From Bacteroidales bacterium (GTDB lineage: Bacteria; Bacteroidota; Bacteroidia; Bacteroidales; F082), in NCBI GenBank assembly GCA_017439405.1, contig JAFSJF010000051.1, positions 1-34,197 on the forward strand: a stretch of DNA of 34,197 nucleotides. Reading direction: 5' to 3'. Below the pieces are notes generated by a model. It was not told the DNA's origin and searched no databases. It worked only from the letters and a program-made list of their open reading frames with translations. Made by a program: the position numbers and the translations under genes. Positions 1 to 34,197 of the stretch are shown here, in pieces (within the stretch, counting starts at the first letter, position 1; each line of letters opens with the position of its first letter).

Positions 1-1592
1 ACCCGAAACTCCTCGAACAAACCCGTTCCTTCGGACGCGAATACGTGATTCAAGCCAAGGGCACTGTCATCGAGCGCGAGTCGAAGAACCCGAATATGCC
101 ACCGGGAGACATTGAACTGAAAATCAATGAGTTCAAGTTGCTGAATAGCAGCAAGACTCCGCCCTTCACCATCGAGGACGTGAGCGACGGCGGCGACGAC
201 CTCCGCATGAAATACCGCTACTTGGACATCCGTCGTAACCCTGTGCGCCAGAACCTCGAACTGCGCCACCGCATGGCCATGCTCGTGCGCAACTATCTGA
301 GCAACTTAGACTTCCTCGAAATCGAGACCCCGATGCTCATCAAGAGCACGCCCGAGGGCGCTCGCGACTTTGTGGTGCCGAGCCGCATGAATCCCGGTGA
401 GTTCTACGCCTTGCCGCAAAGTCCGCAGCAGTACAAGCAGTTGCTGATGGTGGCTGGCATGGATCGCTATTTCCAAATCGTGCGTTGCTTCCGCGACGAG
501 GACCTCCGCGCCGACCGTCAACCGGAATTCACCCAAATCGACTGCGAGATGTCGTTTGTGGAGCAGGAAGACGTGCTCAATACCTTCGAGGGCTTGGCCA
601 AACACCTCTTCAAGGAGATGAAGGGCATCGAGTTCGAACAATTCCCGCGCATGACGTGGCACGACGCCATGAAATACTACGGCTCCGACAAGCCTGACAT
701 CCGATTCGGGATGCGTTTCGTGGAACTCAACGACGTGGCGAAAGGCAAGGGCTTCGGCTTGTTCGACAATGCCGAATTGGTGGTTGGTATTTGCGCTGAA
801 GACTGCGCCGAGTACACCCGCAAGCAACTCGACCAACTGACCGACTTCGTGAAGCGTCCGCAAGTGGGCGCCGGCGGCATGGTCTACATCAAATACAACG
901 CCGATGGTACGTTCAAGTCGTCCGTCGACAAGTTCTACACGCCTGACGACCTGAAGGTTATCGCCGACAAGTTCGGCGCCAAGCCCGGCGACCTGATGCT
1001 CATCCTCTGCGGCGAGGCCATGAAGACCCGCGTGCAGCTCAACGCCCTGCGTCTCGAGATGGGCAACCAACTCGGCTTGCGCAAGCCCGACGAGTACGCG
1101 CCGCTGTGGGTCATCGACTTCCCGCTGCTGGAATGGGACGAGGAGACGCAACGCTACTATGCCATGCACCACCCCTTCACTGCTCCCAAGCCCGAGGACG
1201 AGGTCTTGCTCGACGACCCGACGAAGTGGGGCGACATTCGCGCCAATGCCTACGACATCGTGATGAACGGCGTGGAGGTGGGTGGCGGCAGCATCCGTAT
1301 CCACGACCGCACCTTGCAGAACAAGATGTTCCACACGCTTGGCTTCACCGACGAGAAGGCGCAGGAGCAGTTCGGCTTCCTGATGGGTGCCTTCGAGTAT
1401 GGCGCACCGCCTCACGCTGGCTTGGCCTTCGGCTTCGACCGTCTCTGCTCGCTCTTCGGCGGTGCCGACAGCATCCGCGACTTCATCGCCTTCCCGAAGA
1501 ACAACTCCGGTCGCGACGTGATGAGCGGCTCGCCCGCCCCGATTGCCCAGGAGCAGCTGGACGAGTTGCAGATTGCGTTGGATTTGAAATGA
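1..1592 (+). CDS. aspS: Aspartyl-tRNA synthetase, 5' end cut by the window edge
   Basis: Charges tRNA-Asp with aspartate in the cytoplasm. The reading frame is open from base 3, so the true start lies before the window; about 529 codons are present. Bacterial AspRS is normally about 585-590 residues, so roughly the first 55 residues (part of the OB-fold anticodon-binding domain) are missing. Class II motifs are clear: [11 protein letters not shown], motif 2 [18 protein letters not shown] (from about 489), and motif 3 [15 protein letters not shown] near 1420-1460. The region between motifs 2 and 3 has the length expected for the bacterial GAD insert domain. The stop TGA is followed after 8 nt by a palindromic repeat. 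Codon use is GC-rich and ordinary, in sharp contrast to the next two genes. Confidence 0.98.
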
Positions 1593-1600
1593 AAATGATG

Positions 1601-1629
1601 GTAGGGCTGTCATAGTATGGCAGCCCTAC
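1601..1629. repeat. Palindromic repeat, family A, single unit with tags on both sides
   Basis: The arms GTAGGGCTG (1601-1609) and CAGCCCTAC (1621-1629) are perfect inverted repeats. The inner part continues as T, CAT, loop AGT, ATG, G, giving a 13-bp stem with one T/G pair and a 3-nt loop. It lies 8 nt after the aspS stop. No T-run follows on the plus strand, so it is not a standard intrinsic terminator. The same sequence type recurs at 5671, 17876, 22970 and 26502. Confidence 0.85.
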
Positions 1630-1653
1630 ACTACCTGAAAAAACGCACTTGCT

Positions 1654-2961
1654 ATGAGTAGAATTAGAATAAAAAACTTTGGCCCAATCCATGAAGGTTT
1701 TACCGAAAACGACGGTTGGATAGATGTCAAGAAGGTTACCGTTATGATTGGTGATCAGGGATCGGGCAAAAGTACTGTGGCCAAACTTATATCAGTTTTT
1801 TCTTGGATTGAGAAAAACGTCGTGCGTCAATCCATTTCAATTGATAAAATAGACACAACTGTTTTTAAGAATTTGTGTGCCTTACAAGAACTCTTTGAGT
1901 ATTTTCAACAAGATACAATGTTGTCATTTGAGGGAGAGGTTTGCGATTTTGAATACAATGCAAAAGAGAATATTTTCAAAGGCAAAACGAATAGCATAAA
2001 ACTAAAAAACTATGTTTTGCCGAAAATTCAATATATATCCGCTGCAAGAAACCTCCTTACCTTATTGTACAACATCTCTCTTCAGAGCATTATAGACAAA
2101 GAAGGAAAAGTGTTTGACATGTCTTCAAATATTCCTTACATGGTTAAAGACCTAAATAGTGAGTATATGAAAGCATTGAACGAACTGGCAAAGGAAGGTT
2201 TTTCGTTACCGATAAATGAAACAAGTGTGTTTTTTCAGAATCACAACACTTTCATTAAAACCAGAGGCAATAAGGTTTCGATGTCAGCAGCATCGAGCGG
2301 TATCCAGTCCATAACGCCTTTGTTGCTTGTCAGTTATTATCTTTCAGAAATGGTGCAAAAGGATATATCCGAAAGGCTACAGACTATTGATAATAATTTG
2401 AGAAGCAAGATAGAGAATGAGCTTGCTAAAGAAAGCGAAAGCTTGTCAGAGAAGTTCAAACAATTGTTTGCTTTTGGAAAGGGTGTTTTGAAGGATGACG
2501 CAGACATGGCTTTGTTGGAGGAAAAACTGAAAAAATTCATCCCTTCTTCATTTATCAATATTGTTGAGGAACCCGAGCAGAATTTGTTTCCTACATCACA
2601 ACAGAGAGTGATTAATTGTTTGCTTGAGTTCAATAATAAAGTGACGGATAACAAATTGATTATCACCACGCATAGCCCATATATCATTGGTTACTTGACT
2701 TTAGCCATCAAGGCAAATGAATTGTATCACAAAGCGAAAACCGATGAGGTGAAAAGAAGAATCAATGAGATTGTTCCGATGGATTCTGCGGTCGACCATG
2801 ATAATTTGGCCATTTATGAACTTGATGAAAAGGATGGAACCATCTCATTATTGGGCAGCGAGAATGATATTCCAAATGACAACGATTATTTGGATACCCA
2901 ACTAGGGCTTTTGAATGATTTGTTCAGTGATTTGTTAGATATTGAAGACTTATGCCGATAG
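1654..2961 (+). CDS. AAA/ABC-type ATPase (OLD/SMC-like), first gene of a two-gene cassette
   Basis: A 435-residue ATP-binding protein. Seen: Walker A GDQGSGKST (residues 33-41) just after an N-terminal strand typical of ABC/SMC-like heads; an ABC-signature-like segment MSAASSGIQS (about 209-218); Walker B INIVEEPEQNLFP (301-313) with the double-acid EEPE; and an H-loop TTHSPYI (339-345). The roughly 170 residues between Walker A and the signature are the variable insert. This layout is that of the AAA_15/AAA_21 ATPases found in OLD-type and many phage-defence proteins, but there is no C-terminal TOPRIM domain. It overlaps the next gene by 10 nt, so the two are probably translated together. 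Base composition is visibly AT-rich compared with aspS and pfkA, which suggests horizontal acquisition. No clear -7 box precedes it. Family-level function is solid (ATPase); a defence role is inference. Confidence 0.88.
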   Translation: MSRIRIKNFGPIHEGFTENDGWIDVKKVTVMIGDQGSGKSTVAKLISVFSWIEKNVVRQSISIDKIDTTVFKNLCALQELFEYFQQDTMLSFEGEVCDFEYNAKENIFKGKTNSIKLKNYVLPKIQYISAARNLLTLLYNISLQSIIDKEGKVFDMSSNIPYMVKDLNSEYMKALNELAKEGFSLPINETSVFFQNHNTFIKTRGNKVSMSAASSGIQSITPLLLVSYYLSEMVQKDISERLQTIDNNLRSKIENELAKESESLSEKFKQLFAFGKGVLKDDADMALLEEKLKKFIPSSFINIVEEPEQNLFPTSQQRVINCLLEFNNKVTDNKLIITTHSPYIIGYLTLAIKANELYHKAKTDEVKRRINEIVPMDSAVDHDNLAIYELDEKDGTISLLGSENDIPNDNDYLDTQLGLLNDLFSDLLDIEDLCR

Positions 2962-3464
2962 ATTTTTTCAAGGACTGCATCAGGTCTGAAAGCAATAATG
3001 CCGTCTTCGGTTTATGCGATGACTCCAAGGACGGAGAAACCAAACCCGCATATATCGATGAAAGTGATTCCTGCAAATGGATTGCCATCGTTAGCAACAA
3101 GGATTCTTCGTTGTTGTCGTTTTATGCTATAGACGGATGCGTATCATGGTTGAGAAAAGATGGAACAGAATCAGGGAAATGCGATGGTATGCTTTGGCAT
3201 GAGAATCACAGGAATGTGATATTTGCTGAGTTGAAAGACAGGACGTTGAGAAGTAATGAATGGCGGAAGGACGCAAGAGACCAGTTGAAGGAAACCATTT
3301 CATATTTTGTTGAACACCACGATGTGTCCTCCTTCAAAAAGATTGAGGCATACATTTGTAACAAAAAGCATTTGAAAGAACAAAGATATGCCCAGTTTTG
3401 CAATAATTTCAAAATAGACACAGGCTATCGTTTGCATGTTAGTCGTGAAATACAGATAGAATAG
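2952..3464 (+). CDS. Small PD-(D/E)XK nuclease-like protein, partner of the ATPase
   Basis: A 170-residue soluble protein that I cannot assign to a named family. The central segment has the spacing of a PD-(D/E)XK nuclease core: D78 in KCDGML, a strand ending in E93-L-K95 (VIFAELKDR), then a helix with Q111 (QLKETISYF) that resembles the motif IV glutamine helix of RecB/Cas4-type nucleases. A further strand, KIEAYICNKK, follows. It starts inside the 3' end of the ATPase gene (10-nt overlap) and shares its AT-rich composition. Small ELK-type proteins next to AAA ATPases recur in Bacteroidota, so a nuclease effector controlled by the ATPase is plausible. The catalytic assignment is from motif reading only. 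Alternatives are an inactive nuclease fold or an antitoxin-like partner. Confidence 0.75.
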   Translation: MPIDFFKDCIRSESNNAVFGLCDDSKDGETKPAYIDESDSCKWIAIVSNKDSSLLSFYAIDGCVSWLRKDGTESGKCDGMLWHENHRNVIFAELKDRTLRSNEWRKDARDQLKETISYFVEHHDVSSFKKIEAYICNKKHLKEQRYAQFCNNFKIDTGYRLHVSREIQIE

Positions 3465-3479
3465 AGATCCAGAAGTCTA

Positions 3480-3487
3480 TATTTTTG
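3480..3487 (+). promoter_or_regulatory. Possible -7 box TATTTTTG for the lipoprotein-pfkA unit
   Basis: Exact match to the Bacteroides TAnnTTTG -7 consensus, 70 nt before the lipoprotein start. No TTTG or TTG was seen 19-21 nt upstream, so this is a weak call. Confidence 0.4.
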
Positions 3488-3519
3488 GACATGGAAGTAA
3501 ACTATAGCAGATTAGAATC

Positions 3520-3549
3520 TTGAATATTAAATCTTTGAATATTAAATAA
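3520..3549 (+). repeat. AT-rich leader repeat, copy 1
   Basis: A 30-nt stretch built of two tandem half-units of the form TTGAATATTAAAT. It ends 8 nt before the lipoprotein start codon. A copy with 3 differences lies at 31629-31658, ending 9 nt before pgk. Such A/T-rich leaders may help initiation in Bacteroidota, which rely little on Shine-Dalgarno pairing. Confidence 0.6.
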
Positions 3550-3557
3550 TTAAACAA

Positions 3558-4013
3558 ATGAAAACCCTAAAAACCTACCTCATCGTCCTGCTGGGTGCAA
3601 TAGCTTTAAGCTCCTGCTCGACGGACAAGACCATGATCGCCAAAGGTGTGAACCTCAACAACTACGAGTACGCCTCGTTAGTCCAAACCAAGAACGGTCA
3701 CGGCACGTCGACCGACATCGAAATCGAGCCAGGCGTGTATGACGCCATCGAAGCTACGCGCCTTCAGATGGTGGGCGACCGCCGCATCGACGACCTATCC
3801 GCCGAGCAAAAGGCGAAACTCGTCCTTGCGAAGTATTCCGCCACCTCCACTGAAAAAGAATCCACCCTCAGCGTCAGCTTCGAGGACTACATGACCGGCA
3901 AGACCGTGGCCTCGTGCCGCGCCTCGAACCGCTCGGCTTGGACGCGCCAACGTGACGTGGACAGAGCCATAAGAAAACTGGCTGGTCGTATCGAAAAAGT
4001 CTGGGGTAAATAA
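3558..4013 (+). CDS. Lipoprotein of unknown function
   Basis: A 151-residue protein with a lipoprotein signal peptide: a short basic start (MKTLK), a hydrophobic core, and a lipobox ALSSC with the lipidated cysteine at residue 20. The mature part is hydrophilic and alpha/beta in appearance, with no repeat or catalytic motif that I recognise. The C-terminal half carries basic residues (TRQRDVDRAIRKLAGRIEK), probably helical. The stop is only 15 nt before the pfkA ATG, so the two are probably co-transcribed, but nothing in the sequence links the protein to glycolysis. GC-rich codon use returns here after the AT-rich cassette. Presumed location is the periplasm or the inner face of the outer membrane. 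Confidence 0.85.
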   Translation: MKTLKTYLIVLLGAIALSSCSTDKTMIAKGVNLNNYEYASLVQTKNGHGTSTDIEIEPGVYDAIEATRLQMVGDRRIDDLSAEQKAKLVLAKYSATSTEKESTLSVSFEDYMTGKTVASCRASNRSAWTRQRDVDRAIRKLAGRIEKVWGK

Positions 4014-4028
4014 TCTAACACATTGAAT

Positions 4029-5123
4029 ATGAAAAGACTACTCGTCCTTACCGGTGGCGGCGACTGTCCAGGCCTGAACGCCGTGATTCGCGCCATCGTC
4101 AAAAGAGCCTCCCAAGAGAAGGATTGGGAAGTGCTCGGAAGCATACAAGCCTACAACGGCATCCTGTGGGAGCCTACCGAAGTAGTCCGACTGACGCCCG
4201 AAACCGTTCGCGGCATCCACTTCCGTGGCGGCACCATCATCGAGACCACCAACTCGGGCGGTCCGTTCAACTGGCCTGTGAAGAATGCCGACGGCACTTG
4301 GAGCACCGTCGACCGCAGCGACGAAATGCTCCGCAAGCTGCAATACATGGGCATCGACGCAGTCATCAGCATCGGCGGCGACGGCTCGCAGCGCATCTCG
4401 CAGAAACTCTATGAGAAGGGCCTGAACATCATCGGCGTGCCCAAGACCATCGACAACGACCTCTCGATGACGGAATGCACCTTCGGTTTCCAGACCGCCG
4501 TGCAAATCGCCACCGAAGCCGTGGATAAATTGGTCACCACAGCGGCATCGCACAACCGTGTATTCGTCCTCGAAGTGATGGGCCGCGATGCGGGCTGGAT
4601 TGCCTTGCATTCGGCCATTGCGGGCGGGGCTGAGGTATGCCTCCTGCCTGAGTTCCCCTATGACATCAACATCGTCAAGGAGCGCTTGGAGCAACGTTTC
4701 AACCACGACCGTGGCTTTGCCGTGGTGGTGGCTTCGGAAGGCGCGCGCCCCAAGGACGGCACGCAGGTCTTTGAAATCAGCGGCGAAGTCGGCTACGAGA
4801 ACAAGAAACTCGGTGGCATCGGTCGCCGGCTGATAGAGGAACTGAAGGCCGCCGGTTTCAGCCACGGAATGCGCGAAACAACGCTCGGCCACTTGCAGCG
4901 CGGCGGCGTGCCGATTGCCTACGACCGCGTACTCAGTGCCGAGTTTGGCGTGAAGGCCTTTGAGATGGTCTTGAACGGACAGTTTGGCCAAATGGTGGCC
5001 TACCAGCACCCCAACGTGGTGGCCGTCTCGCTCAAGGAAGCCGTGGCCCAGCCCAATTTCGTCAGCCTCGACAGCGACTTGGTGCGCACCGCACAGGGAC
5101 TGGATATTTCACTCGGAATCTAA
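4029..5123 (+). CDS. pfkA: 6-phosphofructokinase, group III (mixed-type) family
   Basis: Phosphorylates fructose 6-phosphate to fructose 1,6-bisphosphate. A TTG lies in frame at 4023, but the ATG at 4029 gives a normal N terminus and a 364-residue protein. Motifs: GGGDCPGLNAVIRA (from residue 9), GGDGS (116-120), VPKTIDND (137-144), VMGRDAGWIALHSA. In this superfamily the fourth residue of GGDGS (G119, equivalent to E. coli G104) marks ATP users, whereas the lysine in PKTIDND (K139, equivalent to position 124) is usual in PPi enzymes. The G/K combination is that of the group III ATP-dependent enzymes known from actinobacteria. ATP is therefore the likelier phosphate donor, by inference. A long inverted repeat separates it from comB. 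Confidence 0.95.
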   Translation: MKRLLVLTGGGDCPGLNAVIRAIVKRASQEKDWEVLGSIQAYNGILWEPTEVVRLTPETVRGIHFRGGTIIETTNSGGPFNWPVKNADGTWSTVDRSDEMLRKLQYMGIDAVISIGGDGSQRISQKLYEKGLNIIGVPKTIDNDLSMTECTFGFQTAVQIATEAVDKLVTTAASHNRVFVLEVMGRDAGWIALHSAIAGGAEVCLLPEFPYDINIVKERLEQRFNHDRGFAVVVASEGARPKDGTQVFEISGEVGYENKKLGGIGRRLIEELKAAGFSHGMRETTLGHLQRGGVPIAYDRVLSAEFGVKAFEMVLNGQFGQMVAYQHPNVVAVSLKEAVAQPNFVSLDSDLVRTAQGLDISLGI

Positions 5124-5135
5124 TGTCATCAAAAA

Positions 5136-5248
5136 GGAAGCAAATCCATACAAATCTAATACAAATAATGTTCTCGTCGAAGAGATTGTTTCGGACAGCC
5201 TACAAGAGAGAGAAAGATTTGTATTAGATTTGTTCAAGATTTGTTTCC
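5136..5248. repeat. Long imperfect inverted repeat between pfkA and comB
   Basis: A perfect 17-bp inverted repeat (5150-5166 and 5217-5233; left arm begins ACAAATCTAATAC) encloses about 50 nt. Outside it, 11-nt arms at 5136-5146 and 5238-5248 pair at 10 of 11 positions after short unpaired steps. No T-run follows, so it is not a normal terminator. A-rich runs flank both ends. It could be a small non-autonomous mobile element, an mRNA leader structure for comB (ATG at 5262), or a protein-binding site. No copy elsewhere in the window was noticed. Confidence 0.75.
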
Positions 5249-5261
5249 GAAAAAAAGAAAA

Positions 5262-6059
5262 ATGAGCATTAGTGTCATCAGCACAGCCCAGCAAGCACAA
5301 GGCATCGACTTCAGCGGGAAAACCGCCATTGTGATCGATGTTTTGCGGGCTACGAGCGTCATCACCACCGCTTTGGAGAACGGGGCGCAGGAAGTCGTTC
5401 CCGTCAAAACCATCGAAGAGGCCAAAAGCCTTTTTGCCACTTGCGATACTTCCACAACCCTTCGCGGAGGCGAGCGCAATGCCTTGAAAATCGAGGGCTT
5501 CGACTTGGGCAACTCGCCGTTGGAATACACCCAAGAAAGGGTAGGAGGCAAGACCGTCATTTTGACCACCACCAACGGCACCAACGCCATTAATAACGTG
5601 AAAGGTGCCGACGAGGTGGTTTTGGCGTGTTTCAGGAATGCTGCTGCGGTGGCGGATTATATTATCAGGCGGCTACCACGGTGTGACAGCCCTACAGACG
5701 ATGCTGTAGGGCTGTCGTATCACGGCAGCCGCGATGTGGTCATCGTCTGCGCAGGCACCGAAGGCCGTTTCTCGTTGGACGACGGCCTCTGCGCGGGAAT
5801 GTTGATAGAATTGATGAAACAGGAAGCCGAGGTCGAAACGGATGACTTGGGGCTTTTGCTGAGCCGTTTCTACAACGAAAGCAAGAACAACCTATTGAAC
5901 GCGCTTTCAGGATGTTACCACCTGAAACGGCTGTTCGCTCTGGGCTTCTATGACGACATCAAGTTTTGTTTGCAGACGAATTGTGTGACGGCTGTGCCCC
6001 TGCTGGAATCCCGCACTTTGCACAGCCGGATTGTCAGCCTTCAAGGTTCAGACAGATAA
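5262..6059 (+). CDS. comB: 2-phosphosulfolactate phosphatase (ComB family) carrying a 20-codon repeat insertion
   Basis: ComB removes phosphate from 2-phosphosulfolactate to give sulfolactate, a step first described in coenzyme M synthesis and also found in many bacteria. Start chosen at ATG 5262 (MSISVIS); an in-frame TTG at 5241 lies within the inverted repeat. Family motifs: IDVLRATS (residues 25-32), GERNALKIEGFDLGNSP (70-86), TTTNGT (102-107), VCAGTEGRFSLDD. The protein is 265 residues. Between ADYIIR and RDVVIVCAG lie 20 extra residues encoded exactly by bases 5671-5730, a back-to-back pair of repeat family A. Deleting these 60 bases restores an uninterrupted IIRRDVVIV in frame. The 3' end overlaps the convergent GSCFA gene by 19 nt. 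Whether the enzyme remains active is unknown; the frame is otherwise intact. Confidence 0.88.
   Translation: MSISVISTAQQAQGIDFSGKTAIVIDVLRATSVITTALENGAQEVVPVKTIEEAKSLFATCDTSTTLRGGERNALKIEGFDLGNSPLEYTQERVGGKTVILTTTNGTNAINNVKGADEVVLACFRNAAAVADYIIRRLPRCDSPTDDAVGLSYHGSRDVVIVCAGTEGRFSLDDGLCAGMLIELMKQEAEVETDDLGLLLSRFYNESKNNLLNALSGCYHLKRLFALGFYDDIKFCLQTNCVTAVPLLESRTLHSRIVSLQGSDR
5671..5730. repeat. Family A repeat pair inserted in frame inside comB
   Basis: Two units face each other: 5671-5697 and 5704-5730 (27 nt each), separated by ACGATG. The left arm GGCTACCACGGTGTGACAGC pairs with the right arm with a few differences, and both carry the CCCTACAG/CTGTAGGG tag toward the centre. Total length is 60 bp, so the reading frame of comB is kept. 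Confidence 0.88.
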
Positions 6060-6997
6060 TCCATTCTCAGTGTGGGGCAAAGTCGTTGAAGTTCCATGGT
6101 TTTTTGCTCTTTTTGCGACTCAAACCTCCTATACGCCTCACTTTCAGGAAAAAGCGCCTTGTGACAAAGCATCTGCTTCAGCTCCAAGGCTTTTTTCATT
6201 ATGGGTTTTGCCTTTGCATTGATGGCGAAGTCGGCGAAACGTTCCCAAACGTGGTGCACCGCCTGCTCGGTGGGGTGCACCATGTCTTCCTTGTAGAAAC
6301 GGTAGTCGCGCAACTCGTCCAAAAGGATTTCATAAGCGGGGAAATAATGCGCATTGACAAAAGTCTTGCAAACCTCATCAACCGCCATTAGCAATGCGGC
6401 TTTGCTCAGTTGGTTACCATGCAAGCCATCCTTCAAATGACGCAAGGGCGACACGGTAAAAACGAACTGTTTTTCAGGATGTTGCTCAACCATTTCAGAA
6501 AGGCATTGAACCGATTGCTCTATCGAAAAGAATTGCCTTTCAAATTGGTTGGCTGGCAACTTGTGGCAATTGGCAACTACGTCACCCTTTGTTTTGCTCC
6601 GAAACACCCATGATGTGCCCAAGCTGATGACGATCCATTTTGTTTTTTTGTAATGCTCATGCGCTTTTTCGAGTGCTTGGTTTACAGTATCCAACAACTC
6701 TTTCCTCGAGGGTCTCCAAAAAGCCGTATTGTGGCTGAAGGTGCAATAATACCCTTCGCCCACTTCGACGACATCTTCCTGAGTGAACGGCTTGCCGGTT
6801 GACAAACGTTTCAACGACATAGCAATGCTTGAGGGATTGTAAAGTACCCCAAAAGGATTGACTATTGCATTGAACCCCAATCCTTTACAAATTCCGCCAA
6901 CCTCATCGGCGAAGCACGAACCCCAAAAAAGCAAACCCTCGCCGTAGCGAATGGTTTGCTCCAAGGATTGGATTTTTATTTCGGTCTGAAGCGTCAT
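6041..6997 (-). CDS. GSCFA-domain protein (SGNH-hydrolase-like)
   Basis: A 318-residue protein with the family signature near the N terminus, LLFWGSCFADEVG, where S27 is the candidate nucleophile of an SGNH-type hydrolase. Other family-like segments are NPFGVLYNPSSIA, TVSPLRHLKDG and, near the C terminus, DMVHPTEQAVHHVWE, which would supply the catalytic Asp-His pair. No signal peptide or membrane segment is seen. The substrate is unknown; a lipid or glycan esterase or acyltransferase is possible. Its start overlaps the stop of trxB by 4 nt (ATGA), so the two form one transcription unit, although no functional link is obvious. Its 3' end overlaps comB by 19 nt in convergent orientation. Confidence 0.88.
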   Translation of the reverse strand: MTLQTEIKIQSLEQTIRYGEGLLFWGSCFADEVGGICKGLGFNAIVNPFGVLYNPSSIAMSLKRLSTGKPFTQEDVVEVGEGYYCTFSHNTAFWRPSRKELLDTVNQALEKAHEHYKKTKWIVISLGTSWVFRSKTKGDVVANCHKLPANQFERQFFSIEQSVQCLSEMVEQHPEKQFVFTVSPLRHLKDGLHGNQLSKAALLMAVDEVCKTFVNAHYFPAYEILLDELRDYRFYKEDMVHPTEQAVHHVWERFADFAINAKAKPIMKKALELKQMLCHKALFPESEAYRRFESQKEQKTMELQRLCPTLRMDYLSEP

Positions 6998-7935
6998 TTG
7001 TGCTCAGCCAGGTATCTCTCCACCTCGATTCCCGCCATAGCTCCCGTTCCGGCGGCCACGATGGCTTGACGGTAGATGCGGTCCTGACAGTCGCCGCAAG
7101 CGAATATGCCTTCCACGTTGGTGGCCGTCGATTTCGGTTTGGTGATGATGTAGCCTTCTTCGTCCATGTCGAGGATGCCCCTGAACGGCTCGGTGTTGGG
7201 CGTGTGGCCGATGGCCTCAAAGAAGCCGTCCACATAGATGGTGCGCTCTTCCATGGTGTCGCTGTGGTAAAGAACTGCGCCTTTCAGTTTCTTCATAAAA
7301 CCCTGTTGTTCACCGAAGAGCTCCTTGGTTTGGTGTTTCCAAAGCACCTCAATGTTGGGTGTGTTGAGTACGCGGTGCTGCATGGCTTTTGAGGCGCGAA
7401 GTACGTCTCGGCGGACGATGAGATAGACCTTGTTGCAGAGCTTGGCCAAATAGGTGGCGTCTTCGCAAGCCGTATCGCCGCCACCGACCACAGCCACGTC
7501 TTTTCCTTTATAGAAGAAACCGTCGCAGGTCGCGCAGGCCGACACGCCGCCGCCCTTGAATTCCTCTTCGGATGGTAGGCCGAGGTAGCGTGCCGCCGCA
7601 CCCGTTGAGACGATGATGCTGTCGGCAAGCAATTCGCCGTCGTATTCCGTCGTCACCTTGAAGGGCCGTTGGCTGACGTCGATGTTCGTCACTTCGCCTT
7701 CGCGGATTTCCGCGCCGAAGCGCAGGGCCTGCTGACGGATTTCCTCCATCATGTCGGGACCTTTCACGCCCTTGGGATAGCCCGGGAAGTTCTCGATTTC
7801 GGTGGTTTGGGTGAGCTGGCCGCCGGGTTGCATACCCTCATAAACGACGGTTTTCACGTCGGCGCGGCAAGTGTAGATGGCTGCAGTGTAGCCCGCTGGT
7901 CCGGAGCCAATTATCAGACATTCAACTTTTTCCAT
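6994..7935 (-). CDS. trxB: Thioredoxin-disulfide reductase
   Basis: A flavoprotein that uses NADPH to reduce thioredoxin in the cytoplasm. Its 313 residues match the low-molecular-weight bacterial family. The FAD-binding motif GSGPAGYTAAIY starts at residue 11, the redox-active CATC is at 134-137, the NADPH motif VGGGDTA is at about 150-156, and the C-terminal FAD motif is EGIFACGDCQD. All key residues are present. A good Bacteroides-type promoter (7984-8015) lies about 50 nt upstream on the minus strand and is arranged divergently with the tRNA-Pro promoter. The stop overlaps the GSCFA start by 4 nt. Confidence 0.98.
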   Translation of the reverse strand: MEKVECLIIGSGPAGYTAAIYTCRADVKTVVYEGMQPGGQLTQTTEIENFPGYPKGVKGPDMMEEIRQQALRFGAEIREGEVTNIDVSQRPFKVTTEYDGELLADSIIVSTGAAARYLGLPSEEEFKGGGVSACATCDGFFYKGKDVAVVGGGDTACEDATYLAKLCNKVYLIVRRDVLRASKAMQHRVLNTPNIEVLWKHQTKELFGEQQGFMKKLKGAVLYHSDTMEERTIYVDGFFEAIGHTPNTEPFRGILDMDEEGYIITKPKSTATNVEGIFACGDCQDRIYRQAIVAAGTGAMAGIEVERYLAEHK

Positions 7936-7983
7936 AGTTTTCAGTTAATAGTTGTTCAGTTGTTCGGTTATGTTTATTTCCTG

Positions 7984-8015
7984 CAAAGGTAACTTTTTTT
8001 TCTTAAAGTGAACAA
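7984..8015 (-). promoter_or_regulatory. trxB promoter, Bacteroides type
   Basis: On the minus strand, TTG (8013-8015), then 21 nt, then TACCTTTG (7984-7991), a match to the TAnnTTTG -7 box. It fits transcription start about 40 nt before the trxB ATG. Confidence 0.7.
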
Positions 8016-8033
8016 TCGTATGAAAAACATTCG

Positions 8034-8041
8034 TATCTTTG
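8034..8041 (+). promoter_or_regulatory. -7 box TATCTTTG for tRNA-Pro
   Basis: Exact TAnnTTTG match ending 30 nt before the mature 5' end of the tRNA, on the opposite strand to the trxB promoter. No clear -33 element was seen. Confidence 0.6.
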
Positions 8042-8071
8042 CAGCCGCAAATCGAAAGATTGACATGCAAT

Positions 8072-8145
8072 CGGGGTGTGGTGCAGTTGGCTAGCATTCT
8101 TGCATGGGGTGCAAGCGGTCGCCCGTTCGAGTCGGGCCACTCCGA
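8072..8145 (+). tRNA. tRNA-Pro, anticodon GGG
   Basis: A full cloverleaf can be folded by eye. The acceptor stem is CGGGGTG / CACTCCG with one G-T pair and discriminator A8145. The D stem is GTGC/GCAT with loop AGTTGGCTA. The anticodon stem is CTTGC/GCAAG with loop ATGGGGT, putting the anticodon GGG at 8106-8108. The variable loop is CGGTC. The T stem is GCCCG/CGGGC with loop TTCGAGT. The 3' CCA is not encoded (CAA follows). It decodes CCC and CCU. A terminator starts 2 nt after the gene, so it is a single-gene transcript. Confidence 0.97.
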
Positions 8146-8146
8146 C

Positions 8147-8180
8147 AAAAGAGCAGCAGAAAACTTCTGCTGCTCTTTTT
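8147..8180 (+). terminator. Intrinsic terminator after tRNA-Pro
   Basis: A 15-bp perfect stem (8147-8161 with 8165-8179; core GAGCAGCAGAA / TTCTGCTGCTC), loop AAC, ending in a run of five T. Because the stem starts with AAAA, it could also work for transcripts arriving on the minus strand from the right. Confidence 0.93.
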
Positions 8181-8272
8181 GTGTTGTGGGGGCGGCCTGA
8201 GCCATGTCTAACGGGAGCAAGCCCAAACACCGTCTTGGTCGTGTGCACGTGTCTTGGCCTCGCATTTCCGGT

Positions 8273-10411
8273 CTATTCCACAATGGTCATCTCGTCAATC
8301 AAATGCTTCGCGCCGGCAAACTTGTCGATGATGAACAAGACGTAACGGATATCGACGCTGATGTTTCGGCAGATGTCGGGGTCATAAATCAGGTCGCTCA
8401 TGGTGCCTTCCCAGCATCGGTCGAAGTTGAGGCCAAGGAGCTGTCCGTCAGCATTGAGGATGGGGCTGCCCGAGTTGCCGCCGGTGGTGTGTACGCTTGC
8501 CGTGAACGCCACGTGCATCGTGCCGTCTTTGTCGGCATATCGGCCATAATCCTTCTTGTCGTAAAGATCTTTCAGCTTCGGTTCCACCACATAGTCGTAG
8601 ATGTCGGGGTTCTCTTTCTCCATGATGCCTTCGAGCGTGGTGAAGTGGCGGTAGGTCTTGCCGTCTTGCGGACGGAAACCTTCCACCTTGCCGTAGGTGA
8701 CGCGCAGGGTGAAGTTGGCGTCTGGGAAGAGGCGCTTGTCGGGCTGCATCTCCATCTGGCCTTTCATGTAAAGGCGGCGCATACGGTCGATGTTGGCGTT
8801 GAGGTCCGAAATGCGGTCATAGACCTCGTTGCGATAGAAGCCAATGAGGCTTTGGTAGGCTTTCAGGGCGGGGTCGTTGGCCAATTTCTTGGCCTTGTTG
8901 GGCCTGAAGTTGTCCAAAAGCTCGTTCACCTTGGCTTCATCAGTGAACATCGATTTGGCGAAAAGCTGTTCCACATAGTTGTCCACGTCCTTGATGTCGT
9001 TGAGGAAACCGGGACGGAAATCGGCGGGTTGGGCCTTCAGGTATTCCTTGAGCAGCATGGCGGCCACTTCGCGGTCGATAGGCTCGTAATAGTCTTTGAA
9101 GAAGGCTTCAGACGACTTTTTCAAAGTGGCAATCATCTTGTCGATGTCTTCTTGCGGCGTGTCTTTGGCCACTTCAGAGAGCTTGGCGAAACGTCCCGCA
9201 AAGCTGACAAGCTCGATGCGCAAGCCGGCCTCGGCGACGTATGTGTAGGCCAGTTGGTATGGTTCCAGTTCCTTGTAGCTTCGCTCGAAATTCTTCAGCA
9301 GGTCGATGTACATGTAGCGGTTGCGTGCGCCCAGGGCCCATTCTTGGAAGTCCTGCTCGAAGGCGCGTTTCTTCTCCACGCCGTGGAAGTGGTTGATGCC
9401 TTCGGTCACGCCCATCCACTTCTTCCAGCCGTTGCCGATGCCGGCGTGCTTGGAGGCATATTGGATGCGCACCTTGGGGTCTTGTTCTTGGTATTTGTTG
9501 TAGATGTCAAGCACCTTGCCGCGCAGGTCAACGGTGATGGGGTCGATGAGGTTGGCTTCCTGGTCGACGGCCACGGCGGGCAGGTATTCGTTGGTGCGGG
9601 CGGGATAGCCGAACACGAAGGCGAAGTCGCCCTCGTCGGCGCCTTTCAGGGAGATGTCTAAGTGCTTGTCGGGCTTGTAAGGAATGTTATCCTCGCTGTA
9701 AACAGCCGGATGGCCGTCCTTGTCGGCATACACGCGAAACACGCTGAAGTCGCCCGTATGGCGCGGCCAGACCCAGTTGTCGGTGTCGCCGCCAAACTTG
9801 CCGATGTTGCTCGGTGGGCAGCCCACGAGTCGCACGTCGGTGTAGGTCTCGTTGAGCAGCAGGTAATACTCGTTGCCCAAGAAGAAAGGCCTGATGCTCA
9901 CCTTATAGGAAGTTTCCTTCTCGACGGCGGCGATGGTCTTCTTGATGTTTTCGTCGATTTTGGCCTGACGCTCGTCTTCGGGCATGTCGACATCAATGCC
10001 TGTGAGGATTTTTTCGGTCACGTCGCGCATTTCGCGGAGGAAGATGACGCTGAGACCGGGGCAAGGCAGTTCCTCGCCACGGTTCATGGCCCAGAAGCCG
10101 TTGGTGAGATAGTCGTGCTCGACGGAGCTGTGTTTCTGGATGTAGTCGTAGCCGCAGTGGTGGTTGGTGAGCAGCAGGCCTAGGTCGCTGACGATTTCGC
10201 CCGTGCAGCCGCCACCGAAGAGGACGATGGCATCCTTCAGGCTGCTGTGGTTGATGGAATAGATGTCTTCTGCGGTGATTCTCATGCCCATCTCCTGCAT
10301 TTCTTTCTCGTTGTATTGCAGCAACATGGGAATCCACATGCCTTCGCCGGCCTTGGCGATACCGATGGTGAGCGAGAGGATAAGGGTGATGAGGTAGTGT
10401 AGGTTTTTCAT
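8273..10411 (-). CDS. dpp11: S46-family dipeptidyl-peptidase, DPP11-type (Asp/Glu-specific)
   Basis: A secreted serine exopeptidase that removes dipeptides from the N terminus of peptides in the periplasm, feeding peptide catabolism. 712 residues with a signal peptide ending near residue 21. Catalytic elements of family S46: the histidine in LTNHHCGYD (H85), an aspartate in the first protease half (probably in GGDTDNWVWPRHTGDF), and the serine in GGNSGSP (S647). Eighteen residues after the serine the sequence reads GLNFDR, with R665. In the Porphyromonas gingivalis enzymes an arginine here marks DPP11 (cuts after Asp/Glu), and glycine marks DPP7. No -7 box was found upstream. The next gene upstream ends 85 nt away. 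Confidence 0.93.
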   Translation of the reverse strand: MKNLHYLITLILSLTIGIAKAGEGMWIPMLLQYNEKEMQEMGMRITAEDIYSINHSSLKDAIVLFGGGCTGEIVSDLGLLLTNHHCGYDYIQKHSSVEHDYLTNGFWAMNRGEELPCPGLSVIFLREMRDVTEKILTGIDVDMPEDERQAKIDENIKKTIAAVEKETSYKVSIRPFFLGNEYYLLLNETYTDVRLVGCPPSNIGKFGGDTDNWVWPRHTGDFSVFRVYADKDGHPAVYSEDNIPYKPDKHLDISLKGADEGDFAFVFGYPARTNEYLPAVAVDQEANLIDPITVDLRGKVLDIYNKYQEQDPKVRIQYASKHAGIGNGWKKWMGVTEGINHFHGVEKKRAFEQDFQEWALGARNRYMYIDLLKNFERSYKELEPYQLAYTYVAEAGLRIELVSFAGRFAKLSEVAKDTPQEDIDKMIATLKKSSEAFFKDYYEPIDREVAAMLLKEYLKAQPADFRPGFLNDIKDVDNYVEQLFAKSMFTDEAKVNELLDNFRPNKAKKLANDPALKAYQSLIGFYRNEVYDRISDLNANIDRMRRLYMKGQMEMQPDKRLFPDANFTLRVTYGKVEGFRPQDGKTYRHFTTLEGIMEKENPDIYDYVVEPKLKDLYDKKDYGRYADKDGTMHVAFTASVHTTGGNSGSPILNADGQLLGLNFDRCWEGTMSDLIYDPDICRNISVDIRYVLFIIDKFAGAKHLIDEMTIVE

Positions 10412-10496
10412 TATGTGATGTGTGTTTTATCGTTGTTGTTCAGTGACTTACGTCGCCTGTTTAATGATATGCCGTCCCTACGGGATTAACTGCCAA

Positions 10497-11147
10497 CTAT
10501 TCAAGTTCTTTCCAGTCCTCGGTAGCGTCGAAGTCAACTTCCTTGCATTGGGTGAGGATGGCGGGGCAGTTGCTGACGCGATAGTATTCGTCGCCTTTCT
10601 GCTGCACCACGTCGATGCTGCGCCATGGGGTGTCGTAGCCATCGCTATAAAGCTGATAGTGTTTCACATAGCCTTTCAGCATTTGCGAACGCTCGTCGCT
10701 CTTGGTCGGGTCTTTGCGCAGTTGGATGGTGTAAGGCTTTTCGGGGTTGTAGCCATTGGAAGGCTTGGCACCCTTGAACATGGCGGAGACCAAGTAAGGC
10801 CTCGCGTAGCTGTCGTTTTCGCGGAAAAGCTCGTTTAGGCGGCGTTTCATGTCGCTGAGGTTGGTGTCGGTGTTGTTGAGTCGGAGACATTCCGTACCGA
10901 TGTTCTGGTCGCGACGGTACATTTCCATGGCCACGAGTTGCAGCATGATGCAGCCTTCGGGCGTGGTGCCAAGTTCGGCTTGAAGGGCTTGGAATTCCTC
11001 AAGCGTGGCGGGGATTTTCTCGATGCTCACCTTGTCGCTGAAGGCTTTCGAAGCCGCGTTTTTCAGGACGTTTCCGAGTTGTGCGTTGGCACTGAATGAC
11101 ATGGCCACGATGCAGGCCAAGGTCAAAAGGATGTTTTTCTTTTTCAT
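10497..11147 (-). CDS. Secreted protein of unknown function (possibly DUF6935)
   Basis: 216 residues with a signal peptide cut near ANA-Q at residue 22-23 and no lipobox. The mature part begins amphipathic (LGNVLKNAASKAF) and then contains TLEEFQALQAELGTTPEGC and a polar C terminus ending in a WKELE tail. It resembles a Bacteroidota family that I remember as DUF6935, but I cannot confirm that here. No catalytic motif is visible. The minus-strand -7 box TATATTTG at 11193-11200 lies 46 nt upstream, close to and divergent from the promoter of the DUF2461 gene. It could be co-transcribed with the downstream peptidase gene (85-nt gap). Confidence 0.8.
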   Translation of the reverse strand: MKKKNILLTLACIVAMSFSANAQLGNVLKNAASKAFSDKVSIEKIPATLEEFQALQAELGTTPEGCIMLQLVAMEMYRRDQNIGTECLRLNNTDTNLSDMKRRLNELFRENDSYARPYLVSAMFKGAKPSNGYNPEKPYTIQLRKDPTKSDERSQMLKGYVKHYQLYSDGYDTPWRSIDVVQQKGDEYYRVSNCPAILTQCKEVDFDATEDWKELE

Positions 11148-11192
11148 GTGTGTGATTTTTGTGGTTGGTGGCTAATTTTAGCAATTGAGCCG

Positions 11193-11200
11193 CAAATATA
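11193..11200 (-). promoter_or_regulatory. -7 box TATATTTG for the secreted unknown protein
   Basis: Exact TAnnTTTG match on the minus strand, 46 nt before the ATG at 11147. No -33 element was recognised. Confidence 0.55.
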
Positions 11201-11211
11201 GGGATTTTTCC

Positions 11212-11219
11212 TAATTTTG
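11212..11219 (+). promoter_or_regulatory. -7 box TAATTTTG for the DUF2461 gene
   Basis: Exact TAnnTTTG match. Transcription would start near 11226, after the possible GTG start at 11219, which supports the ATG at 11240 as the start codon. Confidence 0.55.
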
Positions 11220-11239
11220 TGACCTTTAAACTTGATGAT

Positions 11240-11905
11240 ATGGAAGAAATACTCGGATTTTTGGAGGATGTGTTGCGCAACAATAACCGTCCGTGGTTCC
11301 AAGAGCATAAGAATCAATACTTTAAGGCGCAGTCCAACTTTAACGCATTGGCTGAGCAAATCATCAGCGGCGTGCAGAAATTTGATGGCAATTGCAAAGG
11401 CTTGACCTTGAAGGACTGCACCTATCGTTTCTATCGCGACACCCGCTTCTCGCCCGACAAGCGACCCTACAAGACCCACTTCGGCGTTTTCGTTTGCCCC
11501 GAAGGCAAGAAGTCGATGTTGGCGGGGTATTATTTCCATGTGCAGGCCAAGGAGTCGGAATACCTGTCGGGCAACATGCTTTGCACGGGAATGTACATGC
11601 CTGACACGGCCATGCTGAAGTCCATCCGCGACGAGATTCTCTTCAACGGCGAGCCTTTGGCCGAGAGCATAGCCAAGGCGAAAGGCTTTGGGTTGGACAC
11701 GGGCCATGCCATGAAGCGCGTGCCCAACGGCTATCCCAAAGACCACCCGCAGGCCGACCTCTTCAGGCAGCGCGACTGGCTCTTGGTGCAAGAGCTCCCG
11801 AATCAGCGGCTTTTCGAACCGCATCTTGTGGATTGGGTCCTAAGCGAGTTCGAGAAAACCAAGGATTTCTGCCAGTGGCTGAACCGGACGGTGAGGGGGG
11901 AATAG
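11240..11905 (+). CDS. DUF2461 / TIGR02453 family protein
   Basis: 221 residues from ATG 11240; an upstream in-frame GTG at 11219 is unlikely because it overlaps the -7 box. Family features: LEDVLRNNNRPWFQEHKNQY near the N terminus, the central YRFYRDTRFSPDKRPYKTH, and GGYY-like AGYYFHVQ followed by the MYMPD segment. Its biochemical role is not established. It is soluble and has no signal peptide. The stop is 1 nt from the stop of the convergent SprT-like gene. Confidence 0.9.
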   Translation: MEEILGFLEDVLRNNNRPWFQEHKNQYFKAQSNFNALAEQIISGVQKFDGNCKGLTLKDCTYRFYRDTRFSPDKRPYKTHFGVFVCPEGKKSMLAGYYFHVQAKESEYLSGNMLCTGMYMPDTAMLKSIRDEILFNGEPLAESIAKAKGFGLDTGHAMKRVPNGYPKDHPQADLFRQRDWLLVQELPNQRLFEPHLVDWVLSEFEKTKDFCQWLNRTVRGE

Positions 11906-11906
11906 T

Positions 11907-12527
11907 TTACGCTAATCTTTCCACCTCAGCCAAAGCCGCCACGAAATACCAGCGTCCGTTGGTCTCGCAGAGGCATTTGTAGCGGGTGCGCTGTTTCTCG
12001 CCTTTCCGGAAGACGAGGCCGTTTTTCAGCGCGAAACGGGCACCTTCCGGGAGACTCTCGACGGTGATGGCCGATGTTGGGTTTTTGTCGTATCTCTTCA
12101 ACACCCGTTGCAGGTTTGGGTCTGCGGTGCTGCTGGCCTTGATGTGGCGCAGGTGGTTTTGCAAGGCTTGAAGAACGTCTTTCGGGAAGATGGTTTCGTT
12201 CATGAAAGGCTGCAACAACATCGTGAACCGTTTTTGCCATTCCGGGCCGTGGGGTAGTGCGTCCCTGAAGCCAAATTGCTGATATACATCATAATGTGCC
12301 ACCTCATGGACGTAGGTGATGAGCATTTGGTAAGGGTTCAGGTCGAGGTTGAGGGTGATGGTGCAGATGCCGTTTTTGGCCCGTGGCGGACGGAAGTCGC
12401 CCAATTTCGACGACCGAGGCCGCTTGAAGTGCAGCTTGAAGCGGCGTAGGCCGTATATCTCGCCCACCATCGTCACCGCAGCCTCCGGGAAGAAGCGTTT
12501 CAGCAATTCAAGTTCTTCAGGCTTCAT
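11907..12527 (-). CDS. SprT-like zinc metalloprotease-fold protein
   Basis: 206 residues. The zinc site is HEVAHY (HExxH at 74-78) with a third histidine in LPHGPEW (H93), as in the SprT/SPRTN family. Eukaryotic SPRTN cleaves DNA-protein crosslinks; the role of bacterial SprT-like proteins is less clear. The typical C-terminal Cys4 zinc ribbon is not seen; the tail has only CLCETNGRWYF. It is the last gene of a five-gene unit; its start lies inside the 3' end of the 59-aa lipoprotein gene (11-nt overlap). The link between a cytoplasmic SprT-like protein and the envelope genes upstream is probably just shared transcription. Confidence 0.9.
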   Translation of the reverse strand: MKPEELELLKRFFPEAAVTMVGEIYGLRRFKLHFKRPRSSKLGDFRPPRAKNGICTITLNLDLNPYQMLITYVHEVAHYDVYQQFGFRDALPHGPEWQKRFTMLLQPFMNETIFPKDVLQALQNHLRHIKASSTADPNLQRVLKRYDKNPTSAITVESLPEGARFALKNGLVFRKGEKQRTRYKCLCETNGRWYFVAALAEVERLA

Positions 12528-12696
12528 CGGTCAACAAAAGGGTGTTTTCGGGGTTTGCCTGCGGCGTGTAGCTCCACTTGGTGCAGGTGTTGCAGTTGCG
12601 AGGTGCGCGGCGGCGGCCTGGCACTTCCTTGGTCTTGCATGACGAAGCCGTTATGATTAGACCTAACAATAACAAAATCAATAATTTATTTTTCAT
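12517..12696 (-). CDS. 59-residue lipoprotein with a CxxC motif
   Basis: A short gene that is easily missed. It reads ATG (12696) to TGA (12517): MKNKLLILLLLGLIITASSC, then a 39-residue mature part. The lipobox ASSC places the lipidated cysteine at residue 20, and the mature part is basic (GRRRAPRNC) with CNTC at 35-38. Its start overlaps the stop of the EnvC-like gene in an ATGA (12693-12696), and its 3' end overlaps the start of the SprT-like gene by 11 nt, so it fills the only gap in an otherwise overlapping operon. That tiling and the complete lipoprotein signal are strong evidence that it is real. Function unknown; the cysteine pair could bind metal or form a disulfide. Confidence 0.85.
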   Translation of the reverse strand: MKNKLLILLLLGLIITASSCKTKEVPGRRRAPRNCNTCTKWSYTPQANPENTLLLTDEA

Positions 12697-14015
12697 TTCG
12701 ACAGCCAGTTTGCGGGGTTTTGTCTCGCCTGCTCCTTCAGCAGCTCGAAGTGCAGCTCGGTCTTGTTATCGGTCTTGCTCGTGTGGACTTTGCCGATGTT
12801 TTGCTTGGTCTTCACCTTGTCGCCGCGCTTGACGGTGACGCTTTCGAGGTTGGAATAGACGGTGAAATACTCGCCGTGGCGGATGATGACAACGGTGTTG
12901 CTGCCCGTCAGTTTGGTCACGCTTGCCACTTCGCCTTCAAACACGGCCCGGGCCGAGGCTCCTGCGGTGGTGGCGATGTCGATGCCGTTGTTGGTGACGG
13001 TCACCTTGTTGGAGACTACCGAGGCGTGCTTGCCGTATGACGAGGAAATCACGCCGCGTTCCACGGGCCAGGGCAGCTTGCCCTTGTTGTTGACGAAGCT
13101 GTTAGATAGGGTCTTTTCGGCTGGGGTCAGAGCCATGCCTTTTTCTTTTGCCGGGGCGGGCGTCGTGGTGGTAGGTTTGGTTGTGGCGGTTTTGCCTTTG
13201 TCCTTGTTTTTTGCCTTTTTGGCGGCGGCTTTCTTCTCGGCCTCTATCCTTTTCCTTTCGGCTTCCTCGTTGGCTTTGCGGATTTCCTCGGCGATGATGT
13301 CGTCGATGGCCTTTTGGAGCTTTTGAGCCTGTTGCTGCTTGTTCTTGATGTCTTGCTGTATGCTGCCTTCTTGTTTCTTGAGGTTGGCCACTTGCCGGTT
13401 CAGTTCTTCCTTTTCCCTTTGGAGTTCAGTCTTTTGCACTTTTTCGTCGGCGAGCATGGCGGCTTGCTGTTCGCGAGCTTGTCGGCTGGCTTCCACCTCA
13501 CTGCTGATGCGTTTCTCGGTGCCGGCTATTTGGTCCATCTTCAGCTTTCGTGCATCGCTGAACTCGCGGATGTAGCGCAACCGGCGGAAGGCTTGGTTGA
13601 AGTCCTTCGAGGCGAAGACGAAGCCCAAGCGCTCGTAATGGCTGCGGTTCTTGTTGGCGAAGACGATCATCTTGGCGTATTCCTTTTGCAGCTTGCCGAG
13701 GTCGGAATTGAGGCTGCGGATGTTGCTTTGGCCCGACTTGATTTCCTCGTCAAGGACGGCAATCTGTTCGTTGTAAGCCTTGATGAGTTTCTCGCGCTGC
13801 TTGATTTTCGAGTCCAAGATGGAGACTTCGTTGAGGGTCATTTCGCGGTCTTTTTTTGTCTTTTTCAGCAATTGGTTGGCAGTCGAAATCTCGTTTTGCA
13901 ACGATGTGATTTCGCTCTGCAATTGCTTTTTCGACTTGCCTTTCGTTTTCTGGCCAAAAGTTGGCGAAACGAGAGACAACAGCAACAAAACCAATATGAT
14001 ACCTGGTTTCTTCAT
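12693..14015 (-). CDS. EnvC-like murein hydrolase activator (coiled coil + degenerate LytM/M23 domain)
   Basis: 440 residues: signal peptide (about 1-21), a long coiled coil (about 25-240), an Ala/Lys-rich and Thr/Pro-rich linker (about 245-295), and a C-terminal M23/LytM domain (about 313-440). The zinc ligands are partly lost: the usual HxGxD reads N342-N-G-I-D346, and the HxH pair reads as Asn389 in VYSNL with H422 kept in LHFEL. In E. coli, EnvC with a degenerate LytM domain does not cut peptidoglycan itself but activates amidases during division, and the same role is likely here. It overlaps both neighbours by 4 nt (ATGA) in the TPR-DUF4292-EnvC operon. Confidence 0.93.
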   Translation of the reverse strand: MKKPGIILVLLLLSLVSPTFGQKTKGKSKKQLQSEITSLQNEISTANQLLKKTKKDREMTLNEVSILDSKIKQREKLIKAYNEQIAVLDEEIKSGQSNIRSLNSDLGKLQKEYAKMIVFANKNRSHYERLGFVFASKDFNQAFRRLRYIREFSDARKLKMDQIAGTEKRISSEVEASRQAREQQAAMLADEKVQKTELQREKEELNRQVANLKKQEGSIQQDIKNKQQQAQKLQKAIDDIIAEEIRKANEEAERKRIEAEKKAAAKKAKNKDKGKTATTKPTTTTPAPAKEKGMALTPAEKTLSNSFVNNKGKLPWPVERGVISSSYGKHASVVSNKVTVTNNGIDIATTAGASARAVFEGEVASVTKLTGSNTVVIIRHGEYFTVYSNLESVTVKRGDKVKTKQNIGKVHTSKTDNKTELHFELLKEQARQNPANWLSK

Positions 14016-14578
14016 TGTTTCATTGGCAGTTGGATGCGTTCCATCTTGTTGGTAATTTTCAGCGGAAAGGTGGTGGGTTGGTCCAATTTGATGTTGGAGT
14101 ATTTTAGCTTAACTTTAATTTCTCCTGTATAGTAATCGTATTGATTCCACCCAACCGTTTGGTTTTCAACGGGTGGAATGCCTTCGATATTGTCCAAAAG
14201 CACAAATTGCGCAAACGGTAGTCTCAAACCAAATAAAGGTCCGATTTGCTGATCGAGGCTGTCTACATGCTCGGCCAAATAGGTCTTTTCCAAGCGGTTG
14301 AGAATCCAGATGGAATCGTTGCTGATTTTGGCACGTAATACTTCCACACCCATTGTGGCGGTCACGCTGAGCCAAACAATACTATCTTTCCGCATCCTGA
14401 GTTGTCCCGACAAGTCGTTGTAAGCCATACCGTTGCCTTCGGCTTGGATGCTCAGGTTGGCGGTGAGCCATTCAAAAGATTGCGGCGGTGCAGGTGCCAC
14501 GGTTTTCTTGCGCGAGGCGCAGGAGGAAGCCGTGAGCAGCAGGGCAAACAACACGATGAAAAGTCGGTTTCTCATCAT
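14012..14578 (-). CDS. DUF4292-family lipoprotein (LolA/LolB-like fold)
   Basis: 188 residues; lipobox TASSC near residue 20 after a hydrophobic signal. The mature protein has alternating beta-strand segments (FEWLTANLSIQAE, LSGQLRMRKDSIVWLSV, VEVLRAKISNDSIWILNR) typical of the LolA/LolB-like half-barrel that binds lipid. DUF4292 proteins are found next to TPR and EnvC-like genes in Bacteroidota, as here. It overlaps the TPR gene upstream and the EnvC gene downstream by 4 nt each, so all are translated from one mRNA. A role in lipoprotein or lipid handling is inference from the fold. Confidence 0.88.
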   Translation of the reverse strand: MMRNRLFIVLFALLLTASSCASRKKTVAPAPPQSFEWLTANLSIQAEGNGMAYNDLSGQLRMRKDSIVWLSVTATMGVEVLRAKISNDSIWILNRLEKTYLAEHVDSLDQQIGPLFGLRLPFAQFVLLDNIEGIPPVENQTVGWNQYDYYTGEIKVKLKYSNIKLDQPTTFPLKITNKMERIQLPMKQ

Positions 14579-16185
14579 TTCTTCAGTTTATCCATAATCG
14601 CCTCATAATGCTTCGTGTAGGTCTCGTCAGGCTCTTTCAGCAGTTTCAGGGCTTTTTTCATGTGCTTTTCAGCTTCCCTGTAGTCGCCTTTCATATAGAG
14701 TACCCAAGCGTGGGTGTCGAGATAGGTCGGGTTGTCGGGTTCGGCGGCGATGGCTTTGGTTGACATTTCCAAGGCCTTGTCCAAGTCTTGGCCTTTCACG
14801 GCGAGATAATAGGCGTAGTTGTTGAGAACCAACACATTGTCGGGGTCGTTGCGCAAGGTGCGCTCGTAGGCATCGAAGGCTTTCTCCTCGTCGCCTTGCT
14901 CGTGGTAGAGGTCGCCAAGGAAAGCGTCGAAGTTGGATAACTGAATCTTGTCGGTGGTATAGCGGCGGCCTTTTTCCAAATAATTGATGGCCTCGTCGTT
15001 GATTTTCAGGACGGCACTCGCCACGCCCGCATACCAATAGAAAACGGGCTGCATCGGGTAGTATTTCAAAGCCTTGATGGCGTGTTGGCGAACATTCTCG
15101 TTTTCGTTCAGCCTTGACTCGCTGATGATGAGGTTTTGCCATCCAAAGAAGTCGGTGCTGTCGATGGCGAGCGTCTTTTTGTAATAGGTGCGTGCCAGGG
15201 CTGCGTTTTCGGTGACGATGTAATAGGAGCCAAGAATAAGGTAGCCGATTTTGTTGTCGGGGTGGGTCTCGCTGAAGGCCAAGCCGCATTGCAAGGCTTG
15301 TTCGTTCATCTTGGGCGAGCCTTGGTTTTTTTGCATCCAATAGTCATAAATGTTGGTCTTGGTGGTGAGGTCGAGGTTTTTGTTGCGGATGACGGCCAGC
15401 AGCGCGTCAAACGCCTTGTCCATGTCGCCGTTTTTCTCGTAAAACTCTAACAGCGAGACGTTGATATATGGATCATCGGGGTTGATTTCCTTGATTTTCT
15501 CGTACATTTTCAAGGCTTCTTTTTCCTTGCCGTTTTCAGCATATACCTGAGCGAGCATGGAATAATAGCGTGGGGTTTCGGGATTTTCCTTGATGAGTTT
15601 CTCAAGTTCTGCGACTAGTTTTTTTGTGTCGCCTTTTTGTTTCATGAGGCTCAGCCGTTGCTCGGTGATGAAGTCGTTTTTCCCGACTTGCTCTTCCAGC
15701 ACGTCCATCTTGGCCAGAGCCTTGTCGTATTGCTCCGTAATCAAGTAAGCGTCAATGAGTTCGCTGAGCATGTCAGGGTCGTCGGGATGCTTGGCGGTGA
15801 GCATTTCATAAAGCTGGATATAGTCATTGTATTGCTCCAAATTGCGGTAAAACTGACCCAAACGCAACTGGTACCACTTGTTCTCGGGGTCGAGCATTGT
15901 GGCGTTTTCAATCATCTTGAAAGCGTCTTCGAGGCGACCGGTATTATAATACTGCTCGCTCAGCTCGAACATAGAGGCGGCATCGTCGGGCATGTAGCGC
16001 AAGGCTTGCTCGAAGTTGCGGATGGCACCCTCGGTGTCGTCGCGGTACTTGCTTTGCAGGCCGTTGGAGAAATAGGTGGCGTTCTTGCGCTTGTCGGGCT
16101 TGCCGGCGAATTCCGATTCCATCGTCTGGGCAAAACTGCTCAAAGTGAAGCCCAGTAACACGAATAATAAAAGTCTGTATTTCAT
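14575..16185 (-). CDS. Tetratricopeptide-repeat protein, secreted
   Basis: 536 residues with a signal peptide (MKYRLLLFVLLGFTLSSFAQ, cut near residue 18-20). The rest is a chain of about ten or more TPR-type helix pairs, for example AIRNFEQALRYMPDDAASMF, ALKMYEKIKEINPDDPYINV and AFDAYERTLRNDPDNVLVL. Such proteins act as scaffolds in the periplasm. It is the first gene of the overlapping unit with DUF4292, the EnvC-like protein, the small lipoprotein and the SprT-like gene. dut lies 172 nt upstream on the same strand and may be part of the same transcript. Confidence 0.92.
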   Translation of the reverse strand: MKYRLLLFVLLGFTLSSFAQTMESEFAGKPDKRKNATYFSNGLQSKYRDDTEGAIRNFEQALRYMPDDAASMFELSEQYYNTGRLEDAFKMIENATMLDPENKWYQLRLGQFYRNLEQYNDYIQLYEMLTAKHPDDPDMLSELIDAYLITEQYDKALAKMDVLEEQVGKNDFITEQRLSLMKQKGDTKKLVAELEKLIKENPETPRYYSMLAQVYAENGKEKEALKMYEKIKEINPDDPYINVSLLEFYEKNGDMDKAFDALLAVIRNKNLDLTTKTNIYDYWMQKNQGSPKMNEQALQCGLAFSETHPDNKIGYLILGSYYIVTENAALARTYYKKTLAIDSTDFFGWQNLIISESRLNENENVRQHAIKALKYYPMQPVFYWYAGVASAVLKINDEAINYLEKGRRYTTDKIQLSNFDAFLGDLYHEQGDEEKAFDAYERTLRNDPDNVLVLNNYAYYLAVKGQDLDKALEMSTKAIAAEPDNPTYLDTHAWVLYMKGDYREAEKHMKKALKLLKEPDETYTKHYEAIMDKLKK

Positions 16186-16292
16186 AATGATCTGTTTTTC
16201 ATTCTTTCGAACACGGGTCGATCGGATTATACTGATGCATTTCGGGTCTCCATTTGGATTCCTTTTCGTGTCGCTCTCGGATTCTCGTTGAG

Positions 16293-16344
16293 TTTTGCGG
16301 CAAGCCGCAAAAAGATGATCCGTTCAATCCGTGTCATCCGTGTT
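16293..16344. repeat. Short palindrome plus 9-nt tandem repeat between dut and the TPR gene
   Basis: A 9-bp palindrome TTTTGCGGC / GCCGCAAAA (16293-16301 / 16304-16312) is followed by three 9-nt units beginning ATCCGT at 16318, 16327 and 16336 (on the minus strand ACACGGATGACACGGAT). The rest of the 172-nt gap (16186-16357) has no gene. The palindrome has no T-run after it on either strand. Confidence 0.65.
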
Positions 16345-16357
16345 CCACAATAATCAC

Positions 16358-16795
16358 TTAGTGTTTTCCCGTATGACCAAATCCTCCCGCTCCCCTTTCG
16401 GTCTCTGAAAGCGTTTCCACTTGCACGGGTTCCACCTGTTCGCAGCGGGCGATGATGAGTTGCGCGATGCGGTCGCCGCTGTTGATGGTGAAGGGTTTGT
16501 CGGAGAGGTTGATTAGGATGACGCACACTTGCCCGCGATAGTCGGCATCGATGGTGCCGGGCGAGTTGAGGACGGTGATGCCGCTCTTGAGGGCCAAGCC
16601 GCTGCGCGGGCGCACCTGCCCTTCGTAGCCTTCGGGGATTTCCATGTATAGTCCTGTCGGTACGAGACCTCGCTGCATAGGCTCAAGCGTGATGGAACCG
16701 TCAGGCAGGTAGGCGCGGAGGTCCATGCCAGCCGACGACTTCGTTTCGTAGGCAGGCAAGGGATTGTTTGAGGTGTTGACAATAAGAAGTTGCAT
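16358..16795 (-). CDS. dut: dUTP diphosphatase
   Basis: Hydrolyses dUTP to dUMP, keeping uracil out of DNA and feeding dTMP synthesis. 145 residues from the ATG at 16795 (MQLLIVN), the normal length for the trimeric enzyme; an upstream extension to 16924 is open but lies upstream of the -7 box and has no family similarity. The five motifs are present: [23 protein letters not shown] (catalytic Asp), GDRIAQLI, and the C-terminal arm [11 protein letters not shown]. The arm has His where Ser is usual (FGSTG), a small change. The -7 box TATTTTTG lies 27 nt upstream on the minus strand. It is transcribed toward the TPR operon. Confidence 0.96.
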
Positions 16796-16821
16796 GGTAC
16801 CAAAGATTTGGATTATGAACG

Positions 16822-16829
16822 CAAAAATA
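16822..16829 (-). promoter_or_regulatory. -7 box TATTTTTG for dut
   Basis: Exact TAnnTTTG match on the minus strand, 27 nt before the dut ATG. It lies inside the possible longer reading frame, which argues for the shorter start. Confidence 0.6.
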
Positions 16830-16962
16830 GTGTTATTATTTGGAATGGGTTGAAAAAAACCGTATTTTCGCGGCGCAAATTTGCCACGCCGTCGCTCGCA
16901 ACGACAGCTTTCGCACTGATGCAACCGTAGTATTCACTTTTAAAGAAAGGGGGAAAGGCATT

Positions 16963-17880
16963 ATGATTAACAGCCTGAAAATCGGGAACTTGACATGGCG
17001 TCATCTCAACAACCCAACCGAAGAGGACTTTGAATTCCTGAAAGACCGTTTCCATTTCCACCCCTTGGACATCGAGGACTGCAAGTCGGTGAACCAACGC
17101 CCGAAAATCGACATTTACGACGATTACTATTTCCTCATCCTGCATTTCCCCAACTTCGACCGCCAAAACAAGTTCGTGAAAATCAAGGAAGTGAAGATCT
17201 TCTGGGGCAAGGACTACATCATCTCCATCGAGAAGAACCCTTGGGGCGTGTCGCAACTCTTCGAGGAATACGAGGAACGCATCCAAAACGAAGAAGACCT
17301 CAACATCAAGACCTCCGACCTGCTGCTTTACCGCATCCTCGAGAAACTGATGACCGAGTCGGTGTATCTGCTGCGCAAGGTGGGCTTGGACGTTGAATTA
17401 ATCAATCGCGAGCTGCTGCAAGAGAAGCAGGTGAAGATTATCGAGCGCATCAGCGTGACGCGCAAGAACCTCATCCTCATCAACACCATCTTCAAGCCGC
17501 AGCTGAGGCTCTTCCACCTCTTCGAGACCGGCAAGGTGACCGGTTTCACCGACGACGTGGAGTACATGGAAGACTACTGGGGCAACATCCTCGACTACCT
17601 GCAAAAGGTGTGGGACATGACCGAGGACTACGAAGAATTGATCGAGGGCCTCTCGCAAACCTTCGACTCGATGCAGACCAACAAGACCAACGAAACGATG
17701 AAGATCCTGACCTTGGTGTCCACCATTATCCTGCCTCTGACATTCATCACGGGGCTTTACGGCATGAACGTCGGGCTGCCGTTCCAGGATAGGGCTTGGG
17801 CTTTCTGGGGCATCATGGGATTCATGGTGGTGGTGGCCGTGGTGTTCTATATCTATTTCAGGCATAAGAAGATGATGTAG
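16963..17880 (+). CDS. corA: CorA-family magnesium/cobalt transporter
   Basis: Homopentameric Mg2+ channel of the inner membrane. 305 residues from ATG 16963, preceded by a purine-rich AAAGAAAGGGGGAAAGG; the frame is open back to 16840 but that stretch is not CorA-like. N-terminal cytoplasmic alpha/beta domain, long stalk helix (about 180-240), then two transmembrane helices at the C terminus. The first helix is followed by the selectivity motif YGMNVGLP. The C terminus is the usual basic tail (YFRHKKMM). The stop codon TAG is made by the first bases of a family A repeat (TGTAGGGCTG), so the native 3' end may have been altered by it. Confidence 0.95.
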   Translation: MINSLKIGNLTWRHLNNPTEEDFEFLKDRFHFHPLDIEDCKSVNQRPKIDIYDDYYFLILHFPNFDRQNKFVKIKEVKIFWGKDYIISIEKNPWGVSQLFEEYEERIQNEEDLNIKTSDLLLYRILEKLMTESVYLLRKVGLDVELINRELLQEKQVKIIERISVTRKNLILINTIFKPQLRLFHLFETGKVTGFTDDVEYMEDYWGNILDYLQKVWDMTEDYEELIEGLSQTFDSMQTNKTNETMKILTLVSTIILPLTFITGLYGMNVGLPFQDRAWAFWGIMGFMVVVAVVFYIYFRHKKMM

Positions 17881-17943
17881 GGCTGCCGTAATACGACAGC
17901 CGAACTGTCATTGCAGCGGCTGCCACTGTGTGACAGCCCTACA
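17876..17943. repeat. Family A repeat pair overlapping the corA stop codon
   Basis: Two units with outward-facing tags: 17876-17901 (TGTAGGGCTGCCGTAATACG...) and 17918-17943 (GGCTGCCACTGTGTGACAGC...CTACA), separated by 16 nt. Each unit folds on itself: inner triplets CGT/ACG in the first and CAC/GTG (read on the minus strand) in the second. The TAG at 17878-17880 ends corA. Spacing to the convergent endonuclease gene is 17 nt. Confidence 0.88.
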
Positions 17944-17960
17944 AAGCCGACAATTCGGTT

Positions 17961-19013
17961 TCATTTCACCAATAATTTCTCATGTTTCACAATTGCATTG
18001 CCCCACATCATTTTTACGATGTAGCATCCCTTAGCAATGTTTTCAGGCAAAGTAACAGCTAATTCACCAACCTGATTTCCAGTAGCTTTCATCAGCGTGC
18101 GACCGCTCAAATCGCAAATGACAACGGCATCGAAACCATTGCAGTTGCCACTCACGTGCAGGACATGCCCTGGCTCGACGGGATTGGGGAAAAGACATAC
18201 ACTTGCCGACATTTCTTCAACAAGGCTCCATGAGGGATCCCAAATCATGCGGGCATATTCAGGATGGTCGACAAAAGGGTTACGGTTGTGCTGGTAGTCG
18301 CTGTAGATGACGTTGTTGCGGTCGATTTCTTTTTGGCTCACGGGGTCAAGATCGTTCCAACGCAGCATCATGTCGATGGCCCACGGCTTGATTTCAGCCT
18401 TCGTGGTCATGTCGCTCGAACCCCAACTGCCGTCCTCGCTGTAATAGCGCACGCTCATGTACATGATGGCGCGGGCGAAGTCGCCCTTGTATTCGTCGAT
18501 GGGCTCAAACACGGTTCCGCTGAAGCCAGTGGTCTTGCAAGTACCTAATTTCGAGCCGTTTTGCGAAGTCCACGAGGCATTGCGCACTTCGCCAAAGGCA
18601 TAGTTGCTGCGGCGACCGTTCACGTAACCGTCCGTGGGGAAGATGTGGTGCAGGTCGGTGCGGGGCGTGGTCTGGTCGTTGAACCAGCTTTGCGGCCACG
18701 AGTGCTCGCGGTTGTAGCAGTCGCCTTCACCGCTGTAGTTGCCGCATTGGTCCTGACCGAGGTAATAGGTGTAGTTGGCGCCGTCGGAATACATGTCCCA
18801 CACCACGCCGTTGCCTTTGTCGTCGGTGCTCCAGAAGGCGTTCCACAATTGGGCATACGAAATCGAGGTGTGGCCTTTGATGATGTTGTGAAGTGCTACC
18901 TTCAACTGGTTGCCTGTCAATCCGTTGGCGGAGTTGTAGTAATTGGATGGGGCTTGCGCCTTGGCTAAAACGGCGAGCGAAAGAGCAAGTAGAAGAAACA
19001 AGTGCTTTTTCAT
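17961..19013 (-). CDS. Secreted endonuclease I family nuclease with T9SS sorting domain
   Basis: 350 residues from ATG 19013 (MKKHLFLLL, signal peptide cut near AKA-Q at residue 19-20). The catalytic region matches endonuclease I (PF04231): NREHSWPQSWF (101-111) and LHHIFPTDGYVNGRRSN (121-137), the His-Asn metal-binding core. The C-terminal about 70 residues (FPNPVEPGHVLHVSG ... GCYIVKMMWG ... KHEKLLVK) are a type A sorting domain used by the type IX secretion system, so the enzyme is exported to the cell surface or medium. Likely role: digestion of extracellular DNA. An in-frame extension to 19094 is encoded by repeat sequence and is rejected. Confidence 0.94.
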   Translation of the reverse strand: MKKHLFLLLALSLAVLAKAQAPSNYYNSANGLTGNQLKVALHNIIKGHTSISYAQLWNAFWSTDDKGNGVVWDMYSDGANYTYYLGQDQCGNYSGEGDCYNREHSWPQSWFNDQTTPRTDLHHIFPTDGYVNGRRSNYAFGEVRNASWTSQNGSKLGTCKTTGFSGTVFEPIDEYKGDFARAIMYMSVRYYSEDGSWGSSDMTTKAEIKPWAIDMMLRWNDLDPVSQKEIDRNNVIYSDYQHNRNPFVDHPEYARMIWDPSWSLVEEMSASVCLFPNPVEPGHVLHVSGNCNGFDAVVICDLSGRTLMKATGNQVGELAVTLPENIAKGCYIVKMMWGNAIVKHEKLLVK

Positions 19014-19027
19014 GGAGTATGTTTTTG

Positions 19028-19094
19028 AATCCCCCGCCCTATCGGACACCCCCTTAAAAGGGGGAAGGCGCAAAGCGACGAGGAGCGAATCCAT
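19028..19094. repeat. GC-rich repeat with CCCCCTT/AAGGGGG hairpin before the nuclease gene
   Basis: A hairpin CCCCCTTAAAAGGGGG (19049-19064) sits in a stretch bounded by GAATC-type ends (GAATCCCCC at 19028 and GCGAATCC near 19084). Next to it (19095-19119) is an A/T-rich TTTTGAATTTTGAATCC stretch. It does not look like a gene and resembles intergenic repeats common in Bacteroidales. Confidence 0.5.
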
Positions 19095-19119
19095 AATTTT
19101 AAATTTTGAATTTTGAATC

Positions 19120-19686
19120 CTAAATCAAATCAGTGAACAAATGCAAAACAGCGATAACCACCATAAACACCGATGCCGAGAACTCGACGAAGCTCACCTT
19201 TTTGATGATTTTTGGCTCAAACGGAATCCGAATCGCAAAAAACGACCACAAAAAGCCTGCCACGGCAACCGCCAGCACGAACCAACTCCTACCAAACGGC
19301 ATGAAGTAAGGCCCCATCAGCGACATAAGCAATGTGTTCGTGGCCGACATAAAAGCGAGCAACGCGAGCTCTGTGTCGTTGCTGACCGTATACATCATCT
19401 TGCCTTTGAGGATCCGCATCGATTCCACGAACATCTTGACGGCCACGACAAGCATCATGGCAAAAACCATATATTCCGCAATATAAGTGATCAGATGCGC
19501 GAAAAGTTTTCCCAAAACGTTACCTAATGTGGCGAAAACCCCTTGGTACATACCGAAAAACAGCGGGATGAACCACTTCTGTGAAGGTTTGTCGTCGGCC
19601 TTGAGCAAGCCCAACGAGTGCGTCCCCGCCGGAACGGTGAGGCAGACGACGAAGAGGAGGCTGATGATGATGGATGAAGTATTCAT
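19120..19686 (-). CDS. MntP-like (DUF204) membrane protein, divergent
   Basis: 188 residues with about six hydrophobic helices in two halves, the size and layout of the MntP manganese exporter family. Canonical MntP has an acidic DAFAVS-type motif in the first helix of each half. Here the first half reads PAGTHSLGLLKADD, with no Asp in the membrane, and the second half reads LLAFMSATNTLLMS. Substrate and even transport activity are therefore uncertain. A strong promoter (TTTG, 19 nt, TAATTTTG) lies 5-35 nt upstream on the minus strand, implying an almost leaderless mRNA. The divergent neighbour encodes a large outer-membrane protein. Confidence 0.72.
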   Translation of the reverse strand: MNTSSIIISLLFVVCLTVPAGTHSLGLLKADDKPSQKWFIPLFFGMYQGVFATLGNVLGKLFAHLITYIAEYMVFAMMLVVAVKMFVESMRILKGKMMYTVSNDTELALLAFMSATNTLLMSLMGPYFMPFGRSWFVLAVAVAGFLWSFFAIRIPFEPKIIKKVSFVEFSASVFMVVIAVLHLFTDLI

Positions 19687-19690
19687 GTTG

Positions 19691-19721
19691 CAAAATTACA
19701 CATAATTACAAAAACCCCAAA
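19691..19721 (-). promoter_or_regulatory. Promoter of the MntP-like gene
   Basis: On the minus strand TTTG (19718-19721), exactly 19 nt, then TAATTTTG (19691-19698): a full match to the Bacteroides consensus. It is the best promoter in the window. Confidence 0.75.
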
Positions 19722-19729
19722 AAAATCCC

Positions 19730-19737
19730 TATTTTTG
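19730..19737 (+). promoter_or_regulatory. -7 box TATTTTTG for the propeller/barrel gene
   Basis: Exact TAnnTTTG match. Transcription would start near 19744, so ATG 19756 rather than the TTG at 19735 is the start codon. Confidence 0.55.
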
Positions 19738-19755
19738 TCGCCCAAAACAAAGTTG

Positions 19756-22700
19756 ATGCCATCAAGAAAAACATACTTGTTCCTGTTAGCCCTGCTTTTT
19801 GTCTTGGCTTCGACGGCCCATGCCCAGTTCTACAACGGAATGAACATGCCTTTCGGTAAGAATCGCGTTCAGTATGGCGACTTCCACTGGTCGTATTACA
19901 TGAACGACAACTTCGACGTGTATTTCTACCAAGGCGGCAACGACCTTGCGAAATATGCGCAGGCCTACGCCAAAGACCAGATTCCAAGGCTTGAAGCAAG
20001 GATCAACAGCCGCTTCGGGAAGAAAATCCAGTTCATCGTCTTCAACAGCAAGGCCGACTTCAAGCAAAGCAACATCAACCTTGAGGAGGAGGAAAACGGC
20101 AATACGGGCGGCATCACCAAGATCATCGGCTCGAAAGTCATCCTTTATTTCGACGGCGACTACACCCACTTCGAGGCGCAAATCCGCGAGGGCATCACGA
20201 GCCTGCTGTTCAGCCAAGTGATGAACGGCATCTCGATTGGGTCGCAAATCCGCAGCTCTTTCCGCTACGACATCCCACTGTGGTTTCGCGACGGTCTCGT
20301 GGCCTACATTGCCGGCAACTGGGACAGCCACAAGGAAGCCCGGCTGCAACGTGGTATCATGTCTGGCAACTACAAAAAAATCAACCACTTGCAAGCCGAT
20401 GATGCCCAGGTTGCGGGCTATTCGTTCTGGAATTTCATTGACGAGAAATATGGGAGCAAGTCGTTCAACGACATCCTCAGTTTGGCCGAAAACAGCAGAA
20501 ACGTCCGCAAGGCCCTGCTTTATGTGACAGGCAAGGAATACAACAAGTTGCTTGATGAGTGGTATGCTTTCTACAAGACTCGTTTTGAGACACTTATGAC
20601 AAACCAGCCGAAAGATGTCATGCCGCTGAAATACAGGAAGTATCGCACTTTCACGCAGCTGAGCATCAGCCCGAACGGCAGGCACATCGCCTACGTCAGC
20701 AACGACGAGGGCAAAATCCGCCTCTGGTTAGAGGACTTGCAAACGGGAAAGCGGCGGCAACTTTTCAGCGCAGGCTACCGCTCCGATGAGAACATCGACA
20801 CCTCGTTTCCACTGTTGGCCTGGCATCCCAACGGCGAGATTTTGTCGTTCATCCTTGAGGAAGAAGGCAAAATACAACTCTATAACCTTGACATCAACAG
20901 CGGCAAGAAAGCCAGTACCTATCTCTTTGATTTCCAAAAAGTCAGCTCGTTCTCATACGCTCACAAGAGCCGTAAGATCGTTTTGGCTGGCACGCGCATG
21001 GGCAAGCCCGATATTTACGTTTACAACCTGTTTTCCAACACATTGGAGCAAGTCACAAACGACTGGCACACCGACCTGAACCCCGTCTTCACCTTCGACG
21101 ACCGCCAAATCGTGTTCAGCTCGAACCGCGACAACGACACGCTGAAAACCGATGCGGAAATCAGTTTCCAGAACAAGCAATTCGACCTTTATTCCTACGA
21201 CTATATTAATAAAGGTGCGCTGCTCCGCAACCTGACCCGGCAACGCTTCTCGAACAATATCCAGCCTGAGCCGTTGCGCGATGGCAGCCTGCTCTACCTG
21301 AACGACACGAGCGGCTACTACAACCTCTACCAAATCCGCTTCGACAGTGCCATCAGCCACATCGATACGATTGTGCATTACCGCTATTTCGGTAAGAAAG
21401 AGCAACTTACGGACTATTCCGCCAACATTATCGACTATAGCTACCAGCCCCGCGACCACAAAGCCGCCCTGCTGATGGCCGACCAAAAAGGCGAAAGATT
21501 CTTCATGTCGCCCATCCTGCGCGGTAGAGAGGAAAAACTCAGCCAAATCAACCCTTACGCTCAAAAACGACTCCTTACCGAGCTGATACAGAAGGAAAAA
21601 GACTCGGTTGCGGAACCCGTCTCGAAACATCGTTTCTCGTCCAGCTACCGTTATGCTCGGCGCAAGAAGCAGATTAGCAGCCAGTTTGGGGTCGACTCCA
21701 CCCAATTTGTGGCGCAACCCGTCCCCGAAGCGACACCCAAACCGAGAAAAAAAGACACCATCCAACGCCCGAACAACTATTACGTGGAGCTTTTCGCCGA
21801 CCAGCTCATGAGCCAAATCGACTTCTCGAGCATGAACTACAGCTACCAGCCCTTCAGCGGCGGCACATCGCCAATCTACCTCAACTCAGGCTTCAACGTC
21901 TTCCTTGGCACCAAGATGAAAGACCTCATGGAGGACTACCGCATCGAAATCGGCGTGAAGCTCAACACCACCCTCGTGAACAACGAATATGTGCTGCGTT
22001 TCAGCGACTTCAGCAAACGTTTGGACAAGTCGATAACGTTGCACCGCTACGTCACCGACAATGCCTCGCGCTACTATTACCGAACCTTCACCAACGAGGC
22101 GTTCTACATCTTGAGCTATCCTTTCAGTGAAATCCTAAGTTTGCGAGGCACAGCTATTTACCGTCTCGACCACAAGGTTAGCCTTTCCATCGACGACTAC
22201 AGCTTGGCCGATGGCGACTCTTACGAAAACTGGGGTGGCCTGCGAGGCGAACTCGTCTATGACAACTCGAAGAAAATAGGAACCAACCTGCGCGTGGGAG
22301 CGCGAGGGAAAATCTTTGCCGAGTATTACCAAAAAATCGCCAAAAACACGGCGAATATGGCTGTCATCGGCTTCGACTTCCGCCACTACACGCGCATCAG
22401 CCGCAACTTCATCTGGGCCAACCGCATTGCAGGAAGCACCTCGTTCGGCCAAAACAAGCTCATCTACTACATGGGTGGCGTGGACAACTGGATGTTCGCC
22501 TCCTTCGACCAAGGCACCCCCATCGACTATGGGCAGAGCTACGCCTACCAAACCCTTGCCACCAATATGCGCGGCTTCAAGCAGAACATCCGCAACGGCA
22601 ACAACTTCGTCGTCCTGAACAGCGAGCTGCGTTTCCCCTTGTTCAGCTATTTCAGCAACCGACCCATCAACTACAAGTTCATCCGCGACTTCCAGATTGT

Positions 22701-22962
22701 GGCTTTCGGCGACTTCGGTACTGCTTGGACGGGCTGGAATCCCTATGACCCAAGCAACTCGCTCTATACTTCGCACATCCACGACGGCAACCTTGACATC
22801 AGCGTGACGGAGATGAAAAACCCTTGGGTGGGCGGCATCGGCGTGGGCCTGCGCACTTCCTTGCTCGGCTATTTCATCCGAGGCGACGTGGCTTGGGGCA
22901 TCGAAGACGGACATATCAGCGACACGCCGAGGTTCTATTTGTCGTTCAATCTCGATTTTTGA
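19756..22962 (+). CDS. Large secreted protein: gluzincin-like domain, TolB/PD40 propeller, outer-membrane barrel
   Basis: 1068 residues from ATG 19756 with a signal peptide (ends STAHA-Q). Region 1 (to about residue 275) looks like a peptidase MA-type gluzincin fold, with IPLWFRDGLVAYIAG, but the HExxH helix reads HFEAQIREGITSLLF, so zinc catalysis is unlikely. Region 2 (about 280-560) has PD40/TolB-type propeller blades such as ISPNGRHIAYVSNDEGKI, LAWHPNGEILSF and FTFDDRQIVFSSNRDND. Region 3 (about 690-1068) is rich in alternating aromatic strands (FDFRHYTRISRNFIWAN, YYMGGVDNW) and ends RFYLSFNLDF, the terminal-Phe signal of BamA/Omp85-type barrels. It is probably an outer-membrane protein with a periplasmic propeller. 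Function unknown; similar proteins are sometimes annotated as TolB. Confidence 0.85.
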   Translation: MPSRKTYLFLLALLFVLASTAHAQFYNGMNMPFGKNRVQYGDFHWSYYMNDNFDVYFYQGGNDLAKYAQAYAKDQIPRLEARINSRFGKKIQFIVFNSKADFKQSNINLEEEENGNTGGITKIIGSKVILYFDGDYTHFEAQIREGITSLLFSQVMNGISIGSQIRSSFRYDIPLWFRDGLVAYIAGNWDSHKEARLQRGIMSGNYKKINHLQADDAQVAGYSFWNFIDEKYGSKSFNDILSLAENSRNVRKALLYVTGKEYNKLLDEWYAFYKTRFETLMTNQPKDVMPLKYRKYRTFTQLSISPNGRHIAYVSNDEGKIRLWLEDLQTGKRRQLFSAGYRSDENIDTSFPLLAWHPNGEILSFILEEEGKIQLYNLDINSGKKASTYLFDFQKVSSFSYAHKSRKIVLAGTRMGKPDIYVYNLFSNTLEQVTNDWHTDLNPVFTFDDRQIVFSSNRDNDTLKTDAEISFQNKQFDLYSYDYINKGALLRNLTRQRFSNNIQPEPLRDGSLLYLNDTSGYYNLYQIRFDSAISHIDTIVHYRYFGKKEQLTDYSANIIDYSYQPRDHKAALLMADQKGERFFMSPILRGREEKLSQINPYAQKRLLTELIQKEKDSVAEPVSKHRFSSSYRYARRKKQISSQFGVDSTQFVAQPVPEATPKPRKKDTIQRPNNYYVELFADQLMSQIDFSSMNYSYQPFSGGTSPIYLNSGFNVFLGTKMKDLMEDYRIEIGVKLNTTLVNNEYVLRFSDFSKRLDKSITLHRYVTDNASRYYYRTFTNEAFYILSYPFSEILSLRGTAIYRLDHKVSLSIDDYSLADGDSYENWGGLRGELVYDNSKKIGTNLRVGARGKIFAEYYQKIAKNTANMAVIGFDFRHYTRISRNFIWANRIAGSTSFGQNKLIYYMGGVDNWMFASFDQGTPIDYGQSYAYQTLATNMRGFKQNIRNGNNFVVLNSELRFPLFSYFSNRPINYKFIRDFQIVAFGDFGTAWTGWNPYDPSNSLYTSHIHDGNLDISVTEMKNPWVGGIGVGLRTSLLGYFIRGDVAWGIEDGHISDTPRFYLSFNLDF

Positions 22963-22969
22963 ATAATTC

Positions 22970-22994
22970 GGCTGCCACAGTGTGACGCCCCTAC
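22970..22994. repeat. Family A repeat, degenerate unit at the nadD stop codon
   Basis: GGCTGCCACAGTGTGACGCC then CCTAC. On the minus strand its GTAG supplies TAG (22991-22993), the stop of nadD. It also lies 7 nt after the stop of the convergent propeller gene. The inner triplet pair CAC/GTG is kept, but the outer arm has diverged (GGGGCG for GGGCTG). Confidence 0.8.
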
Positions 22995-23572
22995 GGTCGT
23001 TCGTAAAACCGATATTGTTTCATGTAAAGGAAAGCCTTCTCAGGCATGAAGTGCCGCACGTCGCGGCCCTCGCTGATGCACTGGCGAATGAACGTCGACG
23101 AAATCTCCAAAATCGGGGTTTTCAAGATGGTGACAGAGGGATAATTAATAAGGTCGCCGCCGTCATAACCCTCGCGGGGAAAGACCAAAAGCTGGTAATT
23201 ATCAAGGATTCTTTGGTATTCGCGCCAGTTCTTGAAGTTTTGCAGGCTGTCCATGCCGCAGATGAAAACAAACTGACAATCAAGATGTTGCTCTGAAAGC
23301 GCGGTCAAAGTATTAATGGTGTAGGAAGGCCTCGGCAGGTGCATTTCCACATCGCTCACGCGGAAACGCGGGTCGTCGCCAACAGCCAATTGCACCATCT
23401 TCAGGCGCTCTTGGTCGTCCAATAGTTCAGACTTTTGCTTCAGCGGGTTTTGCGGCGACACCACAAACCACAATTCGTCCAAGTCGGAGAACTCGACCAA
23501 ATAGTTGGCCAACATCACATGGCCGTGGTGGATGGGGTTGAAGGAGCCGGAATAGATGCCCACTTTTTTCAT
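22991..23572 (-). CDS. nadD: Nicotinate-nucleotide adenylyltransferase
   Basis: Joins nicotinate mononucleotide and ATP to make deamido-NAD in NAD synthesis. 193 residues with the nucleotidyltransferase motif GSFNPIHHGH (9-18), the substrate segment VSPQNPLKQKSELLDD, and the C-terminal ISSTFIR motif. Its start overlaps the gmk stop by 4 nt (ATGA), so it is translationally coupled with gmk in the yicC-gmk-nadD order common in Bacteroidota. The stop TAG is formed by a family A repeat; the C terminus YRFYERP is near the usual end for this family, so little or nothing is lost. Confidence 0.96.
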   Translation of the reverse strand: MKKVGIYSGSFNPIHHGHVMLANYLVEFSDLDELWFVVSPQNPLKQKSELLDDQERLKMVQLAVGDDPRFRVSDVEMHLPRPSYTINTLTALSEQHLDCQFVFICGMDSLQNFKNWREYQRILDNYQLLVFPREGYDGGDLINYPSVTILKTPILEISSTFIRQCISEGRDVRHFMPEKAFLYMKQYRFYERP

Positions 23573-24192
23573 GACTGCGGGACTACGGGCGCTTCGACAG
23601 GCTCAGCGACCTGCATGGGGTTGTCGTTGAGGAAGTTGGCGACCACTTCGAGGATTTCGCGCTTGGCGGTCTCAAGGTCATCGTTGATGATGGTGCAGTC
23701 GAACTTGCCTTGGGCAAATTCCATCTCCCATTCGGCCTTGGCGATGCGGTTTTCAATCTCCTCCAAAGAATCGGTGGCGCGTTTGAGCAGCCTTTCCCTC
23801 AGCACTTCGACCGAAGGAGCCTGAATGAAGATGGAAAGCGCACTGTCGCCATAGTGCTTCTTGACGTTCACGCCGCCGCAGACATCCACGTCGAAGGCCA
23901 CGTGCTTGCCTTCTTCCTGCATCTGCTCGACGACGGAAAGCAAGGTGCCGTAGCACCGGCCCGGATAGACCTCCTCCCATTCGAGGAACTCGCCGTTCTC
24001 GACGCGCTGCCTGAACTCGTCCATCGTGAGGAAATAATACTCGCGACCGTTCACTTCCTCGCCGCGCGGCGGACGTGTGGTGGCCGAAACCGAGAAGGCC
24101 ATTTCGGGAATGTTGGCCATGACGTGGTTCAGCAATGTGGTCTTGCCCGAACCTGACGGAGCGCTGAAAATTAAAAGTTTACCCTTGTTCAT
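23569..24192 (-). CDS. gmk: Guanylate kinase with a repeat-encoded C-terminal tail
   Basis: Phosphorylates GMP to GDP. 207 residues from ATG 24192 (MNKGKLLIF); the frame is open to 24258 but that part is an inverted repeat. P-loop SAPSGSGKTT (10-19), GMP-binding SATTRPPRGEEVNGREYYF, lid segment RLLKRATDSLEEIENRI. Two cysteines (CYGT, DVCGG) appear where YYGT and DVQGG are usual. After the normal end near FLNDNP, a tail MQVAEPVEAPVVPQS follows; the VAEPVEAP part is encoded by a palindrome-bearing repeat (23588-23611). The stop overlaps nadD by 4 nt. Confidence 0.95.
   Translation of the reverse strand: MNKGKLLIFSAPSGSGKTTLLNHVMANIPEMAFSVSATTRPPRGEEVNGREYYFLTMDEFRQRVENGEFLEWEEVYPGRCYGTLLSVVEQMQEEGKHVAFDVDVCGGVNVKKHYGDSALSIFIQAPSVEVLRERLLKRATDSLEEIENRIAKAEWEMEFAQGKFDCTIINDDLETAKREILEVVANFLNDNPMQVAEPVEAPVVPQS
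23588..23611. repeat. REP-like element TTCGACAGGCTCAG within gmk
   Basis: On the plus strand GGCGCTTCGACAGGCTCAGC then GACC; on the minus strand GGTCGCTGAGCCTGTCGAAG. I recognise the core TGAGCCTGTCGAA as a sequence that recurs as a dispersed repeat in many bacterial genomes. Here it encodes VAEPVEAP at the end of Gmk. Confidence 0.7.
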
Positions 24193-24204
24193 CGTCGTTT
24201 TTTT

Positions 24205-24273
24205 GTAGAGACGCAATGCTTGCGTCTCAAATGATTCATCGTTTTTGTAGAGACGCAATGCTTGCGTCTCTAC
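24205..24273. repeat. Two tandem hairpin repeats between yicC and gmk
   Basis: Copy 1 at 24205-24228 and copy 2 at 24247-24273 share GTAGAGACGCAATGCTTGCG then TCTC. Copy 2 is a complete palindrome: GTAGAGACGCAA, loop TGC, TTGCGTCTCTAC. Both are preceded by ATCG and a T-run, so a unit of about 40 nt has been duplicated. This hairpin is a dispersed repeat that I know from Bacteroidota and some other phyla. Confidence 0.85.
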
Positions 24274-24278
24274 GGCGG

Positions 24279-25151
24279 TTACAAAATATTACAAACCTGT
24301 TCCTTGATTTTTTCCAATTCATCCTTCATCTGCACGACCAGTTTCTGGATGTTCACCTCGTTGGCCTTCGAGCCTAAGGTGTTGATTTCGCGGCCCATCT
24401 CCTGCGCTATGAAACCGAGTTTCTTGCCCGCTTGGTCGTCGTCGCAGCTCTCGTTGAAGTAGTTGCAATGCTGGCGCAGGCGGACTTTTTCCTCCGTAAT
24501 GTCCAATTTTTCAAGATAATAAATCAGTTCCTGCTCGAAACGGTTTTCGTCGTATTGTCCTGCCGTGGCCAGTTCGGCGAGGTTTTTCGTCAAGCGTTGC
24601 TTGATGACCTCGTGGCGGCTTTTTTCGTAAGGTTCCACTTGTTCCAACAAGTTGAGAATCAGCTCGACACGATGCAGCAAATCTTTTTTCAAAGTTTGGC
24701 CTTCCTGGATGCGGAAGCCGTCCACCATATCAAGTGCTTGGTCGAGGGTTTCGCCGACTTTGGCCACAAAAGCCTCATCGTAGTTTTCCACTGGGACATT
24801 GAAAATGCCAGGCATTCGGAACAAGATGTTGGCCTCGTCAACGGCGGGCGCAATGCCAAGTTGCCCGGAAATCGCCTCGATTTGCGACTTGTAGGCTTTC
24901 ACAATGTCTTGGTCGATATGGTAAGTCTGCGCCAAATCGGTGTCGGTGATGGTGATTGTCGCGTCGATTTTGCCGCGTTGCAGCTTGTTCCCGATTTGGT
25001 TCCTGTAGTCCAATTCGGCTGAACGCAGTTCGTTGGGCAACTTCACTTGCAAATCCAACTGCTTGCTGTTCAACGTCTTGACTTCAACGACAATCTTCTT
25101 TGAGTTATAGGTTTGCTCGGCTATGCCGTAGCCAGTCATGGAACGAATCAT
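24279..25151 (-). CDS. yicC: YicC/YloC-family endoribonuclease
   Basis: 290 residues, the usual family length. N terminus IRSMTGYGIAE is the family hallmark; the C-terminal DUF1732 part contains NRFEQELIYYLEKLDITEE and the highly conserved GKKLGFIAQEMGREINTLGSKAN. Members of this family are RNases implicated in small-RNA turnover and stress. It is upstream of gmk in the same direction, separated by 86 nt that hold the two hairpin repeats. The start ATG at 25151 gives the standard N terminus. Confidence 0.95.
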   Translation of the reverse strand: MIRSMTGYGIAEQTYNSKKIVVEVKTLNSKQLDLQVKLPNELRSAELDYRNQIGNKLQRGKIDATITITDTDLAQTYHIDQDIVKAYKSQIEAISGQLGIAPAVDEANILFRMPGIFNVPVENYDEAFVAKVGETLDQALDMVDGFRIQEGQTLKKDLLHRVELILNLLEQVEPYEKSRHEVIKQRLTKNLAELATAGQYDENRFEQELIYYLEKLDITEEKVRLRQHCNYFNESCDDDQAGKKLGFIAQEMGREINTLGSKANEVNIQKLVVQMKDELEKIKEQVCNIL

Positions 25152-25189
25152 AGGTTGAGATTTTTAATGCGCAAAAATACGATTTTTCT

Positions 25190-26323
25190 TCATTTCTTTT
25201 TCAGCAATGCCACCATCTTGAAACCCACGTCGGTGAAGACGATTTGCGCGTTGCCGTTGCGCTCGATGTGGCGGATGGCCTCCTCGAAAAGCTCGGCGAT
25301 TTGTGCCAAATTGGCAGGATTGACGAAGGGCGCAAACTTCGAGTTGAAGGTCTTCTCGTCGTCAGGAAGCATGACGATTTCCGCAAGGTTGTTGTTGAAC
25401 AACAATGAGTTACGGACAATGCGCAAGCCGTAGTCCAACAGCTCCTTCTGTTTTTCGCGCCCAAGGGTCTTGATGTTGGCTGAGAAGTCAATCAGTTCGG
25501 GATAGGCGGCTCGGAAGCAGAGGCGCATCCATTGCTGGAAGGTGGTGAAGAAGAACTTCCTATCCTCCGATTCTTTCACGAAATGGCAGGCATTCAGCCA
25601 GTTGCCTTCCGAAATCAGGGCCGCGTCGTGGGCTTGTTGCGCGTTGCAGCCAAGGCGTGTTTGCAGGGCTGTCTCGATGTCGGTCAAGTCTATCGCCGGA
25701 ACTTTCACCAAGGCCGTCCGCGACTTGATGGTAGCCAACAATTCCTCTGCGTCTTCAGCGATGAGCAGGAAGACGGTCTTCTCGGGCGGCTCCTCGAGGA
25801 GTTTCAGAAGCTTGTTGGCCGTGTCGGTGCGCATCTTCTCCGCCATCCAGATGATGGCGATTTTGTATTCGCCTTCGTAGGACTTCATGTTCAACTTGCG
25901 CAGCAGCGAGGCCGCGTCGCGCACCGACATATAGCCCTGCTTGTTCTCCACATCAAGGAAACTGTACCAACTCGAAGTATCGACATATCCCTGGTTTTGA
26001 ATGACATACTCACGCCATTCCTCCATGAACAAGTCCGACTCGGGGTTGCTTTTGATTTTTTTCGTAGTGGCCGTGGGCACGACGAAATGCAGGTCTGGGT
26101 GCACTAATTTCTGCATTTTCTGGCAGGTAGGGCATGCGCCGCAACTGTCGGTCTCGGTTCGGTTCGGGCAGAGGATATACTGCGCGTAGGCCAAGGCCAA
26201 GGGCAGCTTCCCGCTTCCCGCAGGCCCCAAAAACAGTTGCGCATGAGAGACGTGGTTCTCCTTCACGCTCGCGATGAGACGTTGCTTGAGGTGAGTTTGT
26301 CCGATGACTTGCTTAAATTGCAT
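25190..26323 (-). CDS. holB: DNA polymerase III delta-prime subunit
   Basis: Clamp-loader subunit of the replicative polymerase. 377 residues from ATG 26323 (MQFKQVIGQTHLK); an in-frame extension to 26464 crosses the promoter and is rejected. Walker-A-like GPAGSGKLPLA (33-43) lacks the usual Thr/Ser after Lys, as expected for delta-prime, which does not hydrolyse ATP. Zinc module with C52, C61, C64, C67 (LCPN...SCGACPTC). The sensor/arginine-finger region reads AEDAEELLATIKSRTA (the SRC motif has Thr for Cys). The C-terminal collar is helical. The gap to yicC is 38 nt. Confidence 0.92.
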   Translation of the reverse strand: MQFKQVIGQTHLKQRLIASVKENHVSHAQLFLGPAGSGKLPLALAYAQYILCPNRTETDSCGACPTCQKMQKLVHPDLHFVVPTATTKKIKSNPESDLFMEEWREYVIQNQGYVDTSSWYSFLDVENKQGYMSVRDAASLLRKLNMKSYEGEYKIAIIWMAEKMRTDTANKLLKLLEEPPEKTVFLLIAEDAEELLATIKSRTALVKVPAIDLTDIETALQTRLGCNAQQAHDAALISEGNWLNACHFVKESEDRKFFFTTFQQWMRLCFRAAYPELIDFSANIKTLGREKQKELLDYGLRIVRNSLLFNNNLAEIVMLPDDEKTFNSKFAPFVNPANLAQIAELFEEAIRHIERNGNAQIVFTDVGFKMVALLKKK

Positions 26324-26343
26324 AAATCCGTTTAAACAGGTCA

Positions 26344-26351
26344 CAAAATTA
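26344..26351 (-). promoter_or_regulatory. -7 box TAATTTTG for holB
   Basis: Exact TAnnTTTG match on the minus strand, 21 nt before the holB ATG. It supports the start at 26323. Confidence 0.55.
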
Positions 26352-26469
26352 CAATAATTTCCCTTTGGTGTGTTAAAAAGCGCCAAATTCCCGTAAAAAC
26401 CGCGTCTGAGGTGATGGGGTTTCACACAACACGTCCGCAGTGTGATGCGAAGCCTGCCAGACACGAATC

Positions 26470-26527
26470 ATGGCAGCCGCACAAGGTTTTGCCCGTCATG
26501 CGGCTGCCATAATACGACAGCCCTACA
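26470..26527. repeat. Family A repeat with an extra perfect hairpin, before holB and after the M56 gene
   Basis: A family A unit GGCTGCCATAATACGACAGC then CCTACA lies at 26502-26527. Its left part also forms a 12-bp perfect inverted repeat with upstream sequence: ATGGCAGCCGCA (26470-26481) and TGCGGCTGCCAT (26499-26510). The remaining gap sequence (26352-26469) shows nothing else that I can identify. Confidence 0.82.
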
Positions 26528-26533
26528 AACTCA

Positions 26534-28624
26534 TTAATTCTTCTTAGGCTGCTGTTCTGCCAGCTTGAAGTTGATGGGAATCTGGTAACTCACCGGAACG
26601 GGTTCGCCTTTCATCTTGCCGGGTGTCCATTTCGGCAACGCCTTGATGACGCGGACAGCCTCTTCGTCGCAGCCGCCGCCAATGCCGCGCAGCACCTTCA
26701 CGTTGGAAACACTACCGTCTTTCTCGATCACCATGCCGATGAACACGCGGCCTTCAATACCTTTGTCCCTTGCCTCTTGCGGATAGGTGATGTTTTTGGC
26801 AATGTATTCCATCAGCTTTTGTTCGCCGCCAGGGAACTTAGGCATTTCATCAACCATTTGATAGACACCGTTTTCGTCGGGCTTGCCTTCTATCGGATTG
26901 TCAGGATAGGTTGCCGTAGAAGACTTGGTTGAATGTTCCCCCGATTCATCTTCCGCAATAACCGTTCTCACTATGGTTTTGTGTTCATTATTCATTTGAT
27001 CGAGTTTGAATGAGATCGGCATCTGGAAAGATACACGGGCAGGCTTGCCGTCTTTCTTTCCCGGTTTCCATCTCGGCATGCCACGAACCACACGAGCGGC
27101 TTCTTCGTCAATGCTTTCGCAAACACCTTTTAGTACTTTGACATTGGAAACCCAACCATCCTTTTCCACAACAAAGGACACGAAAACTCGGCCTTCCTTG
27201 CCTTCGTCGATGGCATCTTGTGGGTATTTGATGTTGCTTGCGACAAATCCTGTCATAGCATCGAAGCCACCAGGAAACTCGGGCATCTCTTCAACGATTT
27301 GGAAGATGCTGTCGCCAACAGATTTGTTTTTCAGCGTTTGATAAACGTCTTCTTTGATGGTTTGGAACTTCTTTTCTTCTTCAGATGTGGCAACGTCCAA
27401 CAGCGTTTCGAAAAGGCTTCCTGAAATGGTGAACGGTTCAATGCTGTACCTCGTCGTGTCGCCGTGTTTTTCTTCTTCGGTGATGAAGAAATTGTTTGCT
27501 GGTTTGCCGTCAGCACCGAATGAAGTAACGGTTAGTTTTTTGCGTGGCTCACCTGTCATTGGGTCGAAACCATCCGAGCTTTCCATCTTGATGTAACTAC
27601 CATCTTCGGCGTAGATGGTGGTGTCAGTCAATCGAATCGGGGCACCATCGTCATCGAAGATTTCGAATCGGCCCATTTCTACTGTGATGGGTTTGTCAAC
27701 GGCTTTTTGTTCTTGTGCCGTCACTTTCGTGTTGGCAATCAATAGGATAGCCAACACCGGCAATGTGGCCAAGAGCCTCCACCAGAGACCCTTGGCCTTT
27801 TCATTCTTTGTAATCATCTTGATTCTTTTTTTAGTTAGGATTAAACTGAAGTTATTACCAATTCCGCTGAAATCGACAGCCGTGCACTGCTGCAAAATCA
27901 GCATCATATAGTTTCTTTTGTCAACGCCAGTGGCCACCACGTCGCGGTCGGCCTGGTATTCGTGAAGGCTTTGCAACTCCTTCTTGTACAGATAGATGAA
28001 CGGATTGAACCATTGCAAAACCTTCATCAGTTCCACAAAAAGGATGTCGGCCGAATGGTGGTGACGGATGTGGCTCGCCTCGTGCCTCACGATGTCGGGC
28101 GACACGCTCTCATTCGGGAAAAAGGCATAGCGAAGGAACGAGAACGAGCCTTGCTCCCTGCCCGTGAACACCGCCGTGTAGCCCTCGCGCTTCTCCTTGG
28201 GTGAGCGGGCAACCAGCACGACAAGCTTCGCCATCTTGAAGAGGAACAGCAGCGTCATCACGCCGACACCTATTAAATATAGACCGCCAAGAATCTGCCA
28301 AAGGCTGAAACGCGACGGTGCAGCGCCGGTCGTCACGGTCACTTCGGGCAGGACGGGCTGACCGTCGGGCGTAACGATGACTTCGCTCAGCATGATTCCG
28401 CTGAAAATGTTTTGCTTCAAGGTCGCCATCTGCGGCACTTCCATTCCCGAAAGGAGGCCAAGCAAAGGCATGGCCAAAGCCAACAACAGGCTCGAAAGCA
28501 GGAAGAAACGGTTGAAATACAATCGGTTGCTGTTGCTAAATAACAAACGATAGACCAACCAAAGCACCGCAACGGTGGCAGCGATGGGCAACAGGTGACC
28601 GATGATCAATTCGTGGGCGTTCAT
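26534..28624 (-). CDS. M56-family (BlaR1-like) membrane metalloprotease with two TonB C-terminal domains
   Basis: 696 residues. N-terminal membrane part with three helices (about 7-29, 38-58, 107-130); zinc site HEASH (181-185) with downstream SLHEYQAD (219-226), as in M56 peptidases; a fourth helix near 280-300. There is no penicillin-binding domain. Instead the outside part ends in two tandem TonB_C-type domains (about 445-541 and 592-688), each with EMPxFPGG, NIxYPQ-A, GRVF-V-EKDG-VSNVKVL and P-W-PGK-G-P--V-FQ/YQ-PI-FKL. Family knowledge: BlaR1-type proteins sense an outside signal and cleave a BlaI repressor. The blaI gene lies 3 nt upstream in the same operon, so this is a sensor/protease pair. 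Signal unknown; the TonB domains could contact an outer-membrane partner. Confidence 0.93.
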   Translation of the reverse strand: MNAHELIIGHLLPIAATVAVLWLVYRLLFSNSNRLYFNRFFLLSSLLLALAMPLLGLLSGMEVPQMATLKQNIFSGIMLSEVIVTPDGQPVLPEVTVTTGAAPSRFSLWQILGGLYLIGVGVMTLLFLFKMAKLVVLVARSPKEKREGYTAVFTGREQGSFSFLRYAFFPNESVSPDIVRHEASHIRHHHSADILFVELMKVLQWFNPFIYLYKKELQSLHEYQADRDVVATGVDKRNYMMLILQQCTAVDFSGIGNNFSLILTKKRIKMITKNEKAKGLWWRLLATLPVLAILLIANTKVTAQEQKAVDKPITVEMGRFEIFDDDGAPIRLTDTTIYAEDGSYIKMESSDGFDPMTGEPRKKLTVTSFGADGKPANNFFITEEEKHGDTTRYSIEPFTISGSLFETLLDVATSEEEKKFQTIKEDVYQTLKNKSVGDSIFQIVEEMPEFPGGFDAMTGFVASNIKYPQDAIDEGKEGRVFVSFVVEKDGWVSNVKVLKGVCESIDEEAARVVRGMPRWKPGKKDGKPARVSFQMPISFKLDQMNNEHKTIVRTVIAEDESGEHSTKSSTATYPDNPIEGKPDENGVYQMVDEMPKFPGGEQKLMEYIAKNITYPQEARDKGIEGRVFIGMVIEKDGSVSNVKVLRGIGGGCDEEAVRVIKALPKWTPGKMKGEPVPVSYQIPINFKLAEQQPKKN

Positions 28625-28627
28625 GGC

Positions 28628-29044
28628 TTATTTCCTTTCTGAGGCGATGGCCTCGTCGATGGCTTTCTTCATCTCCTCAAGCTCTTCGACGCTGAAGTTC
28701 TCCTTTTTGGCGAAGGCCGAAACGAGGTCGAGGTAGGAGTTGTTGAAGTAGCGTTCCACCACGCTGCCCAAGTAGCGTTGCGAGTATTCCTCGCGGCTGA
28801 TGGCGGGCATGTAGCGATGGGCGCGGCAGAAGGTCTCGTGCTTCACGAAGCCCTTCTTTTCGAGGATGTGGATGATGGTCAGCACGGTATTGTAGGCCGG
28901 CTTGGGCTCGGGGAAGGCCGCCATGATTTCGTTGGCGAAGCCCTGCCCGACGCTCCAGATGACTTGCATCACTTGTTCTTCTGCTTTTGTCAACTCTCTC
29001 ATTACTACTGTGTTAGAGTTCTGGTTTTCTTTCTTTCTTGCCAT
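28628..29044 (-). CDS. BlaI/MecI/CopY-family transcriptional repressor
   Basis: 138 residues. N-terminal winged helix: RELTKAEEQVMQVIWSVGQG, then NTVLTIIHILEKKGFVKHE (recognition helix and wing), then FCRAHRYMPAISREEYSQRY, near which BlaI-type proteins are cleaved. The C-terminal helices (SAFAKKENFSVEELEEMKKA) form the dimer domain. Located 3 nt before the M56 gene, so one mRNA makes the repressor and its presumed protease. Upstream (29072-29107) is a promoter with an inverted repeat TATACA-N12-TGTATA, the probable autoregulatory operator. Confidence 0.95.
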   Translation of the reverse strand: MARKKENQNSNTVVMRELTKAEEQVMQVIWSVGQGFANEIMAAFPEPKPAYNTVLTIIHILEKKGFVKHETFCRAHRYMPAISREEYSQRYLGSVVERYFNNSYLDLVSAFAKKENFSVEELEEMKKAIDEAIASERK

Positions 29045-29071
29045 TTTTCCTCCGTTTTTTGATGTTATAAC

Positions 29072-29107
29072 GCTGCAAATATACAGATTGTTTTGAATGT
29101 ATAACTA
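29072..29107 (-). promoter_or_regulatory. Promoter and probable BlaI operator of blaI-M56
   Basis: Minus-strand -7 box TATATTTG (29076-29083) overlaps the left arm of an inverted repeat TATACA (29080-29085) N12 TGTATA (29098-29103). TACA...TGTA arms are typical of BlaI/MecI operators, though the usual spacing is shorter. The 36-nt block matches 30421-30456 at 31 positions. Confidence 0.65.
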
Positions 29108-29162
29108 AAAAAATAATTGTTTTATTGTGTTTTTCGATGAAAAAACTGTGATTATTTGGTTT

Positions 29163-30404
29163 TCAATAGATTAAATTAATTGTTTTACTCGCTTTGATGA
29201 GCTGCATTTTTTCTTCGTCAGAGAGATTGAAGTCGTTGTTGCGTGCATTAATCATCTCCATGTCAGGCTTTTCGAGCAGCTCCATCGGGAAGCGTTCCAG
29301 CAGGTTGTGCTCGAAATCGAAATCCTTGAGCGACTTCATTTTCGACAAATCGGGCAAGTCCAGCAGATGGTTGAAGCCCACGCCGAAGCGTTCTATCGAG
29401 TCCATTTCCGCAATCCATTCGGGCAGGAAATGCAGCTCGTTGTGGTGGATATAGAAATATTTCAGCCGCTTCAGGTTCCTTAGCGTGTCGGGAATCTTCT
29501 CTATTTTGTTGAACGAAAGGAAAAGTTGCTCCAAGCCGTCCAAGTCGCCAACAAAATCTGGGATTTCGGTCAGTCGGTTCTTGTAGAAGTCAAGATGCTT
29601 CAGGTTGTCGAAACCCGCGATGACTTCGGGGATTTCCTCAAACTCGTTCTCGTAGAAAACCAAGCTCTTGACCTGTTTCAAGCGGCTGAACGACTTGGGA
29701 AGCGCGCGCAACCTGTTCTTGGCCAAGTTCATGCTTTCGCAACGCAGCCGCCCGATGTTCTTTGGCAAACTCTCGATGCCGTTGCCCGCGATGATGATTT
29801 GCTTTGCCTTCGAAAGGTGTCGTATGTCCGCCCGATTGAGTTTCAACCGATTGAAATTCAGCGTGATTTCCTCCAAGCTGTCGAGTTGCATAATCCATCT
29901 TGGGATGTGGCGGATTTGGTTGCCTTCGAGGTTGAGCGACTTCAAGTGCTTGCAACGGCGGATGCTTTTCGGAATTCGAGTCAACTCGTTGTTTGTCAAA
30001 TTAATGCGCTCTATGTGGTTGCCTTCGGGGAATTCGATTTCGCGGATGCCGCAGCGGTCGAGGCTGACTTGGGTCAGGCTGTCGGACGAAAACAGCGACT
30101 TGTCCACCCTCGGCGTCTCGTTGCCTGAAAAGCTGATCATCCACACCTTATTATATCGGGAGAGGTCGGGTAGGGAATCCAAATGGGTCCAATTCAAAAT
30201 GAGCGTCTTTACGGAATCAGTGGGCATTTTTTCCAATTCCTCAAAGTACGCCTTTGCCTCGGCTCTTCCTTTTTCACGCATCTCGCGCACCTGATCCTCG
30301 GTGTAATAACCCAGATACGAAGGCTTCGCAGGTGGTTGCGACTTGCAGGAAAACAATAGGCAACTTAATGACAAACAGACTAAAACATATATTCCTGATT
30401 TCAT
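29163..30404 (-). CDS. Leucine-rich-repeat lipoprotein
   Basis: 413 residues. Lipobox LLFSC with the lipidated cysteine at residue 20, a helical spacer (about 35-60), then around a dozen LRRs of the short bacterial type, for example IERINLTNNELTRIPKSIRR, LKSLNLEGNQIRHIPRWI and LKHLDFYKNRLTEIPDFV. Such repeats usually bind proteins or surface ligands. Presumably anchored in the outer membrane. The gap to blaI (29045-29162) is 118 nt and holds the blaI promoter. Its own promoter region (30421-30456) is nearly identical to that of blaI, suggesting that both answer to the same repressor. Confidence 0.92.
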   Translation of the reverse strand: MKSGIYVLVCLSLSCLLFSCKSQPPAKPSYLGYYTEDQVREMREKGRAEAKAYFEELEKMPTDSVKTLILNWTHLDSLPDLSRYNKVWMISFSGNETPRVDKSLFSSDSLTQVSLDRCGIREIEFPEGNHIERINLTNNELTRIPKSIRRCKHLKSLNLEGNQIRHIPRWIMQLDSLEEITLNFNRLKLNRADIRHLSKAKQIIIAGNGIESLPKNIGRLRCESMNLAKNRLRALPKSFSRLKQVKSLVFYENEFEEIPEVIAGFDNLKHLDFYKNRLTEIPDFVGDLDGLEQLFLSFNKIEKIPDTLRNLKRLKYFYIHHNELHFLPEWIAEMDSIERFGVGFNHLLDLPDLSKMKSLKDFDFEHNLLERFPMELLEKPDMEMINARNNDFNLSDEEKMQLIKASKTINLIY

Positions 30405-30420
30405 GGCAAACAGTATTGAT

Positions 30421-30456
30421 GCCGCAAAGATACAGATATTTTTGAATATATAACTA
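30421..30456 (-). promoter_or_regulatory. Promoter of the LRR gene, copy of the blaI operator region
   Basis: Minus-strand -7 box TATCTTTG (30425-30432) followed by GATACA, N12, TATATA. 31 of 36 positions equal the block upstream of blaI, including the segment TTTTGAAT and the end TATAACTA. Right arm of the palindrome is weaker (TATATA for TGTATA). Confidence 0.65.
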
Positions 30457-30546
30457 TTGTTTTAGTTTTTTCGTTTTTTTATCACTAAAAGCACGAAAAA
30501 AAACGAAACTTTGTGGCTTTTCGCGCTTATCAATCATAATATTCCC

Positions 30547-30554
30547 TATCTTTG
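30547..30554 (+). promoter_or_regulatory. -7 box TATCTTTG for the lipid kinase gene
   Basis: Exact TAnnTTTG match 19 nt before the ATG at 30574, implying a very short leader. No -33 element was recognised. Confidence 0.55.
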
Positions 30555-30573
30555 ACCCAAATTTCAACCGCTA

Positions 30574-31548
30574 ATGAACGAAGAAAACAGCAAATGGTTG
30601 GTCGTCGTCAACCCGATGGCTTCTATCGGGAAGGCGGGGAAAGACTGGCCTCAGATAAAACAAATCCTTATCAATGAGGGAATTGAGTTTGACGACATAT
30701 TGACAGAATATCCGCAACATGCCATTGAGATTGTCAGAAAAGCCATTGTTGAAAACGGCTATCGTAAGTTTATCGCAGTAGGGGGTGACGGCACTAACAA
30801 TGAAGTAATTAACGGCATTTTCACGCAAGACGTGGTACCGACCACCGACATCACCATGGCCGTGATGCCGATGGGCACCGGCAACGATTGGCGACGCACT
30901 TTCGGCTTTTGTATTGACTATCAGGAAAATGCAAACATCATAAAAGCGGGTCGTCTTTTCAAGCACGACATCGGGAAGGTGACTTACTATAACCACGGCG
31001 ACCCTCGGGTGCGCTATTTCCTTAACGCCGCCGGCACGGGCTTGGACGAGGTCGTGTGCCAGTCGACCAATGCCATGAAACAGCAAGGCAAAGGCGGTGC
31101 GGCGCGTTATATGATGAGCGTTGCAAAATGCCTTTTCACATTCGACTGCGTACACGTCCAACTCGAAGTTGACGACCAAATGGTTTTCGACGACGAAGTA
31201 CTCAGCCTCTCGGTGGGCAACTGCCGCTACAACGGCGGCGGCATGATGATGATGCCCAATGCCATCCCCAATGATGGCCTGTTCGACATCACCGTCATCC
31301 GCAAGGTCGGCCTGCCCAAATTCGCCGCCAACATCAGCAAAATCTACGACGGCTCTTTTATCAAAAAATTGAAAGAAGTCAGCACTTTCCAGGGCCGGAA
31401 AATCAGAATCACTTCCATCCCTGCCCACTCCATCAACCTTGAGACCGAAGGCGAAACCCTCACCAACTCGCCCTTCGACTTTGAGATGCTGCAGCAAGCA
31501 ATCAATATGGTAGTGCCTGAAAAACATATTTTTAAAAATGGCTGTTAG
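30574..31548 (+). CDS. Diacylglycerol-kinase-family lipid kinase
   Basis: 324 residues. The nucleotide-binding part has VVVNPMASIGKAGKDW (9-25) and GGDGTNNEVING (70-81), the defining motif of the DAGK catalytic family, followed by VMPMGTGNDWRRTFG. The C-terminal beta-rich half contains GNCRYNGGGMMMMPNA and DGLFDITVIRK, as in YegS/DgkB. It phosphorylates a lipid, probably diacylglycerol or another alcohol lipid, at the membrane; exact substrate not predictable. The stop TAG (31546-31548) lies inside a long hairpin repeat (GGCTGTTAGC), so the last codons may come from that element. Confidence 0.92.
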   Translation: MNEENSKWLVVVNPMASIGKAGKDWPQIKQILINEGIEFDDILTEYPQHAIEIVRKAIVENGYRKFIAVGGDGTNNEVINGIFTQDVVPTTDITMAVMPMGTGNDWRRTFGFCIDYQENANIIKAGRLFKHDIGKVTYYNHGDPRVRYFLNAAGTGLDEVVCQSTNAMKQQGKGGAARYMMSVAKCLFTFDCVHVQLEVDDQMVFDDEVLSLSVGNCRYNGGGMMMMPNAIPNDGLFDITVIRKVGLPKFAANISKIYDGSFIKKLKEVSTFQGRKIRITSIPAHSINLETEGETLTNSPFDFEMLQQAINMVVPEKHIFKNGC

Positions 31549-31615
31549 CTATTAGCCATTAGCAGTTAGCCACTGGCACACTTGCAAATGGCTAACTGCT
31601 AAAAGCTAACAGCCA
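31539..31615. repeat. Long hairpin repeat rich in TTAGC between the lipid kinase gene and pgk
   Basis: Outer arms TGGCTGTTAGCT (31539-31550) / AGCTAACAGCCA (31604-31615) and inner arms TTAGCAGTTAGCCA (31559-31572) / TGGCTAACTGCTAA (31589-31602) are perfect inverted repeats, giving a 26-bp stem with one 8-nt bulge and a 16-nt loop. It includes the stop codon of the upstream gene. A-rich sequence but no T-run follows. Confidence 0.88.
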
Positions 31616-31628
31616 AAATTTGAAATCT

Positions 31629-31658
31629 TTGAATCTTAAATCTTTAAATCTTAAATAA
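31629..31658 (+). repeat. AT-rich leader repeat, copy 2
   Basis: A 30-nt stretch, TTGAATCTTAAATC then a near-repeat of itself, ending 9 nt before the pgk ATG. It differs at only 3 positions from 3520-3549. Confidence 0.6.
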
Positions 31659-31667
31659 ACTAATACC

Positions 31668-32921
31668 ATGGTAAACATTGATCAAATCAACTTCAACAAC
31701 AAGCGCGTGGTGATCCGCGTCGACTTCAACGTCCCGTTGGACGACAACTTTAACATCACCGACGACACCCGCATGAGAGCTGCACTGCCCACCATCAATA
31801 AGGTGCTCAACGGCAAAGGCATGGTCGTGCTGATGTCGCACCTCGGCAGACCAAAAAAGAACCCCGACCCGAAGTTCTCCATCAAGCCGATTATCAAGCA
31901 CTTGGAAGAGCTGTTAGGCCGTCCCGTGCAATTTGCCGACGACTGCATGAAAGCCGCCGACCAAGTGGCCGCCTTGAAACCAGGTGAGGTTTTGGTACTC
32001 GAAAACCTCCGCTTCTATGCCGAAGAGGAAGGCAAGCCGCGTGGCATCGAGAAGGGCGAGGAAGGCTACGACGAAGCCAAGAAGGCCATCAAAGCTTCGC
32101 AAAAGGAGTTCACCAAGACCCTCGCAAGCTACGGCGAATACTACATCAACGACGCCTTCGGCACTGCCCACCGCGCCCATGCCTCCACGGCCTTGATTGC
32201 CGACTACTTCGACGCCGACCACAAGATGTTCGGCTACCTGATGGGCAAGGAAGTGGCCGCCGTCAACAAGGTGATGAACGACATCCAACGCCCCTTCACC
32301 GCCATCATGGGCGGCTCGAAGGTCTCCACCAAAATCGAAATCATCGAGAACCTGCTCACCAAGGTCGATAACCTCATCCTCTGCGGCGGTATGACCTACA
32401 CCTTCAAACGCGCCTTAGGCGGCAAGATCGGCAACTCCATCTGCGAAGAGGACAAACTCGACCTCGCCTTGGACATCATCGAGAAAGCCAAGCAGAAGGG
32501 CGTCAATCTCTACCTCTCGTTCGACGTGGTGGCAGGCGACAAGTTCTCGAACGACGCCAACACCATGGTCGTCGACCCGATGAACGTGCCCGACGGCTGG
32601 GAAGGCATGGACTGCGGTCCCGAGAGCCGCAAGTTCTACGCCGGCATCCTCAAGCAGTCGAAGACCATCCTCTGGAACGGTCCCTGTGGCGTGTTTGAGT
32701 TCGACAAGTTCGCCGAAGGCTCGAAGGCCATCGCCGAAGCCATCGTGGAGGCCACCGAGCAAAACGGTGCCTATTCGCTCATCGGCGGCGGCGACAGCGT
32801 GGCGTGCATCAACAAGTTCGGCCTGGCCGACCGCGTGAGCTACGTCTCGACCGGCGGCGGTGCCCTGCTCGAAGCCATCGAAGGCAAGGAACTGCCCGGC
32901 ATTGCAGCAATTAAGAAGTAA
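31668..32921 (+). CDS. pgk: Phosphoglycerate kinase
   Basis: Makes ATP from 1,3-bisphosphoglycerate in glycolysis. 417 residues, the usual length. N-terminal [17 protein letters not shown] with the substrate-binding basic residues, [16 protein letters not shown], the nucleotide-binding [17 protein letters not shown], and the C-terminal [13 protein letters not shown] and [18 protein letters not shown]. All hallmark segments are intact. The start ATG at 31668 follows an A-rich leader and a 30-nt AT-rich repeat shared with the lipoprotein gene upstream of pfkA, the other glycolytic gene in the window. A clear terminator follows the stop. Confidence 0.98.
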
Positions 32922-32941
32922 AACAACTAAAACATGTTTTG

Positions 32942-32968
32942 AAAAGGCGGCTTCGGCTGCCTTTTTTT
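32942..32968 (+). terminator. Intrinsic terminator of pgk
   Basis: AAAAGGCGGC, loop TTCG, GCTGCCTTTT with one G-T pair, followed by further T residues (seven T in all). It lies 20 nt after the stop. Confidence 0.92.
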
Positions 32969-32975
32969 GTTGCAG

Positions 32976-33008
32976 TTTGTATTGGTAAACGAAAAGTGTT
33001 TATTTTTG
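32976..33008 (+). promoter_or_regulatory. Promoter of the DUF4160/DUF2442 pair
   Basis: TTTG (32976-32979), 21 nt, TATTTTTG (33001-33008): full Bacteroides-type promoter directly after the pgk terminator. Transcription would start near 33015, giving a very short leader. Confidence 0.7.
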
Positions 33009-33028
33009 CACTTCAAATGATTTACACC

Positions 33029-33280
33029 ATGCCAGAAATAAGTCGCTTTTACGGAATCATTATTAAGATGTTCTTTAAACCGAAAGAACATGAGCCTGCT
33101 CATATTCACGCCATTTACAATGAGAATGTGGGCATCTTTGACATCAAGACTTTTGAAATGACTGAAGGTGATTTGCCGATAAGAGCCCAACAGTTGGTAA
33201 AGGAATGGTTAGGTTTGCATTACGAAGAATTAGTGGAGATGTGGAACACTCAAAAGATGGGAAAGGTAAAACCGTTATGA
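33029..33280 (+). CDS. DUF4160-family small protein
   Basis: 83 residues from ATG 33029 (MPEISRFYGIIIKMF); another ATG at 33017 (MIYTMPE) is possible but would leave almost no leader. The family signature is present: ISRFYGIIIKMFFKPKEHEP then AHIHAIY, including the conserved HEPAHIH (21-27), and the C-terminal LGLHYEELVEMWN. The stop overlaps the next start by ATGA (33277-33280). DUF4160 and DUF2442 genes are often neighbours and have been proposed as toxin-antitoxin-like modules, but no activity is established. This pair has its own promoter and lies next to a transposase gene. Confidence 0.87.
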   Translation: MPEISRFYGIIIKMFFKPKEHEPAHIHAIYNENVGIFDIKTFEMTEGDLPIRAQQLVKEWLGLHYEELVEMWNTQKMGKVKPL

Positions 33281-33528
33281 TACCGAGAATCAAACATTTC
33301 GAACTTAATGATGATTGGAAGTTGGTGGTGACTTTCGATGACGGTTTCCGTGTGTGTTACGATGTGAAAGACGACATTGACACCATTGCCGATTTCCAAA
33401 GCCTGACCACCGAAATCGGGCTATGGCCTATGGCGCAGTTGGACACCAGCCGCACTTGTATTTATTGGAACGAACAAATAGATCTACCGAGCGACACCAT
33501 TTATGAATATGGTGTGCCGATTAACTGA
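33277..33528 (+). CDS. DUF2442-family small protein
   Basis: 83 residues from ATG 33277, overlapping the DUF4160 stop by 4 nt; a longer in-frame start at 33205 would sit inside the upstream gene. Family features: VTFDDGFRVCYDVKDDI, then FQSLTTEIGLWPMAQLDTSR, then IYWNEQIDLPSDTIYEYG. The W-N-E-I-DLPSD segment is the family hallmark. It is probably the partner of DUF4160. Which of the two would be toxic, if either, cannot be told from sequence. Confidence 0.88.
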   Translation: MIPRIKHFELNDDWKLVVTFDDGFRVCYDVKDDIDTIADFQSLTTEIGLWPMAQLDTSRTCIYWNEQIDLPSDTIYEYGVPIN

Positions 33529-33530
33529 AT

Positions 33531-34197
33531 GGCTATAGTACAATAACCGACCGAAATTTACGTTAGTAGGGTTATGGAAAAGCAAAGACACACAGCTAAG
33601 AGCATAATGGAATTGGTGAACCGGTTGTCGTCAGAGGAGCGTGCCAGACTCTGCACGATGCTCGCTGGAGCCAAGGAAGGCACGGAGGACATGGACACGT
33701 TCCTGACGGAGCGTCGATTTGCGGGCGGACGTGTTTGCCCGCTATGCGGCGGGACGCATGTGCAGCGCAACGGGAGGCGGAAGAACGGGACGCAGAAGTT
33801 CATCTGCAGGGACTGCGGCAAGACGTTCTCGATCACGAAGAACACGATATTCGAGGGCACGCGGAAGGGCCTTGCGGTGTGGAAGGAGTTCATGGCGTGC
33901 ATGTCGGAGGGCCTGTCGTTGGACAAGACGGCGGAGCGTTGCGGCATCACCCACGCGACGGCGTTTGTCTGGCGGCACAAGGTGCTGGACGCGATAGGCG
34001 AGTCGCTGAAGGGCACGGAGCTTACGGGCATCGCCGAGGCTGACGAGGCGTTCCTGCCCGTCTCGTACAAGGGCGACAGGAAGGCGTTCGAGGGCGAGGG
34101 TTGCGGCCGCGAGCCGAGGAAGCGCGGCGGCGGCAACCACAAGCGCGGCCTTTCGGACGAGCTGGTGTGCCTGCCGTGCGCCGTCGACCGCAAGGGC
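33531..34197 (+). mobile_element. IS1595-family insertion sequence, left part; right end outside the window
   Basis: The transposase gene is cut by the window edge. The left boundary is a guess: GGCTATAGTACAATAACC starts at 33531, 2 nt after the DUF2442 stop, and looks like a terminal inverted repeat because IS1595 elements often begin GGC. The right end needed to prove it is not present. Confidence 0.5.
33574..34197 (+). CDS. IS1595-family (ISXO2-like) transposase, 3' end cut by the window edge
   Basis: 208 codons from ATG 33574, open to the last base. N-terminal zinc ribbon with CPLC (55-58) and CRDC (78-81), separated by RNGRRKNGTQKF, followed by GKTFSITKNTIFEGTRKGL, as in IS1595/IS1016-type transposases. 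A helix-turn-helix segment (about 111-135) includes LSLDKTAERCGITHATAFVW. The first catalytic acid of the DDE domain is in IAEADEAFLPVSYKG (D157). The rest of the DDE domain lies beyond the window. GC content is noticeably higher than in the adjacent DUF pair, consistent with recent arrival. I see no frameshift in the visible part. Confidence 0.93.
   Translation, partial: MEKQRHTAKSIMELVNRLSSEERARLCTMLAGAKEGTEDMDTFLTERRFAGGRVCPLCGGTHVQRNGRRKNGTQKFICRDCGKTFSITKNTIFEGTRKGLAVWKEFMACMSEGLSLDKTAERCGITHATAFVWRHKVLDAIGESLKGTELTGIAEADEAFLPVSYKGDRKAFEGEGCGREPRKRGGGNHKRGLSDELVCLPCAVDRKG

Follow-up and report, generated by a model that had tools for sequence, protein, structure and literature searches.

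Protein-coding palindromes have so far been known mainly from Rickettsia and from some REP-rich genomes; the sources named here are cited from extracts throughout. In-frame Rickettsia palindromic elements (RPEs) have been on record since Ogata 2000 (as cited in PMC2229807 and PMC3767692). Where such a site is shared, the extract of PMC3767692 considers two options, one of them being hotspots for insertions that differ in origin, and prefers a common origin. REPs are defined as seldom overlapping coding regions (PMC12306157), and GTAG-tagged as well as CGTC REPs have been found inside genes in several species (PMC3733652). In the latter source, over half of the intragenic REP inserts are dimers or groups, encoding 20–30 residues, and different REPs are located at about one recB site in two Xanthomonas; the sole mention of Bacteroidetes found in its extract concerns CGTC repeats. 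In the literature, RAYT-mediated mobilization of REPs is a hypothesis, and RAYT genes may be missing.

The window (the whole stretch of DNA that was analyzed, 34,197 nt) carries an intact comB gene that contains a 60-bp repeat pair (Table 1). Like the GTAG REPs of PMC3733652, this repeat is a short GTAG-tagged palindrome of high copy number that is often arranged in opposed pairs and has intragenic copies; unlike those described in that extract, it resides in a gut Bacteroidales host, no RAYT was linked to it among 31 Y1 loci, and one gene site carries different families in different species. The likeness to RPEs lies in the in-frame palindromes in conserved proteins (here comB, ileS, polyprenyl synthetase, and a DUF2851 gene; the RPE sites are described as solvent-exposed in the extracts of PMC3767692 and PMC2229807) and in the presence of different groups, or none, near one site in orthologues. 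However, RPEs are elements of 100–150 bp in Rickettsia and Wolbachia, whereas a 25-nt unit and a 60-bp pair are found here in a Bacteroidales genus, and the families at one site are here unlike in sequence. An earlier note on this DNA had likened the insert to the Rickettsia elements; the comparison is apt as to the way of working, but the repeat itself is nearer to the GTAG-tagged REPs. The comB repeat works like the protein-coding palindromes and is not a Rickettsia element. Wolbachia palindromic elements (PMC2229807) and enterobacterial RU elements (PMC2759123) are also small mobile repeats with in-frame host fusion, as here, although the repeats and hosts are others and no site common to unrelated families was noted in the extracts of those two sources. 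No account of repeat-filled loops in Bacteroidales proteins was recognized in the literature searched (one collection).

Table 1. Positions in the window of comB, its insert, and further REP units
Feature	Position	Strand	Remarks
comB, 2-phosphosulfolactate phosphatase	5262..6059	+	265 aa, intact frame; Pfam PF04029; fold matches 1vr0
60-bp repeat pair	5671..5730	+	In-frame reading; residues about 137-157 including shared edge codons
REP unit 1	5671..5695	-	Hairpin then CTAC (inward tag); 1 mismatch v. pattern; peptide RLPRCDSPT
Centre of the pair	5696..5705	.	10 nt, separating both tags
REP unit 2	5706..5730	+	GTAG tag then hairpin; 0 mismatches v. pattern; peptide VGLSYHGSR
Intergenic REP unit	1601..1625	+	Same type as in comB
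REP pair	17877..17942	.	Outward tags, 16-nt spacer; left tag overlaps the end of the upstream gene
REP unit	22970..22994	-	2 mismatches; overlaps the end of gene 22991-23572
Intergenic REP unit	26502..26526	-	Exact match

The coding part of comB (5262–6056, plus the stop codon) contains no internal stops, and its product matched Pfam PF04029 with an E-value of 2.5e-76 over residues 16–249. An inverted-repeat search returned arms of 29 nt at the insert (5669–5697 and 5704–5732, 79% complementary, 6-nt gap), and the 60 bp form a single open frame throughout. The two opposed 27-nt units and 6-nt centre described in the earlier note are present in the sequence (27 + 6 + 27 nt), and the intact frame and in-frame units agree with its view that a palindromic repeat persists as a peptide of ComB. 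Its proposal of a clean excision held in part: the frame is kept when the 60 bp are removed, but the natural empty site in genome G059 is not an exact excision. That site reads LLR-LQK-DVVIV, two residues longer than the present comB minus 60 bp (IIR-R-DVVIV). The note had further named an observation that would speak against insertion, namely REP-free relatives with the identical 20 residues; G059 and G014 were checked, and both have a 13-residue native stretch in place of the insert. An inverted repeat of 26 nt (85%) at 5150–5233 of the window separates comB from the upstream gene.

A structural model, which the note had called for, was obtained with AlphaFold2 and put the insert in a loop. 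The mean pLDDT was 90, and insert residues 142–155 fell below 50; the low-confidence stretch is located between helix 124–136 and strand 158–163. Foldseek superposed the model on 1vr0 with an rmsd of 1.4–1.5 Å and a TM-score (by target) of 0.95–0.96, and sequence alignments to 1vr0 and 2yyv had a break or gap at the insert. The insert is thus predicted to be a low-confidence loop within an intact fold.

Each REP unit is 25 nt long and comprises the GTAG tag and an imperfect stem-loop. The tagged 25-mer at ≤3 mismatches was found 54 times forward and 57 times in reverse in this genome (reversed control, 0/0), and the untagged 21-nt core at ≤1 mismatch was found 80/81 times (forward/reverse) v. 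1/0 for the reversed control; near-palindromic sites may count on both strands in these totals. Place, pairing, and covariation were analyzed among the matches listed, in which weak copies are under-sampled. The stem positions covary: in 93 units among those matches, one stem pair was A-T in 56, G-C in 29, and G-T in 6, and the next was C-G in 58 and T-A in 29. Fifteen outward pairs, 13 inward pairs, and one tandem pair were formed among the matches listed (28 opposed pairs overall; 35/93 units were unpaired), and inward tags are the arrangement of the comB pair. Genes at REP sites were called with a codon score for which the window served as the training set, and 94 units among the matches listed were distributed as 78 intergenic, four overlapping gene ends, and 12 within eight genes. 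Judged by its sequence, the comB repeat is a GTAG-type REP: it is a palindrome in the range of 20–40 bp with an unpaired GTAG at one end, it has a high copy number and a mostly intergenic placement, and it frequently occurs in opposed pairs. Two other structures were noticed in the window. The inverted pair at 24205–24273 starts with GTAG (GTAGAGACGCAATGCTTGCGTCTC) and perhaps represents a second REP-like family, and at 31528–31626 short repeats form a long inverted array at a gene end, with 48-nt arms that are 73% complementary.

The earlier note rightly saw one insert, but several genes and several repeat families, which it missed, are involved. Among the matches listed, REP units are read in frame in seven, and probably eight, genes of this genome; all are stop-free, and four different frames are used. 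The bearers are comB, ileS, a polyprenyl synthetase gene (PF00348), the DUF2851 gene, two genes for proteins whose C-terminal tail is of the secretion type (PF18962, with a match under the cut-off), and a gene with no Pfam match, whose REP pair is near the frame's end and perhaps forms a read-through tail. The probable eighth, identified from its sequence as an ABC-type ATPase, carries a copy with two mismatches. The paucity of units inside genes and their open frames would point to purifying selection, since insertion free of selection would put most units in genes. The secretion tails at L097:1567-1591 and L102:527-551 have the same REP in the same place, and the repeat may have been copied together with the domain.

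The ComB query matched 53 of the 149 genomes searched, part of them through the insert alone. The comparison was made with 13 genes, namely that of this genome (G000) and those of 12 congeners with a near full-length comB. Close relatives with a name are MAGs of uncultured Bacteroidales or Bacteroidia; isolates from roe deer and red deer are among them, as are some with RUG numbers, which presumably denote the rumen. The full REP pair is present in comB of G000, G057, and G055. A single unit is present in G044 (unit 1) and in G047, G018, G065, and G075 (unit 2); in G056 the unit is decayed, as judged by eye. In G057, unit 1 is shorter by 3 nt, with the frame intact. At the same codons, G067 has a CGTC-type repeat (G067:C53:6770-6794, one mismatch to the typed pattern; nine matches of the pattern genome-wide, control 0), and G029 perhaps has a shortened one (by eye). 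The site is empty in G059 and G014, as well as in 17 aligned comB genes from other families. Both of these genomes are REP-poor (0 and 1 core matches, respectively, at ≤1 mismatch); the core is present at that threshold in 60 of 99 genus genomes, in some of them as single matches at chance level. On a ComB tree calculated without the loop, the seven states required at least seven changes; the outgroup of this tree is very distant, and five of its forks are open. Over its final 27 nt, the insert differed by 0.12 among the three genes with the pair (0.15–0.34 in six flanking windows) and by 0.13 among four single-unit genes (0.03–0.29 in flanking windows). Because the distances of insert and flanks are similar, the comB insert behaves much like its flanks. 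The occurrence of unlike families at identical codons, together with empty, single, double, and decayed states, renders the question of hotspot v. divergence testable by sequence alone.

In ileS, the GTAG unit (L102:1434-1458) directly precedes the motif WTTTPWTLPSN, a region that is taken here to be the editing domain of IleRS; solved IleRS relatives have a shorter stretch at this site. The ileS query matched in 96 of the 99 genus genomes, and 70 genes from 69 genomes were read. GTAG REPs were assigned to 11 of their loops and CGTC REPs to two; eight held direct repeats (TAGAGTT or AGGAGTT kind), 14 held heptamer arrays, and four held other palindromes. Of the remaining loops, eight were short, 19 were of the native 25-residue type, and four had other content. 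A motif search bore out the GTAG class and one of the CGTC cases, and the other assignments were made by eye. Repeat-like loops thus numbered 39 of 70, partly classed by eye. The heptamer-array calls for G010 and G038 are weak, and the control of the heptamer pattern search was uninformative, as the pattern, when reversed, is almost the same as itself with a shift. No stop was found in the 70 ileS loops or in 50 synthetase loops. The GTAG motif occurred in 11 of the 70 ileS loops and not at all in 178,788 bp of ileS beyond them. A tree was calculated from 61 genes with the loop columns excluded and nine shorter rows dropped (the alignment extended mostly to about residue 920). The fewest changes on this tree were 28 for 12 classes and 22 for seven broader classes (28–32 in ten shuffles), and at least eight changes were required for GTAG v. 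the rest; recombination inflates all of these counts. Near residue 609, a second loop was longer than eight residues in 20 of the 61 genes; short tandem repeats were recognized by eye in many of these, and one species has a repeat insert at residue 560. The ileS of G059 has two inserts elsewhere that do not look like repeats. Five genes with a common direct-repeat loop differed by 0.013–0.027 over the 30 codons downstream v. 0.13–0.15 over the 60 upstream, and the two windows that follow gave 0.08 and 0.34; to judge from these values, the low-difference stretch is a putative recombination tract.

The synthetase query matched in all 99 of 99 genus genomes, including some paralogues, and 50 genes were read. 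Fourteen loops contained GTAG units and eight contained a second palindrome, GGTCCCTGAGC-N2-GTCGAAGGGCC; further loops had private palindromes or tandem repeats (by eye). The second palindrome was matched up to 67/67 times per genome (G074), 4/11 times in this genome, and 0 times in G059, and control matches were 0 across all 11 genomes searched. Beyond the loops, the GTAG motif was absent from 41,766 bp of synthetase genes. A loose CGTC expression, which matched three synthetase loops and one place outside, was set aside. In the model of the synthetase (mean pLDDT 85.3, other models 64–75; less uniform than that of ComB), residues 168–187 are predicted without helix and are flanked by two helices. 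At L146:1525-1597 and in its orthologues, synonymous divergence is below that of the flanks, with sharp borders. In seven synthetases with one GTAG arrangement, the p-distance was 0.048 in the loop v. 0.16–0.26 in the flanks, and synonymous differences were 3% v. 26–42%; in G088, G073, G021, G071, and G027, the loop value was still 0.013–0.064 v. 0.15–0.26 upstream. The synonymous difference between recognized units and the rest of the gene was 0.073 v. 0.387 for GTAG units in 14 synthetase genes, 0.109 v. 0.404 for second-repeat units in eight, and 0.126 v. 0.298 for GTAG units in 11 ileS genes, a comparison that is biased by the choice of in-gene units that were recognizable. Gene conversion from other genomic pairs was considered for the conserved loop and is not favored by the spacer counts: at ≤2 mismatches, the loop spacer had one match per genome in seven genomes, within that gene, and others appeared at three mismatches. 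A second, separate synthetase copy at G055:C114 (L187) is 1.7% from that of G023 and is possibly an assembly contamination.

That the same loops of three enzymes contain different repeats in relatives suggests that repetitive DNA repeatedly lands where the protein tolerates it. The preferred reading, to which a probability of about three in four is assigned, is that an ancestral REP dimer was kept in a permissive loop of ComB, and that such a loop is then refilled while its alleles recombine. The analysis established the identity of the REP, its reading in frame, sites that are empty in some relatives, several families at one site, and a loop in the models; that insertion was the source step, that the loop is neutral, and that repeats succeed one another in a safe harbor are inferences. 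A dimer of the genome-wide GTAG-type REP would have entered comB in the ancestor of part of the genus, between a ComB helix and the next strand, and would have been retained because it had no stop, preserved the frame, and fell in a loop tolerant of extra residues. It would now be evolving as coding sequence, with single and decayed in-frame states in congeners. Repeats may insert widely, with in-gene copies lasting only in frame and in a few permissive loops; a loop thus opened could be a lasting safe landing site for unrelated repeats, and loop alleles could also move between species via homologous recombination. In this way, enzymes such as isoleucyl-tRNA synthetase would gain new loops from repeats. 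The concentration of most ileS inserts in one of many loops is not obviously explained by tolerance only, and the lower synonymous divergence of the in-gene units and of the synthetase loop counts against a neutral loop. In a broader reading, fixed codons of housekeeping enzymes are standing landing loops that are filled and refilled species by species by unrelated families (GTAG REP, CGTC REP, the CCCTGAGC/GTCGAAGGG repeat, short tandem arrays, and private palindromes), via a position-favoring mechanism or a hairpin benefit at the DNA or RNA level, such that turnover is a major source of new loops; it is put forward tentatively and is rather doubtful.

Selection of the hairpin itself, in mRNA or DNA (e.g. 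for a translation pause between structural elements), with any palindrome serving, is distinctly unlikely. Mean hairpin z was −2.53 for the ileS GTAG loops (11), −4.22 for the heptamer arrays (14), and −1.90 for the other palindromes (4), compared to −0.17 in 191 control windows; two of the eight short loops were also below −2, and synonymous sites are conserved in recognized units, most clearly in the synthetase loop of the seven sequences above. However, the eight of 70 ileS loops with direct repeats have no hairpin (mean z +0.46), and the means were −0.41 for CGTC (2), −1.11 for short (8), −0.54 for native (19), and −0.77 for other loops (4). A universal hairpin requirement at the ileS site is ruled out by the direct-repeat loops, the short and native ones having little hairpin on average. 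The plain distances of the comB and ileS GTAG inserts are about equal to those of their flanks, the frame rather than the full hairpin was kept in unit 1 of G057, and the synonymous comparison carries the bias described above. Hairpin selection is a live rival for the synthetase and a poorer fit for ileS and comB. Improbable to a similar degree is that a transposase or a DNA structure, not selective filtering, sends repeats to exact positions. Such targeting would fit the ileS inserts, most of which fall at one loop (39 of 70 genes), others at the second loop near residue 609, and one at residue 560, as well as the two repeat kinds taken up by the single comB site. However, the families differ in kind (REPs and short tandem arrays), so that a common enzyme would be unlikely. 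Moreover, no comB-type REP was found within ≤1.5 kb on either side of the 31 examined genus Y1 transposase loci (0/31; a positive control was run). The chance is very remote that the insert is an ordinary variable ComB loop that resembles the repeat by accident, or an assembly artefact of a single MAG: the genome is indeed a draft (159 contigs, 5.21% contamination), but the tagged pattern had no control matches genome-wide, the REP pair is shared by three species, further species have single units, and the ileS and synthetase loops are free of stops.

No link between the comB-type REP and a transposase was thus found in these 31 loci. The sole Y1_Tnp match of this genome (36.7 bits), at L051 (G000:C135:19253-22492), is located near other palindromes, two of which are preceded by GTAG (GTAGGGACGCATCGCATGCGTCC type).
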